64,000 bases of DNA from Bacteroidales bacterium (GTDB taxonomy: Bacteria > Bacteroidota > Bacteroidia > Bacteroidales > UBA932), in NCBI GenBank assembly GCA_017519865.1, contig JAFWRQ010000024.1, positions 62,001-126,000 of the forward strand. The letters run 5' to 3'. The position numbers and the translations under genes were made by a program. Position 1 is the first letter of the stretch; each line of letters opens with the position of its first letter. Below, piece after piece: positions 1 through 64,000 of this stretch. The notes under the pieces are model-generated. The model did not search any database, was not told where the DNA came from, and was given only the letters and a program-made list of their open reading frames with translations.

Positions 1-1
1 G

Positions 2-262
2 CGCGAGATCGCCAGTTTCAACGAGGATACTTCCCTCGACGAGATATGGGACGAGATGCTTCGCAAGGACGAGCAGATCTCCGTCGTCATCAACGAATAC
101 GGCAGTTTCCAGGGCATCCTGACTCTCGAGGATGTCATCGAGACCCTGCTCGGCAGCGAGATCGTGGACGAGTACGACACCGTCCGTGACATGCAGCAGC
201 TGGCCCTCGAAAAATGGAAAAAGAGACGCGATTCTGCATCGCGTCTCCCTCCCAATAAATAA
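2..262 (+). CDS. C-terminal part of a CorC/HlyC (CNNM) family transporter, partial
   Basis: The reading frame is open from the left edge and ends at a TAA, so this is the last 86 residues of a longer protein. The visible part matches the end of a CBS-domain pair: a stretch reading ISVVINEYGSFQGILTLEDVIETLLG followed by EIVDEYDT is typical of the second CBS motif in CNNM/CorC proteins. These are integral membrane proteins with cytoplasmic CBS domains that bind adenine nucleotides and are linked to magnesium or other divalent ion export. No CorC/HlyC C-terminal domain follows, so the protein ends soon after the CBS pair. The membrane domain lies outside the window. Family assignment is firm; the transported ion is inference. 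Confidence 0.8.
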   Translation, partial: REIASFNEDTSLDEIWDEMLRKDEQISVVINEYGSFQGILTLEDVIETLLGSEIVDEYDTVRDMQQLALEKWKKRRDSASRLPPNK

Positions 263-275
263 TTAATCAAAAAGC

Positions 276-1562
<1,287 letters not shown>

Positions 1563-1589
1563 TTATGAATGTTAGTAATTATGCTGACT

Positions 1590-1597
1590 CAAAGATA
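1590..1597 (-). promoter_or_regulatory. -7 element for the esterase gene
   Basis: TATCTTTG on the minus strand, a full match to TAnnTTTG, 27 bases upstream of the esterase start. The upstream -33 element is not a clear TTTG. Confidence 0.5.
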
Positions 1598-1635
1598 AGC
1601 ATAAGTCACCGTCCATCCATAAAAGATTGATTCAT

Positions 1636-2934
1636 TTAATTGCTTTTTTTGGTCAGATAATCCTTGAAGGATGGAAAATCCTTCGGGAGCGGCGTACTCT
1701 CCTTTGTGCCCCTCATAAAGGCCTGCAGTTTCTCCGGGATGGCTACGGGTGCACCGATGATGCTTTCTACAGTGTCCTTGAACTTTGCGGGGTGGGCTGT
1801 CTCGCAGAAGAGACCGGTCTCGCCCGGGCGCAGGCCCTCGGAGAGGGCGCGGAAGCCGCATGCGCCGTGCGGATCGCAAAGATATCCCGTACGGTTGTAG
1901 ACGTCGCGGATGGTCTCCGCAATCTGGGCATCGCTGTAAGTCGTGCCGGAGATGTCCCTGCATACCGCTTCCCAACTATGGCCGTAAAGGTCGATGATGC
2001 GGGCGAAATTGCTGGGGTCGCCGACATCCATCGCGTTGGCGATGGTCTGGACCGACGGGCGAGGGGAGTAGACCCCGGTGCGGAGGTAGTCGTAGAAAAC
2101 GCTGTTGGCATTGTTGGCGGCGATGAAACGCTCCACGGGCAAGCCCATCCGCTTTGCGAACAGTCCTGCACAGATGTTGCCGAAATTGCCGGAAGGGGTG
2201 CAGACCACGAGTTTGTCGGCCATGCCCATGCGCTTCATCTGGGCATATCCCCAGAAATAGTAGAAGGACTGGGGCAGGAAGCGCGCGACGTTGATGCTGT
2301 TGGCCGAAGTCAGTTTCATCCGGGCATTCAGTTCCGGGTCCATGAATGCGTTCTTGACAAGGGCCTGGCAGTCGTCGAACACTCCGTCGATCTCAAGTGC
2401 GGTGATATTCCGGCCGAGAGTAGTGAACTGGCACTCCTGGATCGGGCTGACCTTGCCCTTGGGGTAAAGGACGAAGACGTCGATGCCGTCGACGCCGAGG
2501 AATCCGTTGGCCACTGCGCTCCCCGTGTCTCCGGAAGTCGCTACCAGGACGTTGAGCCTTTCTCCTGAGCGGAAATGCCCGAGCAGGCGGGCCATGAAGC
2601 GCGCCCCGACGTCCTTGAATGCTAGAGTCGGCCCGTGGAATAGTTCCAGGGCGAATATGCCATCCTCGACCTTGACTGCCGGGCAGTCGAAACTCAGAGT
2701 GTCACGGACAATGGCGTGGAGGGCATCCCTGTCGACATCCTCTCCGAAGAATGCGTCCGCGACGGCGCACGCCACTTCGTGGAAATCCATGTCCTGGATG
2801 CTGTCGAAGAAAGTGCCGGGAAGGCGCTGGATGCGTTCCGGCATATACAGGCCGCGGTCTTCTGCGAGACCCTTTACGACGGCTTTCTCCAGCGAGGCGA
2901 GAGGAGCCTTCCCGTTGGTGCTGTAGTACATCAT
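1636..2934 (-). CDS. thrC: threonine synthase
   Basis: 432 residues, normal length. Converts O-phosphohomoserine to threonine with PLP. The motif HGPTLAFKD holds the PLP lysine (Lys107 counted from the chosen start); GDTGSA and the C-terminal PHGACG loop also fit. An upstream in-frame ATG would add 18 unrelated residues; the start at 2934 is preferred because it makes an ATGA overlap with the thrB stop and begins with the usual MYYSTNG sequence. Last gene of the thrA-thrB-thrC operon, so translation is probably coupled to thrB. Confidence 0.95.
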   Translation of the reverse strand: MMYYSTNGKAPLASLEKAVVKGLAEDRGLYMPERIQRLPGTFFDSIQDMDFHEVACAVADAFFGEDVDRDALHAIVRDTLSFDCPAVKVEDGIFALELFHGPTLAFKDVGARFMARLLGHFRSGERLNVLVATSGDTGSAVANGFLGVDGIDVFVLYPKGKVSPIQECQFTTLGRNITALEIDGVFDDCQALVKNAFMDPELNARMKLTSANSINVARFLPQSFYYFWGYAQMKRMGMADKLVVCTPSGNFGNICAGLFAKRMGLPVERFIAANNANSVFYDYLRTGVYSPRPSVQTIANAMDVGDPSNFARIIDLYGHSWEAVCRDISGTTYSDAQIAETIRDVYNRTGYLCDPHGACGFRALSEGLRPGETGLFCETAHPAKFKDTVESIIGAPVAIPEKLQAFMRGTKESTPLPKDFPSFKDYLTKKSN

Positions 2935-3857
2935 TGCGCCAGGAGTTTTGCGCCCTTGTTCGTGACCTTGACGACGTAGACCTCGCAACTGATGCCGCGG
3001 GAGTCGAAATGCTCTTTCATTATCTCGCCGGCCTTATGCGCGATCTCGCGCTTGTCGGAGAGCGAGAATACGGAAGGACCGGAACCGGAGATGTTCATCG
3101 CCATCGAGCCGGAGGCCAGGATCTTCTCGCGGAGTTCGTCGAAGCCGGGGATGAACTGCTTGCGGTAAGGCTCGGCCACGGCGTCATGCATGGCGCGGCC
3201 GACCAGGCCGATGTTGCCGGAGTAGAGTCCGGCGACCAGGCCGCCGACGTTGCCCCACTGGCTGATGGCGTCGTGCATGGGGACTGCCTTGGGCAGTATG
3301 CTGCGTGCTGCCTTTGTCGAGACCATGATTTTCGGATGGACGACAGCGCAGTAGAAATTTCCGGGAATCGGCAGTTGTATGATATCCAGGGGCTCGTATC
3401 CGCGGATGAGGATGATGCCGCCGAGCAGGGCGGGAGCGGCGTTGTCGGCGTGGTATCCGCCGCTGGCGAGATTCTCGCCCTCCATCGCGCAGACGACCAT
3501 CTCTTCGTCGGAGAGGGGACAGTCGAACAGTTCGTTCATTCCGTAGGCTGCAGCGGCGCTGGATGCAGCGCTGGAGCCGATGCCCGAGCCGGGGTATATC
3601 TTCTGACAGACGGTAACGTCGATCTGAGCCTTCTTGCCTGTCATTTCCAGGAACTTACGGATGACGGGAGTAATGACGTTGTCCTCGATGTCGTCCGGAA
3701 GGGGAACGTCGGTGCGGTTGGTGATGGTGATGCCGTCACCTTCCGAAGCCGTCATTTCTAGGATGTCTCCGACCTCGTCCAGTGCGAGGCCCATTATATC
3801 GAAACCGCATCCGAGGTTGGCTATGGATGCCGGCGCGAATACCCTGACTTTTTTCAT
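2931..3857 (-). CDS. thrB: homoserine kinase
   Basis: 308 residues. GHMP-family kinase that phosphorylates homoserine with ATP. The ATP-binding loop PGSGIGSSAAS is at about residues 90-100, the N-terminus MKKVRVFAPASIANLGCGFD is the family start, and a third GHMP motif (NISGSGPSVFSL) lies near the C-terminus. Six bases separate it from thrA and it overlaps thrC by four bases. Part of a single transcript with thrA and thrC. Confidence 0.95.
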   Translation of the reverse strand: MKKVRVFAPASIANLGCGFDIMGLALDEVGDILEMTASEGDGITITNRTDVPLPDDIEDNVITPVIRKFLEMTGKKAQIDVTVCQKIYPGSGIGSSAASSAAAAYGMNELFDCPLSDEEMVVCAMEGENLASGGYHADNAAPALLGGIILIRGYEPLDIIQLPIPGNFYCAVVHPKIMVSTKAARSILPKAVPMHDAISQWGNVGGLVAGLYSGNIGLVGRAMHDAVAEPYRKQFIPGFDELREKILASGSMAMNISGSGPSVFSLSDKREIAHKAGEIMKEHFDSRGISCEVYVVKVTNKGAKLLAQ

Positions 3858-3863
3858 TTTGAA

Positions 3864-6302
3864 CTAAACGTTTGCGATGCTCATTATGTCCGCGAAAACA
3901 CCGGCGGCAGTGACGCTGGCTCCGGCTCCGTAGCCCTGGATGAGCATGGGATGCTTGTTGTACCTTTCAGTGGTGAGGAGGATAATGTTGTTGGAGCCTT
4001 CCAGCTCGTACAGCGAAGAACGCTGGTCGAACTCGCAGAGAGAGACGGTGTACTTGCCGTCTTCCATGCGGGCGACGACGCGCCAGTGCTTCTTGCCTGC
4101 GGCAAGTTCGCGGCGGCGCTCCTCGAAGCTGGCATCCAGCTCCGGAAGCCTCTTCCAGAACTCCTCGAGGCTGCAGTCGAAGAACTCGGCGGGGATGAGG
4201 TCCTCGGCCACGACGTCCTCCTGATTGACCCTGTAGCCGGCCTCGCGGGCGAGGATGACGAGCTTGCGGATGACGTCCTTGCCGGAAAGGTCGATGCGGG
4301 GGTCGGGCTCGGAGAAGCCCTGCTCCTTGGCCATCCTCACGGTCTCGCTGAACGGAACTGTCTCCGAAAGGGTGTTGAAGATGAAGTTGAGAGTGCCGCT
4401 GAGCACCGCCTCTATCTTTAGGATCTTGTCGCCGCTGTTGCGCAGGGCGTTGATGGTATTGATGACCGGCAGCCCGGCGCCAACGTTGGTCTCGAAGAGG
4501 AATTTGACGCCGCGCTTGAGCGCAAGCGCCTTGAGGGCGGCATAATTGTCGTAGTCGGACGAGGCCGCAACCTTGTTGGCCGCCACGACCGAGATGCCGT
4601 GCTCGAAGAAGTCATGGTACAGCCCGGCGACTTCTGCACTGGCCGTGCAGTCTACGAACACGGAGTTGAATATGTTCATACCTATCACCTCGTCCCGCAG
4701 GGCATTGATGTCGATGTCCTTGCCGGCCTCGAGCAGTTCGCGCCACCTTGTAAGGTCGAAACCCTCTCGGTCGAAAATGCCCTTGGTGCTGCGGGCAATG
4801 CCCACGACGTTGATCTTGAGGTTGTTCTCCTTCATGAGCTTATCGCGCTGGGAGGCTATCTGCCCGAGGAGGTTGCCGCCGACGGTGCCGATGCCGCAGA
4901 CGAAAACGTTGAGTTCCTGATACTCCGAAAGGAAGAAACTGTCGTGGATGACGTTGAGTGACTTGCGGAGGTACTTGCGCTTGACGACGAACGAGATGTT
5001 GTGCTCTTCGGTACCCTGGGCGCATGCGATGATGCTGATGCCGTTGCGGCCGAGGACGCTGAAGAGCTTGCCGGCGGTACCGGCGTTGTTCTTCATGTTC
5101 TCGCCGACGATGGCGACGGTGGCAAGGTCTTTCATCAGTTCGACGGGATCCATCGAACCCTCGGAGATCTCGTGCTCGAACTCGCGGTTCAACAACTCGC
5201 AGGCCTTGTCGGCCTGGGCGGCGCTGACGCCGAGGGAGATATGGGTCTCGGATGAGGACTGGCTGACGAGGAACACGCTGATGAAATTGTCTGCAAGGAC
5301 GCGGAAGATGCGGCTGTTGACACCGATGATGCCGGCCATGGAAGTACCGGCGACGGTGATCAGGCAGCTGTCGTCGATGGACGAGATGCCGGTGACGGCA
5401 TTGCCGCCCTTGCGGCTGTGCTTGCGGATGACCGTGCCCTTGGCATCGGGGTTGAAGGTGTTCTTTATAAGGACAGGGATGTCCTTGGAACTGACGGGGT
5501 AGATTGCCGGGGGATAGATGACCTTTGCACCGAAGTTGCAGAGCTCCATCGCGTCGGTGAAGCTGAGTTCGTCGATGACGTAGGAAGTCTTGATGACGCG
5601 CGGGTCGGCGGTCATGAAGCCGTCGACATCCGTCCAGATCTCAAGGCACTGCGCATTGAGCGCGGAAGCGATGATGCTGGCGGTATAGTCGGATCCTCCG
5701 CGGCCGAGGTTGGTGATCTCTCCGGTGCGGGAGTCGGTGGATATGAAACCGGGGACGACGGCCACTTCGTTGCGGCCTTCTATGCCCGAGAACTTGCGGC
5801 GGACGAGTTCCTCGGTCACTTCGGAGTCGAGGACGTTCTTGCCCTCGATGACCGTGGACTTGATGAACTCGAGTGAATCGTAAAGGAAGGAGCCTGGGAT
5901 CAGGGCGCTGACTATCATCGCGGAGATACGCTCGCCGAAACTGACTATCTGACAGGCGGTTTTGTCGGGAAGGACCCGAAGGGTATATACGCCTTCATAG
6001 AGCGCCCGGAGGCTCTCGTGACGCGCCTCGATGGCTTCCATCAGGCGGTTGCGGCTGTCGGAAGGCTCGAAGACCGCCTCGACAAGGTCGAGGTGGCGCC
6101 TGCGTATCTTTTCGTATGACGAGCGGAAGTTCTTGTCTCCCTGCTCCGCGAGGGCGGAGGTCTCAAGGAGCATGTCGGTGACTCCGCCGAGGGCGGAAAC
6201 CACGACAATTACACTTTCCTGGCGCGAGGAGACTATCTTTTTGACATTGAGGATGGACTCGGCCGAGCCCACTGAAGTACCACCGAATTTCAGGACATTC
6301 AT
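3864..6302 (-). CDS. thrA: bifunctional aspartokinase / homoserine dehydrogenase
   Basis: 812 residues, full length for ThrA (E. coli 820). Residues 1 to about 285 form the aspartokinase domain (MNVLKFGGTSVGS, then GRGGSDYTA); two ACT domains follow at about 310-460; homoserine dehydrogenase occupies about 465-812 (NVFVCGIGTVGGNLL nucleotide-binding start; KILKIEAVLSGTLNFIFN). It carries out the first and third steps of the aspartate branch to threonine and methionine. First gene of the thr operon with a promoter in the 59-base gap after metH. No Thr/Ile-rich leader peptide is visible, so control is probably through ACT-domain feedback. Confidence 0.96.
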   Translation of the reverse strand: MNVLKFGGTSVGSAESILNVKKIVSSRQESVIVVVSALGGVTDMLLETSALAEQGDKNFRSSYEKIRRRHLDLVEAVFEPSDSRNRLMEAIEARHESLRALYEGVYTLRVLPDKTACQIVSFGERISAMIVSALIPGSFLYDSLEFIKSTVIEGKNVLDSEVTEELVRRKFSGIEGRNEVAVVPGFISTDSRTGEITNLGRGGSDYTASIIASALNAQCLEIWTDVDGFMTADPRVIKTSYVIDELSFTDAMELCNFGAKVIYPPAIYPVSSKDIPVLIKNTFNPDAKGTVIRKHSRKGGNAVTGISSIDDSCLITVAGTSMAGIIGVNSRIFRVLADNFISVFLVSQSSSETHISLGVSAAQADKACELLNREFEHEISEGSMDPVELMKDLATVAIVGENMKNNAGTAGKLFSVLGRNGISIIACAQGTEEHNISFVVKRKYLRKSLNVIHDSFFLSEYQELNVFVCGIGTVGGNLLGQIASQRDKLMKENNLKINVVGIARSTKGIFDREGFDLTRWRELLEAGKDIDINALRDEVIGMNIFNSVFVDCTASAEVAGLYHDFFEHGISVVAANKVAASSDYDNYAALKALALKRGVKFLFETNVGAGLPVINTINALRNSGDKILKIEAVLSGTLNFIFNTLSETVPFSETVRMAKEQGFSEPDPRIDLSGKDVIRKLVILAREAGYRVNQEDVVAEDLIPAEFFDCSLEEFWKRLPELDASFEERRRELAAGKKHWRVVARMEDGKYTVSLCEFDQRSSLYELEGSNNIILLTTERYNKHPMLIQGYGAGASVTAAGVFADIMSIANV

Positions 6303-6324
6303 ATCTCTACTAACTAAATTGTCG

Positions 6325-6356
6325 TGAAGATATGAAATAAATTTAAAATCTCCAAA
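6325..6356 (-). promoter_or_regulatory. thrABC promoter
   Basis: On the minus strand TTTG, 20 bases, then TATCTTCA (6 of 8 to TAnnTTTG, with both mismatches at the 3' end), ending 22 bases before the thrA start. It lies in the short gap between metH and thrA, so thrA-thrB-thrC can be transcribed independently of the upstream pro-met genes. Confidence 0.6.
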
Positions 6357-6361
6357 TCCGT

Positions 6362-9300
6362 TTACTCGAGATGGCTCAGGAAGAGCTTCCGAGCTTCCTC
6401 GTTGAAGCCTCGTTTTGCGGCATATGCGGCGAGGTCATCCGGGCTGACGTGACGGATGTCGTGATAGGCGGCGTCGCGGTGGGCGATGACCAGGCCGCAG
6501 ATGCTCGCTTCAGGGATCATCGCGCAGGAATCAGTCAGGCTGATGCCCGTGTCGGGCAGGACCGAAAGGATGTCGCGTTTGAGACTGTGGTCCGGGCAGC
6601 AGGCATAGCCTATGCCCGGGCGAATGAGCCTGATGCCTTCCGGCAGAAGGCTCTCCCATTTGCGGCCGAGGTATTCGGAAGCCGCTTCGGCAAGGCTGAC
6701 CCGGAGGGCGTGCCCGACGAAATCTCCGTCGGCCGGGCAGTCCACCCGGACGGCGAAGAGTCCGAGCTGGGCGCCGCCTTCGTCGGGGAAGTAGTCCGCA
6801 AGGGAATGACCGTCGCGGAGCATCGGAAGGGAAATTGTTCCGTCTGTCGATACGATGTCGTCACCCTCACGGTGACAGTCGAAGAAACGGGCGCGGACGA
6901 ATGCTTCGGGCTTGTCTTTCGACAGGATGGCCAGCGCTTCATGCTCAAGTTCAGACGAAGCGGCGCAACCATCTTCTCCTCGGCATTTTAAGCCACAAAT
7001 CCCGAAGAACATTCGCCAGTCGAAACAGCTCTTCAACTCCTTCCAACCGAGCGTCATCGGTGCGATGTCGGCGAAGGGCTTTCCCGCAGGGTAGGCGCTT
7101 TTTTCGCTTACCCTGCGGGAATTCTCCCGCAGGGTGGCGGTTTTTTGGGGGTACCCTGCGGGTCGGAGCGCGGCGAGGCGCGCGTGCTGCGCGTCTTCTG
7201 CCGCGATGAACCCCGCGGGATCCACCATGTATTTCTTGGCCATCACTGCGGTGGCGGAAGCATCCGGGCCGTAGTGTACGTTCGGATAGAGAGGTGCGAG
7301 TTTAACGGCAGTGTGGATGGCGGAAGCGGCGGCTCCTCCGACGAACAGGGGGACAGTCATTCCGCGGGCGCTCATCTCGCTGCATATCTCCTCCATCCTG
7401 TGCAGGGAAGGGGTAATCAGTCCGCTGACGCCGATGATGTCGGCGCCGATCTCGACCGCTTTGTCCAGAAGCGTCGACGAAGGGACCATCACGCCCAGGT
7501 CGGTAACATCGAATCCGCTGCAGGTCAGTACTATGGCGGTAATGTTTTTGCCTATGTCGTGGACGTCTCCCTGGACAGTGGCGATGAGGAACTTCGGCTT
7601 GCCGCCAACGGCTTCACCGCTCTCCATGTAAGGCTCGAGCACGGCCACTGCTTCCCGCATTATCCGGGCGGACTTGACGACCTGCGGGAGAAACATCCTT
7701 CCATCGCCGAATAGTTCGCCGACGCGCTCCATTCCGGACATCAGCGGGCCTTCGATGACAGCGACGGCGCCACCGAGCTTTTCAAGGCAGGCCAGTGTAT
7801 CTTCTTTCAAGCTCTGTGACAGGCCTTTAATCACTGCGTTTGAAAGTCTTTCTTCAGGACTGATATCACTGTCATGGATTGTTGTGTCAACGGCTTTCGG
7901 TGCGTTCTCTTCAAGCATCTCCGAGGCCTTTGCGACAAGCCTCGCCGTCGCCTCCTTGTCGGAGTCGAAGATCACGTCCTCGACGGCTTTACGCAGGTCA
8001 GGATCGATGTCGTCGTAGATCTGCAGCATCTGAGGATTGACGATGGCCATGTCCAGGCCGGCCTTGATGGCGTGGTAAAGGAATACCGAATGCATCGCTT
8101 CGCGTACGCGGTTGTTTCCCCGGAAAGCGAACGACAGATTGGATATTCCTCCGGAAGTCAGTGCTCCGGGGAGATTCTGCTTTATCCAGCGTACGGCCTC
8201 GATGAAATCCACACCGAAACGCGCGTGTTCATCGATGCCGGTACCTATCGACAGGACATTCACGTCGAAGACTATGTCCTGAGGCGGTATGCCGATGCCG
8301 GTAAGGAGCCTGTAGCTGCGGGCGCATATCTCAACCTTCCTGTCAAACGTAACTGCCTGGCCTTCTTCATCGAAGGCCATCACCACCATCGCGCCTCCGA
8401 GGGAGTGGATGGTGCGGGCCTTGCGCAGGAACTCCTCCTCGCCGTCCTTGAGCGAGATGGAGTTTACGATGCATTTGCCCTGGGCGTTCTTCAATCCTTC
8501 CAGGATGGTATCCCAGTGCGAAGAGTCGATCATAATGGCTGCTTTCGCAATGGAGGGTTCTCCTGCAATGTGCCGCAGGAAGACGCGCATCTTCTCAGCC
8601 GGGTCGACCATCGGGTCATCCATATTGATGTCGATGACCGATGCGCCTCCTTCTATCTGAGCGGCGGCGATGGCCAGCGCCTCGTCGTATTGATCGGCCG
8701 CGATGAGCCTGGCGAACTTGCGCGAACCTGCTACGTTGGTCCTTTCACCAATATTGGTGAAGTTTTGGCTGCGGTCTATCGTGAATGCCTCGAGTCCGCT
8801 GACCGTCAAAAGTTTGCGCGGTCCGAAACGATGCGGCTCCAGGTTCCGGACACATTCGGAGAGGGTCTTTATATGAGCCGGGGTCGTACCGCAGCATCCG
8901 CCGACGAGGTTGAGCTTTCCCTGCTCTGCCAGCCTTCGTACAATGCCTGCCATCAGGCTGGGGCTGTCGTTGTAGCGGCCCAACTCGTCCGGTATTCCGG
9001 CATTGGGATAGAAACTGACCGGATGGTTGCTGAACCTGGCGATTTCGGATACGAGCGGAGCCATCGCCTCGGCTCCGAGCGCGCAGTTGACTCCGAAGGC
9101 GCAGAGCGTAGGAGCGTGCTCGACGGAACGGTAGAAAGCTTCTAGCGTCTGCCCTGTGAGCGTGCGCCCGCTGCGGTCGGAAACCGTAGCGGAAATGATC
9201 AGCGGCAGGGGATTGCCCAGTTGCTCAATCGCATATATGGCAGCCTTGGCGTTGAGCGCGTCGAAACAGGTCTCCAAGAGTATCAGGTCCACTCCTCCGC

Positions 9301-9691
9301 GCACCAGCGCTTCGATTTCCTCGCGGTATGCATCGACGAAATCGTCGAAGCCGTATTGCCGGAATGCCGGGTCATCGGCATCCGAGGCCATTGTAAGCGA
9401 CTTGCCGGTGGGTCCTATGCTGCCGGCGACGTAGACCTTGCGCCCTGCGGCATCGGCAACGCGCCGCGCGCGGACCGCCGCGGCATAAGCGAGTTCCGCG
9501 GCCTGTCCCGCCTTGCCCTCGGCGGCAAGCGATATGCGGTTGGCGTTGAAGCTGTTGGTGGTGATGATATCGGCTCCGGCCTCGACATAGGCGCGCAGCG
9601 CTTCCTCCTCACCCATACCTTGCTGGAGAAGTGTGCCCATTGCTCCGTCGAGGACGAGGATACGCTCGCTTATGTCGTCGACTATGCCCAT
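6362..9691 (-). CDS. metH: cobalamin-dependent methionine synthase
   Basis: 1109 residues against about 1227 in E. coli. Domains: homocysteine-binding barrel (1-300) with zinc ligands Cys203, Cys266 and Cys267 (GGCCGTTP); pterin-binding barrel (about 310-575); B12 cap (about 610-695); B12-binding domain with the DVHDIG motif, His711 the cobalt ligand; shortened activation domain (about 870-1109) with a RPGIGYACCPDH motif matching the adenosylmethionine-binding signature. The linker at residues 843-871 is coded by two strong hairpins (separate entry). It transfers methyl from methyltetrahydrofolate to homocysteine; its methyl donor comes from metF, whose stop overlaps this start (TGATG). No cobalamin riboswitch is visible. 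Confidence 0.95.
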   Translation of the reverse strand: MGIVDDISERILVLDGAMGTLLQQGMGEEEALRAYVEAGADIITTNSFNANRISLAAEGKAGQAAELAYAAAVRARRVADAAGRKVYVAGSIGPTGKSLTMASDADDPAFRQYGFDDFVDAYREEIEALVRGGVDLILLETCFDALNAKAAIYAIEQLGNPLPLIISATVSDRSGRTLTGQTLEAFYRSVEHAPTLCAFGVNCALGAEAMAPLVSEIARFSNHPVSFYPNAGIPDELGRYNDSPSLMAGIVRRLAEQGKLNLVGGCCGTTPAHIKTLSECVRNLEPHRFGPRKLLTVSGLEAFTIDRSQNFTNIGERTNVAGSRKFARLIAADQYDEALAIAAAQIEGGASVIDINMDDPMVDPAEKMRVFLRHIAGEPSIAKAAIMIDSSHWDTILEGLKNAQGKCIVNSISLKDGEEEFLRKARTIHSLGGAMVVMAFDEEGQAVTFDRKVEICARSYRLLTGIGIPPQDIVFDVNVLSIGTGIDEHARFGVDFIEAVRWIKQNLPGALTSGGISNLSFAFRGNNRVREAMHSVFLYHAIKAGLDMAIVNPQMLQIYDDIDPDLRKAVEDVIFDSDKEATARLVAKASEMLEENAPKAVDTTIHDSDISPEERLSNAVIKGLSQSLKEDTLACLEKLGGAVAVIEGPLMSGMERVGELFGDGRMFLPQVVKSARIMREAVAVLEPYMESGEAVGGKPKFLIATVQGDVHDIGKNITAIVLTCSGFDVTDLGVMVPSSTLLDKAVEIGADIIGVSGLITPSLHRMEEICSEMSARGMTVPLFVGGAAASAIHTAVKLAPLYPNVHYGPDASATAVMAKKYMVDPAGFIAAEDAQHARLAALRPAGYPQKTATLRENSRRVSEKSAYPAGKPFADIAPMTLGWKELKSCFDWRMFFGICGLKCRGEDGCAASSELEHEALAILSKDKPEAFVRARFFDCHREGDDIVSTDGTISLPMLRDGHSLADYFPDEGGAQLGLFAVRVDCPADGDFVGHALRVSLAEAASEYLGRKWESLLPEGIRLIRPGIGYACCPDHSLKRDILSVLPDTGISLTDSCAMIPEASICGLVIAHRDAAYHDIRHVSPDDLAAYAAKRGFNEEARKLFLSHLE
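7083..7163. repeat. two palindromes built from four CCCGCAGGGT copies, inside metH
   Basis: CCCGCAGGGT occurs four times in alternating orientation. First hairpin 7083-7119: 15-base arms with one mismatch and a 7-base loop holding six T. Second hairpin 7126-7162: 10-base arms, loop also with six T. Both are in frame and code the linker between the B12 and activation domains (PAGYP...YPAGKP). Looks like a REP-like insert tolerated in a linker. Confidence 0.75.
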
Positions 9692-10617
9692 CAGAAGAAT
9701 CTTTTCAGTATCTCCACCGTGTTGTCAGGCCTTCCCATTGTATAGAAATGGATGGCCGGCACGCCGTTTCGCAGAAGGTCCGCGCATTGTTCGGAGCACC
9801 ACTCCAGGCCTATCCTGTAGCAGGCTGCCTTGTCGTCGGCGTGGGCCTGCATCTCCCGGACCAGATCCTGCGGGATGTCCAGCGAAAACAGGTCGGGGAT
9901 GGATTCCAGTTGCCTGGCGCTGGAGAGCGGTTTAAGGCCGGGTATGATCGGGACGCTTATGCCTGCAAAACGGCACCGGTCCCTGAATTCGTAGAAATGC
10001 GCATTGTCGAAGAACATCTGGGTGATGATGAAGTCTGCCCCGGCCTCGACCTTGCGCTTGAGGTTAGCTATGTCGGTCTCCATGTTCGGAGCCTCGAAAT
10101 GCTTCTCCGGATATCCTCCGACACCGATGCAGAACTCCGTGCCGTTCTCCCGCCCGAAACTTCGGATGGCGGCGACGAGCTCACTGGCGTAGCGATATCC
10201 GCCCGGCTCGGGCGTGAATCGCTTTTCGCCGAGAAGGCTGTCGCCCCGGAGGGCCATTATGTTCTCGATGCCCATGAACTTGAAGTCGCTAAGGGTATCG
10301 CCGATCTGCTCGGCGGTAGCGCCTCCACAGATGAGATGCGGCACGACTTCGACGTCGAATGCGTCCTGGATAGATGCGCAGACTGCCGTCTCGCTGAGGC
10401 GGCGGCGTACCGTATGCCGGGTGAAAGTGCCGCCCGGACCGGGCCGGAACTCGATTTCGTCGCGGTGGCAGGTGACGTTGATGTACGGCGGTTTAAACTC
10501 CATGAACGGGCGAATGGAGTCCAGGAGTTCGTCCTTCGTGACCCCTTTCAGGGGAGGGACGATCTCCAGCGAGGCAAAGGGTTTCTCCCTTGCGGCTATG
10601 ATGTCCTTTATCTTCAT
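9691..10617 (-). CDS. metF: 5,10-methylenetetrahydrofolate reductase
   Basis: 308 residues. FAD-dependent barrel enzyme that makes 5-methyltetrahydrofolate for MetH. Family signatures: FASLEIVPP near the N-terminus, NVTCHRDE (about residues 58-65), ENIMALRGD, and [12 protein letters not shown] in the middle. The longer frame adds 11 residues ([11 protein letters not shown]) from within proA; the start at 10617 gives an ATGA overlap with the proA stop and the standard N-terminus MKIKDII. Sits between proA and metH in one overlapping transcription unit. Confidence 0.95.
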
Positions 10618-11858
10618 GGTCTGGTCTGTCCCTCTCCTTCTATCAGCCACTTGTATGATGTGATCTCCTCAAGGCCCATGGGACCGCGTGCTCCAAGTTT
10701 CTGGGTGCTGATGCCGATTTCGGCTCCGAGGCCGAACTGGGCGCCGTCCGTGAAACTTGTCGGCGCGTTGACATAGACGCAGGCGGCATCGACGCTGCGC
10801 TGGAAGGCCGCAGCGGCCGAGGCGTCCTCAGTAACGATGGCCTCGCTGTGTCCGGAACCGTAGCGGCGTATATGCTCCAGCGCCTCGTCCAGGCTGTCCA
10901 CGGTCTTGACGGCCATCTTATAGTCCATATATTCAGTGCCGAAAGCGTCCGGGCCGGCAGGCTGGAGACGTTCTGCGGGGTACTTGCCGTCAAGCGAAGC
11001 GTAGGCGCGCGGGTCGGCATATATCGTCACCCTGTCGGCCATCCTGCTCAGAAGCCCGGGCAGGTCCGTCAGCCTGGAAGAATTGATTATCAGGCAGTCA
11101 AGCGCATTGCAGACGCTCACCCTGCGGGTTTTTGCGTTCGTGACGATACGTATGCCCTTTTCAAGGTCTCCTGAAGCATCGAAATAAGTGTTGACCACGC
11201 CTGCCCCGGTCTCGATGCAGGGTACTTTCGCGTTGTCGCGTACGAAGTCTATGAGGCGGCGTCCGCCCCGTGGTATGACGAGATCGACGTATCCTACAGC
11301 TTCAAGCAGTTCGCGCGCGGCATCGTGGGTTGCAGGCATGAGGTTGACGGCATCCTCGCAGATGCCCTCTTCGGCCATCACGCGCTTGATGAGCGCCACG
11401 GCGGCGCGGTTGGAATTGTCGGCATCGCGTCCGCCTTTCAGCAGGCACGCGTTACCGCTCTTGAAACACAGCGAGAACACGTCGAAAGTCACGTTGGGAC
11501 GCGCTTCGTATATGACTCCTATGACTCCGAAAGGCACGCTGACCTTGCGCAGCTTCAACCCGTTCGGCAGGGTGCGGCTGACGAGCGTGCGGTCAAGCGG
11601 AGAGGGGAGCGAGGCTACCTGGCGCATGTCGCCAGCAATGCCCTTCAGACGCTCTTCAGTGAGTTGGAGGCGGTCATAGAGGGGATTGTTGCGGTCCATG
11701 GCCGCGAGGTCCTTTGCATTGGCTTCCAGAAGTGCCCCGGACTCCTCGCATATAGTGTCAGCGACACGGAGGAGAAGGGCGTTGCGCCGCGTGTCGTCGA
11801 GAGCGGCAATGCTCAGCGAGGCGGACTTGGTGCGGGAGAATATGTCGGAAGATGCCAT
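10614..11858 (-). CDS. proA: glutamate-5-semialdehyde dehydrogenase (gamma-glutamyl phosphate reductase)
   Basis: 414 residues from the ATG at 11858; a TTG two codons upstream overlaps the previous stop and is less likely. NADPH-dependent reduction of gamma-glutamyl phosphate, second step of proline synthesis. The active-site cysteine is in [23 protein letters not shown] and GGRRLIDFV are typical. It follows the proC-proB fusion gene with only two bases between stop and start, so all three proline activities come from two adjacent ORFs. Confidence 0.95.
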
Positions 11859-11860
11859 TG

Positions 11861-13426
11861 TCAATCATTTTTTGAAGGTAAGAATTCCGTATGTACGACC
11901 CCGTCGGATTGCGTGAGAACATCCACGAGGATATTGTCGCGGCCACCGTTAGCGATGATGACGCGAATGCCCTTGGCGGCCAGTTCCATGGCGACCTTGC
12001 ATTTGGAGAGCATGCCGCCCCTGCCGGAACTGCTCTTCCTGGCGCTGATGTGCTGTTCGACGGAGTCCCCCGGCTGTATGCTGCGGATGACCTTGGCCTC
12101 CGGGTCGTCCGGGGCGCCGTCAAAGACTCCGTCCACATTGGTCAGGATGACGAGGGATTCGGCGCCGACCATTTCGGCTACGAGTCCTGAGAGTTCGTCG
12201 TTGTCGGTGAACATCAACTCGGTGATGCTCACGGTATCGTTCTCGTTGACGATGGGCAGGACCTTGCCCTGGAGCATCACCTCCATGCAGCTCTTCTGGT
12301 TGCTGTATTCCTGTCCCTCGTCGAAATTCTTTTTCTGGGTAAGCACCTGTCCTACGGTTATCCCGTAATTCTGGAAAAGCCTGTAATAGAGATCCATGAG
12401 ACGTACCTGGCCGACGGCTGAATACAACTGGCGCTGCTGGACGTCCGAAAGCTTGCGGTCCTCGCGCAGGACCGAACGGCCGCAGGCGACGGCGCCGCTG
12501 GTAACCAGTACGGTTTCGTATCCCTGCGCACGCAAGGCGACTATCTGGTCTACGATGGAGGACACCCTTGTAGTGTCGAGAGAACCGTCGGAACGGGTGA
12601 GGACGTTGCTGCCAACCTTGACAACTATGCGCTTGGATTTAGGGGCTTTGATGACCATCAGCCCCTTTATGACCGAGTCGCTGAAGCCGGCCTCTTCCAT
12701 TGCATTCAATCCTCTGATTGTCAAACCGTTCGGAGTGGTTACACGGTCGATCTCGTGCTCGGGGTCGAAGCCTTTGGCATCGACGAGCGCGGCGGCGCCG
12801 CGGACGGTCTGGCAGACGGCTTCGCCGATCTGCCCGCCGTCCAGTCCCAGCCGCGCTCCGCCTTCCGCCGATGCGCTGATGTAGCGCATCGCATAGGCTA
12901 TGCCGCAGGAGGCGAGGGAAGTGCCGGACAGCATCAGGTCCAAAGGCACGACCTGGGTTTTCCCGACCTTGTCGAACAGGTCTTTCAACAGTGCGGTCTG
13001 TTCTTCGGAAGCCGTGATCGCTGAGATGTAGGTCATGCTCTCTCCAATTTCTATAGCTGTATTAGGGATAGCATAGGCGAGGGATGGGACGGAGCCGTCC
13101 TTGGCAAGCCATTCCTTAAGCTCCCCGGGTTTGATGCCGGGTGCGATGGAAACTATCAGTTGACGTCGATAATCCATCACATCCTTAGTCTCTTTAAGGA
13201 CGGCTTCCATCTGCCATGGCTTGACGGCAAAGAACACTATATCAGCGTCCCGCACGGCGGAACGGTTGTCCGTTGTGGTGCGCAGTCTGCGCTCCTTGAA
13301 TCTGTCGAGGCTTGTTTCGTGGCGCGCCGTGACAGTAATGCACGAGGCTTCGACAGCCCCGCTTCCTGCAAATCCGAGGGCGGTGGATCCGCCCATGTTG
13401 CCCGCGCCGATGATCGTAATATTCAT
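11861..13426 (-). CDS. ProC-ProB fusion: pyrroline-5-carboxylate reductase plus glutamate 5-kinase
   Basis: 521 residues in one unbroken frame. Residues 1-259 are a complete P5C reductase: [12 protein letters not shown] Rossmann start, FFAVKPWQ, and the C-terminal signature around GGARLGL and TPNGLT. Residues 265-521 are a complete glutamate 5-kinase of the short type without a PUA domain: [12 protein letters not shown], then [17 protein letters not shown] and GRGGMLSK. The linker is only about five residues. First and last steps of proline synthesis are thus joined, with proA directly downstream. The usual eukaryotic fusion is ProB-ProA, so this order is unusual. Both halves keep their key motifs, so a sequencing artefact joining two genes is unlikely. 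Confidence 0.92.
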
Positions 13427-13450
13427 AGGCTACTCTAACCAACAATTTGT

Positions 13451-13482
13451 CAAATGTATCTTTTTTCCTGCATAAATCCAAA
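13451..13482 (-). promoter_or_regulatory. promoter of the proCB-proA-metF-metH operon
   Basis: Minus strand TTTG, 20 bases, TACATTTG: a perfect match to the Bacteroidota consensus, ending 24 bases upstream of the proCB start. Confidence 0.8.
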
Positions 13483-13529
13483 CCTTTGATGCATATATGC
13501 GCCACGTGCGCTTGTTTTTCCGCATTTTC

Positions 13530-13559
13530 TTGCGTTTTTAAAAATATTTATTTATCTTG
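13530..13559 (+). promoter_or_regulatory. promoter of the ilv-leu operon
   Basis: TTG, 20 bases, TATCTTG, ending 25 bases before the ilvD start and back to back with the proCB promoter. The leader contains TTAGTTAGTAG at 13567-13577. No leader peptide or terminator hairpin is visible in this gap. Confidence 0.6.
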
Positions 13560-13584
13560 CCAAAACTTAGTTAGTAGCGGTATC

Positions 13585-15417
13585 ATGAAACTCAGGAGCA
13601 GTGTCACCTTCGAGGGACGCAGGATGGCTGGTGCCAGGTCCCTCTGGCTTGCGGACGGTATGAAAAAAGAACAGTTCGGCAAGCCCGTCATAGCTATCGC
13701 AAATTCCTTCACACAGTTCGTCCCCGGCCACGTGCATCTTCACGAGGCGGGCCAGATCGTCAAGGAGGAGATCGAACGTCTGGGCTGCTTTGCAGCGGAG
13801 TTCGACACCATCGCCGTCGATGACGGCATCGCGATGGGGCACGACGGCATGCTTTATTCACTTCCATCACGCGACATCATTGCCGACAGCGTCGAGTATA
13901 TGGTCAATGCCCATAAAGCCGACGCTCTTGTCTGCATCAGCAACTGCGACAAGATCACTCCCGGAATGCTCATCGCCGCGATGCGGCTGAACATTCCCAC
14001 GATCTTCGTCTCCGGAGGCCCGATGGAGGCCGGTGTGCTCGGCAGCGCCAGGCTGGACCTGATCGACGCCATGGTCAAATCCGCCGACCCTTCGGTCAGC
14101 GACGACGACGTGGCTGCCATCGAGGCCTGCGCCTGCCCGACCTGCGGAAGTTGTTCGGGTATGTTCACGGCCAATTCGATGAACTGCCTCACCGAGGCGA
14201 TAGGCCTTGCCCTTCCGGGCAACGGCACCGTCCTGGCGACGCACGCACTGCGCAAGGAACTCCTCCTTCAGGCCGCCCGCCAGATCGTAGAGAATGCTCA
14301 CAGATATTATGACAATGATGATGCGTCGGTCCTTCCGCGAAGCATCGCCACCCGCTCCGCCTTCCTCAACGCGATGTCCCTTGACATAGCCATGGGAGGC
14401 TCTACGAACACCGTCCTTCATCTTCTCGCTGTCGCCGGTGAGGCAGGCACTGATTTCACGATGAAGGACATCGACGCGCTCTCGCGCAAGGTCCCCTGCA
14501 TCTGCAAGGTGGCTCCCAATACCCAGAAATACCACATCCAGGACGTCGGACGCGCCGGCGGCGTGCTCGGCATCATGTCCGAGCTTGCCAAGGCCGGGCT
14601 CGTGGACACGACGGCCGCCCGTGTGGACGGAATGACCCTCGGTGAGGCCGTCGCCCGTTACGACATCCTTTCTGCAGACTGCGCTCCGGAGGTCCGCAGG
14701 CTGTATGCCTCCGCTCCCGCCGGGCGCAGGACCACCAGGATGGCCTCGCAGGACTTCTACCACGACTCGCTGGATACCGACCGCGAGAACGGCTGTATAC
14801 GTGATATCGCGCACGCTTATACTAAAGATGGCGGCCTGGGTGTCCTGTTCGGCAACATCGCCAGGGACGGCTGCGTGATCAAGACCGCCGGAGTCGACGA
14901 GTCGATCTGGCATTTCAAAGGCCCTGCCAAGGTCTTCGACTCGCAGGAGGCTGCGTGCGACGGCATCCTCGGCGGCGCCGTGAAGAGCGGCGACGTCGTG
15001 GTCATCAATTTCGAGGGTCCCAAGGGCGGCCCCGGAATGCAGGAGATGCTGTATCCTACTTCGTATATCAAGTCCATGCATCTGGGCAAGGAATGCGCCC
15101 TCATCACCGACGGCCGCTTCAGCGGCGGCACCTCCGGCCTCAGCATCGGGCATATTTCGCCCGAGGCGGCGGCAGGCGGAGAGATCGGCCTCGTGTCGGA
15201 CGGTGACATCATCGAGATCGATATCCCCTCGCGCAGCATCAACGTGCTTCTGCCCGAAGGCGAACTTGAGCGCCGTCGCGTCGCGGAGGAGGCCAAGGGC
15301 CGCAAGGCCTTCCGGCCGCCGCACCGCATACGCGAGGTCTCCAAGAGCCTGAAGGCCTATGCCTCGATGGTAAGCAGCGCCGACAAGGGTGCAAGACGTA
15401 TAATTGAAGACGACTAA
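13585..15417 (+). CDS. ilvD: dihydroxy-acid dehydratase
   Basis: 610 residues from the ATG at 13585. An upstream start would add 46 residues that cover the promoter region, so it is rejected. Iron-sulfur enzyme that dehydrates dihydroxyisovalerate and dihydroxymethylvalerate. Cluster cysteines are visible in SNCDKITPG and [19 protein letters not shown]; the C-terminal [20 protein letters not shown] is the family signature. First gene of a nine-gene operon for valine, isoleucine and the leuCDB steps. Confidence 0.96.
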
Positions 15418-15428
15418 AATCAGCGAAC

Positions 15429-17162
15429 ATGACAGATACTCCGAACGGTTGGATGCTTAAAGGATCCCAGATCCTTCTCGAATCCCTCATCAACCAGGGG
15501 GTGGATACCATCTTTGGGTATCCCGGCGGCTCCATCATGCCCGTGTATGACGCCTTGTACGACTACACGGACCGCCTCCGCCACATCCTCGTGCGCCACG
15601 AGCAGGGCGCCATCCACGCCGCCCAGGGCTTCGCCCGGGTAAGGAATTTCCCTGGAACGGTCATCGTCACCTCCGGTCCCGGCGCCACCAACGTCATCAC
15701 CGGCGTCGCCGACGCGATGATCGATTCCACTCCCGTGGTAGTCATAGCCGGCCAGGTGGCTTCCGCCGCCCTCGGCACCGACGCTTTCCAGGAGACCGAC
15801 CTCATCGGTATGACCACTCCCATCTCGAAGTGGGCATACCAGATCCGTCGTCCCAAGGATATAGCCTGGGCCGTGGCCCGCGCCTATTATATCGCGGCCA
15901 GCGGGCGTCCGGGCCCCGTCGTGCTCGACTTCACCAAGGACGCACAGATCGGAATGGCCGAATATGTACGCAAGAACTGCTCTTTCATCCGCAGTTATGT
16001 CCCCGTGCCGGAGCCTACCGAAAGCTCGCTTGCCGAGGCCGCCGCGATGATCGATGCTGCCCGCAAGCCTTTCGTCGTTTATGGCCATGGCATCATCCTC
16101 TCCGGTGCGGAGAAGGAACTCGCCGGCTTCCTCGACAAGGGCAATATACCCGCCGGCTCAACCATGCTCGGCCTGAGCGCCCTTGACAGCGACAATCCCC
16201 ATTATACCGGAATGCTCGGAATGCACGGAAGCCTGGCTTCCAATGTCCTGACGCAGGAATGCGACCTGCTCATCGCGGTCGGAATGCGTTTTGACGACCG
16301 CGTCACGGGCACGGTCTCGACCTATGCGAAGCAGGCGAAGGTCATCCACATCGACATCGACGCTTCCGAGATAGGCAAGAACATCCCCGTCGACCTCGGA
16401 ATACTCGGCGACGCCCGCGAGGTGCTGGCCGAACTCACCAGGCGCATTTCCGCCGGCAGTCCCCGTGATTGGGACGGAGAGATCGCTTCCTGCGAGGCCG
16501 TGGAAAAGGAGAAGGTCATCGATCCGGAAGTCCACCCCGCATCCGGACTCATCCGTCCCGGCGAGGTCATCTCGGCAGTTGCGGATGCTTGCGAAGGCAG
16601 CGCCGTAGTCGTCACCGACGTCGGTCAGAACCAGCTTTTCGCATCGCGCTATTCCCGTTTCAAGCAGTCTCGTAGCATGATCACCTCCGGAGGTCTAGGT
16701 ACGATGGGCTTCGGTCTTCCCGCAGCCATCGGCGCCAAGGTGGCTGCTCCCGACCGCCACGTGTGCCTCTTCGTCGGGGACGGAGGCATCCAGATGACCA
16801 TCCAGGAGCTTGGGACCATAATGCAGGAGGGCATAGGCGTCAAGATCATACTCCTGAACAACAACTGGCTCGGCAACGTCCGCCAGTGGCAGGAACTGTT
16901 CTTCGACGGCCGCTATTCCTTCACGAGGATGATGAATCCCGATTATCAGACTCTCGCGGCAGCATACGGCATCACCTGCGTATCCCTCGAGGACCGTTCC
17001 GGGATGAAAGCGGCCATCGGGCAGATGTTCGCCGACGACCGTCCGTTCATTCTGAACGTGCATGTCGCCGAAGCCGACAACGTGTTCCCGATGATCCCTC
17101 CGGGAAAGAGCGTGGGAGAGATAATGTTGAACGATAAAGACTGGTTCGTATATGGAAAATGA
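15429..17162 (+). CDS. ilvB: acetolactate synthase large subunit
   Basis: 577 residues. ThDP- and FAD-dependent carboligase making acetolactate or acetohydroxybutyrate. GYPGGSIMPVYDAL carries the N-terminal ThDP region and RHEQGAIHAAQGFAR follows; the ThDP/Mg motif GDGGIQMTIQEL ... NNNWLGNVRQWQELFF is complete. Catalytic subunit; the regulatory subunit gene ilvN overlaps its last 11 bases. Eleven bases after ilvD. Confidence 0.96.
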   Translation: MTDTPNGWMLKGSQILLESLINQGVDTIFGYPGGSIMPVYDALYDYTDRLRHILVRHEQGAIHAAQGFARVRNFPGTVIVTSGPGATNVITGVADAMIDSTPVVVIAGQVASAALGTDAFQETDLIGMTTPISKWAYQIRRPKDIAWAVARAYYIAASGRPGPVVLDFTKDAQIGMAEYVRKNCSFIRSYVPVPEPTESSLAEAAAMIDAARKPFVVYGHGIILSGAEKELAGFLDKGNIPAGSTMLGLSALDSDNPHYTGMLGMHGSLASNVLTQECDLLIAVGMRFDDRVTGTVSTYAKQAKVIHIDIDASEIGKNIPVDLGILGDAREVLAELTRRISAGSPRDWDGEIASCEAVEKEKVIDPEVHPASGLIRPGEVISAVADACEGSAVVVTDVGQNQLFASRYSRFKQSRSMITSGGLGTMGFGLPAAIGAKVAAPDRHVCLFVGDGGIQMTIQELGTIMQEGIGVKIILLNNNWLGNVRQWQELFFDGRYSFTRMMNPDYQTLAAAYGITCVSLEDRSGMKAAIGQMFADDRPFILNVHVAEADNVFPMIPPGKSVGEIMLNDKDWFVYGK

Positions 17163-17466
17163 GAAACTGTATGAGATAACGGCCTATACCGAGAACCAGG
17201 TCGGTCTGCTCAGCTCCGTCGCCGGCATCTTCACCCGCCGGAGCATCAATATCGAGAAACTGCTCGTCTATCCTTCCAAGATAGACGGCATCCACAAGTT
17301 CAAGATCCTTGCGCGTACCTCCGAGAAGAATGCCCGTGCGGTCGTTCTCCAGATGGAGAAGCGCGTGGATGTAGTCAAGGCCTTCTATCAGGAGGACAAC
17401 GAGCGCTCCTTCATGGAGATCGTGTCCGTAGGCCGCTTCCTGAAGGAAAGAGAAAACAAACAATAA
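17152..17466 (+). CDS. ilvN: acetolactate synthase small (regulatory) subunit
   Basis: 104 residues, essentially one ACT domain (ITAYTENQVGLLSSVAGIFTR...) with a short tail, closer in size to E. coli IlvN (96) than to the 160-190 residue forms. It should bind valine or other end products and stimulate IlvB. The 11-base overlap with ilvB supports coupled translation. Absence of the second domain may weaken feedback control; that is inference. Confidence 0.92.
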   Translation: MENEKLYEITAYTENQVGLLSSVAGIFTRRSINIEKLLVYPSKIDGIHKFKILARTSEKNARAVVLQMEKRVDVVKAFYQEDNERSFMEIVSVGRFLKERENKQ

Positions 17467-17479
17467 ACAACTTACGATT

Positions 17480-18526
17480 ATGGCAAAAATGAATTTCGGC
17501 GGAGTCGAAGAGAATGTCGTGACCCGCGAAGAATTTACCCTCGAAATGGCTCGTGAAACCCTGGCCGGCAGGACCATAGCAGTGATCGGATACGGCGTTC
17601 AGGGTCCCGGACAGTCCCTCAACCTCCGTGACAACGGTTTCAAGGTCATCGTCGGACAGCGTCCGGGCAAGACCTTCGAGAAAGCCATTGCCGACGGCTG
17701 GGTGCCCGGAGAGACCCTTTTCGGCATAGAAGAGGCCTGCGACCGCGGAGACATCGTGATGTGCCTGCTTTCCGACGCGGCGGTGATGTCCGTCTGGCCC
17801 CGCATCAAGCCTTACCTCAAGGCCGGCAAGACCCTGTATTTCTCGCACGGTTTCGCCATCACGTGGAACGACCGCACCGGCTGCGTGCCGCCTGCCGACA
17901 TCGACGTGATAATGGTTGCCCCTAAAGGCTCCGGCGCCACCGTCCGCTCCCTCTATCTCGAGGGCCGCGGCATCAATTCTTCGTATGCGGTGTACCAGGA
18001 TGTCTCCGGCCACGCCCTGAACGATGCCATCGCCCTCGGCATCGGCATCGGTTCGGGCTATCTCTTCGAGACTACCTTCCAGCGCGAGGCCACTTCCGAC
18101 CTCACCGGCGAGCGCGGCTCGTTGATGGGAGCCATCCAGGGCCTCCTTTCCGCTCAGTATGAGGTTCTCCGTGAGAACGGACATTCGCCGAGCGAGGCCT
18201 TCAACGAGACGGTCGAGGAGCTTACCCAGTCCCTGATGCCGCTCTTTGCGGCCAAGGGTATGGACTGGATGTACGCCAACTGCTCCACGACCGCCCAGCG
18301 CGGCGCCCTCGACTGGATGGGACCTTTCCACGACGCCATCAAGCCCGTCGTCCAGAAGCTCTACGCCAGCGTGAAGTCCGGCCATGAGGCCCAGATCTCC
18401 ATCGACGCCAACAGCAAGCCCGACTACCGCGAAGGCCTCGAGAAGGAGCTCAAGGCCCTCCGCGAGAGCGAAATGTGGCGCACCGCCGTCACTGTCCGCG
18501 CCCTGCGCCCCGAGAACAACAAGTAG
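17480..18526 (+). CDS. ilvC: ketol-acid reductoisomerase
   Basis: 348 residues, class I. The nucleotide loop GYGVQGPGQSLNLRDNG resembles the GYGSQGxGQxLNLRDNG form of fungal enzymes more than the GHAHALNLRDSG form of most bacteria. Metal-binding acidic residues are in LTGERGSLMGAIQG and the later ETVEELTQ segment. Isomerises and reduces acetolactate or acetohydroxybutyrate using NAD(P)H. Thirteen bases after ilvN. Confidence 0.95.
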   Translation: MAKMNFGGVEENVVTREEFTLEMARETLAGRTIAVIGYGVQGPGQSLNLRDNGFKVIVGQRPGKTFEKAIADGWVPGETLFGIEEACDRGDIVMCLLSDAAVMSVWPRIKPYLKAGKTLYFSHGFAITWNDRTGCVPPADIDVIMVAPKGSGATVRSLYLEGRGINSSYAVYQDVSGHALNDAIALGIGIGSGYLFETTFQREATSDLTGERGSLMGAIQGLLSAQYEVLRENGHSPSEAFNETVEELTQSLMPLFAAKGMDWMYANCSTTAQRGALDWMGPFHDAIKPVVQKLYASVKSGHEAQISIDANSKPDYREGLEKELKALRESEMWRTAVTVRALRPENNK

Positions 18527-18538
18527 CCACGTTTACTG

Positions 18539-19906
18539 ATGAATACGCTTTTCGACAAGATTTGGGATGCGCACATCGTGGACAAGCCTGAAGGCGGTCC
18601 CGACCAGGTGTACATAGACCGGCTGTACTGTCATGAGGTGACTTCGCCGCAGGCCTTCGACGGCTTGCGCGCGCGTGGCATCAAGTGCCTGCGGCCGGAG
18701 CGCATCTTCTGCATGCCCGACCACAACACTCCGACGCACGACCAGGACAAGCCCATCACCGAACCGCTTTCCAAGACCCAGGTCGACACCCTCGAGCGCA
18801 ATGCGCGCGAGTTCGGCCTGACCTATTACGGAATGATGAGCCCGGACAACGGCATCATCCACGTCGTAGGCCCGGAGAAGGGCCTCTCGCTGCCCGGAAT
18901 GACCATAGTCTGCGGCGATTCGCATACTTCCACGCACGGAGCGATGGGCGCAGTCGCCTTCGGCATCGGCACTTCCGAGGTGGAGATGGTCATGGCCTCG
19001 CAGTGCATCCTGCAGAAGAAACCCAAGTCGATGAGCATCCGCGTCGAGGGCGAACTGGGGCCGGGAGTCACTGCCAAGGACCTTGCCCTCTATCTTATGA
19101 TGAAGCTTACGACGAGCGGTGCCACGGGCTACTTCATAGAGTATCGCGGTTCCACCGTCCGCTCGCTTTCGATGGAAGGTCGCCTCACGCTTTCCAATCT
19201 TTCTATCGAGATGGGAGCCCGCGGCGGATTCATCGCCCCGGACGAGACCACTTTCGAATATCTCAAGGGACGTGAATACGCCCCGAAGGGAGAGGAGTGG
19301 GACAAGGCCGTCGCTTTCTGGCGTACGCTCAAGAGCGGAGACGACGCAGTCTTCGACCGTGAGGTCGTCTTCGACGCTGCAGACATCAAGCCTATGATTA
19401 CCTACGGCACCAACCCCGGTATGGGTATGCCGATTGACGGAACCATTCCGGCCGGTACTGCGCAGAAAGCCCTTGATTATATGGACTTCAAGGCAGGGGA
19501 GTGCCTCCTCGGCCACAAGGTCGACTACGTCTTCCTGGGCGCATGTACCAACGGCCGCATAGAGGATTTCCGCGCATTCGCGTCTATCGCTGCGGGCCGC
19601 AGGAAAGCCCCGGGAGTTACCGCCTGGCTTGTCCCGGGCTCCTGGATGGTCAAGCGCCAGATCGAAGCCGAGGGGCTTGACAAGGTCCTCGAGGCTGCAG
19701 GCTTCGAGATCCGTCAGCCCGGATGTTCCGCCTGCCTGGCGATGAACGACGATAAGATTCCGGCCGGCAAGTATGCTGTATCAACGAGCAACCGCAACTT
19801 CGAAGGCCGCCAGGGCCCCGGCTCGCGCACGATGCTGGCGAGCCCGTTGACCGCGGCAGCGGCAGCCGTCACCGGAGTAGTAACCGATCCAAGAGAATTC
19901 CTATGA
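18539..19906 (+). CDS. leuC: 3-isopropylmalate / citramalate isomerase large subunit
   Basis: 455 residues. Aconitase-family iron-sulfur subunit: [24 protein letters not shown] and CSACLAMN supply the three cluster cysteines. With LeuD it converts 2-isopropylmalate to 3-isopropylmalate. Because a citramalate synthase gene follows leuD, the same complex probably also isomerises citramalate to 3-methylmalate; that role is inference from context. Overlaps leuD by four bases. Confidence 0.95.
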
Positions 19907-20499
19907 AACAGAAGTTCGATATCATAGAGAGCACCTGCGTGCCGCTGCCGGTCGACAATGTCGATACCGACCAGATCATTCCCGCCCGCTTCTTGAAGGC
20001 CACAACCCGCGAGGAGAAGTTCTTCGGTAACAATCTCTTCTGCGACTGGCGCTACGACAGGGAAGGAAAGCCCAAGGCGGGCTTCGTCCTCAACGACTCC
20101 CGCTTCGGCGGCTGCATCCTCGTTGCCGGCGAGAACTTCGGCTCGGGCTCGAGCCGTGAGCACGCCGCTTGGGCCATCGCCGGATACGGCTTCCGCGTGG
20201 TTATAGCCAAGTCGTTCGCAGACATCCACAAGAACAACGAACTGAACAACTTCGTCCTGCCCGTCCAGGCTTCGGCGGCTTTCGTCGACGAACTCCAGGC
20301 GGGCATCGCGGCCGACCCTTCACTCAAGGTGCGAGTCGACCTTCCGGCCCAGACAGTCACCAACCTCGTTACGGGACGTACGGAAACCTTCGACATAATG
20401 CCATACAAGAAGTATTGCCTGATGAATGCACTGGATGACATCGACTTCATGCTGGCCAATAAGTCAAAGATAGAAAGTTACGAAAAATCAAAATGTTAG
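19903..20499 (+). CDS. leuD: 3-isopropylmalate / citramalate isomerase small subunit
   Basis: 198 residues, usual length. Swivel domain of the isomerase; [15 protein letters not shown] near the N-terminus and [14 protein letters not shown] are the family signatures. The ATG overlaps the leuC stop (ATGA) and its own end overlaps the start of cimA by seven bases, so the three genes are probably translationally coupled. Confidence 0.95.
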
Positions 20500-22025
20500 A
20501 GATACTTGACACTACCCTTCGCGACGGTGAGCAGACCGCCGGAGTATCGTTCAACAGCAGCGAGAAACTGGCCATAGCCCAACTGCTTCTGGAAGAACTC
20601 AAGGTGGACCGCATCGAAGTCGCATCCGCCAGGGTCTCGAAAGGGGAGTCGGAGGCTTTCGCCCGCATCTGCGAGTGGGCGGCCTCGAAGGGATACCTCG
20701 ACCGCGTCGAAGTCCTCGGCTTCGTGGACGGAGGCGTCTCCGTCGACTGGATTGCCGAGTGTGGCGGCAAGGTCGTGAACATCCTGGCCAAGGGTTCACT
20801 GAAACACCTGACCAAGCAGCTTCGCAAAACTACTCAGGAGCATATCGCTGACATTGCGCAGGTCGTATCCTATGCCCGTTCAAAGGGAATAGCCTGCAAT
20901 ATCTATCTCGAGGACTGGTCGCACGGAATGATCGAGTCACCCGAGTATGTCTTCGAACTTATGGACGGACTCAAGGAACTGGACATCAAGCATTTCATGC
21001 TACCTGATACGCTCGGCATCCTCGACCCGTGGAGCACGTCCGAGATGTGCTGGAAGATGCTCCGCCGCTATCCGGACCTTCATTTCGACTTCCACGCCCA
21101 CAATGATTACGGCTTCGCTGTAGCCAATTCGATGGCCGCCGTCCGCGCCGGTTTCGAAGGCATCCATACGACCGTCAACGGCCTGGGCGAGCGCAGCGGC
21201 AATGCCTCGGTTGCGGCAGTAGTCGCTTCGCTGAGCGATATGATGCCGGTCAAGATGCGCATCGACGAGAGCAAACTCACGCACGTGTGCAAGTATGTAG
21301 AGAGCATCTCCGGCATCCGCATCCCCGACAATGAGCCCGTAGTGGGCGAGAATGTCTTCACGCAGACCAGCGGCGTCCACGCCGACGGCGACCGCAAGGG
21401 CTCGCTCTATGCCAACCAGCTCCTGCCGGAGCGTTTCGGCCGCGTACGTCAGTACGCCCTCGGCAAGATGAGCGGCAAGGCCAACATCATCGAGAACCTC
21501 GACAAACTGGGCATCAGCCTTTCGCCCGAACAGGTTAAACTCGTGACCCAGAGGGTCGTCGAGCTCGGCGACAAGAAGGAGATGATGACCGCCGAGGACC
21601 TGCCCTTCATCGTGGCCGACGTCCTCAAGAGCGGCCATTCGACCAACGACAGCATACGCATAGAAAACTATTCCCTGCAACTCACCAAGGGAATGAAACC
21701 TGCGGCGATGCTGAAGGTGAGCATAGACGGCACCGAGTACGAGACCAGTTCCAACGGAGACGGCCAGTACAACGCCTTCATGAAGGCACTGTGGAAGATC
21801 TACGACCGGCTCGGCAAGAAACATCCGCTCCTCGCGGACTACCAGGTCACCATCCCTCCGGGAGGTAAGACCGACGCCCTCGTCGCCACGACCATCGTAT
21901 GGAACATGGACGGACACGAGTTCAAGACCCGCGGCATCGATTCCGACCAGACCGAAGCTGCCATCAAGGCGACTGTCAAAATGCTCAATATCATTGAAAA
22001 TCTGGATATAACAAGTTTGAAATAA
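20493..22025 (+). CDS. cimA: (R)-citramalate synthase (LeuA-like family)
   Basis: 510 residues. Condenses pyruvate with acetyl-CoA, the threonine-independent entry to isoleucine. HMGL-like barrel ([26 protein letters not shown] with two metal histidines), then the LeuA regulatory domain with [11 protein letters not shown] at the end. As I recall Leptospira CimA, this protein is closer to it than to Leu[38 protein letters not shown] and [10 protein letters not shown] all correspond, including the Tyr of the YLEDW segment tied to pyruvate selection. The position between leuD and leuB fits. It could instead be an isopropylmalate synthase, or do both; no other leuA copy is in the window. Confidence 0.8.
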
Positions 22026-23095
22026 TGAGATTCAAAATTGCTGAACTGCCTGGCGACGGCATCGGACCGGAGGTAGTGGCCCAGGCCAAGAAAGCCGTGG
22101 ACGCAATTTGCGCCCGTTTCGGACACGAGGTTGAATACCGTTTTGCGAAGGCCGGAGCCTGCGCGATCGACGAATACGGATCGGCTTATCCCGAGGAGAC
22201 CCATAAGGTCTGTCTTGAGAGCGATGCTGTCCTCTTCGGTGCGGTCGGCGACCCTAAATACGACAACGACCCGACTGCGAAGGTCAGGCCTGAGCAGGGC
22301 CTCCTGGCCATGCGCAAGCAACTTGGCCTATACGCCAATCTTCGCCCCGTCGAGACTTTCGCCCCGCTGGTCCACAAGAGCCCCCTGAAGGAGGAACTCG
22401 TGGACGGCGCGGACTTCCTCTGCATCCGCGAACTCACAGGTGGAATGTATTTCGGCGAGAAGGGCCGCCTGGACGGCGGTGACACCGCATACGACACCAA
22501 CATCTATCATCGCTATGAGATCGAACGCATCCTTAAGCTTGCGTTCGAGTACGCGATGCGCCGCGGCCGTCATCTCACCGTGGTCGACAAGGCCAATGTC
22601 CTGGAGTCCTCGCGCCTGTGGCGCCAGGTCGCCCAGGAGATGGAGCCGCAGTACCCCGAAGTGAAGACCGACTATATGTATGTCGACAATGCCGCGATGC
22701 AGCTTATCCGCTGCCCGAAGTTCTTTGACGTGATAGTCACAGAGAATACCTTCGGAGACATCCTCACCGACGAGGCCAGCGTGATCTCGGGTTCAATGGG
22801 TCTCCTGGCTTCCGCGTCGATAGGGGAGCATACGGGGGTTTATGAGCCCATCCACGGCTCTTATCCTCAGGCCGCCGGCAAGAACATCGCCAACCCGCTG
22901 GCCACGATCCTGTCGGCCGCGATGATGTTCGAATATGCATTCGGCCTGATGGCGGAAGGAAAGGCCATCCGCGAGGCCGTGGCGGCATCAATCGACGCAA
23001 AGTTCGTTACCGAGGACCTCGCGGGCGAGGGAGTTGCTGCACGCAGCACCTCCGAGGTCGGCGACTGGGTGGCAGATTACATCAGAAAGGCTTGA
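22025..23095 (+). CDS. leuB: 3-isopropylmalate dehydrogenase
   Basis: 356 residues. NAD-dependent oxidative decarboxylase; PGDGIGPEV near the N-terminus, the arginines around [17 protein letters not shown] and the nucleotide-binding [20 protein letters not shown] are present. The start shares a base with the cimA stop (TAATG). Expected also to oxidise 3-methylmalate to 2-oxobutanoate in the citramalate route (inference from neighbours). Confidence 0.95.
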
Positions 23096-23096
23096 G

Positions 23097-24407
23097 ATGA
23101 AGATTTTCAGCGAAGAACTCGTGGCCGAGGCCTGCCGGGCGCAGAGCGTGGCCAATCTCTCCACCGCCACTATCGGCGAAGTCCTGCTGGTGGCGCAGTA
23201 TCTGGAGAACAAGACGGGCATCCCGTTCATCCGTATGGACCAGGGCTCGCCCGGACTGCCCATCAACCATTACGGCGTCGAGGCCGAGAAGCGCGCCCTC
23301 GACAGCGGCATTGGTTCGCAGTATCCCGCTGCAGCAGGTGTTCCGGAACTCAAGCAGGCTGCGACGCGTTTTGTCAAGGCATTCATAGACATTGATATAG
23401 ACCCTGTAGGCTGCATTCCTACTACAGGATCCGTTGCCGCTTCTTTCGGCGCTTTCATCGCTGTTACCCAGCGTATTCCCGGCAAGGACAAGGTCCTGTT
23501 CATCGACCCGGGTTTCCCCATCCAGAAGTCACAGCTCCGCGTCCTCGGCATAGGCTGGAGGGAATTCGACATCTATCCCTATCGCGGCGCTGAGGCCCTT
23601 GAGGCGAAGCTCGAGTCCGAGCTGGCCGCCGGGGACATCGCCGCGATCGTATACTCCAACCCCAACAATCCTGCATGGATATGTCTCGATGAAGGAGAAC
23701 TCGCTGCCATCGGCCGTCTGGCCACCAAGTACGACGTGGTGGTGATGGAGGACCTGGCGTATTTCTGCATGGATTACCGCAGGGATCTCAGCCATCCTTT
23801 CGAGGCACCGTTCGTGCCGACCGTCGCACGCTATACCGAAAACTACATCCTGATGCTTTCCGCATCCAAGATCTTCAGTTATGCCGGCCAGCGCATAGCG
23901 TTATGCTGCATAGGTGACAGGCTGTACGAAAAGCAGTATCCTGCCCTTGCGGAAAGGTATCACGATGCCGGAGTATTCGGCGTAACGCTCACGGCTTCAA
24001 TCCTTTATATGATTACCAGCGGCTGTACTTCCACTACGCAGTACGCCTATGCGGAGATGCTGAACCTCTCTTGCGACGGCGTCATTGACTTCGTCGAGGA
24101 TACCCATGAATACGAACGCCGTGCGGCCAGGATGAAGGAGATATTCTGCCGTCACGGCTTCCACGTCGTGTACGACCGTGACGTGGACCAGAAGGTCGGA
24201 GACGGCTTCTTCTTCACTCTTGGCTACGGCGATATGAGCGGCGAGGAACTGCTGCTCGAGCTTATGTACTATGGCGTGAGCAGCATCTGCCTGTCGACTA
24301 CGGGCAGTCTGAAAAAGGGCATCCGTGCCTGCGTGAGCCGCATGCGGGATGACCTTTACGATGTGCTTGACGAGCGTATGGCCGCTTTCGCCGCCGATCA
24401 CCGGTGA
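23097..24407 (+). CDS. class I/II PLP aminotransferase, probable branched-chain transaminase
   Basis: 436 residues from the ATG one base after the leuB stop; an upstream frame would add 21 residues inside leuB. Fold-type I aminotransferase: SNPNNPAW gives the Asn-Pro motif, VVMEDLAYFCMDYR the pyridoxal aspartate/tyrosine region, SASKIFSYAGQRIA the PLP lysine. Unlike IlvE (fold type IV), this is an aspartate-aminotransferase-like enzyme. As last gene of the ilv-leu operon it is a good candidate for the final amination of valine, isoleucine or leucine, but specificity cannot be read from the sequence. Its last 10 bases overlap the convergent hisIE end. Confidence 0.8.
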   Translation: MKIFSEELVAEACRAQSVANLSTATIGEVLLVAQYLENKTGIPFIRMDQGSPGLPINHYGVEAEKRALDSGIGSQYPAAAGVPELKQAATRFVKAFIDIDIDPVGCIPTTGSVAASFGAFIAVTQRIPGKDKVLFIDPGFPIQKSQLRVLGIGWREFDIYPYRGAEALEAKLESELAAGDIAAIVYSNPNNPAWICLDEGELAAIGRLATKYDVVVMEDLAYFCMDYRRDLSHPFEAPFVPTVARYTENYILMLSASKIFSYAGQRIALCCIGDRLYEKQYPALAERYHDAGVFGVTLTASILYMITSGCTSTTQYAYAEMLNLSCDGVIDFVEDTHEYERRAARMKEIFCRHGFHVVYDRDVDQKVGDGFFFTLGYGDMSGEELLLELMYYGVSSICLSTTGSLKKGIRACVSRMRDDLYDVLDERMAAFAADHR

Positions 24408-24997
24408 CGGTAGGACAGTTCCTCTTCCAGATCTTCGATGCTGACGCCCATTTCCTCCATCAGGACAAGGAAATGGTACACGAGGTCGGAGGCCTCGTAG
24501 ATGAAGCGGTCGCGCTTGCCGCTGACTGCTTCGATGACGGCCTCGGCCGACTCTTCACCGACTTTCTTCGCGATGCTCTTCACTCCTTTGATGAAGAGCT
24601 TCGTCGTATATGAGCCGTCAGGCATCTCCTCGTGTCTTTTCCTGATGACGTCCATAAGTTTGCGGACGAAACCCTCGCTGTCGGGGGTGTCGAAACAGGC
24701 GGTGGTCCCGCGGTGGCAGGTCGGCCCGGCAGGAATGGCTTTAATGAGAAGGGTATCGGAGTCGCAGTCGGGATACATTTCCTTGACGGTCAGGTAATTG
24801 CCGCTGGTCTCTCCCTTGGTCCAAAGCCTCTGCTTCGAACGGGAGAAGAAAGTCACGCGGCCTTCGTCGCGGGTCTTTTCGAAAGCCTCGCGGTCCATAT
24901 ATCCGAGCATCAGGACCTTGAGTGTCAATGCATCCTGTATGATGACGGGGAGCAGTCCGTCCCCGGTCTTTTCCAGATTGAAGTCGCTGAATTCCAT
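24398..24997 (-). CDS. hisIE: bifunctional phosphoribosyl-AMP cyclohydrolase / phosphoribosyl-ATP pyrophosphatase
   Basis: 199 residues. HisI part (about 1-110) has LMLGYMDREAFEKT, FFSRSKQRLWTKGETSG and the metal-binding DCDSDTLL with CHRGTTACF; HisE part (about 115-199) has KVGEESAEAVIEA. Catalyses steps 2 and 3 of histidine synthesis. Last gene of the his operon, 12 bases after hisF, and tail-to-tail with the ilv-leu operon. Confidence 0.95.
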   Translation of the reverse strand: MEFSDFNLEKTGDGLLPVIIQDALTLKVLMLGYMDREAFEKTRDEGRVTFFSRSKQRLWTKGETSGNYLTVKEMYPDCDSDTLLIKAIPAGPTCHRGTTACFDTPDSEGFVRKLMDVIRKRHEEMPDGSYTTKLFIKGVKSIAKKVGEESAEAVIEAVSGKRDRFIYEASDLVYHFLVLMEEMGVSIEDLEEELSYRHR

Positions 24998-25009
24998 ATC
25001 TCTCTTGTA

Positions 25010-25764
25010 TTAAAGTCTCACCGGTACGCCGGCATCGGCGAGCGCGCGCTTGAGTTTCGGGATGGGGATCTCACCGTAGTGGAAAATGCTGGCGGCGAGC
25101 GCAGCGTCGGCGCGGCCGCGCGTCAGGACATCTACGATGTCCGCGACGCTCCCGGCGCCGCCCGACGCGATGACGGGGATGCTTAGCATCTCCTCGAGCG
25201 CCGCGTATTGTTCGCAGGCGTATCCGGCCTGGTACCGTCGTGGTCCATCGACGTGAAAAGGATCTCACCGGCACCGCGCTCCTGAGCTTCCCTGGCCCAG
25301 GAGAAGAGTTCCCGCTCCGTAAGCCGGCTCCCGCCGTGGGTGGTGACCCTCCAGACGCCATCGATGCATTTGGCGTCTATCGCGCAGACGACGAACTGGC
25401 TGCCGTACCGGTCCGCGATGTCACTGATAAGCTGCGGGCGGGCGATGGCTGCGCTGTTGACGGAGATCTTGTCGGCGCCGCGGTCCAGCAGGCGCGCCGC
25501 GTCTTCGAGCGATGAAATGCCGCCGCCTACGGTGAAGGGGATGTTTATGCCCAGGGCTATCCTCTCGACGAGTTCCGTAAATGTACTGCGCTCCTCCTTG
25601 GAGGCGCTTATGTCAAGATACACCAACTCGTCGGCTCCTTCCTCGCTGTAGCGTACGCCCATTCCGACGGCGTCGCCCACTTCGCGGAGTCCCTCGAAGT
25701 TGATGCCCTTGACCACAAGGCCGCCCTTGACGTCGAGGCAGGGGATTATGCGTTTAGTGACCAT
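25010..25764 (-). pseudogene. hisF: imidazole glycerol phosphate synthase cyclase subunit, frameshifted
   Basis: The first frame runs MVTKRIIPCLDVKGG to FTSMDHDGT and then goes out of frame; dropping to the next frame at about 25228 restores [26 protein letters not shown] and the normal end DAGVPVRL before a TAA at 25010. One base is missing near 25229-25233, where the family would read GT(K)AGY. With that base restored the protein would be 251 residues, full length, with both catalytic aspartates (CLDVK, and the one ahead of the break in TSMDHDG). No other damage is seen, so this is either a very recent mutation or a sequencing/assembly error. The start overlaps hisA by 19 bases. Confidence 0.85.
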
Positions 25765-26474
25765 TTCCGGATGTCGTCCAGTGTGATTTTCTTTTCGTAG
25801 ATCGCCTTGCCGACAATGACTTTGGGCACTCCTATCCTGTCGAGTTCCTCGATGTCCGGCATGCCGCTGATGCCTCCGCTTGCGGTGAAGACGACGCCCT
25901 GGAACTCCTCCATGAGCCCGGCATAAAGCTCGAAGGAAGGTCCTTTCATCAGGCCGTCACGGGCTATGTCGGTGCAGACCACGTATTTCAATCCGTCCTC
26001 GAGGAACCATCCGATCTGCTCTTCCAGGGTAAGGCCTGTCTGCTGTACCCATCCCTTGACGGCTACGGCTCCGTCACGGACGTCCGCGCCGAGGAGCATG
26101 CGGTCGGAGCCGAAGATATGGAGCCAGCGGGAGAAATCGGCGGGACGCAGCGCGGCGACGCTGCCTATGATGGCCTGGGTCGCGCCGGCATTGAAGACGG
26201 ACGCCAGGGAGGCGTCATCGGCTATGCCGCCGCCCCATTCGATCTCGACTCCCGATTTGGAGGCGACCTCCTCGAGGGTGGCGAGGTTCATGGGCTTGGA
26301 ACGCCTGGCTCCGTCAAGGTCCACCATGTGGATCCTCGTCACTCCGCAGTCGGCGTACAGTTGAGCCATTTCCAGCGGAGAAGCATCGTAGACTTTCTTG
26401 GCGGCGAAATCGCCTTTGGTCAGACGGACACAGCGTCCGTCGATGATGTCGATAGCAGGGATAATCTCTATCAT
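25746..26474 (-). CDS. hisA: ProFAR isomerase (phosphoribosylformimino-AICAR-P isomerase)
   Basis: 242 residues. Half-barrel duplicate fold related to HisF: EIIPAIDIIDGRCVRL with the catalytic Asp near the N-terminus, WGGGIADDAS, and ASGGISGMPDIEEL phosphate loops; second Asp in CTDIARDG. Step 4 of histidine synthesis. ATGA overlap with hisH upstream and a 19-base overlap with hisF downstream. Confidence 0.95.
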   Translation of the reverse strand: MIEIIPAIDIIDGRCVRLTKGDFAAKKVYDASPLEMAQLYADCGVTRIHMVDLDGARRSKPMNLATLEEVASKSGVEIEWGGGIADDASLASVFNAGATQAIIGSVAALRPADFSRWLHIFGSDRMLLGADVRDGAVAVKGWVQQTGLTLEEQIGWFLEDGLKYVVCTDIARDGLMKGPSFELYAGLMEEFQGVVFTASGGISGMPDIEELDRIGVPKVIVGKAIYEKKITLDDIRKWSLNA

Positions 26475-27058
26475 AATCCTATGAAATTCATTAATATACG
26501 TTCGCCGACAGCTCCGCTTTTCTCGGGGTGGAACTGGGTGCCGTAGAAATTCTCGTATTTGAGTGCCGCACTAAAAAGCGTACTTCCGTGGCGGCAGGTG
26601 GCTATAGTATCCTGGCAGAGCCCTGCGTAAAAGGAATGCACGAAATACACGCAGGAAGCGTCTGCAATGTCCCGGAAAAGCTTGCTTCCGAGATTCCCGA
26701 GTGCATTCCATCCCATGTGGGGCACCTTGACACCAGGCTCCGGTACGAAGCGGCGGACGTCGCAGTCGAAGATGTCCATGCACTTGACGCCGCCTTCTTC
26801 GGAACTGCGGCACATCAGCTGCATACCGACGCAGATGCCGAGCACAGGCTGACGCAGGCTGCGGATGAGGGCTTCCAGGCCTTTGGCCCTGAGGCTCTCC
26901 ATCGCGGCGGAAGCGTTGCCGACTCCAGGCAGTATGACCTTGTCCGCCCTGCGGATAACATCAGGGTCGGCCGTGAGCTTGTACTCCACTCCCAGCCTTT
27001 CCAGAGCGTTGGTCACGGACTTTATGTTGCCCGCATCATAATCGACTATGGCGATCAT
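26471..27058 (-). CDS. hisH: imidazole glycerol phosphate synthase glutaminase subunit
   Basis: 195 residues. Class I glutamine amidotransferase; nucleophile cysteine in [10 protein letters not shown], catalytic His-x-Glu in GTQFHPEKS at the C-terminus, and YFVHSFYA. Supplies ammonia to HisF. Overlaps hisA and hisB by four bases each (ATGA). If the hisF frameshift is real, HisH would lack its partner. Confidence 0.95.
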
Positions 27059-28119
27059 AGCAATCCTTTGGAAGAGGGGAGTTCGTAATTGAACACATCG
27101 CGCCGCACTGCCTGCTTAAGGGCCCTTGCAAAGGCCTTGAAGCATGCCTCGGCGATGTGATGGTTGTTCTCTCCGACAGCGTCGATGCGGAGATTGCAGC
27201 GTGCGGCATCGCTCAGGGACTTGAAGAAGTGCTTGAACATCTCGGTGGGAACGTCGCCGACGTACTCGCGGGTGAAAGATACGTTCCATACCAGTTCGCT
27301 GCGGCCTCCGAAATCGAGAAGGACAAGTGCGGCGCTCTCGTCCATGGGCAGGGCGAAACCGTAGCGCTCGATGCCGCGCTTGTCGCCCAGGGCGGCCTTC
27401 AGGGCTTCTCCGAGTGCTATGCCGATGTCCTCGATCGTATGATGCTCGTCAACTTCGAGGTCGCCCTTGCATTTCACTGTAAGTGCGAGTCCGCCGTGGT
27501 GTACGAGCTGATCGAGCATGTGGTCGAGGAACTTCAGGCCGGTGTCGATCTCCGAAGGCCCCTTTCCGTCCAGGTCGACACTGACGTATATGTCTGTCTC
27601 GGCCGTCTTGCGGGCTATTTCGGCGCAGCGCTCCGTGGAGCGGATCCGCTCGACAGCCTCGCTCCAGCCGTGTTCGTCCGAGACGAGTATTCCGGTGGCG
27701 CCGAGGTTCCTGGCCAGTTCGAGGTCGGTCTCGCGGTCACCGATGACGAAACTTGCGGACATGTCGTACTCGTCGCCAAGATATTTGCCGAACATTCCTA
27801 TGCCGGGCTTCCTGGTGGGAAGCAGATCCTCCGGGAAACTGTTGTCTATCAGGTAGTCTTCGAAGAATACACCTTCACCCTCGAGGGTGCGGAGCATCTT
27901 GTCGTGGGCTGGCCAGAAAGTGTTTTCCGGGAATGAAGGGGTGCCGAGCCCGTCCTGGTTGGAGGCCATGACAAGCTCGTATCCGAGCCCCATCAGGGAC
28001 CTGAGGCCGGAGATGGCCCCGGGTACGAATTCGAGTTTCTCTAGCGAGTCGATCTGTTCGTCGGCGGGTTCCCTCAGGATGGTTCCGTCCCTATCGACGA
28101 AGATGGCTTTCTTTTTCAT
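27055..28119 (-). CDS. hisB: bifunctional histidinol-phosphatase / imidazoleglycerol-phosphate dehydratase
   Basis: 354 residues. N-terminal HAD phosphatase (about 1-165) with [12 protein letters not shown] as the DxD motif and a Cys-free zinc-loop region that differs from E. coli; C-terminal IGP dehydratase (about 168-354) with [27 protein letters not shown] and [18 protein letters not shown] manganese-binding histidines. Steps 6 and 8 of the pathway. Its start lies 29 bases inside hisC. Confidence 0.95.
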
Positions 28120-29146
28120 ATCTTTCCAGTGATTTCAGCAGTTTGTCGTTCTCTTCGGGAAGTCCTACCGTGATGCGCAGGCAGTCCTTGCAGCCCGGCA
28201 CCTTGGTCCGGTTGCGGACTATGATGCCATCGGCGATGAGGTGTGAGTACAGCGCATCGGCATCGTCGACCTTGACCAGCAGGAAATTGGCCTCGCTGGG
28301 ATAGGTGCGGCGTATGCAGGTGAAGCGCAGGAACTTGTGGATCAGGCGTATGCGCTGGGCGACTATCTCCGCCACCTCCCGGTCTATGGGTTTTTCGAGG
28401 GCTTCCAGGGCAAGCTTCTGGGTGGATTCATTGATGTTGTAAGGGTACTTGACCATCGACATCAGCCGGATGGTATATGGCTGTGCGAAGGCCATTCCAA
28501 GCCGCAGGGCGGCCATGCCCCGGGCCTTGGAGAAGGTCTGGAGCACTATGAGGTTGGGGAAGCGTCCGATGGCCGGCAGCAGTGACGGAACGGAACAGAA
28601 GTCGATATATGCCTCGTCCACGACTACGATACCGGGGAAACGTTCGAGGATGTCGAATACGGTCTCGTTCGGGATGGCGTTGCCGGAAGGGTTGTTGGGC
28701 GAGCAGAGGAAGATGGCCTTGGTGCGTGCATCGCAGGCCGCGAGGAGGTCTTCGACCGGAAGGGAGAAGTCTCCGTTCAGCGGCACATGGCGCACTTCGA
28801 TATCGTTGATGTCGGCAGCGACTTCATACATGCCGTAACTGGGTGAGATGGCCACTACATTGTCTTTTCCGGGGATACAGAAAACCCTGAAAACCAAGTC
28901 GATGGCCTCGTCGGAGCCGTTGCCCAGGAAAATATTGGCGGGGTCGACCCCCTTGATCGGGGCTATGCGTGCCTTGAGCTCCTTCTGGCGCGGGTCGGGA
29001 TAGCGGTTCCATCCGGTAGGGTAGGGACTCTCGTTGGCATCCAGGAAGACGCCGAGTTTGCCGCCGAACTCGTCGCGGGCGGTGCTGTATGGGCAGAGCT
29101 GCCTAATGTTCGGGCGTACGAGCGCCTCTATGTCTTCTGTCTTCAT
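28091..29146 (-). CDS. hisC: histidinol-phosphate aminotransferase
   Basis: 351 residues from the ATG at 29146, which gives an ATGA overlap with hisD; a longer frame would add 56 residues from within hisD. PLP-dependent, with [19 protein letters not shown] and [14 protein letters not shown] (PLP lysine). Converts imidazole-acetol phosphate to histidinol phosphate (step 7). Confidence 0.95.
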
Positions 29147-30420
29147 CGTTCCGTACGTATTGAGGCCGCGGCGGCGTGGGCCTGGAGGCCTTCGGCTTCC
29201 GCCATCGATACGATGGTGGGAGCGAGCCTCAGGAGGCCGTCGCGACTGATTTCCTGAAGGGTCATCTTTCTCATGAAACTGTCGATGTTCACTCCGCTGT
29301 GCGAGCGGGCCCATCCGCTCGTGGGCAGCGTGTGGTTGGTCCCTGAAGCATAGTCTCCCGCGCTTTCCGGAGTATATGCCCCGACGAAGACGCTGCCTGC
29401 GGCACTCACCCTGTCGGCGATGGCCCAGGGGGCTTCCGTCGAGACGATGAGGTGCTCCGGAGCGTATGCGTCGGCGAAGGCCACGACTTCGTCGATGCTG
29501 TCCAGCACAACGGCGTGGCTCTTGGACAAGGCACCCTTGGCCAGGTCTGCGCGGCCCAGGACTTCGACCTGACGGTCGACTTCGGCCGCCACGGCCATGG
29601 CTGCAGCCTCGTCCGTGCTGACGAGCATTACCTGGCTGTCGCGGCCATGCTCGGCCTGCGAAAGCAGGTCTGCGGCAGCGAAGGCGGGGTTGGACGAAGC
29701 ATCTATGACGACCATCACCTCCGACGGCCCTGCAGGCATGTCAATGGCAACTGCGCTGCCGCCAAGCATCTGCTTGGCTGTGGTAACATATTGATTGCCG
29801 GGACCGAAGACCTTATCCACCTTGGGGACGCTTTCTGTGCCGTAGGCCATTGCCGCGACCGCCTGGGCACCTCCGATGCGGAAGATGCGCTGCACGCCAC
29901 AGTATGAGGCGGCGTAGAGCACGGCCGGCGCTATGCGCCCGTCCTTGCCTGCGGGCGTGCAGAGCACGACCTCGCGGCAACCGGCGATCCGCGCCGGGAC
30001 GGCTAGCATAAGCACTGTCGAGAAAAGGGGAGCGGTGCCGCCCGGGATATACAGGCCAACCGAGCGGATCGGGACGGGTTTCTGTATGCAACGCACGCCG
30101 GGTGCCGTCTCCACCTCGACCTGCTTCGGCATCTGTGCCTCGTGGAAGGCGCGGATATTGGCCGCTGCTGCGGCTATGGCGTCTTTCACTTCCTTCGGGA
30201 CGAGTTCCGAGGCCTCCCTGATCTCCTCAGCAGAGATTTCGAAACGCTCCGGCACGAAGCCGTCGATCTCGGCTGCGAGCGCCTTAAGGGCCTCGTCGCC
30301 GCCCTCGCGGACGCGGCCGACGATGGCCTCCACGCGCTCGCGGACGACGGGATTGACGTCCGAGGGGCGCCGGCAGAGTTCCGGCCATTCCTGTCTGGGT
30401 GGATTGATCCTTATGTCCAT
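29143..30420 (-). CDS. hisD: histidinol dehydrogenase
   Basis: 425 residues. Zinc-dependent two-step NAD oxidation of histidinol to histidine, last step. Typical blocks: VPIRSVGLYIPGGTAPLFSTVLM, KVFGPGNQYVTTAK, MPAGPSEVMV, LLSQAEHGRDSQ and TNHTLPTSGWAR, which hold the zinc ligands and catalytic residues. Three bases after the hisG stop. Confidence 0.96.
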   Translation of the reverse strand: MDIRINPPRQEWPELCRRPSDVNPVVRERVEAIVGRVREGGDEALKALAAEIDGFVPERFEISAEEIREASELVPKEVKDAIAAAAANIRAFHEAQMPKQVEVETAPGVRCIQKPVPIRSVGLYIPGGTAPLFSTVLMLAVPARIAGCREVVLCTPAGKDGRIAPAVLYAASYCGVQRIFRIGGAQAVAAMAYGTESVPKVDKVFGPGNQYVTTAKQMLGGSAVAIDMPAGPSEVMVVIDASSNPAFAAADLLSQAEHGRDSQVMLVSTDEAAAMAVAAEVDRQVEVLGRADLAKGALSKSHAVVLDSIDEVVAFADAYAPEHLIVSTEAPWAIADRVSAAGSVFVGAYTPESAGDYASGTNHTLPTSGWARSHSGVNIDSFMRKMTLQEISRDGLLRLAPTIVSMAEAEGLQAHAAAASIRTER

Positions 30421-30423
30421 ATA

Positions 30424-31275
30424 CTAAGGGATGATCTTGTCTACATTGAGAACCAGGATGCCTTCGGCACCGATGGCCTTGAGCTGGCGGATCTTGTCCC
30501 AAAGGTCCGCGGAGTCGACGACGGAGTGCATCGAGCACCAGCCTTCGGCGGCAAGCGGCATGATGGTGGGACTGCGCATTGCGGGAAGGATCCTGACCGC
30601 CTCCTCGACCGAAGCCTGGGGAAGGTTCATCAGCAGGTATTTCTTACCGCGGCTGACCTTTACCGAATCCAGCCTGAAGCGTATCTCGTCGAGAAGCCTG
30701 CGGTCCTCTTCACTCAGTCCCGGCCAGGCTATGAGCACGGCCTCGGACCAGAAAACCCTTTCGACTTCCTTGAGGCCGTTGGACACAAGCGTGCCTCCCG
30801 AGGAAACTATGTCAAAGATGGCGTCGGCGATACCTGCCGCCGGGGCTATCTCGACGGAGCCGGTTATAATCTCGATCTTGGCGTCGATATTATTCTTGTC
30901 CAGGTACTTGCGAAGTATGTTCGGGTAGGAGGTCGCAATGCGCTTGCCGTTGAAATACTGAGGGCCTTCATAGGTCTCGGACTTGGGTATAGCGAGGCTG
31001 ATACGGCATCCGCCGAATCCAAGGCGCTCGACGATTTCGACGTCCGCACTTTTCTCCTCGACCTCGTTCAGGCCGACTATACCCAGGGAAGCGGTGCCGG
31101 AGGCGACGACCTGGGGGATGTCGTCGTCGCGCATGTACAGGACCTCCAAAGGGAAATTCGCCGACTGCGAGAGGAACTTGCGCTTCGAATCGTCGACGGC
31201 GATGCCTATCTCCTGGAAAAGGGCGGTGCTGTCTTCATTGAGCCGTCCCTTGGATTGAATGGCTATTCTGAGCAT
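30424..31275 (-). CDS. hisG: ATP phosphoribosyltransferase, long form
   Basis: 283 residues. First, committed step of histidine synthesis. Periplasmic-binding-like catalytic domain (LRIAIQSKGRLNEDS; ETYEGPQYFNGKRIATSYPN; the PRPP loop ITGSVEIAPAAGIADAI) followed by a C-terminal ACT-like domain (about 210-283) for histidine feedback, so no HisZ is needed. First structural gene of the operon, 93 bases after the His leader peptide stop. Confidence 0.95.
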   Translation of the reverse strand: MLRIAIQSKGRLNEDSTALFQEIGIAVDDSKRKFLSQSANFPLEVLYMRDDDIPQVVASGTASLGIVGLNEVEEKSADVEIVERLGFGGCRISLAIPKSETYEGPQYFNGKRIATSYPNILRKYLDKNNIDAKIEIITGSVEIAPAAGIADAIFDIVSSGGTLVSNGLKEVERVFWSEAVLIAWPGLSEEDRRLLDEIRFRLDSVKVSRGKKYLLMNLPQASVEEAVRILPAMRSPTIMPLAAEGWCSMHSVVDSADLWDKIRQLKAIGAEGILVLNVDKIIP

Positions 31276-31293
31276 GATATAACAATAATTAAC

Positions 31294-31328
31294 AAAAAAC
31301 GGCTTACCAGATCTCTACATGGCAAGCC
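31294..31328 (-). terminator. his attenuator (intrinsic terminator before hisG)
   Basis: On the minus strand GGCTTGCCA pairs with TGGTAAGCC (nine pairs, one G-T) around a 10-base loop and is followed by G and six T. It sits between the leader peptide and hisG. An alternative pairing of 31368-31360 with 31329-31320 would consume its 5' arm. Confidence 0.85.
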
Positions 31329-31368
31329 TCCTCAATACACTACAATTAAACGCACACAAAGGCCGCCA

Positions 31369-31422
31369 TTACATCGTGTAATGGTGGTGATGTCCCTGAG
31401 TTGTGCGTGTACGATCATTCAT
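31369..31422 (-). CDS. hisL: his operon leader peptide with four consecutive histidines
   Basis: 17 residues: MNDRTRTTQGHHHHYTM, then TAA. The four His codons (31381-31392) are consecutive. Bases 31387-31377, overlapping the last His codons, form an 11-pair stem (one mismatch, three-base loop) with 31373-31363. A ribosome stalled on the His codons would mask the first arm and free the second to act as antiterminator against the terminator at 31294-31328. The arrangement copies the enterobacterial his leader in logic. Too short for routine gene calling. Confidence 0.85.
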   Translation of the reverse strand: MNDRTRTTQGHHHHYTM

Positions 31423-31429
31423 AACAGTC

Positions 31430-31460
31430 CAAAGATAATTAAATAATTTAATATATCAAA
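31430..31460 (-). promoter_or_regulatory. his operon promoter
   Basis: Minus strand TTTG, 19 bases, TATCTTTG: perfect consensus. The last base is only seven bases before the leader ATG at 31422, so the leader peptide is probably read from a nearly leaderless mRNA end. Confidence 0.85.
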
Positions 31461-31475
31461 ATTCTTGGACCGATT

Positions 31476-32588
31476 TCAGCAACCTACGACCCATTTGCTG
31501 CCCGGGATGAGGGAAATAAGCTTGGTAGTTACCATCGAACAGAGGTATGTGAGGATTGCGATGGAGGGGATTGCCAGCCATACAGGTATCGATGGGGAGG
31601 CCGGGTCGCCGCCGATAATCCATGTGGCGATGGGTACCATGAAGAACATGTGCATCAGGTACATCCCAAAGGAGAGTTTCGCCACGGAGGTGACGGCTGC
31701 CGGTGCCTTTTCCTGACGTATGCAGGAAAAGACCAGGAACAGGCCGAAGGTGGCAAGAAGCACGTTCGGGGTGCAGAAGTCCCAGGACCACTCGACTACG
31801 GGCGTTTCGATCATCTGTCCCGGGACGGCCTTGGTCCAGAACGCCCATCCGGTGAATGCCGCTCCGACGAGGAAACATATCCAGCCGACCGAGAGCTTCC
31901 GCTTGCGGGACCAGTCGAGGTGGACACGGATGTAGTGCGCAAGCACGAGATAGCCGAGGAATCCGGAGAAATACCAAAGCATGTCGAACTCGTTCCAGAA
32001 CGCCTCGCCCCAAACTTCAGGCTTGATGTAGTCGTGTATCCAGGGGATGAATGTGGAAACTATGAAAATGCCCAGGAATATCCTTTCTTCCTTCGCGGAA
32101 GCCTTCTCGAGCCAGGGTGATATTACGGGAATGATGAGATAAAGTCCGATGAGCGGATACATGAACCACAGGTGGCCGGCCATCGAGGGGAAGTTGAAAG
32201 GCAGGAGCTTGAGGTCTGTCAGGGACTGTTCCCAGGTCATTCCGCCCCACGCGAGGGGAAGGAAAGTGTAGAGCAGCAGGAAGATTATGAAGGGCGAAAG
32301 GATGCGCTTGAACCTGCGGCTGTAGAATCCTCCCATCGTCTGTCCCTGCTTCATCGGCACCAGCAGGAATGCTGATACGATCATGAAGAGTGGGACGCAG
32401 GTGCGTGCGACGAAGCCGTCGTAGAAAGCCACCCAAAAGCGGTTGGCATCGTTGGCAAGGTATGAGTAGCTTGCAGCCAGTCCGGAAGCGTCAGCGCCGT
32501 AAAAATTCTCGCTGGCATGCACCAGCATTACCAGGAAACACGCTATGACGCGTATGTAGTCGATGAAAACTATGCGTTCTTCTTTCAT
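31476..32588 (-). CDS. acyltransferase 3 family membrane protein
   Basis: 370 residues. Multi-pass integral membrane O-acyltransferase: IDYIRVIACFLVMLVHASE at the N-terminus holds the conserved Arg and His of the family, then about ten hydrophobic helices. Members acetylate surface polysaccharides or peptidoglycan; the substrate is unknown here. An ATG six codons upstream follows directly on a TATATTTG -7 element (32608-32615), so transcription would start at or after it; the second ATG at 32588 is preferred. Downstream is the his promoter. Confidence 0.85.
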   Translation of the reverse strand: MKEERIVFIDYIRVIACFLVMLVHASENFYGADASGLAASYSYLANDANRFWVAFYDGFVARTCVPLFMIVSAFLLVPMKQGQTMGGFYSRRFKRILSPFIIFLLLYTFLPLAWGGMTWEQSLTDLKLLPFNFPSMAGHLWFMYPLIGLYLIIPVISPWLEKASAKEERIFLGIFIVSTFIPWIHDYIKPEVWGEAFWNEFDMLWYFSGFLGYLVLAHYIRVHLDWSRKRKLSVGWICFLVGAAFTGWAFWTKAVPGQMIETPVVEWSWDFCTPNVLLATFGLFLVFSCIRQEKAPAAVTSVAKLSFGMYLMHMFFMVPIATWIIGGDPASPSIPVWLAIPSIAILTYLCSMVTTKLISLIPGSKWVVGC

Positions 32589-32607
32589 GACGGATCCGTT
32601 TTTCATT

Positions 32608-32615
32608 CAAATATA
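32608..32615 (-). promoter_or_regulatory. -7 element for the acyltransferase gene
   Basis: TATATTTG on the minus strand, full match to TAnnTTTG, 19 bases upstream of the chosen start. No clear -33 TTTG. Confidence 0.45.
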
Positions 32616-32631
32616 AGGATTTTCCGCCGAT

Positions 32632-33954
32632 TTAGTACCCGTATCGTTTCCTAAATCCGAGTACGAGCGCGGCTGAGAGGATCAGAGCCAGGACTTCCGC
32701 GACGTTGACGGCGACCCAGATACCGTCTATTCCGAACAACAGCGGCAGGATGAATACGCATCCGAGTTCGAAGACCAGGGTGCGGGTAAAGGATATGACA
32801 GCCGAGACCGGACCGTTGTTCAGGGCGGTGAACCAGGCGGAGGCGAACATGTTGAAGCCGCAGATGAGGAAGGATATCATATAGATATGCATGGCGTAGG
32901 TCGTGAGGTCGCGCAGGGCGGGATAGTATCCGACGAACAGACGGGAAAGCAGGGGAGCGAGAAACTCGACCGTGGCGGTGATGACGATGCCGGCCACGGC
33001 GACGAGCGCGCAGCTCTTGCGGAGCAGGCTGCGCAGCTCGGCCTTGTCGCCGGCCCCGTACTTGTACGAGATGACCTGCGAGATGCCCATATTGTAGCCG
33101 ATGAACACGGAGCCGAAGATGAAGCCGACATACATAAGCACACCGTAGGCGGAAACGCCGTTCTCGCCTATGTATTTCATCAACTGGAGGTTATAACAAA
33201 TCCCGACGATGTTGAACGAGATGTTCCCGACGAATTCGGACAGACCGTTCGAGAGCGACCTTCCGATGGCCGGCCATTCATATCGACTGTCTTTCAGGAA
33301 ACGCAATGGAGTCTTGTTGCGCTTCGAGGCGAAGAATGATACGGGTATGCATCCACCGACTATGAATGAAGCGGCGGTGGCGACGGCCGCGCCGGTCAGG
33401 CCCCAGCCCAGGCCTGCCACGAACAAAGCGTCCAACGCGATGTTCGTGAGCCCGCAGGCGATGCTGGTGATGGTCCCGAGTTCAGGCCGTCCGGCCACCA
33501 TGAAGAAGGGCTGCATGGCCATCTGGAGCATATATACCGGCAGGGCGGCCGTGAGGATGCGTCCATAGATGACCGCATAGCGGACCATCTCGCCTTCAGC
33601 GCCGAGGGCGGCCGCCAGCGGTTTCATTACGACGAACAATGCTGCGGAGATGACGGCTCCGGCTATGAAGGTCAGCCTGATGAGCATCGTGAAGATGTGG
33701 TTTGCACGCTCATCGTCACCTTCTCCGAAAGTTTTGGATACCAGTGCGCTGCCGCCGGCGCCCACCATCAGCCCGAGGGCTGAGATGATGGCGATGGCCG
33801 GCCAGATGATGTTCATCGCCGCGAAGGCCGTGCTTCCGGCAAAGTTGGAGATGAACCATCCGTCCACGATGCTGTACACCGATGTCACCATCAGCATGAG
33901 CACCATCGGCCACATCTCCTTCAGGATGCGTCTGTATCCGTAGTGTCCTTCCAT
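32632..33954 (-). CDS. MATE family multidrug/toxin efflux transporter
   Basis: 440 residues from ATG 33954 (a TTG three codons upstream is less likely). About 12 hydrophobic segments in two related halves. The N-terminal half has MLMVTSVYSIVDGWFISNFAGSTAFAAMNIIWP, and GLMVGAGGSALVSKTFGEGDDERA is the conserved loop of the NorM/DinF superfamily. Expected to export cationic compounds with sodium or proton import; substrate unknown. Fourteen bases after an unrelated esterase gene on the same strand, possibly cotranscribed. Confidence 0.9.
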   Translation of the reverse strand: MEGHYGYRRILKEMWPMVLMLMVTSVYSIVDGWFISNFAGSTAFAAMNIIWPAIAIISALGLMVGAGGSALVSKTFGEGDDERANHIFTMLIRLTFIAGAVISAALFVVMKPLAAALGAEGEMVRYAVIYGRILTAALPVYMLQMAMQPFFMVAGRPELGTITSIACGLTNIALDALFVAGLGWGLTGAAVATAASFIVGGCIPVSFFASKRNKTPLRFLKDSRYEWPAIGRSLSNGLSEFVGNISFNIVGICYNLQLMKYIGENGVSAYGVLMYVGFIFGSVFIGYNMGISQVISYKYGAGDKAELRSLLRKSCALVAVAGIVITATVEFLAPLLSRLFVGYYPALRDLTTYAMHIYMISFLICGFNMFASAWFTALNNGPVSAVISFTRTLVFELGCVFILPLLFGIDGIWVAVNVAEVLALILSAALVLGFRKRYGY

Positions 33955-33968
33955 GGCTGGCAAAGGAT

Positions 33969-34889
33969 TTATCTAAGTAGGCCGGACATTGCGCAGGCGA
34001 AGAAGTCGGTCAGCGCATCGCGGATCTCGTAGAAGCGCGGAGTGAAGGCGCCGTTCCTGTCCAGATGCAGCCTGTGGGCTTTCTCGGGGACGGGAACGTG
34101 TTCACAGGGCATTCCGAGTTCGGAGGCGCGCTCGTGGACGGCCTTGGTGCCGTAGGCGGTGCCGGCAATCCTCTGGCCTAATGGATAACCTTTCCCGTAG
34201 GGCACTACGGGATCCTGGACCGACTGGAAGGAGACGATCGGGACCGAGGCGTTGTCCAGTATGGAAATGTCCCTGACATAGCCCCAGAGATTGCCGACGG
34301 CAAGGATCCGGCAAGGGATGGAAGGATCCGGCTCGAAAGCCAGGCCGAGCGCAAGTGCTCCGCCGGCGCTGGTGCCGGCCACGAAGACGCGGTCGGGATC
34401 GACCCGCAGGTCTTCGCGCCCGAGCAGGAACGCGAGGGCGGCACGCGCATCGTCCAGCGCATCGGACTCCGCCTTGTATAGGCCGCTCCTTGTGGGCCTG
34501 AAGCCCATCCTATAGTCGATGGAGACAGCGACGTACCCCAAAGAGGCGAAATGCCTGCACCACTCCACCTGCCCCTTTTCGCCCTTGTTGCCTATGGTGA
34601 AACCGCCTCCGTGCATCATCAGGAGGAGGGGTCTGTTGTCAGAATTATCGTCGTCAGGAGTATAGATGTCCATCAGGAGGTCCAGTTCCTTAGGGCTTCC
34701 TACTACCCGGAACCAGTCCTGTGCAGTAGGCGAGATCCTGTCCGGACCCTCTGACCAATACCCTTCGGCACTGCCGTACACTACATCCGCCTCCACCTTG
34801 ACACCGTATGTCGGAACGGTGTAAGGCAGGATGTCCGCCGCTAAAACCGCAGCGCCTAACAAAGCCGAAGCTATCGTCGTCATGATCAT
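33969..34889 (-). CDS. secreted HSL/BD-FAE-like carboxylesterase
   Basis: 306 residues. A short hydrophobic N-terminus (MTTIASALLGAAVLAA) suggests export. Alpha/beta hydrolase: oxyanion-hole HGGG at 93-96, nucleophile Ser174 in GTSAGG, likely Asp226 in SVQDPVVP and His272 or His275 in EKAHRLHL. The HGGG plus GTSAGG pairing is that of hormone-sensitive-lipase and acetylxylan/feruloyl esterase-like enzymes. Substrate not determinable. Upstream of the MATE gene on the same strand. Confidence 0.8.
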   Translation of the reverse strand: MIMTTIASALLGAAVLAADILPYTVPTYGVKVEADVVYGSAEGYWSEGPDRISPTAQDWFRVVGSPKELDLLMDIYTPDDDNSDNRPLLLMMHGGGFTIGNKGEKGQVEWCRHFASLGYVAVSIDYRMGFRPTRSGLYKAESDALDDARAALAFLLGREDLRVDPDRVFVAGTSAGGALALGLAFEPDPSIPCRILAVGNLWGYVRDISILDNASVPIVSFQSVQDPVVPYGKGYPLGQRIAGTAYGTKAVHERASELGMPCEHVPVPEKAHRLHLDRNGAFTPRFYEIRDALTDFFACAMSGLLR

Positions 34890-34927
34890 CGCAATCGTGA
34901 ATCGGGATGCAAATATAACGAAAAAAC

Positions 34928-35815
34928 TTAAGAGGGTGTGACGGTGCGGCGGGACTGGAGGACGACGGAGATGACGATGAGGGAGATGCCGAGCCAGAAG
35001 GAGGGGCCGACCTCACGGGTCTCGGCGAAGATGATGGCAGCGAAAAGGATGCTGTAGACGGGCTCCAGATTATATGCTACGTTGACAGTAAAGGGGGAGA
35101 GGTGACGAAGGGCGTGGATCTGGAGCAGGAATGGAATGATTGTGAAGACAGAGCCCAATGCCAGAAGAGCCCAGAAGTCGGAACGCGTGGGGACGGCCGG
35201 CGTCCCGGGGTTGAGCTTCACCAGGACAGGCATGCAGAGAGCCAGGAAAACGACGCATCCGACCAGTTCGTAGAGCAGCATCGTCGCGCTGTCCTGGCCG
35301 GAGTCGTCCGCAACGCGGACATTCAGGATGGCGAAAACTGAATATACGGCTGCGGAAAGAAGGCCCAGGGCAATGCCGAGACGGTACCGGACATCGAGGC
35401 TGAAGATCAGCATTATGCCAGCTATGGCGATGAAACTGATAAGGAAATCCTTCCAGGAGAGGCCGTGGCGGTTGATCAGCGGTTCGAAGATGGCGGTGAA
35501 AAAGCAGGAAGTGGCTATGCAGGCCACTCCGACGGACACGTTTGAAGCCTTGATGCTGGCATAGAACGCCACCCAGTGGATGCCGAGGAGGACGCCGCAG
35601 CCCGCTATGCGGAGGACTGCGGCGAGGGGCACGCGGTACAGCCGGCGCGTGAGCGCCAGCACCGCGGCCAGGACGCCCAGCGCCACCATCGAGCGATACC
35701 ATACCAGAGGCAGTCCGCCCAATGAAATGATCCTGCCGAAAATGCCCGTCCATCCTGCGAGGAAGACGGCCAGATGCAGCAGGATCAAAGTCTCTGTACG
35801 TTTGTTGAGCGGCAC
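34928..35815 (-). CDS. EamA/DMT family permease
   Basis: 295 residues, about ten transmembrane helices in two EamA repeats (LAVFLAGWTGIFGRII... and LYELVGCVVFLALCM...AYNLEPVYSILFAAIIF). Exports small metabolites such as amino acids or nucleotides in characterised relatives; substrate unknown. The start is a GTG that overlaps the stop of the isochorismatase-family gene (TAGTG), so the two are probably coupled. It might export a product of that hydrolase, but this is only a guess from position. Confidence 0.8.
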   Translation of the reverse strand: MPLNKRTETLILLHLAVFLAGWTGIFGRIISLGGLPLVWYRSMVALGVLAAVLALTRRLYRVPLAAVLRIAGCGVLLGIHWVAFYASIKASNVSVGVACIATSCFFTAIFEPLINRHGLSWKDFLISFIAIAGIMLIFSLDVRYRLGIALGLLSAAVYSVFAILNVRVADDSGQDSATMLLYELVGCVVFLALCMPVLVKLNPGTPAVPTRSDFWALLALGSVFTIIPFLLQIHALRHLSPFTVNVAYNLEPVYSILFAAIIFAETREVGPSFWLGISLIVISVVLQSRRTVTPS

Positions 35816-36396
35816 TATTTCTTGGGGAACGCGGCGATGAGCTCGTCGTTGGAGTAAGCGTCGGCGCCGTAGCAGGTCTTGAGATAGGCGATGCCGTAGG
35901 TGTAGTCCTCCTCGGTGAACGAGTCGGTGGCTTCTTTGGCGACTACGACTTCATAGCCGAGCATATAGGCGTCGGCAGAGGTGTGACGGACGCACATGTG
36001 TGCGTGCAGGCCGGTCATGATGACGGTATCGACGCCGAGCTCCTTGAGCAGGATGTCGAGATCCGTCTGGAAGAAGCCGCTGTAACGGCGCTTGGGGACG
36101 ACGAAGTCCTTGTCGCAGAGCTTGAGTTCGGGGATGACCTCTGCGCCGGGGGTGCCGACGATGGCGTGGTCGCCCCACAGTTCAAGTTCGCGGTCGATTT
36201 TGGGAAGATGTGCGTCGTTGCAGAAGATGACCGGGAGACCGGCCTCCCTGGCTGCATCGAGCAGACGTGCGGTCGCAGGGACGATGGCTACACCCCTTTC
36301 ACAAGTCAGGGCGCCGTAGACGAAATCCTGAAGCATGTCGACTACGAGGATGGCGGCATGGTCGAGGACCAAAGGTTTCTTGTCTGTGTTTTCCAT
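35815..36396 (-). CDS. isochorismatase-fold cysteine hydrolase (nicotinamidase-related)
   Basis: 193 residues. The family triad is visible: Asp20 in LVVDMLQDF, Lys102 in VPKRRYSGF and Cys135 in HAHMCVRHTSADA, with the cis-peptide region before it. Asp61-x-His63 resembles part of the nicotinamidase metal site. It could hydrolyse nicotinamide, a carbamate or another amide; the sequence does not decide. Translationally coupled to a DMT permease and divergent from an esterase gene. Confidence 0.85.
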   Translation of the reverse strand: MENTDKKPLVLDHAAILVVDMLQDFVYGALTCERGVAIVPATARLLDAAREAGLPVIFCNDAHLPKIDRELELWGDHAIVGTPGAEVIPELKLCDKDFVVPKRRYSGFFQTDLDILLKELGVDTVIMTGLHAHMCVRHTSADAYMLGYEVVVAKEATDSFTEEDYTYGIAYLKTCYGADAYSNDELIAAFPKK

Positions 36397-36456
36397 TTCT
36401 GATATACTTGGTGAATGAATCCGTTTTATTGACCGCTAAGTTAGTGAAAATACTTG

Positions 36457-36487
36457 TTTGATTTTTTATTTCAATATATTATTTTTG
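36457..36487 (+). promoter_or_regulatory. promoter of the 36516 esterase gene
   Basis: TTTG, 19 bases, TATTTTTG: perfect Bacteroidota consensus, 28 bases before the start. Confidence 0.8.
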
Positions 36488-36515
36488 TGATAGGGTACTT
36501 TAACGGGCATACAGC

Positions 36516-37190
36516 ATGTTGCAGACACGTATTTACCATTCCTTGCAGTTCGACGTCGCCGAGGCGGGGTCTGATTCCTTATGCTATATCCTCGTACCCG
36601 AAACTCCTTCTAAAGAACAGCTCAAGTGGCTGGAATCCATGGCAGAACGATTTGCCTGCACGCTGGTTTTCGTGTCTGGGTTCGACTGGGACGATTGCTT
36701 CTCGCCCTGGCCGGCGGAAGGCATCAAGAAGGGAGAGTGGTTCAAGGGCAGTGCCGGCATGACGCTATCCGGACTGGTCACGGACTATTTCCCTTTCCTG
36801 GAAACCGGTTTCAGGATCGTCAATCCGAAGCGCAGGCTTGTCGGGGTCTCGCTCTCCGGGCTTTTCGCCCTTTGGGCCGCGCACAACTCCGATGCTTTCA
36901 CCGCTGTCGCGTCCGTATCAGGCTCGCTATGGTACGACGGCTTCCCTGAGTGGGTCGCCAAGCATCGCCTTTCGCCGGCGGTAGAGAAGATATATCTGTC
37001 TTTGGGAGAACGTGAAAAGAATACTATCAACACCCGTATGGCCAGGGTCGAGGACGCGACCCGCGAGGTCGTCGGGACACTCTCCGCACAGGATGCGGAC
37101 GTCGTCTTCGAGATGACTCCCGGCTCGCATTTCTCAGCCCTGCTGCCCAGGCTCGAAAAAGCGCTCGCAGTCATCCTCGCCGGCGACTAA
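36516..37190 (+). CDS. putative cytoplasmic esterase-like alpha/beta hydrolase
   Basis: 224 residues with no signal peptide. Nucleophile motif GVSLSG places Ser112; His205 in TPGSHFSAL is the likely catalytic histidine, as in Fes/esterase D-like proteins. The N-terminal segment (residues 1-60) resembles the predicted esterase fold without a recognisable binding domain. Function unknown; ester hydrolysis is a reasonable guess. Single-gene unit with its own promoter, ending over the last four bases of the convergent methyltransferase gene. Confidence 0.7.
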   Translation: MLQTRIYHSLQFDVAEAGSDSLCYILVPETPSKEQLKWLESMAERFACTLVFVSGFDWDDCFSPWPAEGIKKGEWFKGSAGMTLSGLVTDYFPFLETGFRIVNPKRRLVGVSLSGLFALWAAHNSDAFTAVASVSGSLWYDGFPEWVAKHRLSPAVEKIYLSLGEREKNTINTRMARVEDATREVVGTLSAQDADVVFEMTPGSHFSALLPRLEKALAVILAGD

Positions 37191-38113
37191 CGCATATTCC
37201 TGTCCTTGAACACCCCGTCTTCGTAGCCCTGGATGCGCTTGTCCGTATCTGCCATCCTCAGCCGCTTGGCCGCCAGCAGGCAATATCCCCTGTCTATCTC
37301 CACCCCGACGTACCTGCGTCCAAGTTTCTTTGCCGTGACGCATGCGGAGCCGCTCCCGGCGAAAGGGTCGAAGACCACGCCGCCGGGAGGGCACGAGGCC
37401 AGTATCAGCTTGGCCATCAGTTTCTCGGGCTTTTGGGCGGGATGCTCGGTGTTTTCAGGCATGGACCAGAACGGGACGCTGATGTCATCCCAGAAATTGG
37501 AAGGGCAGGTCATACGGAACTGGCCGCATTCGGTCTCTTCCCAGTCCTTGGGGATTCCGTTCTCGCGGTAGGGGGCAAGCACGCGCCTCTTCATCTTGAC
37601 AGCCTCGAGATCGAACCAGTAGTGCCTGGGATCCTTGACCCCGAACCAGATATCTTCCATGCCGTTTTTCCAGTTGGCGGATGCCCCGCGGCCTTTCTCG
37701 CGCTGCCAGGTGATGCGGTTCAGGACCGTCAGTTCATCTTCCATGACCCTCTGCAAGGACGATGAGCACTTCCAGTCGCCGCACAGGTAGAGGGAACCAT
37801 CCGGCTTGAGTTTGGAGCAGACCAGATGGAACCATGTCCGAAGGTACGCTTCATACTGTTCCTGAGGCATGGCCGTAAAGCCGGTTGCACCGAATCTCTT
37901 GCTGAGGTTGTAGGGAGGGTCCGCGATGATGAGGTCGGCAAAGCCGTCAGGGAGCATGGCGGCCACCTCGGAGATGTCGCCGTTGATCAGGGTGTCTGCA
38001 AAGGAAAGGCCCCCGGCGATGTCCTGCGGGGACAGTATGCCGGGGCCGAGCTCGCGGGCCTCGGCGGCGGATACGGTGATGGTCTTGTTCCTTTTAGAGT
38101 GCTCCCTGTTCAT
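37187..38113 (-). CDS. orphan site-specific DNA methyltransferase (beta class, DPPY)
   Basis: 308 residues from the ATG at 38113; an ATG 11 codons upstream lies before the likely transcription start. Motif IV DPPYN (Asp65 from this start) precedes motif I FDPFAGSGSACVTAKKLGRRYVGVEI, the order of beta-class amino-methyltransferases; DPPY favours N6-adenine. The target-recognition part is between them (WQREKGRGASANWKN...). No restriction endonuclease or specificity gene is adjacent, so it may be an epigenetic or anti-restriction enzyme. Target sequence unknown. Confidence 0.88.
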   Translation of the reverse strand: MNREHSKRNKTITVSAAEARELGPGILSPQDIAGGLSFADTLINGDISEVAAMLPDGFADLIIADPPYNLSKRFGATGFTAMPQEQYEAYLRTWFHLVCSKLKPDGSLYLCGDWKCSSSLQRVMEDELTVLNRITWQREKGRGASANWKNGMEDIWFGVKDPRHYWFDLEAVKMKRRVLAPYRENGIPKDWEETECGQFRMTCPSNFWDDISVPFWSMPENTEHPAQKPEKLMAKLILASCPPGGVVFDPFAGSGSACVTAKKLGRRYVGVEIDRGYCLLAAKRLRMADTDKRIQGYEDGVFKDRNMR

Positions 38114-38143
38114 CTTTGTTCTTGTTCCGGAAGGTTCCAGATA

Positions 38144-38151
38144 CAAAATTA
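38144..38151 (-). promoter_or_regulatory. -7 element for the DNA methyltransferase gene
   Basis: TAATTTTG on the minus strand, matching TAnnTTTG, 30 bases before the start at 38113. It excludes the ATG at 38146 as a start on this transcript. Confidence 0.45.
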
Positions 38152-38471
38152 ACAGTTTTTTCTTATCTTCGCATGTTCTTTAAAAAGGAGTGTCGCCCAA
38201 AATTCCCCGCATCGATTTAATTTAGAACTTCTTTAAATTAAATTTTTAAAAAGTTATTCTGTCACAGCGCATTAACTTCTTTGTTGATTGTACTGTTGAT
38301 AACTTTTAAAAGAAATCCTCCCATAATGTACAAAACCTTCCTAATTTTGTAAGGAAGGGACGCCCCAGCAGGGACAGACCGCCGCGCGGCAGTCTGTCCT
38401 TTATGCCCCGGTGACGGTGTGCCCCGCTTGACCACAAACCGACAGAATAATACAAAACAGAAATATAAACC
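38152..38471 (+). promoter_or_regulatory. nrdD upstream region: AT-rich segment, possible -7 element and leader hairpin
   Basis: About 320 bases without a gene. 38200-38320 is very AT-rich and contains TTGAT twice 13 bases apart (38284, 38297). TAATTTTG at 38342-38349 could be a -7 element and is embedded in a CCTTCCT/AGGAAGG inverted repeat. The deduced leader carries a stem of GGACAGAC (38372-38379) with GTCTGTCC (38392-38399), followed by CTTTAT rather than a proper T tract, and three GCCCC copies. No NrdR box or known riboswitch is recognised. Confidence 0.45.
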
Positions 38472-40658
38472 ATGGAAGTTCGCAAAACCAATGGCTCCTT
38501 TGAGGAGTTCGACCGGGAAAAACTGATGAACGGTATCCGGCTGGCTTACGTGACCACGGGCCAGCCTTGTCCTGAGGATGTAGTAGTATCGATCGTCGAC
38601 AACCTCTACACATACGACAAGATCTCCAGCCAGGAGATCCGCCGTCAGGTCGTCGACTCGCTGATGTCCATCAACAAGAAAGTCGCCCTCGAGTATATCG
38701 AGACCTTCGACCGCGGCATGGACCTGCGCAAGAAGAACGACTTCATCAAGGACTATATCAAAGCCTCCAATGCCGCCACCGGCTCCAAGTTCGACTCCAA
38801 CGCCAACATCACCCACAAGAACATCGTCACCCTCGGCAACGAGCTCTACAAGGAGAACAACATCAAGCAGAACCGCTACATCATGCAGGACAAGATCAAG
38901 TCCCTGTACGGCCGTGCGCTGGCGCAGCAGTACATCAAGGACCTCGAGTCCCACGTCCTGTACAAGCACGACGAGAGCGGTACCCCGGGATATCCCTATT
39001 GCGTCGCCATCACGATGTATCCTTTCCTGGTCTCCGGCCTGCGTGAACTCGGCGGCGTGTCGGTCGCCCCGACCGACCTCAAGTCCTTCTGCGGCGAGTT
39101 CATCAACCTCGTCTACTCCGTCTCGTCCCAGTTCATGGGCGCGGTCGCTACCCCCGAGTTCCTGATGTACCTGGACTACTTCATCCGCAAGGACTACGGC
39201 GACGACTACCTCTCCAAACTCAATGACGTGGTGGAGAACAACACCAAGCAGCGCACCCTGCTGAAGGTCATCGACAACTGCTTCCAGCAGGTCGTACATT
39301 CGATGAACATGCCTGCCGGCAACCGCGGTTACCAGACCGTCTTCTGGAACATAGGCTACTTCGACAAGCCTTATTTCGAAGGAGTGTTCGGCGACTTCCG
39401 CTTCCCTGACGGCAGCGCACCCATCTGGGAGACCCTCTCATGGCTCCAGAAGCATTTCATGCAGTGGTTCAACGAGGAGCGCAACCACTACATCCTCACC
39501 TTCCCGGTGGAGACCATGGCCCTCCTGACCGATGGCGGCGACGACTACGCCGACAAGGAGTACGCCGACTTCACGGCCGAGATGTGGGCCAAGGGCCACA
39601 GTTTCTTCTGCTACATCTCCAACAGCCCCGACAGCCTCTCGAGCTGCTGCCGCCTGCGCAACTCCCTTACCGACATCGACGCTTCCGACGAGGAGCACAA
39701 CCACACCACGCACCAGTATTCCATGGGTACCGCTTCCGTGGCCACCGGCTCCAAGTCCGTCATGACCATCAACCTCAACCGCCTCATCCAGGACGCCGCG
39801 CGAAAGTATTTCAGGCAGGAAGAAGGCGAAACCCTCGCCCCCGGCATCCCTCTTAAGAAGGACCAGTACGACAAGTACCTCATGTACGAGTACATCCGTG
39901 AGGCCGTGACCGAGGAAACCGTCCGCGTGCACAAGTACCAGACCGCCTTCAACGAGATCATCAAGGACTTCCTCAAGGCGGACATGCTCGACGTTTACCG
40001 CGCCGGATTCATCGACATGCGCAAGCAGTACCTGACGGTCGGCGTCAACGGACTTACCGACGCAGCCGAGTTCCTCGGCCTTGAAGTCGCCCCCAATCCC
40101 GAGTACAAGGAGTTCGTCAACACCCTGCTCGAGACCATCAACATCGCCAACCGCAAGGACCGCACCCGCGATACCATGTTCAATACCGAGTTCGTCCCCG
40201 GCGAGAACCTCTCCGGCAAGAACTACAAGTGGGACAAGAAAGACGGTTACTTCGTGTCGCCCAAGCACAACATGTACAGTTCGTACTTCTACAATCCCGA
40301 GGACGAGAGCCTGTCGATGATCGACAAGTTCAAGCTCCACGGCGAGGACTTCGTCAAGTTCCTCGACGGAGGTTCTGCACTGCACATGAACATCGCCGAG
40401 CATCTCAGCAAGGACCAGTACCGCCGTCTGCTCAACACCGCGGCGCACTACGGCACCAACTATTTCACCTTCAACTGCCGCAACACCGTATGCAATGACT
40501 GCGGCTACATCAGCAAGGACACCCTCAGTGTCTGCCCCAAGTGCGGAAGCACCAACCTCGACTATCTGACACGCGTGATCGGTTATCTCAAGCGCATCTC
40601 ATCCTTCAGTGAAATGCGTCAGGAGGAGGCCCACCAGCGCTTCTATATCGAGAGATGA
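38472..40658 (+). CDS. nrdD: anaerobic (class III) ribonucleoside-triphosphate reductase
   Basis: 728 residues. N-terminal ATP-cone (about 1-90: MEVRKTNGSFEEFDREKLMNGI), then the ten-stranded barrel with NSPDSLSSCCRLRN and the C-terminal zinc site (CNDCGY ... CPKCGS). The glycyl radical glycine is in TRVIGYLKRISSF near the end. Makes deoxynucleotides under anoxia after activation by NrdG. The stop overlaps the nrdG start (ATGA). Confidence 0.96.
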   Translation: MEVRKTNGSFEEFDREKLMNGIRLAYVTTGQPCPEDVVVSIVDNLYTYDKISSQEIRRQVVDSLMSINKKVALEYIETFDRGMDLRKKNDFIKDYIKASNAATGSKFDSNANITHKNIVTLGNELYKENNIKQNRYIMQDKIKSLYGRALAQQYIKDLESHVLYKHDESGTPGYPYCVAITMYPFLVSGLRELGGVSVAPTDLKSFCGEFINLVYSVSSQFMGAVATPEFLMYLDYFIRKDYGDDYLSKLNDVVENNTKQRTLLKVIDNCFQQVVHSMNMPAGNRGYQTVFWNIGYFDKPYFEGVFGDFRFPDGSAPIWETLSWLQKHFMQWFNEERNHYILTFPVETMALLTDGGDDYADKEYADFTAEMWAKGHSFFCYISNSPDSLSSCCRLRNSLTDIDASDEEHNHTTHQYSMGTASVATGSKSVMTINLNRLIQDAARKYFRQEEGETLAPGIPLKKDQYDKYLMYEYIREAVTEETVRVHKYQTAFNEIIKDFLKADMLDVYRAGFIDMRKQYLTVGVNGLTDAAEFLGLEVAPNPEYKEFVNTLLETINIANRKDRTRDTMFNTEFVPGENLSGKNYKWDKKDGYFVSPKHNMYSSYFYNPEDESLSMIDKFKLHGEDFVKFLDGGSALHMNIAEHLSKDQYRRLLNTAAHYGTNYFTFNCRNTVCNDCGYISKDTLSVCPKCGSTNLDYLTRVIGYLKRISSFSEMRQEEAHQRFYIER

Positions 40659-41185
40659 TCAAGTTCGTCCCGGAGATGACCTCCGTCGTCATGGAGGAGA
40701 TTCCCGACCGCGTTACCCTGGCAGTGGACATATCCAACTGCCGGGGTAACTGCATCGGGTGTCATTCCCCGTTCCTTAAGGAGGATGTCGGCGAAGAACT
40801 TACCGCCGACATAATCGATGGACTTGTCAAGGAGAACTTCGGCATAGACTGTTTCCTTTTCCTCGGGGAGGGGAGGGACCCTGACCGCCTCCTTGAACTC
40901 GCAGCGCATGTCCGCAGTCTGGGGCTGGTCCCTGCCTTGTACAGCGGACGCCGCGAGGTGGACGGATCGTTCTGGGAGTTTTTCGACTACATCAAAGTCG
41001 GCCCGTACATTCCGGAAAGAGGTCCTTTGAACGACCCGGGGACCAACCAGAGGCTGTATCGTGTCCTGGCCCCGGACGAGACTGCCCCGAAAGGCGCGGA
41101 GTTCCGCATGAGGGCATCCGGACGCCGTTTCGTCGACATCACCCCGCGATTCTGGCACAGGGGCCTCGAAGCACAGCGCGTTTGA
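40655..41185 (+). CDS. nrdG: anaerobic ribonucleotide reductase activating protein (radical SAM)
   Basis: 176 residues. CRGNCIGCHSP gives the CX3CX2C ligands for the 4Fe-4S cluster. Installs the glycyl radical on NrdD using S-adenosylmethionine. Four-base overlap with nrdD. Normal length (E. coli 154). The region after it is AT-rich and contains the promoter for the glutamine synthetase unit. Confidence 0.93.
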   Translation: MIKFVPEMTSVVMEEIPDRVTLAVDISNCRGNCIGCHSPFLKEDVGEELTADIIDGLVKENFGIDCFLFLGEGRDPDRLLELAAHVRSLGLVPALYSGRREVDGSFWEFFDYIKVGPYIPERGPLNDPGTNQRLYRVLAPDETAPKGAEFRMRASGRRFVDITPRFWHRGLEAQRV

Positions 41186-41214
41186 AAAAGCGCGAAAAAA
41201 ACTTTGCGCGAGTA

Positions 41215-41244
41215 TTGTGTTTTTAAAATTTTTTTCTAACTTTG
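41215..41244 (+). promoter_or_regulatory. promoter of the glutamine synthetase transcription unit
   Basis: TTG, 19 bases, TAACTTTG: near-perfect consensus. It ends 23 bases before the small leader ORF at 41268 and 195 bases before the glutamine synthetase ATG, leaving a long leader. Confidence 0.8.
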
Positions 41245-41267
41245 TAAGCAGTTGGTTAGAGAATAAT

Positions 41268-41354
41268 ATGGCAAATGGATTCCAGAAAAAGCAGAAGCGC
41301 TCCCAGGCCCAGTCCTGGCAGGGCGTCTGTCGTCGTATCCACCCGGTTGGATAA
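41268..41354 (+). CDS. glutamine-rich leader peptide upstream of glutamine synthetase
   Basis: 28 residues starting MANGFQKKQK and ending IHPVG, then TAA. Five of 28 residues are Gln, all CAG codons, at positions 6, 9, 13, 15 and 18 (41283-41321). The Gln codon block contains a small hairpin (CCAGG with CCTGG). The last codons and stop (41345-41354) can pair with 41389-41398, which includes the first six bases of the terminator stem: six Watson-Crick pairs GGATAA/TTATCC plus four G-T. A ribosome finishing the peptide would cover this segment and allow termination; one stalled on Gln codons would leave it free to block the terminator. Function is inferred from layout. Confidence 0.65.
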   Translation: MANGFQKKQKRSQAQSWQGVCRRIHPVG

Positions 41355-41392
41355 CGAGCCGTTTGCGACAGTATACCTGTAAAACATATTAT

Positions 41393-41425
41393 CCGGTTCT
41401 TCCAGCGTGGAGAATCGGATTTTTT
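41393..41425 (+). terminator. intrinsic terminator/attenuator before glutamine synthetase
   Basis: CCGGTTCTTCC pairs with GGAGAATCGG (ten pairs, one G-T, one bulged T) around the five-base loop AGCGT, followed by A and six T. It lies between the leader peptide and the glutamine synthetase ATG at 41440. A GTG at 41407 that would extend the gene lies inside the loop. Confidence 0.8.
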
Positions 41426-41439
41426 CAATAAAGCAGCTT

Positions 41440-43620
41440 ATGGAGAGCAACAGACTGGAACTGGTCAGGTATTCTTTCGAGAAGAAGGCACTTCCCGTGG
41501 AAATCCCTGAAGGACGTACTTCCGAGTATTACGGCGAACTCGTGTTCGACCGGCCTAAAATGCGCAAATATCTTAAGCCTGAAGTGCTTAAGGCGCTGCT
41601 CGACTGCATCGACAACAGCAAGCCGCTCGACCGCAAGACCGCCGACGGAGTAGCCAGGGGCATGAAGGAGTGGGCGCTTGACAACCACGTCACGCATGTC
41701 ACGCATTGGTTCCAGCCTCTTACCGAGGGTACGGCCGAGAAGCACGACGCCCTGATTGACTACGACGGTGAAGGGGGAGTGATCGAACAGTTTGACGGCA
41801 AGTCCCTCGCACAGCAGGAACCGGACGCGTCCTCTTTCCCCAGCGGAGGCATCCGCGCCACCTTCGAGGCGCGCGGCTACACCGCCTGGGACCCTACGTC
41901 CCCCGTCTTCATCCAGGGCGACACCCTCTGTATCCCCACGGTTTTCATCTCCTATACCGGCGAGGCTCTGGATTACAAGACCCCGCTCAAGAAGGCCCTC
42001 AAGGCCGTTACAGATGCCGCCCTGCCCATCTGCCGTCTCTTCGACCCCAATGTGAACAAGGTTTTCTGCTACCTCGGTTGGGAGCAGGAGTACTTCCTTG
42101 TGGACGAGGCCCTATACGCCGCCCGCCCGGACCTTATGATCACCGGCAGGACCCTGATGGGACACATGTCATCCAAGAACCAGCAGCTTGATGACCATTA
42201 TTTCGGAGCCATCCCTGCACGTGTCGCTGCCTTCATGCGCGAGCTTGAGGTCGCCGGCCACCGTCTGGGCATTCCCCTGAAGACCCGTCACAACGAAGTG
42301 GCTCCCAATCAGTTCGAACTTGCTCCGATATACGGCGAATGCAATCTATCCAACGACCAGAACCAGATGGTGATGAACCTGATGAACACCATTGCCCGCA
42401 AGCACGGATTCGTCGTGCTCCTGCACGAGAAACCTTTCGAGGGCATAAACGGTTCAGGCAAGCACAACAACTGGTCGCTCGGCACCGATACGGGCATTCC
42501 GCTCCTGGCTCCCGGAAAGGACGCGATGGGCAACCTCCAGTTCGTCACCTTCTTCGTAAACGTCCTTGCGGCCGTTCAGAAGCACAATGCATTGCTTAAA
42601 GCCAGCATAGCCAGCGCCACCAACGCTCATCGCCTGGGTGCGAACGAGGCGCCTCCCGCAATCGTCTCGGCCTTCCTCGGCCGCACGATGACTCAGGTAC
42701 TCCGCAAACTCGTGGACCTGCCGTCCGGCACCCCTGTCGAGATTGCGGGCAAGGAAGGCCGTGGCGTAGGCCTGGAAGAGATCCCCGAGATCTTCGTCGA
42801 CAATACCGACCGCAACCGCACCTCGCCTTTCGCCTTCACCGGCAACCGCTTCGAGTTCCGTGCCGTCGGATCCTCGGCCAATTGCGGCGAGGCGATGGCC
42901 ACGCTCAACGCTGCCGTCGCCCAGCAGCTCACTGCGTTCAAGAAGGATCTCGACGCCGAATTGGCTAAGGGCAAGGACCTTAGCATCGCCCTTATCGACA
43001 CGCTCAAGCCCGTCATCAGCTCCATCCTCGACGTCGTATGCTTCGACGGGAACGGCTACACCGAAGAGTGGAAGAAAGAGGCGGAACGCCGCGGTCTCGA
43101 CACCGAGACCAACGTCCCTAAGATGATCCGTGCATACCTTGCGCCGGAGGCCCTGGGAATGTTCGCCGAGACCGGAGTGTTCTCCGAGAAGGAGATCCTT
43201 GCACGCTGCGACGTCAAGTGGGAGACCTACTGCAAGAAAGTTCAGATCGAGTCGCGCGTGATGGCGAGGATGGCTGCGAATCATATCGTCCCTACCGCCA
43301 TCGAGTACAAGACCAGGCTTCTCAAGGAACTGTCCCTGAGCAAAGAAGTGTTCGGACGCCTGGAAGGCTGCGATACCGAGCGCAATCTCGTGATGGAGAT
43401 GTCAGCCCTCATCGAGGAAATCCGCACGCGTGTGGATGCGATGCACAAGGCCCGCAAGGCCGCCAACGGCATCGAGGATGACTACGGCCGTGCGCTGGCG
43501 TACCACGGCATCGCCGAGAGCCTCAATGCCCTCCGCAAGCCCATCGACCGTCTTGAAGAGATAGTCGACAACCGTCTGTGGCCTCTGCCCAAGTACCGTG
43601 AACTCCTATTTATCAGTTAG
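41440..43620 (+). CDS. glnN: glutamine synthetase type III
   Basis: 726 residues, matching the GSIII family (about 730; E. coli GSI 469). Family blocks: VTHVTHWFQPLTEGTAEKHDA, QQEPDASSFPSGGIRATFEARGYTAWDPTSP, GWEQEYFLVDEALY, TRHNEVAPNQFELAPIYGECN, INGSGKHNNWSLGTDTG, NRTSPFAFTGNRFEFRAVGSSAN, ending WPLPKYRELLF. ATP-dependent synthesis of glutamine from glutamate and ammonia. The ATG just past the terminator is preferred; a GTG at 41407 would add 11 residues but starts within the terminator loop. Followed by ddh and gdhA, both ammonia-fixing. The leader suggests control by charged tRNA-Gln. Confidence 0.95.
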   Translation: MESNRLELVRYSFEKKALPVEIPEGRTSEYYGELVFDRPKMRKYLKPEVLKALLDCIDNSKPLDRKTADGVARGMKEWALDNHVTHVTHWFQPLTEGTAEKHDALIDYDGEGGVIEQFDGKSLAQQEPDASSFPSGGIRATFEARGYTAWDPTSPVFIQGDTLCIPTVFISYTGEALDYKTPLKKALKAVTDAALPICRLFDPNVNKVFCYLGWEQEYFLVDEALYAARPDLMITGRTLMGHMSSKNQQLDDHYFGAIPARVAAFMRELEVAGHRLGIPLKTRHNEVAPNQFELAPIYGECNLSNDQNQMVMNLMNTIARKHGFVVLLHEKPFEGINGSGKHNNWSLGTDTGIPLLAPGKDAMGNLQFVTFFVNVLAAVQKHNALLKASIASATNAHRLGANEAPPAIVSAFLGRTMTQVLRKLVDLPSGTPVEIAGKEGRGVGLEEIPEIFVDNTDRNRTSPFAFTGNRFEFRAVGSSANCGEAMATLNAAVAQQLTAFKKDLDAELAKGKDLSIALIDTLKPVISSILDVVCFDGNGYTEEWKKEAERRGLDTETNVPKMIRAYLAPEALGMFAETGVFSEKEILARCDVKWETYCKKVQIESRVMARMAANHIVPTAIEYKTRLLKELSLSKEVFGRLEGCDTERNLVMEMSALIEEIRTRVDAMHKARKAANGIEDDYGRALAYHGIAESLNALRKPIDRLEEIVDNRLWPLPKYRELLFIS

Positions 43621-43643
43621 TAGTATATTTAAACTAAAGAACC

Positions 43644-44543
43644 ATGGAAAGAATCAAAGTCGCGATTGTCGGTTACGGCAACATCGGCAAGTATTCGCTC
43701 GAGGCGGTGGAAGCCGCCCCGGATATGGAATGCGTCGGCGTGGTCCGCAGGAACGGATCTTCCGCCGGATTCCCGGAACTTGCCCCCTATAAGGTAGTTT
43801 CCGATATAAGGAAACTCGGCAAAGTGGACGTCGCCATCCTTGCGACTCCCTCGCGTAAAGTCAAGGAGAATGCCGAGATGTATCTGGCAATGGGCATCAA
43901 CACCGTTGACAGTTTCGACATCCACACCGACATCTGCGCGCTTCGCGCCGCCCTCGATCCGCTGGCCAAGGTCAACGGCGCGGTGAGCGTCATCTCCGCC
44001 GGATGGGATCCGGGTTCCGACTCAGTAGTCCGCGCCCTGATGCAGGGCCTTGCCCCCAAGGGCATGACCTACACCAATTTCGGCCCCGGCCGGTCGATGG
44101 GCCACTCGGTTGCGGCCAAGGCCATCGACGGGGTCAAGGACGCGCTCAGCGTCACCATCCCCATCGGCACCGGTCTGCATCGCCGTATGGTCTACGTCGA
44201 GCTTGAGGAAGGCGCCGATTTCGCCGCTGTCGACGCTGCCATCCACGCCGATCCTTACTTCGCCCATGACGAGACCCACGTACAGCAGGTCGCCAGCGTG
44301 GATGACCTCAACGATGTCGGCCACGGTGTCAACCTCGTCCGCAAGGGCGTGTCGGGCAAGACACACAACCAGCATTTCGAGTTCGACATGAGCATCAACA
44401 ATCCCGCGCTCACCGGTCAGGTGCTGGTCATGGCTGCACGTGCCTCTGTCCGCCAGACCCCCGGCTGCTACACGATGATCGAGATACCGGTCATCGACAT
44501 GCTTGCCGGCGACCGCGAGACCCTCATCCGCAACCTTGTATAG
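43644..44543 (+). CDS. ddh: meso-diaminopimelate D-dehydrogenase
   Basis: 299 residues. NADPH-dependent reductive amination of tetrahydrodipicolinate to meso-DAP in one step, fixing one ammonia. Rossmann start VAIVGYGNIGKYSLEAVE; SAGWDPGSDSV, YTNFGPGRSMGHSVAAK and HNQHFEFDMSINNPALTGQV are typical of Ddh. Gives lysine and the peptidoglycan cross-link residue without the succinylase or aminotransferase routes. Between glnN and gdhA with short gaps. Confidence 0.95.
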   Translation: MERIKVAIVGYGNIGKYSLEAVEAAPDMECVGVVRRNGSSAGFPELAPYKVVSDIRKLGKVDVAILATPSRKVKENAEMYLAMGINTVDSFDIHTDICALRAALDPLAKVNGAVSVISAGWDPGSDSVVRALMQGLAPKGMTYTNFGPGRSMGHSVAAKAIDGVKDALSVTIPIGTGLHRRMVYVELEEGADFAAVDAAIHADPYFAHDETHVQQVASVDDLNDVGHGVNLVRKGVSGKTHNQHFEFDMSINNPALTGQVLVMAARASVRQTPGCYTMIEIPVIDMLAGDRETLIRNLV

Positions 44544-44581
44544 TATAATAGTTAGTAGTGTAATCCATAGTTAAACGAATC

Positions 44582-45940
44582 ATGAGCAAGTTTACAGACA
44601 AGTATGTCGAGTCTTTCATGACCGACCTCATCGCCAAGAATCCCGGCGAAACCGAGTTCCACCAGGCTGTCCGCGAGGTTTTGACCAGCATCGCTCCAGT
44701 CCTTGAGGCCTATCCCCACCTCCTGGACAACAAGATCATGGAGCGTATCGTCGAGCCTGAGCGCGTCATCATGTTCCGTGTCCCCTGGACCGACGACAAG
44801 GGCGAGATCCACATCAACCGCGGTTTCCGTGTACAAATGAACAGCGCACTCGGCCCCTACAAGGGAGGCATCCGTTTCCACGCCAGCGTCAACCTCAGCA
44901 TCATGAAGTTCCTCGCTTTCGAGCAGACCTTCAAGAACAGCCTCACCACCCTTCCCATGGGCGGCGGCAAGGGCGGTTCCGACTTCAACCCGCGCGGCAA
45001 GTCCGATGCCGAAGTGATGCGTTTCTGCCAGAGCTTCATGACCGAACTCCAGCGCCATATCGGCCAGGACACCGATGTGCCCGCAGGCGATATCGGTGTC
45101 GGCGGCCGTGAGGTCGGTTTCCTCTTCGGCCAGTACAAGCGCCTTCGTGACGAGTTCACCGGCACCCTCACCGGCAAGGGCCTTGCATGGGGCGGCAGTC
45201 TCCTGCGTCCCGAGGCTACCGGCTACGGCGCCTGCTACTTCGCCCAGGACATGCTCGCCACACGCGGTGAGACCTTCGAGGGCAAGACCGTCGTCGTATC
45301 CGGCGCCGGCAATGTCGCCCAGCACGCGGCCGAGAAGGCAATGCGTCTCGGCGCCAAGGTCGTCACCCTCTCCGACTCCGACGGCTTCATCTACGATCCG
45401 GAAGGATTCAACGAGGAGAAGATCGCTTATGTCAAGCATCTCAAGAACGCCCTTCGCGGACGTATCAAGGAATATGTAAACCAGTATCCCAACGCCACTT
45501 ATACCGGAGGCGGCGCGAAGCCTTGGGGCATCAAGTGCGATATCGCCATGCCTTGTGCCACCCAGAACGAGCTTGACGGCGAGGCCGCCAAGACCCTTCT
45601 TGCCAACGGCTGCTTCTGCGTGACCGAAGGCGCCAACATGCCTTCCACCCCGGAGGCCATCGAAGCCTTCCAGGCCGCCAAGATCCTCTATTCTCCCGGC
45701 AAGGCATCCAACGCCGGCGGCGTTGCGACTTCCGGTCTCGAGATGACCCAGAATTCCATCCGTCAGAAGTGGACTGCCGAAGAAGTCGACGCACAGCTTC
45801 ACAGGATCATGTCCGACATCCACGCTGCCTGCCTCAAGTATGGTACCGAGGAGGACGGATATATCAACTATGTGAAGGGCGCCAACATCGCCGGCTTCAT
45901 CAAGGTCGCCAATGCAATGGTTGACCAGGGACTTGTATAA
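44582..45940 (+). CDS. gdhA: NADP-type glutamate dehydrogenase
   Basis: 452 residues, hexameric GDH size. GPYKGGIRFHASVNLSIMKFLAFEQTFKNSLTTLPMGGGKGGSDF holds the glutamate site and catalytic lysine; SGAGNVAQHAAEKA is the dinucleotide fold; the C-terminus has NAGGVATSGLEMTQNS. Catalyses ammonia assimilation into glutamate. GTTAGTAG lies in the short gap upstream. Third ammonia-fixing gene in a row. Antisense to it is a long open frame (44552-46672) that is a composition artefact. Confidence 0.96.
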   Translation: MSKFTDKYVESFMTDLIAKNPGETEFHQAVREVLTSIAPVLEAYPHLLDNKIMERIVEPERVIMFRVPWTDDKGEIHINRGFRVQMNSALGPYKGGIRFHASVNLSIMKFLAFEQTFKNSLTTLPMGGGKGGSDFNPRGKSDAEVMRFCQSFMTELQRHIGQDTDVPAGDIGVGGREVGFLFGQYKRLRDEFTGTLTGKGLAWGGSLLRPEATGYGACYFAQDMLATRGETFEGKTVVVSGAGNVAQHAAEKAMRLGAKVVTLSDSDGFIYDPEGFNEEKIAYVKHLKNALRGRIKEYVNQYPNATYTGGGAKPWGIKCDIAMPCATQNELDGEAAKTLLANGCFCVTEGANMPSTPEAIEAFQAAKILYSPGKASNAGGVATSGLEMTQNSIRQKWTAEEVDAQLHRIMSDIHAACLKYGTEEDGYINYVKGANIAGFIKVANAMVDQGLV

Positions 45941-45949
45941 TTGATTGAA

Positions 45950-48886
45950 ATGAAGAACAGCACGACATTGATGTCCAGGCGTATCCGCAGCATCCTGCTG
46001 ATATGCAACAGTTACGACAGCTTCTCCCTTGAGGAGGACGGACGTATTGAAACGCAGATCGCGCAGGAGTATGCGGAACTGGGTCTGAGCAACCCGCCGC
46101 AGATCCGTCGTGTGGAGACCACAGCCGAAGCGCTCACCCTCTTCGAAGGAGGGGAGCGCTTCGACCTGGTGGTCACCATGTACTACGTCGGAGAGATCAA
46201 TGTGTTCGACTTTTCCGAAAAGGCGAAGGGGTACGATCCGGACATGCCGATCGTGCTCCTTTCGTCGTTCTCGAGGGAGATATACCGCAAGATAGAGGCT
46301 TTCGGACGCTCCAGCATCGACTATGTGTTCTGCTGGAACAACTCCACCGACCTCATCATCGCCATCATCAAACTCCTCGAGGACAGGATAAACGCCGACG
46401 ACGACATCATCGGGTCCGGGGTGCAGGGAATCATCCTCGTGGAGGATTCCATCAGGTATTATTCCACATATCTCCCCGCCCTGTACCGTATCGTGCTGCA
46501 GCAGAACCGTGAGTCCATCAAGGATACGCTGAACGAACAGCAGCAGATCGCGCGCAAGCGCGCACGCCCCAAGATCCTTATGGCCACGAATTATGATGAG
46601 GCCGTAGGACTTTACGAGAAATACAAGGACAATCTCCTCGGCGTCATCACTGATGTGGGCTTCGTTCTCCACAAGGGGGATAAACCTTCAGATGAGAAGA
46701 TCGATGCGGGTGTGGACCTCTGCAAACTTATCCACAAGGACAATCCCCGCATGCCCATACTCATGCAGTCTTCACAGGAGAGCATGCGTTCCGTGGCGGA
46801 AGGGCTTGGTGTGGGTTTCCTGCGCAAGTCCTCAAAGATGCTGGTCCAGGAACTTGAGGACTACATCGAACGCGAATTCGGCTTCGGAGACTTCGTGGCC
46901 GTCGACCCCTCGTCGGGAGTCGAGATAGGCCGCGCCCGTGACCTCTACGAATTCGAGAACCTCCTTGCCAACATCCCCGCGCCGGTTTTCAAGGCTCTAG
47001 CTGACAAGAACCGCCTCTCCAAGTGGCTCTATGCGAGGGGTATGTTCCAACTCGGGCGCTCCCTGAGCCCCATCCGCTCCGAGGACTATGACGATATCGA
47101 ATCCCACCGCAAGTATGACCTCAAGATCATACACGACTATCGTATCTCGCAGGCCCTTGGCGTCGTGGCCGCCTTCAATCCCGAGACCTTCAACGATACC
47201 ATCTGGTTCTCCCGCCTGGGCACCGGATCGATCGGCGGCAAGGCACGCGGACTTGCGTTCCTGAACAATATCCTTCAGAAATACAATCTCTACGACGAGT
47301 GGGAGGACGTCCACGTGATGGTTCCGCGTACGCTCGTCATCACGACGGACTGGTTCGACCGCTTCATACAGGAGAACGGCCTCAAATACGTGATCGACTC
47401 GGACATCAGCGACAGCGACCTTCTGTCCGAGTTCGTGTCGTCGAACCTTCCGAAGGAACTGCTCGACGCCCTCAGGGCGTTCATCAAGGTCGTAAGGCGA
47501 CCCCTTGCAGTCCGTTCTTCCTCAAGGCTTGAAGACTCTTATCATCAGCCGTTTGCGGGCGTTTATTCGACGTATATGCTCCCTTGGGCCGAGCATACGG
47601 GACAGCAGCTCCGGCTCCTCTCCAAGGCCATCAAGAGCGTCTATGCCAGCGTCTATTTTTCCGCAGCGAAGAGTTATGTCGTATCTTCCGGCAACGTGAT
47701 TTCCGAGGAGAAGATGGCCATTGTGATCCAGGAAGTTTGCGGCAGCGAGGACCAGGGTTACTTCTTCCCGACCATGTCGGGAGTCGCCCGTTCGGTCAAT
47801 TTCTACCCCGTCGGTCACGAACGGGCCGAGGATGGCATCGTGAAGATAGCCTACGGACTCGGAAAGGCGGTCGTGGACGGCGAACAGGTGCTGCGCTTTT
47901 CTCCAAAATTCCCCAAACATGCCCTGCAGACATCCACTCCGGAACTCACGATGACCGACACCCAGAAGTCGATGCTTGCGCTCAGCATGAAACCCGAGCG
48001 TTTCCGGACCTCGGTGGATGATGCCGTCAATCTAGAGAGGCTCAACATCGTGGACTGCAGCAAGTTCAAGTCATTCTCCAGGGTTGTTTCCACCTGGGAC
48101 TACGCCAATATGCGTATCATCGACTCGGCATTCCCCGAAGGTCCCAAATATGTCACCTTCGCCCAGATGCTCAAATACAATACGCTTCCGGTAGCAGACA
48201 TTATGGACCGTCTGCTGACGATTGCAAAGGAGGAGATGAAATGCAACGTGGAAATCGAGTTCGCCGCCGATTTCGATCCTGACGGACGGGCGATCTTTAC
48301 CGTCCTGCAGGTGCGGCCCATCTCCGTCGACACCCGTTTTGCGGATGTCAACTGGGACAAGATCGACACGGAAGGCGCTTTCCTGACCTCAGGCTGCGCC
48401 TTAGGCACAGGTTGGGTGGAAGGTGTCACGGATGTCGTTTATCTCAAGCAGGACGCCTGGAATGTGCTCAAGACGCACGAGATGGCTGCCGAGGTGTCCG
48501 CCGTCAACGCCAGGATGCAGGAAGAGGGCAGGGGCTATATCCTCATAGGCTTCGGCCGTTGGGGCACCAGCCTCCCGTCACTGGGCGTTCCGGTACGCTG
48601 GAGCGACATTTCCGAAGCGAAGGCCATTGTCGAGTGTTCGCTTCCCAATTTCCAGATCGATCCCAGCCAGGGCACGCATTTCTTCCAGAATCTGACATCC
48701 TTCAATGTAGGATACATCAACGTCAATCCTTTCGCCCATAACGATGACAGCATGGATTTCACCGTACTGGACGCGATGCCGGCAGTCAGTGAGACCGAAT
48801 ACCTCCGTCATGTGCGGTTCGGGTCCGAACTCCAGGTATGCATTGACGGAAAGACAAACAGAGCAATGATCAAATGCAACGGATAA
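45950..48886 (+). CDS. receiver-like plus PPDK-N (PEP/pyruvate-binding) protein lacking the phosphohistidine domain
   Basis: 978 residues from the ATG at 45950 (a TTG three codons upstream is less likely). Residues about 12-150 are a degenerate receiver-like domain with no phospho-acceptor Asp; about 160-310 a second one that keeps an acidic pair (VEDS), the acceptor region VITDVGF, and the Lys of FLRKSS. About 400-800 is the ATP-grasp-type PPDK N-domain: [57 protein letters not shown] and TVLQVRPIS. No GGxTSHAA swivel motif or PEP barrel is seen, so it is unlikely to be a working PEP synthase. Function unknown. It starts nine bases after gdhA and overlaps guaA, so it is in the nitrogen operon. 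Confidence 0.8.
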
Positions 48887-50394
48887 TAATCCTCGATTTC
48901 GGGTCCCAGACGACCCAGTTGATAGGCAGGCGGGTGCGCGAACTGCATACTTTCTGCGAAATCCTTCCGTATGATAAATATCCCGTGGATGATCCGGACG
49001 TTATAGGCGTCATCCTTAGCGGTTCGCCGCTGAGCGTATACGCCGCAGATGCCGTGCATCCCGACCTCTCGGCCTTCCTTGGCCGGCTGCCGGTGCTCGG
49101 TATCTGCTATGGCGCCCAACTGCTCAGTTACAGCCTTGGCGGAAGCGTGGAGCCCGTCGGCACCCGCGAATACGGCCGCGCCTCGCTGAACAGCATAGAC
49201 GGCAAATGCCGGCTGTTCTCTGGGATCAAAACACCTTCACAGGTATGGATGAGCCACGGCGACTCCATTACTGCACTTCCTGACGGATACCGCCCCGTAG
49301 CGTCGACTGACAGTGTGCGTCTTGCCGCCTTCGAGGCAGTGGATGCTCCTGTATGGGGCGTCCAGTTCCATCCCGAGGTAATGCACACTACGGAGGGCTT
49401 CAGGCTTCTCGAAAACTTCGTCGTGGGCATCTGCGGCAGCCGCTGCGAGTGGACGCCCGATTCGTTCGTGGAAAGTTCCGTCCAGGAACTCCGCGCCACG
49501 CTCGGCGACGACAAAGTCGTCCTCGGCCTGAGCGGCGGCGTGGACTCTTCGGTTGCCGCCGTGCTGCTCAACCGCGCCGTCGGCGCCAACCTCACCTGCA
49601 TCTTCGTCAATCACGGACTGCTGCGCAAGAACGAGTTCGAAAATGTGATGGAAGACTATAATGGCTTGGGGCTCAATGTAATAGGCGTTGACGCCTCTCA
49701 GGAATTCCTATCGGCGCTGGCAGGGGAGTCCGACCCGGAACGCAAACGCAAGATCATCGGCGGCAAGTTTGTCGAGGTCTTCAACGCCGAAGCCGCCAAG
49801 ATAGGCGGTGCCCGTTGGCTCGCCCAGGGCACCATCTACCCCGACCGCATCGAGAGCAGCAACATCACCGGCAAGGTCATCAAGAGTCATCATAACGTGG
49901 GAGGTCTTCCTAAGGAAATGAAACTCAAGCTCTGTGAGCCGCTCAAGTGGCTCTTCAAGGACGAGGTCAGAGCCGTCGGCCTGAGCCTCGGAATGCCCCG
50001 TCGGATGGTGTTCCGCCATCCTTTCCCCGGACCCGGACTCGCTGTGCGTATCCTAGGGGACATCACTCCGGAAAAGGTGCGCATCCTCCAGGACGTGGAC
50101 GACATCTTCATGCGCGGCCTCCGTGACAACGGCCTGTACGACAAGGTCTGGCAGGCCGGGGCCATACTCCTTCCCGTACGCACTGTAGGAGTGATGGGAG
50201 ACGAACGTACATACGAGAGGGCCGTCGTGCTTCGTGCTGTCACCAGCAGCGATGCCATGACTGCCGACTGGGCTGATCTTCCCTCCGCATTCCTGCGCAA
50301 CGTCAGCAACGAAATCATCAACAAGGTCAAAGGTGTGAACAGGGTGTGCTATGACATATCTTCCAAGCCGCCTGCAACCATAGAATGGGAGTAG
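48874..50394 (+). CDS. guaA: GMP synthase (glutamine-hydrolysing)
   Basis: 506 residues. N-terminal glutamine amidotransferase (about 1-190) with [27 protein letters not shown] (nucleophile Cys) and QFHPEV; ATP-pyrophosphatase domain with [12 protein letters not shown]-terminal dimerisation domain with [12 protein letters not shown] and [10 protein letters not shown]. Aminates XMP to GMP. Overlaps the preceding gene by 13 bases and is four bases from glmS; both are glutamine consumers downstream of glutamine synthesis genes. Confidence 0.96.
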
Positions 50395-50398
50395 AACT

Positions 50399-52243
50399 AT
50401 GTGTGGTATAGTTGGTTACGTGGGTGACAGGCAGGCCTGCCCCGTACTCGTGAAAGGCCTCAGGAGACTCGAATACCGCGGTTATGACAGTGCCGGAGTG
50501 GCGCTGGTCGGAGAGGATGGCAGTCTCAATGTCTACAAATGCAAGGGCAAGATCGATGCCCTGGAACACTTCCTGGCTGACAAAGATACTGCCGGAACGA
50601 TAGGTATTGCCCATACCCGTTGGGCCACGCACGGCGAGCCGAACGACACCAATGCGCATCCGCATTTCTCTTCGGACGGACGCATCGCAATGATCCACAA
50701 CGGCATCATCGAGAATTACCGTGTCCTGAAGGAAGCGCTGGCAGCCGAAGGCATAGCCTTCAGGAGCGAGACTGACTCGGAAGTGCTCGTCAACCTCATA
50801 GAGTATATCCGCAATTCCGAAGGCTGTACGCTTGAGGAAGCCGTGCGCCTCGCTCTCAAGAAAGCCGTCGGCGCCTATGCGATAGCGGTAATCGAGCGTG
50901 GCAACCGCGACAGGATCATCGCCGCCCGTCAGAGCAGCCCGATGGCAATAGGAGTGGGGGAGGGTGAGTATTTCATCAGTTCGGACGCTTCCTCTATCGT
51001 CGAGTACACGCACGAGATCGTCTATGTCGAGGATGGGGAGATTGCCGTGATCGAGCGCGGAAAACCCCTTCAGCTCGTCACTCTAGAGAATACTGAGGCT
51101 GACGTGAAGGTTACCACCCTCGACATATCCATCTCCGACCTGGAAAAAGGAGGGTATCCGACCTTCATGCTCAAGGAGATAAACGAGCAGCCGCGCACCA
51201 TCGTAGACTGCATCCGTGGCCGAGTCAACTCGGAGAGCGGCCGGGTGATATTGTCCGGCATCCGCGACAATATCGACCGCTGGCTCGGTGCCCGGCGCGT
51301 GATTTTCGTAGCCTGCGGAACTTCCTGGCATGCATCGCTGATCGGAAAACAGTTGTTCGAGAATATCTGCCGCATACCGGCTGAAGTCGAGTATGCATCC
51401 GAGTTCCGTTACCGCAATCCTGTGCTCTATAAGGATGATGTCGTAATCGCTGTCTCGCAGTCCGGAGAGACTGCGGACACCCTTGCCGCCATCACGCTTG
51501 CGCGCAAGGCGGGCGCCTTTGTCTACGGTATCTGCAACGTCATCGGCTCCAGCATTGCCCGGGCGACCGACAGCGGCACATACGTGCATGTCGGCCCGGA
51601 GATTGGCGTAGCCTCGACGAAAGCTTTCACTGGACAAGTGACGGTCATGGCGATGATGGCACTGGCGATAGCCGAAAGGAAAAGGACGGTATCTCCGGAA
51701 TATTATGATGAAGTCGCACGCGGCCTTCTTTCACTGCCCGAGAAACTCAAGGAGGTCCTGGAGGTCGGAGGACAGATCGCGGACTTGGCCAAGATCTTTA
51801 CCTATGCGCATAATTTCATCTACCTCGGGCGTGGATACAACTATCCCACTGCCCTGGAAGGCGCTCTAAAACTCAAGGAGATCAGTTATATACACGCGGA
51901 GGGCTATCCGGCTGCCGAGATGAAGCACGGCCCTATCGCGCTCATAGACGCAGAGATGCCTACTGTGGCCATCGTCACTCCGGACGTGACTTACGAAAAG
52001 ACTCTCAGCAATGTCGAAGAAGTAAAGGCCCGCGGCGGAAAGGTCATCGCCGTAATGGCCAGGGGAGACGAAACTGTCCGCAAGATTGCGGACTATGTGA
52101 TCGAAGTGCCTGCCACGATCGACTGCCTTATGCCCATCATAGTCTCGGTTCCCCTGCAAATGCTCGCTTACTATATAGCCGTCTACAAGGGACGCAATGT
52201 CGACCAGCCCCGCAATCTCGCCAAATCCGTAACGGTCGAATAG
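50399..52243 (+). CDS. glmS: glutamine--fructose-6-phosphate aminotransferase
   Basis: 614 residues. Begins MCGIVGYVG, so Cys2 is the processed N-terminal nucleophile. Glutaminase domain (1-240; HTRWATHGEPNDTNAHPH), then two SIS isomerase domains (ACGTSWHASL; SQSGETADTLAA; YIHAEGYPAAEMKHGPIALI) and the invariant C-terminus ending DQPRNLAKSVTVE. Makes glucosamine-6-phosphate for peptidoglycan and LPS. No glmS ribozyme is seen upstream; the start follows the guaA stop by four bases. A GGGCCY repeat array begins just after its stop. Confidence 0.97.
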   Translation: MCGIVGYVGDRQACPVLVKGLRRLEYRGYDSAGVALVGEDGSLNVYKCKGKIDALEHFLADKDTAGTIGIAHTRWATHGEPNDTNAHPHFSSDGRIAMIHNGIIENYRVLKEALAAEGIAFRSETDSEVLVNLIEYIRNSEGCTLEEAVRLALKKAVGAYAIAVIERGNRDRIIAARQSSPMAIGVGEGEYFISSDASSIVEYTHEIVYVEDGEIAVIERGKPLQLVTLENTEADVKVTTLDISISDLEKGGYPTFMLKEINEQPRTIVDCIRGRVNSESGRVILSGIRDNIDRWLGARRVIFVACGTSWHASLIGKQLFENICRIPAEVEYASEFRYRNPVLYKDDVVIAVSQSGETADTLAAITLARKAGAFVYGICNVIGSSIARATDSGTYVHVGPEIGVASTKAFTGQVTVMAMMALAIAERKRTVSPEYYDEVARGLLSLPEKLKEVLEVGGQIADLAKIFTYAHNFIYLGRGYNYPTALEGALKLKEISYIHAEGYPAAEMKHGPIALIDAEMPTVAIVTPDVTYEKTLSNVEEVKARGGKVIAVMARGDETVRKIADYVIEVPATIDCLMPIIVSVPLQMLAYYIAVYKGRNVDQPRNLAKSVTVE

Positions 52244-52261
52244 CCCTGCCTTACGGCTGTC

Positions 52262-52390
52262 GGGCCAAGGAACGTGGTTTCTGGGCCCAAAATGTGTACG
52301 TTGCAGGCAAATGGGCCCATGAACGTGGTTTCTGGGCCCAAACAAGTAATTATGTGGGCAAACGGGCCTGAGGACGGCGATTCCGGGCCC
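52262..52390. repeat. left GGGCCY hairpin array
   Basis: Six GGGCCN boxes at 52262, 52283, 52313, 52334, 52364 and 52385: spacing exactly 21, 30, 21, 30, 21. Each pair 21 apart can fold (GGGCC with GGCCC, 15-base loop). Unit of 51 bases: GGGCCY, RACG-rich loop ending TTCY, GGGCCC, about 18 variable bases, GGGCAAAY. Confidence 0.85.
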
Positions 52391-52397
52391 AAGATGG

Positions 52398-53321
52398 TCA
52401 CTTTCCTGTCTGGAATAATGATTCGAGGACCAGGATGTCCATTTTAAGCATGCGGGCGATTTGCTTGATGGTAGCGTTGTATTCGTAATGCAGTTCTCTT
52501 GAGACCTCGATCTTTGCCTGTGTAGGAAGAAGATTGGGACGTCCTGCGTTGTATTTCTCGCGGCAGATTCCAAGGACAATCGTGTAGAGGTCATCATCGG
52601 TGTAGTAGATACTTTCTCCAATCTCCCGCGCTATCTCCTTCATGTTTTCTATATTCCGGGATATCGCCGAAAAATAATGGCTGGCATTCCTGAACAGGCC
52701 CTCGCCAGAGGCAATGTCGCAGAAGGTCGATGGAGGGATAGATCCGTCCATGAATGGCATTCCGGCAAAACCGTCTAGTTTATGCGTATGGTAACAGTCA
52801 CGTATGAGTGCCTTTGGAATGGTGTCGCGGCAGTCCTTGACCCTTATTTTTGCATCCGGGTTGAAATAGAATCTGTTAGCACCCCAAGGGTAATTGAACG
52901 GCGTGGAATCTCTTTGTACCAGGAAGCCGTTGCGATTGTTGTAGACGATGACGTTGCGTATATCGCGAAGTGACTCGATCTTCCTTATTTTGAAATTCCA
53001 TCCGCTCAGGCTGTCCGGCCTGCCTCTGGATGCAAGGTAATTGCCGAGGAATTTCCTCAGCATAGCGAACATTTCTGCTATTTCATTTTCAGAGCCGGTG
53101 ATAGTTATGTGAAGATGATTGCTCATCCACTGGAAGGTTAGAACTCTGATTGAGGGGAATCTGAGGACACAGATAGCCAGCAAGGTCATGGCGACGCGAT
53201 AATCCTCATCCGTGACAAGGATAACGGAATGATTCTCGGGCGTGTAGAGGTGCCAGCAAGGGCCTAGTTGGCGAAAGACAGATTCGCAACGGCTTTCTTC
53301 GATGGTAAACGAGTATTTCAT
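52398..53321 (-). mobile_element. REP-associated (RAYT/IS200-like) HUH transposase
   Basis: 307 residues from ATG 53321. The Y1-transposase HUH motif is seen in FQWMSNHLHITITG; the likely catalytic Tyr is in IRNVIVYNNRNGFLV. A helix-turn-helix-like tail (ATIKQIARMLKMDILVLESLF) closes the protein. Tyrosine HUH enzymes of this type act on REP palindromes. Its two flanks are arrays of GGGCCY boxes, which are therefore its probable substrate. The upstream part of the longer frame is made of repeat sequence and is not real protein. It lies between the convergent glmS and fprA ends, opposite to glmS. Confidence 0.8.
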
Positions 53322-53424
53322 AGTCATCGGTTTTGCCCAAGATAAAGAAAAGTTGCAGACCGAATATTCAAAAAAATATATTTCGAGGGGTAAAATATCT
53401 TTTTTTAGGTTTTTCCCATTTTTT

Positions 53425-53430
53425 GGGCCC
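53425..53430. repeat. isolated GGGCCC box
   Basis: Single GGGCCC after a T-rich stretch, outside the 21/30 register of the right array; possible edge of the element. Confidence 0.4.
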
Positions 53431-53498
53431 GCGCATGACCGGAGTATCATTCCATTCTGAGTGGGAAAACAAGCAACCGTCCGGGGTTGCAGCATAGC

Positions 53499-53699
53499 CG
53501 GCCCGGGAAGTTGGCCTATGGGCCCGAAATGAGGTTACAGCGAGGGAATGGGCCTGAGAAGACGGACTCCGGGCCCGAAACGGAGGTATCGCGGGCAAAT
53601 GGGCCCGGGAAAGTGATCTGTGGGCCCGGGAAAGGGGATTCCGGGCCCGAAACGGGATGGTTATGGGCAAACGGGCCTGGGGACGGCGTTTCCGGGCCC
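53499..53699. repeat. right GGGCCY hairpin array
   Basis: Nine boxes at 53499 (degenerate cGGCCC), 53520, 53550, 53571, 53601, 53622, 53643, 53673 and 53694. Spacing 21, 30, 21, 30, 21, 21, 30, 21. GGGCAAAY precedes the boxes at 53601 and 53673, as in the left array. The last box touches the fprA stop codon. The gap 53322-53698 holds only this array, the isolated box and the transposase upstream region. Confidence 0.85.
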
Positions 53700-54883
53700 T
53701 AGGAGAGGACGGCGTCGGCCAGGGCTTCGAGGGCGGGGAGGTCGGTGGCCTTCATGCGGCTGCGGATCGTGACGACCTGCTCGACGAGCTCGATATTCTT
53801 CATGTTGCCGACCATCTCTTTCATCACGCGGGCGGCAGAAGGAGCCCAGGAACCATTCTCTATCAGAGCGACCCGACGATTGGAGTAGTTCTTAATCTGA
53901 AGCCTGTGAAGGAATTCATACATAGGTGTGAACAGACCAGCATCGTAGGATGATGCAGCCAATACCATGGTGGGATAGCGGAAGGCGTCCTCGACATTCT
54001 CTGCGATGTCGGAGCGGCACAGGTCGCTGAGCACGACTTTCCGGGCGCCTTTGGCGCGGAGGATGTCGGCGAAGCGCTCCGCTGCTTCGAGCGTGCCTCC
54101 GTGGATGGAGGCCACGGCAATGAAGATGCCGTCGGACTCAGGTTCGTAGCGGCTCCAGGTGTCGTAAAGTGAGACGTAGTCGCCGAGATTGTCCTCCAGG
54201 ACGGGGCCGTGGAGAGGGCGGATGGTCTTGACGGGGAGTTTGCCTACCTTGGCCAGCAGGGCCTGGACCTGTGCACCGTATTTTCCGACGATATTGAAAT
54301 AATACCTGCGTCCCTCGCAGGCCCAGTCATCGTCATCGCGGCCGTAGAAACCGCACTTGGACAGCGCACCGAACTTGCCGAAGGCGTCGGCGCTGTACAA
54401 TGCGCCGTCGGCCGCGTCGAAAGACACCATGACCTCAGGCCAATGGACCATCGGGGCGGCGAAGAAACGCAGGCTGTGCTTTCCGAGTTCCAGTACGTCG
54501 CCTTCCTTGACGGTCTGCGTCCTTCCGGCCAGGTCGATGCCATCGAAGAACTGCCCGAGCATCTGAATGGCCTTGGCGCTGGCCACAAGTACAAGGCCGG
54601 GATAGGCTCCGAGCGCCCAGGCTATGAGCGCGGAGTGATCGGGCTCCATATGATGTACGACAAGATAGTCGGGTTCGCGGCCGGCAAGGGCCTCTACGAG
54701 GTTGGCTTTCCACTCCTCGCCCTTGCGGGCGTCGGAGGTGTCCATTACGGCAACCTTTTTGTCGAGGATGACATAGGAGTTGTAGGACATGCCATCAGGA
54801 ACTATATACTGGCTTTCAAAGAGGTCGAGGTCCAGGTCGTCGACTCCGATATATTTTACACTGTCGTTCAGGGATACGGTCAT
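53699..54883 (-). CDS. fprA: flavodiiron protein (A-type flavoprotein, O2/NO reductase)
   Basis: 394 residues from the ATG at 54883; the longer frame runs through the rubredoxin gene antisense and is not real. N-terminal metallo-beta-lactamase domain with the diiron motif VVHHMEPDHS, then DAADGALYSADAFG, RPLHGPVLED, and a C-terminal flavodoxin domain (IFIAVASIHGGTLEAAERFADILR; SSYDAGLFTPM). Reduces oxygen or nitric oxide with electrons from rubredoxin, protecting anaerobes. Divergent from a rubredoxin gene 97 bases away, its expected electron donor. Confidence 0.92.
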   Translation of the reverse strand: MTVSLNDSVKYIGVDDLDLDLFESQYIVPDGMSYNSYVILDKKVAVMDTSDARKGEEWKANLVEALAGREPDYLVVHHMEPDHSALIAWALGAYPGLVLVASAKAIQMLGQFFDGIDLAGRTQTVKEGDVLELGKHSLRFFAAPMVHWPEVMVSFDAADGALYSADAFGKFGALSKCGFYGRDDDDWACEGRRYYFNIVGKYGAQVQALLAKVGKLPVKTIRPLHGPVLEDNLGDYVSLYDTWSRYEPESDGIFIAVASIHGGTLEAAERFADILRAKGARKVVLSDLCRSDIAENVEDAFRYPTMVLAASSYDAGLFTPMYEFLHRLQIKNYSNRRVALIENGSWAPSAARVMKEMVGNMKNIELVEQVVTIRSRMKATDLPALEALADAVLS

Positions 54884-54905
54884 GGCGGTTGGTTTTGGTC
54901 GGGGA

Positions 54906-54913
54906 CAAATATA
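54906..54913 (-). promoter_or_regulatory. -7 element for fprA
   Basis: TATATTTG on the minus strand, full match to TAnnTTTG, 22 bases before the fprA start; no clear -33. Confidence 0.55.
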
Positions 54914-54922
54914 CGAAACAGT

Positions 54923-54953
54923 TTTGAGAAATGGATTTGGATTGCTATTTTTG
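54923..54953 (+). promoter_or_regulatory. rubredoxin promoter
   Basis: TTTG, 19 bases, TATTTTTG: perfect consensus, 27 bases before the rubredoxin start. Back to back with the fprA promoter. Confidence 0.85.
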
Positions 54954-54980
54954 TATAAATAACCAATTAATCTCATCGAT

Positions 54981-55139
54981 ATGTCAAAGTACGTTTGTGA
55001 CCTTTGCGGCTGGGAGTATGATCCCGAAGCCGGATATCCTGAAGGTGGTATCGCTCCCGGAACTCCTTGGGAGGACGTTCCCGCCGATTTCGTCTGCCCG
55101 CTCTGCGGAGCTTCGAAAGAAGAGTTCTCCGAGGCGTAG
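54981..55139 (+). CDS. rubredoxin
   Basis: 52 residues, the normal rubredoxin size. Iron ligands in [12 protein letters not shown] and [21 protein letters not shown] is the conserved aromatic segment. Small one-iron electron carrier, expected partner of the flavodiiron protein on the other strand. The next gene starts three bases after its stop, so it heads the operon toward the steroid-reductase genes, at least by position. Too short for the usual ORF cut-off. Confidence 0.95.
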
Positions 55140-55142
55140 ACC

Positions 55143-56585
55143 ATGAGGAAAATCCTTCTTGTCGCCCTCTTGCTTATGGCCGGGCTCGGAGCCCAGGCAA
55201 AGCTTTCCCTCAGACATCCTACGGGCGACCACATGGTGCTCCAGCAGAACGCGGAAGCGGCTGTCTGGGGCTTTGCTTCACCCGGCTCCGCCGTGACCGT
55301 CACCCCTTCCTGGGACGGAAAGTCATATAATGTAAAGGCCGATGCCTCAGGGCATTGGACCGCCAGGGTCAAGACCCCTGCCGCCGGTTACGAGACCTAT
55401 ACCATCAGTGTATCCGGCGACGGCTCGGCACTCACCATCCAGGATGTCCTGGTCGGCGAGGTCTGGCTCGCTTCCGGGCAGTCCAACATGGAGATTCCCC
55501 TTCGCGGCTTCACCAACTGCCCGATCGAGGGCTACAATGAAGTGATCACCAGGGCACCCGCCCGCAACAAGGTGCGGATGTTCTATGCCCGTGCCGACCA
55601 GTCTGACGAGCCTCTCGAAGAGATCCGCCTTACGGACGGATGGCAGGGAGCCGACCCCAATACCATACCCGAGATGAGTGCGGTCGGCTATTTCTTTGCC
55701 TGCAAACTCAACGAGGTCCTTGACATTCCCATCGGTATCGTCGCCTTTGCCAGAGGCGGCGCCCGTGTCGAGAGCTGGCTTCCCCGTGCGACCCTGGCCT
55801 CTTACGGGACAGAAGACCTGACCCCCGCCGGCGTTGAGAAGGTTATCTTCTATCAGCGTCCTTTCCAGATGTACAATGCCATGGAAGTCCCGCTGCAAGG
55901 CTATACCGCCCATGGATTCATCTGGTATCAGGGCTGCTCCAACGTCGGCCACGAAGACCAGTTCGTCGCCCGCATGTCCGACCTGGTCAAGCAGTGGCGC
56001 AGCGACTGGGGTGACACCGACTGTTCGATGCCATTCTATATGGTTGAGATTGCTCCTTACCTGTATTCACAGGACAATGGCGACAGCGGAGCGCGCCTAC
56101 GCAAGGCGCAGCACGACGCCGCCAAGGCCATCCCCAACTCCGGCATAGTCTGCACTAATGACCTCGTCGCTCCGTTCGAGGCCGACAACATCCATCCCTG
56201 CAAGAAGGAGCCGATAGGCAACCGTCTGGCTTACATCGCGCTTAACAGGGAGTATGGTTTCAAACGCGTTGCCTGCGACTCTCCCGAGGCCACGGAACTG
56301 TTCAAACGCCAGGCTACTGCCAATGAGATCAACGTCAGGATCGCGAACTGCCCCAACGGCATAGACCGCATCCACGAGATAGAAGGTCTGGAGGTATGCG
56401 GCGATGACGGCATCTGGCAACCTGTCCGGAGCATCAGATACAACGGCGATACCATGAGCATCACCGTCGATGAAGTTAAGGATCCCAAGGCAGTGCGATA
56501 CGGCTGGGCTGACTTCAAGCCTGGCAACATCCACAGTGTCGAAGGCCTTCCGCTCGTTCCGTTCAACCTCAGGCTGGGCGACTGA
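55143..56585 (+). CDS. sialate O-acetylesterase family SGNH hydrolase, secreted
   Basis: 480 residues. Signal peptide (RKILLVALLLMAGLGAQA), then an N-terminal beta domain and an SGNH esterase: GEVWLASGQSNMEIPL holds the catalytic Ser, IVAFARGGARVESW and HGFIWYQGCSNVGH follow, and DNIHPCK carries the catalytic Asp-His. These periplasmic enzymes remove acetyl groups from sialic acids or plant sugars. Begins three bases after rubredoxin and ends 24 bases before the 5-alpha-reductase gene, hence in the same run of genes although chemically unrelated. Confidence 0.85.
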   Translation: MRKILLVALLLMAGLGAQAKLSLRHPTGDHMVLQQNAEAAVWGFASPGSAVTVTPSWDGKSYNVKADASGHWTARVKTPAAGYETYTISVSGDGSALTIQDVLVGEVWLASGQSNMEIPLRGFTNCPIEGYNEVITRAPARNKVRMFYARADQSDEPLEEIRLTDGWQGADPNTIPEMSAVGYFFACKLNEVLDIPIGIVAFARGGARVESWLPRATLASYGTEDLTPAGVEKVIFYQRPFQMYNAMEVPLQGYTAHGFIWYQGCSNVGHEDQFVARMSDLVKQWRSDWGDTDCSMPFYMVEIAPYLYSQDNGDSGARLRKAQHDAAKAIPNSGIVCTNDLVAPFEADNIHPCKKEPIGNRLAYIALNREYGFKRVACDSPEATELFKRQATANEINVRIANCPNGIDRIHEIEGLEVCGDDGIWQPVRSIRYNGDTMSITVDEVKDPKAVRYGWADFKPGNIHSVEGLPLVPFNLRLGD

Positions 56586-56609
56586 GCGCGTTTATCCCAT
56601 TGATGTGAA

Positions 56610-57380
56610 ATGCTTTCCCTGCACGCTTTCCAGATATTCCTGATAGTGATGGCGCTGATCGCCGTGGTGGTGTTCATAAGCCTGTTCTTCGTGGATGCCG
56701 GTTACGGCAAGTTCTATCAGCCCAAATGGGGCCCGTCAGTCAACAACCGCCTCGGTTGGGTATTGATGGAGGCCCCCGTATTCGTGGCCATGCTTCTCCT
56801 GTGGTGGTTTTCCGACCGCAGGGGAGACATTGTCCGGCTGGTATTCCTGCTGCTTTTCGAACTCCACTATTTCCATCGTTCGTTCATCTTTCCCCTGCAG
56901 ATCCGCGGCCGGAACCTGATGCCGTTCAGCATCATACTGATGGGGGCGCTGTTCAACACGCTCAATGCGTTCATGCAGGGAGGATGGATCTTCTATCTTT
57001 CACCCGAGGAATATTATCCGGCGGGCTGGCTGACCAGCCTGCCGTTCATTGCAGGCACTGCGCTGTTCTTTTTCGGTATGTCGGTCAACATAGGTTCCGA
57101 TACCATCATCCGCAACCTCAGACAACCCGGAGACACCGCACATTACCTTCCCAAGGGAGGTATGTTCCGCTATGTGACCAGTGCCAACTACTTCGGAGAG
57201 TTCCTCGAGTGGGTTGGATTCGCCATCCTCACCTGGTCCTGGTCCGGAGCAGTTTTCGCCCTCTGGACCTTTGCAAACCTCGCTCCGAGGGCAGCCAGGA
57301 TATACGACATGTACAGCCGGGAATTCCCCGACGAGCTGGACACGTCGAAGACCAAACGCATGATACCTTTCATCTATTGA
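56610..57380 (+). CDS. steroid 5-alpha-reductase family membrane protein
   Basis: 256 residues, about seven hydrophobic segments. Very close to the SRD5A signature: GYGKFYQPKWGP and LMEAPVFVAM near the N-terminus (human enzymes have GRYAS... and LQELPS with the substrate Glu), LHYFHRSFIFPLQIRG, and the NADPH region LPKGGMFRYVTSANYFGEFLEWVGFAILTWS ending KRMIPFIY. Family enzymes reduce the C4-C5 double bond of 3-oxo-delta4 steroids. Gut Bacteroidota homologues are reported to make 5-alpha (allo) bile acids. The next genes are an OYE reductase and two SDRs, which fits steroid A-ring chemistry. Substrate is inference. Confidence 0.88.
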   Translation: MLSLHAFQIFLIVMALIAVVVFISLFFVDAGYGKFYQPKWGPSVNNRLGWVLMEAPVFVAMLLLWWFSDRRGDIVRLVFLLLFELHYFHRSFIFPLQIRGRNLMPFSIILMGALFNTLNAFMQGGWIFYLSPEEYYPAGWLTSLPFIAGTALFFFGMSVNIGSDTIIRNLRQPGDTAHYLPKGGMFRYVTSANYFGEFLEWVGFAILTWSWSGAVFALWTFANLAPRAARIYDMYSREFPDELDTSKTKRMIPFIY

Positions 57381-57384
57381 CGGC

Positions 57385-58629
57385 ATGGCTTCCATAGATT
57401 CTCCCATATTCACTCCCGTAAGCATTGGACCGGTGACCTTGCGCAACCGCGTGATCCGCTCCGCAGCATTCGAGAACATGGCTTACGGCAACAAGCCCTC
57501 CCAAGACCTGAAGGACTATCACGTGGCGGTTGCGCGAGGGGGAGTGGGCATGACCACCCTGGCCTATGCTTCAGTCAATCGCAGCGGCCTGTCGTTCGAC
57601 GGACAGTTGTGGATGCGGGAGGAGATCGTACCAGCCCTGAAGGAGATTACGGATGCCGTCCACGCCCAGGGCGCAAAGGCATCCATCCAACTTGGGCATT
57701 GCGGCAATATGACACATCGTTCGACCTGCGGTTGCATGCCAGTCGGCGCTTCGGGCGGTTTCAATGTCTATTCTCCGACTTTCGTGCGGGCATTGCGTGA
57801 GGACGAAATCGAAGGGCTGGTCGAAGATTTCGGCCACTCCGTGGGCCTCGCCAGACAGGCTGGATTCGACTGCGTCGAGATCCACGCCGGCCACGGCTAC
57901 CTCATCAGCCAATTCCTTTCGCCTTATACCAACCGCCGTCACGACCGCTTCGGCGGATCGCTCGAGAACCGCATGCGTTTCATGAGGATGGTGATACGGC
58001 GAGTGATGGAGGCTGCAGGTGATGACATGGGAGTATTGGTGAAGATGAACATGTACGACGGATTCCGGCGCGGCATGCAGCGCGGGGAATGTCTCGAGGT
58101 TGCGCGCGAACTCGAAAGGCTGGGCGTACACGCGATCGTACTTTCCGCCGGCTTCGTGAGCAAGGCCCCCATGCAGGTGATGCGCGGGGCCATGCCGCTG
58201 CGCACGCTGGCGCATTATATGGATTTCCGTAAATTCTGGTGGCTCAAGGCTTTCGTCAGGCTTTTCGGGCGCATAGTCATCCCCACGGTGCCATACAAGG
58301 ATGCCTATTTCCTGGATGATGCCGTTGAATTCCGCAAGGCACTTTCCCTGCCTCTGGTCTATGTCGGGGGCATGGTCTCGCGCTCATCCATCGAGAAGGT
58401 ACTTGACGCAGGATTCGAAGCAGTGCAGATGGCAAGGGCGCTGGTACGCGACACTGACTTCGTGAATAAACTGCGCAGCGGCGAGGTGGAACGCAGCGGG
58501 TGCAGACACTCCAATTATTGTATCGGACGCATGTATTCGCTTCAGATGAAGTGCAACAGCTGCATAGAGGGGCTCCCCAAGCAGTTGCGCAAGGAGATCG
58601 ACAAGGCGGAGGAGAGATGGTCGCACTGA
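57385..58629 (+). CDS. old yellow enzyme family NADH:flavin oxidoreductase (BaiCD / 5-beta-reductase-like)
   Basis: 414 residues: FMN barrel only, without the C-terminal FAD/NAD domain of BaiCD or dienoyl-CoA reductase. EIHAGHGYLISQFLSPYTNRRHDRFGGSLENRMRF is the OYE signature; VYVGGM and QMARALVRD bind FMN phosphate. A C-terminal Cys motif (CRHSNYCIGRMY...KCNSC) resembles the 4Fe-4S site of the long forms. Reduces activated C=C bonds; with a 5-alpha-reductase next door, a 3-oxo-delta4 or delta1 steroid is a plausible substrate. Overlaps the next gene by 13 bases. Confidence 0.85.
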   Translation: MASIDSPIFTPVSIGPVTLRNRVIRSAAFENMAYGNKPSQDLKDYHVAVARGGVGMTTLAYASVNRSGLSFDGQLWMREEIVPALKEITDAVHAQGAKASIQLGHCGNMTHRSTCGCMPVGASGGFNVYSPTFVRALREDEIEGLVEDFGHSVGLARQAGFDCVEIHAGHGYLISQFLSPYTNRRHDRFGGSLENRMRFMRMVIRRVMEAAGDDMGVLVKMNMYDGFRRGMQRGECLEVARELERLGVHAIVLSAGFVSKAPMQVMRGAMPLRTLAHYMDFRKFWWLKAFVRLFGRIVIPTVPYKDAYFLDDAVEFRKALSLPLVYVGGMVSRSSIEKVLDAGFEAVQMARALVRDTDFVNKLRSGEVERSGCRHSNYCIGRMYSLQMKCNSCIEGLPKQLRKEIDKAEERWSH

Positions 58630-59381
58630 TCACTGGAGGAAGTTCAGGCATGGGCCTGGCATTCGCCCGCGGGCTGGCAGCCCGGGGGTATGACCTGGTA
58701 ATAGTCAGCAACCGCGGGGAGGAATTGGAGGCCGCCGCAGCGGCCCTGGCTGCGGAGTACCCCGTCGGGGTACGCACGCGCTGCCAGGACCTGGCCGCGC
58801 AGACGGCGGCCGACGCGCTTTTCGAGTGGTGCGTCTCCGAAGGCATACTGCCTGACATCCTGGTGAACGATGCCGGGGTGTTCTTCTTCAAAGAATTGCA
58901 GGTCAATGACTTGGATCGCGTTCAGGCGATGCTCGACCTGCACGTTACGACTGTAACGAGGCTCTGCATACTCTTCGGGCAGCAGATGAAGGAGAGGGAG
59001 AGCGGTTACATCCTCAACGTCTCCTCCATGGCCGCCCGTATCCCTGCGCCTGGCATAACCGTCTATTCCGCCACGAAGGCTTATCTCCGCAGTTTCGGCC
59101 GCTCGTTGTCCTATGAACTCGAGCCTTACGGTGTACATATGACCACGGTCTGTCCGGCGGCCATCGCAACGCCGCTTTACAGACTTGACCCGAAACTCAT
59201 GAGACTCGGAGTGCGCATAGGACTCATCCGTACTCCCGAATGGCTCGTGCGACGAGCGCTCAAAGCCATGTTCCGCGGCCGACGCATGCTTGCTCCGGCA
59301 TTCATGAACGTCTGGCTGCCGGCACTCGTCGCCGCCCTTCCCGGACCGGTGGTACGCAAGTTGTGGAAAAGATTCAAATAG
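58617..59381 (+). CDS. short-chain dehydrogenase/reductase, possible hydroxysteroid dehydrogenase
   Basis: 254 residues from ATG 58617 (the longer frame is antisense-type sequence inside the OYE gene). Classical SDR: LITGGSSGMG cofactor loop, VNDAG in place of NNAG, catalytic Ser in LNVSSMAAR and YSATKAYL with Tyr and Lys. The C-terminus (FMNVWLPALVAALPGPVVRKLWKRFK region) is hydrophobic then basic, suggesting membrane association like 17-beta-HSD3/12-type SDRs. In this operon a 3-alpha or 3-beta hydroxysteroid dehydrogenase role is plausible but unproven. Confidence 0.8.
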   Translation: MVALITGGSSGMGLAFARGLAARGYDLVIVSNRGEELEAAAAALAAEYPVGVRTRCQDLAAQTAADALFEWCVSEGILPDILVNDAGVFFFKELQVNDLDRVQAMLDLHVTTVTRLCILFGQQMKERESGYILNVSSMAARIPAPGITVYSATKAYLRSFGRSLSYELEPYGVHMTTVCPAAIATPLYRLDPKLMRLGVRIGLIRTPEWLVRRALKAMFRGRRMLAPAFMNVWLPALVAALPGPVVRKLWKRFK

Positions 59382-59382
59382 A

Positions 59383-60201
59383 ATGGACGGGACGGTCATC
59401 ATCACCGGCGCGACAGGCGCGATGGGAGCTGCTGCAACGCGGGCGCTTGCCCTGCGGGGCAGCACAGTCCTGATGGCCTGCCGTAACGTCCTGAAGGCTG
59501 AAGAAGTGCGCAACCGCATACTCGCAGAAGTGCCCGGGGCGGATATCAGGATAGGGAAACTCGACCTGTCGCGGACGAACTCTGTACGGACTTTCGTTGA
59601 CAGCCTGGGGCCAGAGCCTATATCCGCGCTGTTCAACAATGCAGGTGTCATCAGCCGGGAATACTCCTTGACTGCCGACGGCTTTGAGAACACCTTTGCC
59701 GTCAATTATTTCGGTCCTGTCCTCCTGATGCGTCTGTTACTTCCGAAGATGATTCCAGACGCGGTCGTGGTAAATATGGTTTCCCTCACCTGCCGCTACG
59801 TATCCATAGACGGGAATTCTCTAAAACCTTCCGGGAAGGATTTCTCGCAGTTGGGCACATACGCCCGCTCGAAACTGGCACTGTTGCGTTTCTCGCTGGA
59901 GTTTGCCCGCCGCCATCCCGAAGTCAGGGTAAACCTTGCCGATCCCGGGATTGTCAATTCCAATATGATAGACCTGGGCCACTGGTTCGACCCGCTTGCG
60001 GACGTGCTTTTCCGCCCGTTCTGCAAATCGCCGGAAAGGGGAGTGCAACCAGCCCTTAACGCCCTCTTTTCCGGGGAGAGAAACCGTTATTTCGTGGGTA
60101 AGCGATGCCGGGCGATTCCTTCCGTATATCTAGATCCTGACCTAGATCTCCGCCTTTGGCTGACCACTGAGGACATCCTCCGCAACGAATTGAACCTGTA
60201 G
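59383..60201 (+). CDS. short-chain dehydrogenase/reductase, retinol dehydrogenase-like
   Basis: 272 residues. TVIITGATGAMGAAATRAL cofactor loop, MACRN (NADP-type basic residue after the second strand), FNNAGV, Ser in NMVSLT and TYARSKLALLRF with catalytic Tyr and Lys. Resembles RDH/WWOX-type SDRs that act on hydrophobic alcohols. One base after the previous SDR, so the operon has two dehydrogenases, perhaps for different positions or stereochemistry on the same ring system. Substrate unknown. Confidence 0.8.
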   Translation: MDGTVIITGATGAMGAAATRALALRGSTVLMACRNVLKAEEVRNRILAEVPGADIRIGKLDLSRTNSVRTFVDSLGPEPISALFNNAGVISREYSLTADGFENTFAVNYFGPVLLMRLLLPKMIPDAVVVNMVSLTCRYVSIDGNSLKPSGKDFSQLGTYARSKLALLRFSLEFARRHPEVRVNLADPGIVNSNMIDLGHWFDPLADVLFRPFCKSPERGVQPALNALFSGERNRYFVGKRCRAIPSVYLDPDLDLRLWLTTEDILRNELNL

Positions 60202-60204
60202 GAA

Positions 60205-61131
60205 ATGAAAGCCCTCCGCATAGTAATACCGATCCTTTTTGCTGCTGCACCATTGTACGCCCAGCGCGTCGAACTCGTTCCGTTCGGCGATTTCGAACAG
60301 TGGTCCACACGAAGCATCAAGGAATCGGCGATACTCGGCGGCGAGACAAAGACTCTGTATACGCTTGGATCGGATCATTCCCGGACCCCATGGGCGTCTT
60401 CGAATGTTTACGCCAAGGTTTCCGGCGTGACCAAGACGAGCCTTTCGGTGGAACCCGACAATGGCCCGTCAGGCCGTTGCGCTAAGTTGTCCACCGTCAT
60501 GGCATCCTGCAGGGTGGCCGGATTGGTTGACATCGAAGTCCTCGCCACTGGTTCACTCTTCTGGGGCAAGCTTTTCGAGCCGATAACGGGCGTCAGGAAC
60601 CCGTATGCCAACATGGACTGGGGTATCCCCTTTACAGGCCGTCCTGAGGCTTTATTGCTGGATTACAAGGCTTTCCTGCCTGCGACCGGCAAGATCCTCA
60701 AGGGCACGACCCTGCGCAAGACTGAGATACCGGGGGAAGACCCTTGCCAGGTAATGCTTATCCTGCAGCGCAGATGGGAGGATGCCGACGGCAACATCCA
60801 TGCAGAGCGTGTCGGTACCGCTTTCCTGCGCATAGGGGCAACGACTCAGGGCTGGGTGAAGGACAGCCGGGTCCAGGTCATATACGGTGATGCTCGTAAA
60901 AATCCCGGTTACAAGGCTTATATGGGCCTGATAACCGGGGAGAAAACATTGTATGCCGTGAACAGCAGGGGAAAACGCGTGCCGGTAAGGGAAGAAGGCT
61001 GGGCGGATCCGGAAACCCGGTGTACCCATGCCGTACTCCATATATCTTCCGGCTGTCAGGGCGGTTTCACCGGAGCTCCCGGCAACACCCTGTGGGTGGA
61101 TAATCTACGGATAGAGTACCCTGAGCAGTAA
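60205..61131 (+). CDS. PCMD-domain (putative carbohydrate metabolism domain) exported protein
   Basis: 308 residues. Signal peptide (ALRIVIPILFAAAPLYA) then a beta-rich domain beginning VELVPFGDFEQWSTR and ending NTLWVDNLRIEYPEQ, which fits the PCMD family found in Bacteroidota surface loci. A jelly-roll-like binding role is assumed for the family. Three bases after the second SDR, so cotranscribed with the steroid-type genes; the link between the two is unexplained. Tail-to-tail with an esterase gene, gap five bases. Confidence 0.75.
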   Translation: MKALRIVIPILFAAAPLYAQRVELVPFGDFEQWSTRSIKESAILGGETKTLYTLGSDHSRTPWASSNVYAKVSGVTKTSLSVEPDNGPSGRCAKLSTVMASCRVAGLVDIEVLATGSLFWGKLFEPITGVRNPYANMDWGIPFTGRPEALLLDYKAFLPATGKILKGTTLRKTEIPGEDPCQVMLILQRRWEDADGNIHAERVGTAFLRIGATTQGWVKDSRVQVIYGDARKNPGYKAYMGLITGEKTLYAVNSRGKRVPVREEGWADPETRCTHAVLHISSGCQGGFTGAPGNTLWVDNLRIEYPEQ

Positions 61132-61136
61132 TCCTA

Positions 61137-62249
61137 CTACTTGAAGAGCAGACGGGCGAAGGTATTGAGATACAGACGCCAGTTGAACCATACGTGGCCG
61201 CCGTCGGAAGCGTAGATGGTGTGCTCCATGCCGTTGCGCTCGAGGGCCTTGTCGAGGACCTCGGTGCCGGGCCATGCGAAGTCGTCGGTGCCGCAGCCTA
61301 CCCAGTAAAGCTTATAACCGGCCTTCTTGATGCCCTGGAGCTGTTCGTCGAGCTGAGGGCTGTCCTGGATACCGCAGCTGAGGGGGCAGATGTAGTCGAA
61401 TACGTCAGGATAGAGGATGGTGGCACGGGTGGTGTGGCCGCCGCCCATTGACAGACCTGCGATAGCCCTGGAGGCCTTCTTGGGGATGGCCCTGAAGTTC
61501 TTCTCGATGAACGGGACGATCTCGGTCACGAGGCTCTTGACATAGGCATCCTGCTCGGTTACCTGCTTGGTGGGAAGGTTGAGGGTGCTGGCAGCCTGCT
61601 GTCCAGGATTGCCGTTAGGCATGACGACGATCATAGGCTCAGCAAGACCCTTTTCGATAAGGTTGTCGAGGATCTGGGCGGTGCGGCCCATCGAGGTCCA
61701 GGCCTCCTCGTCTCCACCGGCTCCGTGAAGGAGGTAGAGGACAGGGTATTTCTTCTTGGGGTTGGCCTCGTAGCCATAAGGGGTGTAAACGGTCAGACGA
61801 CGGTTGATGCCGAGGATCTTGCTGTCATACCAGGGATGGCTGACAGTTCCGCGCTGGTTGGCCTCGACGTAGTTCTCGCTGCGCTCGCCGGGGATGATGA
61901 CCATGCTGAGGAAGCGGGTACCGTCACGCTGGACAAGGATGTTCTGAGGGTCGTTGACAGAGACGCCGTCCACTACGAAGTTGTAGGTATAAATCTCCGG
62001 GCGCGGGCAAGGGATCTTGACTTCCCATACATTGTTGGCTCCGCGGACCATGTCCATCGGACGGGTCCAGGAAGTGCTGAGACGCACATAGGTGGCGTAG
62101 TCGGCACGGAAGCGGAAGGTAACACTGTCATTCTGGATCTCAGGGGAAACGACGCGGCCGCCTCCTCTCTGGAAGTTGGCCAGTTCCTGGGCGTTCAAGG
62201 CTCCTGCAACCATGCAGAGCGATGCGATAACGGTAAGGATTTTTTTCAT
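61137..62249 (-). CDS. secreted E-set plus alpha/beta-hydrolase esterase
   Basis: 370 residues. Signal peptide (KKILTVIASLCMVAGALNA), E-set/CBM48-like domain (about 35-120), esterase domain with LLHGAGGDEEAWTS, nucleophile Ser267 in GLSMGG, Asp322/323 in GCGTDDFAW and His352 in DGGHVWFNWR. Xylan-esterase/feruloyl-esterase-like in Bacteroidota polysaccharide loci; substrate unknown. A paralogue of the protein at 276-1562 but without the internal repeat. Confidence 0.88.
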   Translation of the reverse strand: MKKILTVIASLCMVAGALNAQELANFQRGGGRVVSPEIQNDSVTFRFRADYATYVRLSTSWTRPMDMVRGANNVWEVKIPCPRPEIYTYNFVVDGVSVNDPQNILVQRDGTRFLSMVIIPGERSENYVEANQRGTVSHPWYDSKILGINRRLTVYTPYGYEANPKKKYPVLYLLHGAGGDEEAWTSMGRTAQILDNLIEKGLAEPMIVVMPNGNPGQQAASTLNLPTKQVTEQDAYVKSLVTEIVPFIEKNFRAIPKKASRAIAGLSMGGGHTTRATILYPDVFDYICPLSCGIQDSPQLDEQLQGIKKAGYKLYWVGCGTDDFAWPGTEVLDKALERNGMEHTIYASDGGHVWFNWRLYLNTFARLLFK

Positions 62250-62280
62250 ATACGGTAATAGTTAAGTGTGTGTGTTTTTG

Positions 62281-62288
62281 CAAAGATA
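62281..62288 (-). promoter_or_regulatory. -7 element for the 61137-62249 esterase
   Basis: TATCTTTG on the minus strand, full match, 31 bases before the start; no clear -33. Confidence 0.5.
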
Positions 62289-62355
62289 CGTATTCACGCG
62301 GTTAGCGATTATACCGAAACGTCAATCTTTTTTCAGATATGTTCAACCTTCCCCC

Positions 62356-62386
62356 TTTGTTTAAGTGAAGCTATTTCGTATATTAG
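62356..62386 (+). promoter_or_regulatory. promoter of the 62391 lipoprotein gene
   Basis: TTTG, 19 bases, TATATTAG (7 of 8). It ends four bases before the ATG, so the mRNA is probably leaderless. Confidence 0.65.
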
Positions 62387-62390
62387 CGAT

Positions 62391-63557
62391 ATGAAAAGAA
62401 TAGCGTGTTTCATCATAGCCGTTTTGGCACTTGCCGCCTGCAGGCCTGCATCCATTGAGCCAGGCTACATCGTCCAGGTATCGCTCGGAAGCTGGGATTC
62501 TCCGGATTATACTGCCGGGGAGATCATAGACCGCATAGATTCAGTCAGTTCCCTCATCAATGTGAAAAAGGTAATCATCGGCTGGAGCCTGGACAAGGAC
62601 ATATACCACAGTGTAGGGTCCTTCCTGCACGGTAAAGGCATCGAGATGCTGCTCTGGCTCCCGGTTTTCGCCGAGACGGATGAAGTCTGCGATAATATAC
62701 CTGCAGTCGACCTCTGGGGCGATGTTCCGGCCAATTACGACCTGGCGGCCGGGGAAGGCTTCCGCTTCAACTGCCCGTCCGATCCGCGCAATGCCGCCAA
62801 CATCATATCCCTTTATGACCGCTGTTTCAGTGACTGCGGCTTTGACGGCGTGTTCCTGGACCGCATCCGCACCCAGTCATTCGTGGGAGGTGTGAACGGA
62901 GTGCTCAGCTGCGGATGCCCCGAGTGCGTGCGGCGCTTCGCCGCCGAAGGCGTGGACATCGATGCGGTCAAAGAAGAATGTACTGCCAAGGGCGATGCCT
63001 TTTTCTCGGTCAGTTCCTATGCTCCCGAGACCGGTTTCGTGTTCGAAAACCCTGTTGCCGCGTCCTATTTCAAGGCCAAGGGCCATATCGTAAGCGGCTC
63101 TGTAGCAGCCATTGCCGACAGCCTGCGCAGCCGCGGTCTCGAGATCGGAATGGACCTGTATGCACCCTTCATGGCTCCTTTCGTCGGCCAGGACTACAGC
63201 ATCCTTTCGCAGCATGCCGACTTCATCAAGCCGATGCTCTATCGCATGACTTTCGCTCCAGCGGGAATGGGATTCGAGTACGGCCTCATGCGCGATGCCA
63301 TCCCTGATGCCTCCGGATATCCTGAGTTTGCGATGGAACTCGCCTTCCTCGATTCACAGCTTGATGCCATGACGCCCTATCCTTGTGCCAAGTATCCCGG
63401 CATCGAGATCAACTATCGTGAAGGTGTCGCTCCGACGTCTCCCGGGTATGTGACGGAGTCGCTCGAAGCTGTCATCGCCCACTCCTTTGAAGGAGCAGTA
63501 CTGTCCTGGAACATAATGGAAGCACCCGACTCGCATATCGCCTGTCTGGGCAGATAA
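62391..63557 (+). CDS. lipoprotein with TIM-barrel-like (glycoside hydrolase-like) domain
   Basis: 388 residues from ATG 62391; the longer frame would start upstream of the promoter. Lipobox LALAAC indicates a lipoprotein anchored in the envelope. The rest shows barrel-type strand ends: IIGWSLDK, LLWLPVF, DGVFLDRIR, EIGMDLYAPF, FIKPMLYRM, AVLSWNIME. The segment LSCGCPECVRRFA resembles the Cys motif in uncharacterised glycoside-hydrolase-like families. Acidic residues at the strand ends (DGVFLDR; GMDLY) could be catalytic. I do not recognise a characterised family. Followed by a thioredoxin-like gene on the same strand, eight bases away. Confidence 0.6.
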   Translation: MKRIACFIIAVLALAACRPASIEPGYIVQVSLGSWDSPDYTAGEIIDRIDSVSSLINVKKVIIGWSLDKDIYHSVGSFLHGKGIEMLLWLPVFAETDEVCDNIPAVDLWGDVPANYDLAAGEGFRFNCPSDPRNAANIISLYDRCFSDCGFDGVFLDRIRTQSFVGGVNGVLSCGCPECVRRFAAEGVDIDAVKEECTAKGDAFFSVSSYAPETGFVFENPVAASYFKAKGHIVSGSVAAIADSLRSRGLEIGMDLYAPFMAPFVGQDYSILSQHADFIKPMLYRMTFAPAGMGFEYGLMRDAIPDASGYPEFAMELAFLDSQLDAMTPYPCAKYPGIEINYREGVAPTSPGYVTESLEAVIAHSFEGAVLSWNIMEAPDSHIACLGR

Positions 63558-63565
63558 TATCAAAA

Positions 63566-64000
63566 ATGAATTATATGAAAAGGGTATTTGTTTTATCGCT
63601 CGCGGTTTTCGCAGTCTGCGTTTTATGCAGTTCCATCAATCGTGTGAACGGGAAGGATGTCCCCAAGGACAATGAAACCGTCTTCCAGTTTGAGCAGAAC
63701 AACAAGACAGCTCTCAAACAGAGCGTCATCGGAGAAAAATTCCTTGACCTGGAGGAGGCCGACCGTAACGGCGACCTTCACAAACTTAGCGAGTATGTTG
63801 GAAAAGGGAAGTGGGTACTTGTCGATTTCTGGGCATCCTGGTGCGGGCCCTGCAAGGTTGAGATGCCCAATGTCGTTGCCGCCTACAAGAAGTATCACGA
63901 CAAAGGATTCGAAGTCGTTGGCCTGTCTTTCGACCGGGAGAAGGAACCCTGGCTAAGGGCAATTACCGAGTGGGATATGCCCTGGATCCATCTCTCTGAC
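63566..64000 (+). CDS. TlpA/ResA-like thioredoxin-fold protein, partial
   Basis: Open to the right edge; 145 residues visible from ATG 63566 (or 63575, MKRVFVL). An N-terminal hydrophobic segment with VCVLCSS looks like a signal or lipobox, so the protein is exported. The thioredoxin active site is VLVDFWASWCGPCKVEMPNV (CGPC) and GFEVVGLSFDRE follows, typical of TlpA-like disulfide reductases in Bacteroidota. The C-terminus lies outside the window. Confidence 0.85.
   Translation, partial: MNYMKRVFVLSLAVFAVCVLCSSINRVNGKDVPKDNETVFQFEQNNKTALKQSVIGEKFLDLEEADRNGDLHKLSEYVGKGKWVLVDFWASWCGPCKVEMPNVVAAYKKYHDKGFEVVGLSFDREKEPWLRAITEWDMPWIHLSD

Follow-up and report, generated by a model that had tools for sequence, protein, structure and literature searches.

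A candidate glutamine-codon transcription attenuator upstream of glnN and related leaders at nitrogen-assimilation genes of Cryptobacteroides

Introduction

Leader-peptide transcription attenuators control the trp, his, thr, ilv, leu and phe operons. In the trp/his type, the regulatory codons lie within segment 1 and a stalled ribosome disrupts the 1:2 stem; antitermination by nested stems is how these attenuators work. Glutamine acts as a general signal of nitrogen status. The cyanobacterial glutamine riboswitches (glnA and downstream-peptide RNAs) are ligand-binding aptamers. How Bacteroidota control nitrogen assimilation at the transcriptional level is, to our knowledge, poorly understood. 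Some of the leader-peptide attenuators of amino-acid operons (trp, his, thr, ilv, leu, phe) are described in the literature (PMC2659441). The available text on the LEU element of actinobacterial leuA presents a run of Leu codons in a leader ORF and a predicted pseudoknot. In its base stem, the codon run is paired to the Shine-Dalgarno box of leuA; the text also cites codon mutations that were without effect (PMC1262725). Clues to leader-peptide attenuation at amino-acid biosynthesis operons have been given for Flavobacterium psychrophilum, as far as the accessible part of that source extends (PMC9723704).

The locus considered here lies within a window of 64,000 nucleotides, the whole stretch of DNA that was analysed. 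An earlier note had proposed that a Gln-codon attenuator precedes the type III glutamine synthetase (GS) gene, glnN. Comparison across related loci indicates that this leader is very probably an attenuator of transcription that works through the ribosome and senses charged tRNA-Gln, with tRNA-Asn sensed in sister leaders.

Results

All elements of the window leader lie on the + strand. The promoter (41215..41244) consists of TTG at 41215-41217 and TAACTTTG at 41237-41244, which we take to fit the -33/-7 pattern of Bacteroidota promoters; a sigma-70 scan did not include it in its list. TAACTTTG is unchanged in the three closest relatives (L032-L034, of which L032 and L034 are near-identical to each other), with few-base differences in the -33 part. 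The leader peptide ORF, MANGFQKKQKRSQAQSWQGVCRRIHPVG* (41268..41354), spans 28 codons from the ATG at 41268 to a stop ending at 41354 and contains five CAG codons (41283, 41292, 41304, 41310 and 41319). The same three relatives (91-92% GS identity) retain a leader ORF with five Gln codons as well as the loop described below. An intrinsic terminator (41391..41425), seen in both the terminator scan and the fold, has a 12-pair stem at 41391-41420 and a T run at 41420-41425; a simple terminator scan of the region as a whole gave two terminator-like sites versus 3.8 in shuffles, which is no excess. The fold of 41318-41426 reaches z = -4.0, equalled by 0 of 200 shuffles. The presumed regulated gene, glnN (41440..43620), is recognized by its Pfam domains GSIII_N (2.5e-72), Gln-synt_C-ter and Gln-synt_C, and its ATG at 41440 follows the T run after a gap of 14 nt. 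The promoter, the 28-codon ORF with five CAG codons and the glnN start just downstream of the terminator had all been reported correctly in the earlier note; its ten-pair terminator with six T holds for the six T, with a stem of 12 pairs instead of ten.

Folding of the leader predicts an outer stem, S0, pairing 41327..41333 with 41365..41371 (z -2.4, 5/200 shuffles as good), and an inner stem, S1, pairing 41334..41341 with 41348..41356, with A41353 bulged. The 5' arm of S1 has the same sequence in the window and its three relatives, and the 3' arm overlaps the leader stop codon (41352-41354). The S1 loop is CCCGGT (41342..41347). Relatives carry a loop segment complementary to the terminator arm; in the window, the loop's CCGG (41343-41346) can form a pseudoknot of only 4 bp with the CCGG at 41393-41396 of the terminator 5' arm. 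Alternatively, a nested antiterminator strand (41345..41354) is available: GGTTGGATAA can form an uninterrupted helix of 10 pairs, including four G-U pairs, with TTATCCGGTT at 41389-41398, exactly where the earlier note had placed a pairing of the ORF end. The window leader is an outlier among the leaders, with its 4-bp loop pairing and a possible nested 10-bp antiterminator; its best complementary segment lies mostly outside the loop (loop fraction 0.30). A covariance model built from sister leaders gave no match to it up to E = 1, and a detector requiring 6 Gln or Asn (Q/N) in 14 missed it.

Of the named glnN loci, 78 had over 150 nt of upstream DNA. In 39 of these, a complete Gln-rich ORF with a terminator was found directly upstream (the terminator was set by hand for five of the 39), and 38 of the 78 had no such leader directly upstream. 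Two more leaders occur in the window's own genome, upstream of asnB and of glnK; eight of the nine model matches in this genome were inspected and one, C26, is a leader, the model having missed the glnK leader along with that of the window. Across the genus, model R1 had matches at E <= 0.01 in 319 of 400 genomes, which is not a leader count because weak matches include plain terminators. Among 40 matches inspected, hand-picked mostly following E-value rank, 34 had a Q/N leader and six did not (L168, L172, L176-L179). The genes behind the 34 leaders are glnN, a divergent glnN, glnK (glnK-amtB), asnB, gltB and a glnK-associated porin, and in one genome (G008) the glnN leader heads a same-strand cluster with gltBD, glnK, amtB and asnB. 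In the collected loci, some of which were counted twice, 108 of 153 Q/N-rich ORFs had a terminator within 120 nt.

A gene-centred sample of 51 genomes of the genus yielded a leader with terminator at 3 of 11 glnK loci, a fourth (L257) having an ORF and a hairpin below the terminator threshold. For 13 asnB loci the start was found in 8, with a leader in 2 of these 8; some asnB loci, such as L270, directly follow amtB. At the order level, 49 of 198 genomes had model matches at E <= 1e-5; among 20 loci checked, none exceeded 5 Q/N in 14, and the match was unplaced in 4 contig-cut loci. Of 30 glnK loci covered in the order (21/89 genomes), only the own-genome locus had a leader with terminator upstream. 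One candidate glnK leader (L223, 7/14 Q/N) was rejected, as it lies inside the upstream porin gene. These order-level model and glnK-upstream surveys found no leaders beyond the genus Cryptobacteroides.

The codon content of the leaders is strongly biased. In 43 dereplicated leaders, Gln accounts for 20.2% of residues versus 2.3% in the window's GS (8.6-fold), Asn for 15.4% versus 4.5% (3.4-fold) and Glu for 0.6% versus 8.1%; there is no such enrichment over the same protein for Lys (0.57) or Arg (1.0). Gln-rich leaders recur at many diverged loci. An upstream ORF rich in codons for the product amino acid, as expected of attenuators in general, is present. Leaders of asnB prefer Asn codons and those of glnN prefer Gln codons, N/(N+Q) being 0.67 (n=6) and 0.31 (n=26), respectively (P = 1.9e-4). 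Judged by sequence, Asn codons also matter, most of all in asnB leaders, and leaders of the same kind precede glnK-amtB, asnB and gltB. It is exceedingly improbable that all this reflects a terminator that happens to lie beside a random ORF, or low-complexity sequence made of CAG. The window peptide alone, with 5 Gln in 28 residues plus Lys/Arg, could arise in this way, and plain terminators did produce false model matches; nevertheless, the leaders recur ahead of nitrogen genes, 34 of the 40 inspected matches carry them, and frame 0 comprises 49% Q/N without stops, as opposed to other frames that reach 2-6% and contain stops, a comparison in which the ORFs had been selected on frame 0.

Outside Gln and Asn, the peptides diverge widely. 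Changes within 12 close pairs show no synonymous bias (8 synonymous versus 35 not), and Q/N sites are not better conserved than others (18/119 versus 17/95 changed, P = 0.71). This divergence bears on a TnaC-like arrest, in which free glutamine would cause the nascent peptide itself to stall the ribosome. The small peptide is conserved in position, and the C-termini SACV and SCV recur within subgroups, as such an arrest might lead one to expect. However, we consider it very unlikely: apart from Q/N the peptides vary widely, and a 1-nt difference puts the 3' part of the RNA shared by the asnB and glnK leaders of the window's genome into different reading frames.

For 47 dereplicated leaders, pairing between the native terminator arm and the sequence that follows the last Q/N codon scores -12.6 kcal/mol, compared with -10.1 in shuffles (P = 6e-13) and -12.1 with swapped arms, a slight advantage (P = 0.004). 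An intrinsic terminator before the gene and an alternative pairing at its 5' arm are both present at the sequence level. The complementary segment starts a median of 27 nt after the last Gln/Asn codon and lies within a hairpin loop in 37 of the 47 leaders (mean loop placement 72% versus 12% background, P = 1e-8). This location suggests a pseudoknot antiterminator and makes a plain nested 2:3 stem improbable in that role.

The main competitor is a nested switch like that of trp, in which S1 would hide region 2 and a stalled ribosome would disrupt S1, releasing a plain 2:3 antiterminator stem. The 10-bp option in the window is what such a switch could use. However, it would have to break S1 there, whereas the fold of 41318-41426 retains both S1 and S0. 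Moreover, in the 47 leaders S1 starts a median of 15 nt (range 3-27, with the loop held open in the computation) past the last Q/N codon, so that S1 would in most cases survive ribosome stalling; the regulatory codons are not inside segment 1, and the leaders are therefore not classed as trp-type. We consider a nested switch unlikely, albeit a serious contender.

Swap tests on 18 representatives favoured the native partner for S1 (0/2000), the loop:arm pairing (7/2000) and the terminator (0/2000); two representatives, L020 and L060, showed no preference for their native S1 arm. Run on the MAFFT alignment, RNAalifold recovered the terminator alone because indels misalign S1; for this reason, the S0, S1 and loop:arm pairs were assigned by hand on this imperfect alignment and swap tests were also used. 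Standard pairs make up 69% of S0, 77% of S1 and 94% of loop:arm positions. Covariation exceeded shuffles for paired cells (0/500), cells changed on both sides (0/500) and the covariation score (1/500), and did not for pairs changed on both sides (86/500) or further pair types (290/500). The earlier note had looked to relatives for a conserved small ORF with Gln codons at variable sequence and for covarying arms: the former is borne out at half of the glnN loci, where peptides diverge, and the latter by own arms being favoured on average and pairing that beats shuffles.

Glutamine riboswitches regulate glutamine synthetase in cyanobacteria, and a glutamine-binding RNA with an incidental ORF would place the present leader beside them. 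Nonetheless, we regard this as extremely unlikely: nothing in the window scored at or above the gathering threshold of an Rfam family, and none of 12 sister loci had such a match to its leader, while a TPP riboswitch was detected in one of them. An Rfam search of the whole window had no match, and one of 41180-41460 up to E = 5 returned nothing relevant. The glnA and downstream-peptide models gave no gathering match in the window and none in the 12 sister loci, and the T-box model matched neither these nor 41180-41460. Furthermore, S1 sequences differ strongly among loci, with no common unpaired core discernible by eye. A phage collection searched with the leader gave no match.

Discussion

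From these elements, we infer that the leader ORF is translated and that ribosome stalling operates a switch in the following direction. With ample glutamine, the ribosome would pass the CAG codons to the stop, unfold S1 and cover its loop, whereupon the terminator would form and transcription would end before glnN. Under scarcity, it would stall at a CAG codon upstream of S1; S1 would then fold, its loop would pair with the emerging 5' arm, and this pairing would block the terminator so that glnN is transcribed. For most sister leaders, the loop:arm contact is likely an H-type pseudoknot; in the window, antitermination could rely either on the 4 bp formed by the loop or on the nested pairing of 10 bp. 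S1 would form without any ribosome too, which counts against this explanation. GlnRS is present and GatB was not found in the 75% complete genome; therefore, tRNA-Gln charging should read free Gln.

The reading of a Gln-codon attenuator is thus upheld by comparison, with refinements: Asn codons, more genes and a loop-held segment now belong to it. By extension, and with some reserve, we favour the view that nitrogen assimilation in Cryptobacteroides forms a dispersed RNA regulon, in which Gln/Asn-codon leaders with pseudoknot antiterminators at glnN, gltBD, glnK-amtB and asnB would use tRNA-Gln and tRNA-Asn charging as the nitrogen signal, the loop and terminator arm co-evolving as peptide and stem sequences drift. 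If so, glutamine synthetase, glutamate synthase, the ammonium transporter and asparagine synthetase would all answer to a single translational sensor. Tiny Gln/Asn-rich peptides appear to act as sensors that switch on ammonia-assimilation genes at shortage in these uncultured gut bacteria. Leader-peptide attenuation itself is classical; no described glutamine or asparagine case was found in searches of an open-access library.

The F. psychrophilum example likewise concerns Bacteroidota with leader peptides ahead of biosynthesis operons; in the available part of that source, no glutamine, asparagine or nitrogen-assimilation case was noticed (PMC9723704). Like the cyanobacterial glutamine riboswitches, the leaders would place glutamine synthetase under RNA-level control by glutamine status; unlike those aptamers, they have no Rfam match. 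They share a leader ORF and a predicted pseudoknot with the LEU element as it appears in the accessible text, and differ in their target, an intrinsic terminator rather than a Shine-Dalgarno sequence (PMC1262725). The leaders resemble the trp, his, thr, ilv, leu and phe attenuators in having a short ORF carrying pathway codons, a terminator before the gene and an alternative pairing of its 5' arm. Unlike these classical systems, the leaders use Gln and Asn codons at nitrogen-assimilation genes and, in place of nested 1:2/2:3 stems, present a loop segment past the regulatory codons (37/47 leaders) in a predicted pseudoknot.

The glnN leader and its relatives

Comparison across loci supports the proposal that the type III glutamine synthetase gene (glnN) of the window is controlled by a Gln-codon transcription attenuator. 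The promoter, five-CAG ORF, terminator and glnN start claimed in the earlier note are all present at 41215-41440 on the plus strand: a Bacteroidota-like promoter (TTG at 41215-41217 and TAACTTTG at 41237-41244), a leader ORF, MANGFQKKQKRSQAQSWQGVCRRIHPVG, with five CAG codons (41268-41354), a terminator recovered by the terminator scan (stem 41391-41420, T run up to 41425) and the start codon at 41440 of a gene that Pfam identifies as type III glutamine synthetase. The terminator stem comprises 12 pairs rather than the ten described. Folding of the ORF 3' end yields, on the same strand, an outer stem, S0 (41327-41333/41365-41371), and an inner stem, S1 (41334-41341/41348-41356, loop CCCGGT). 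This hairpin has a z of -2.4, with 5 of 200 shuffles equally good; adding the terminator gives a z of -4.0, with 0 of 200. The pairing proposed for the ORF end does exist as a 10-bp complementarity between 41345-41354 and 41389-41398, but S1 would have to be broken for it to form. Immediately 3' of glnN, 43644-45940 holds diaminopimelate dehydrogenase-like and glutamate dehydrogenase-like genes, so that other nitrogen genes probably adjoin glnN.

Comparison of the regions upstream of glnN, along the lines proposed at the outset, was carried out on the 80 best named glnN records, of which two with less than 150 nt upstream were set aside. Among these best records, 39 of 78 loci, several of them near-duplicates, have an intact Gln-rich ORF and then a terminator directly before glnN, and 38 lack this arrangement; in the remaining locus (L088) the leader is cut by the contig end. 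Five terminators (L032, L034, L037, L038 and L057) were assigned by hand. Example peptides are MAYTVYNQQQNQQSQGNQSGVVSACV (L056), MNVYSQQQMQQQGQSQVLRLFAC (L039) and MINLFVNNNSNQQNQNQQQALRLLRVLFPVVRHK (L085); the G022 glnN (L020), only 60% identical, has MNGFYHHFSGYSAQQQKQDQGQQALGVALCIR. The window leader is an outlier of the set, with fewer Gln and a Lys/Arg-rich peptide, and it was missed by a scan for at least six Gln or Asn (Q/N) per 14 codons; its peptide type, with five Gln, is kept in the three closest loci (two near-identical).

Another gene precedes glnN in some leaderless loci, and in L110 the leader stands before the upstream asnB. L064 retains the leader-family terminator upstream of 3001 and lacks the Gln ORF, as if the latter had been deleted or misassembled. 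In four loci (L062, L073, L083 and L091), glnN is preceded by a strong GGGCTAGTC-type terminator and by no Gln-rich ORF, an arrangement that may represent another kind of control element or one that has decayed. A TPP riboswitch (RF00059; L188, 463-560) near the G022 glnN locus served as positive control for the Rfam scan.

Codon content of the leaders

Across 43 dereplicated leaders, Gln reaches 20.2% and Asn 15.4%, compared with 2.3% and 4.5% in glutamine synthetase, and Glu and Asp are under-represented. Gln is written as CAG 412 times and as CAA 20 times over 70 distinct leaders. Gln is preferred in glnN leaders and Asn in asnB leaders (N/(N+Q) 0.31, n=26, and 0.67, n=6; P = 1.9e-4), with glnK leaders intermediate (0.51, n=7); one of the asnB leaders, MMFRANNNNNNYMQNNNYILPLYCVVLPAGHTK, has nine Asn and one Gln. 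Codons matching the gene product, as in the glnN and asnB leaders, are what an attenuator would predict. The sole gltB leader (five Asn, one Gln) agrees less neatly with this rule. The window's genome, a 2.1-Mb assembly that is 75% complete, contains a GlnRS gene, and no GatB was found in it.

The asnB and glnK leaders of this genome have a common RNA 3' part, which a 1-nt difference puts into different reading frames, so the C-terminal peptide is probably unimportant. Consistently, changes in 12 close leader pairs show no synonymous bias (8 synonymous changes versus 35 not). Q/N positions changed as fast in close pairs (18/119) as other positions (17/95), which runs against a simple picture; what persists is Q/N richness, not position.

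RNA pairing in the leaders

For 47 dereplicated leaders, predicted pairing between the terminator 5' arm and the stretch that runs from the last Q/N codon up to the terminator is stronger than in shuffles (P = 6e-13) and, by a small margin, stronger than when arms are swapped between leaders (P = 0.004). In 37 of the 47, the unconstrained fold places half or more of the best arm-complementary segment in a hairpin loop (mean loop share 72% versus 12% background, P = 1e-8); the window leader, whose loop pairing is 4 bp, is among the ten exceptions. Loop:arm pairs such as CCAGCC/GGCUGG, CCGGUC/GGCCGG and CCGGUC/GACCGG carry base changes on both sides. S1 diverges greatly between loci, and across 18 representatives its 5' arm is on average best matched by its own 3' arm (0 of 2000 permutations equally good), a preference that fails singly in L020 and L060. 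That own S1 and terminator arms are favoured on average supports the covarying arms that the earlier note had named as a check.

S1 begins a median of 15 nt, and the complementary segment 27 nt, past the last Q/N codon; S1 was computed here with the loop held open, so the loop lengths are not independent evidence. A ribosome covers about 12 nt beyond its A-site codon. Stalled at a Q/N codon, it would mostly leave S1 free; at the stop codon its footprint would extend to the loop segment, by a loose criterion, in 45 of the 47 leaders. Because of this difference, S1 together with loop:arm pairing is the preferred model of the antiterminating state.

Leaders before other nitrogen genes

A covariance model built from 29 glnN leaders was searched in 400 genomes of the genus, probably Cryptobacteroides; the window leader went unmatched. 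Forty matches, hand-picked mostly in E-rank order, were fetched, and 34 have a Q/N-rich ORF and terminator, followed by glnN (15), glnK (8), asnB (8), gltB (1), a divergent glnN (1) or a porin gene (1). In example loci Pfam recognises P-II, ammonium transporter, asparagine synthase and glutamate synthase domains; it gives no match for this porin, which is homologous to a porin adjoining glnK elsewhere in the order. Two further leaders lie in the window's own genome, MTNLFIISANFKQQLVSENSQNSQNNKLYLVLPVG before asnB and MIDIFTITANFKQQLVSENSQNSQNNNAVSCLAGRIR before glnK; a second glnN follows this asnB, with gltB (identified by eye only) after it. In G008 (L277 552-15341, G008:C13), the same-strand order after the glnN leader is glnN, gltB, gltD, two genes that are presumably pyrG-like and purF-like, glnK, amtB and asnB.

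This G008 glutamine-metabolism cluster has a single Gln leader at its head. The L250 cluster (G120:C44:54500-73500) has three separate leaders, before gltB, asnB (nearly all Asn) and the divergent glnN; its genes, some of them named tentatively, include gltB-gltD, one resembling purF, asnB-pyrG and glnN-carA-like genes.

In gene-centred samples, picked without the model, a leader lies directly upstream of glnK at three of 11 loci, with the ORF and a weaker hairpin at one more, and upstream of asnB at two of the eight loci where its start was found, a lower rate explained in part because both genes can sit within operons. No leaders were found outside the genus in the samples used.

Discussion

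The evidence, all of it comparative and nearly all from metagenome-assembled genomes, supports the view that the window attenuator belongs to a wider Gln/Asn attenuator regulon, and its antiterminator is predicted to be a pseudoknot in most distinct leaders examined. Judged against the open-access literature, it supports an attenuator whose general kind is known and whose specificity would be new.
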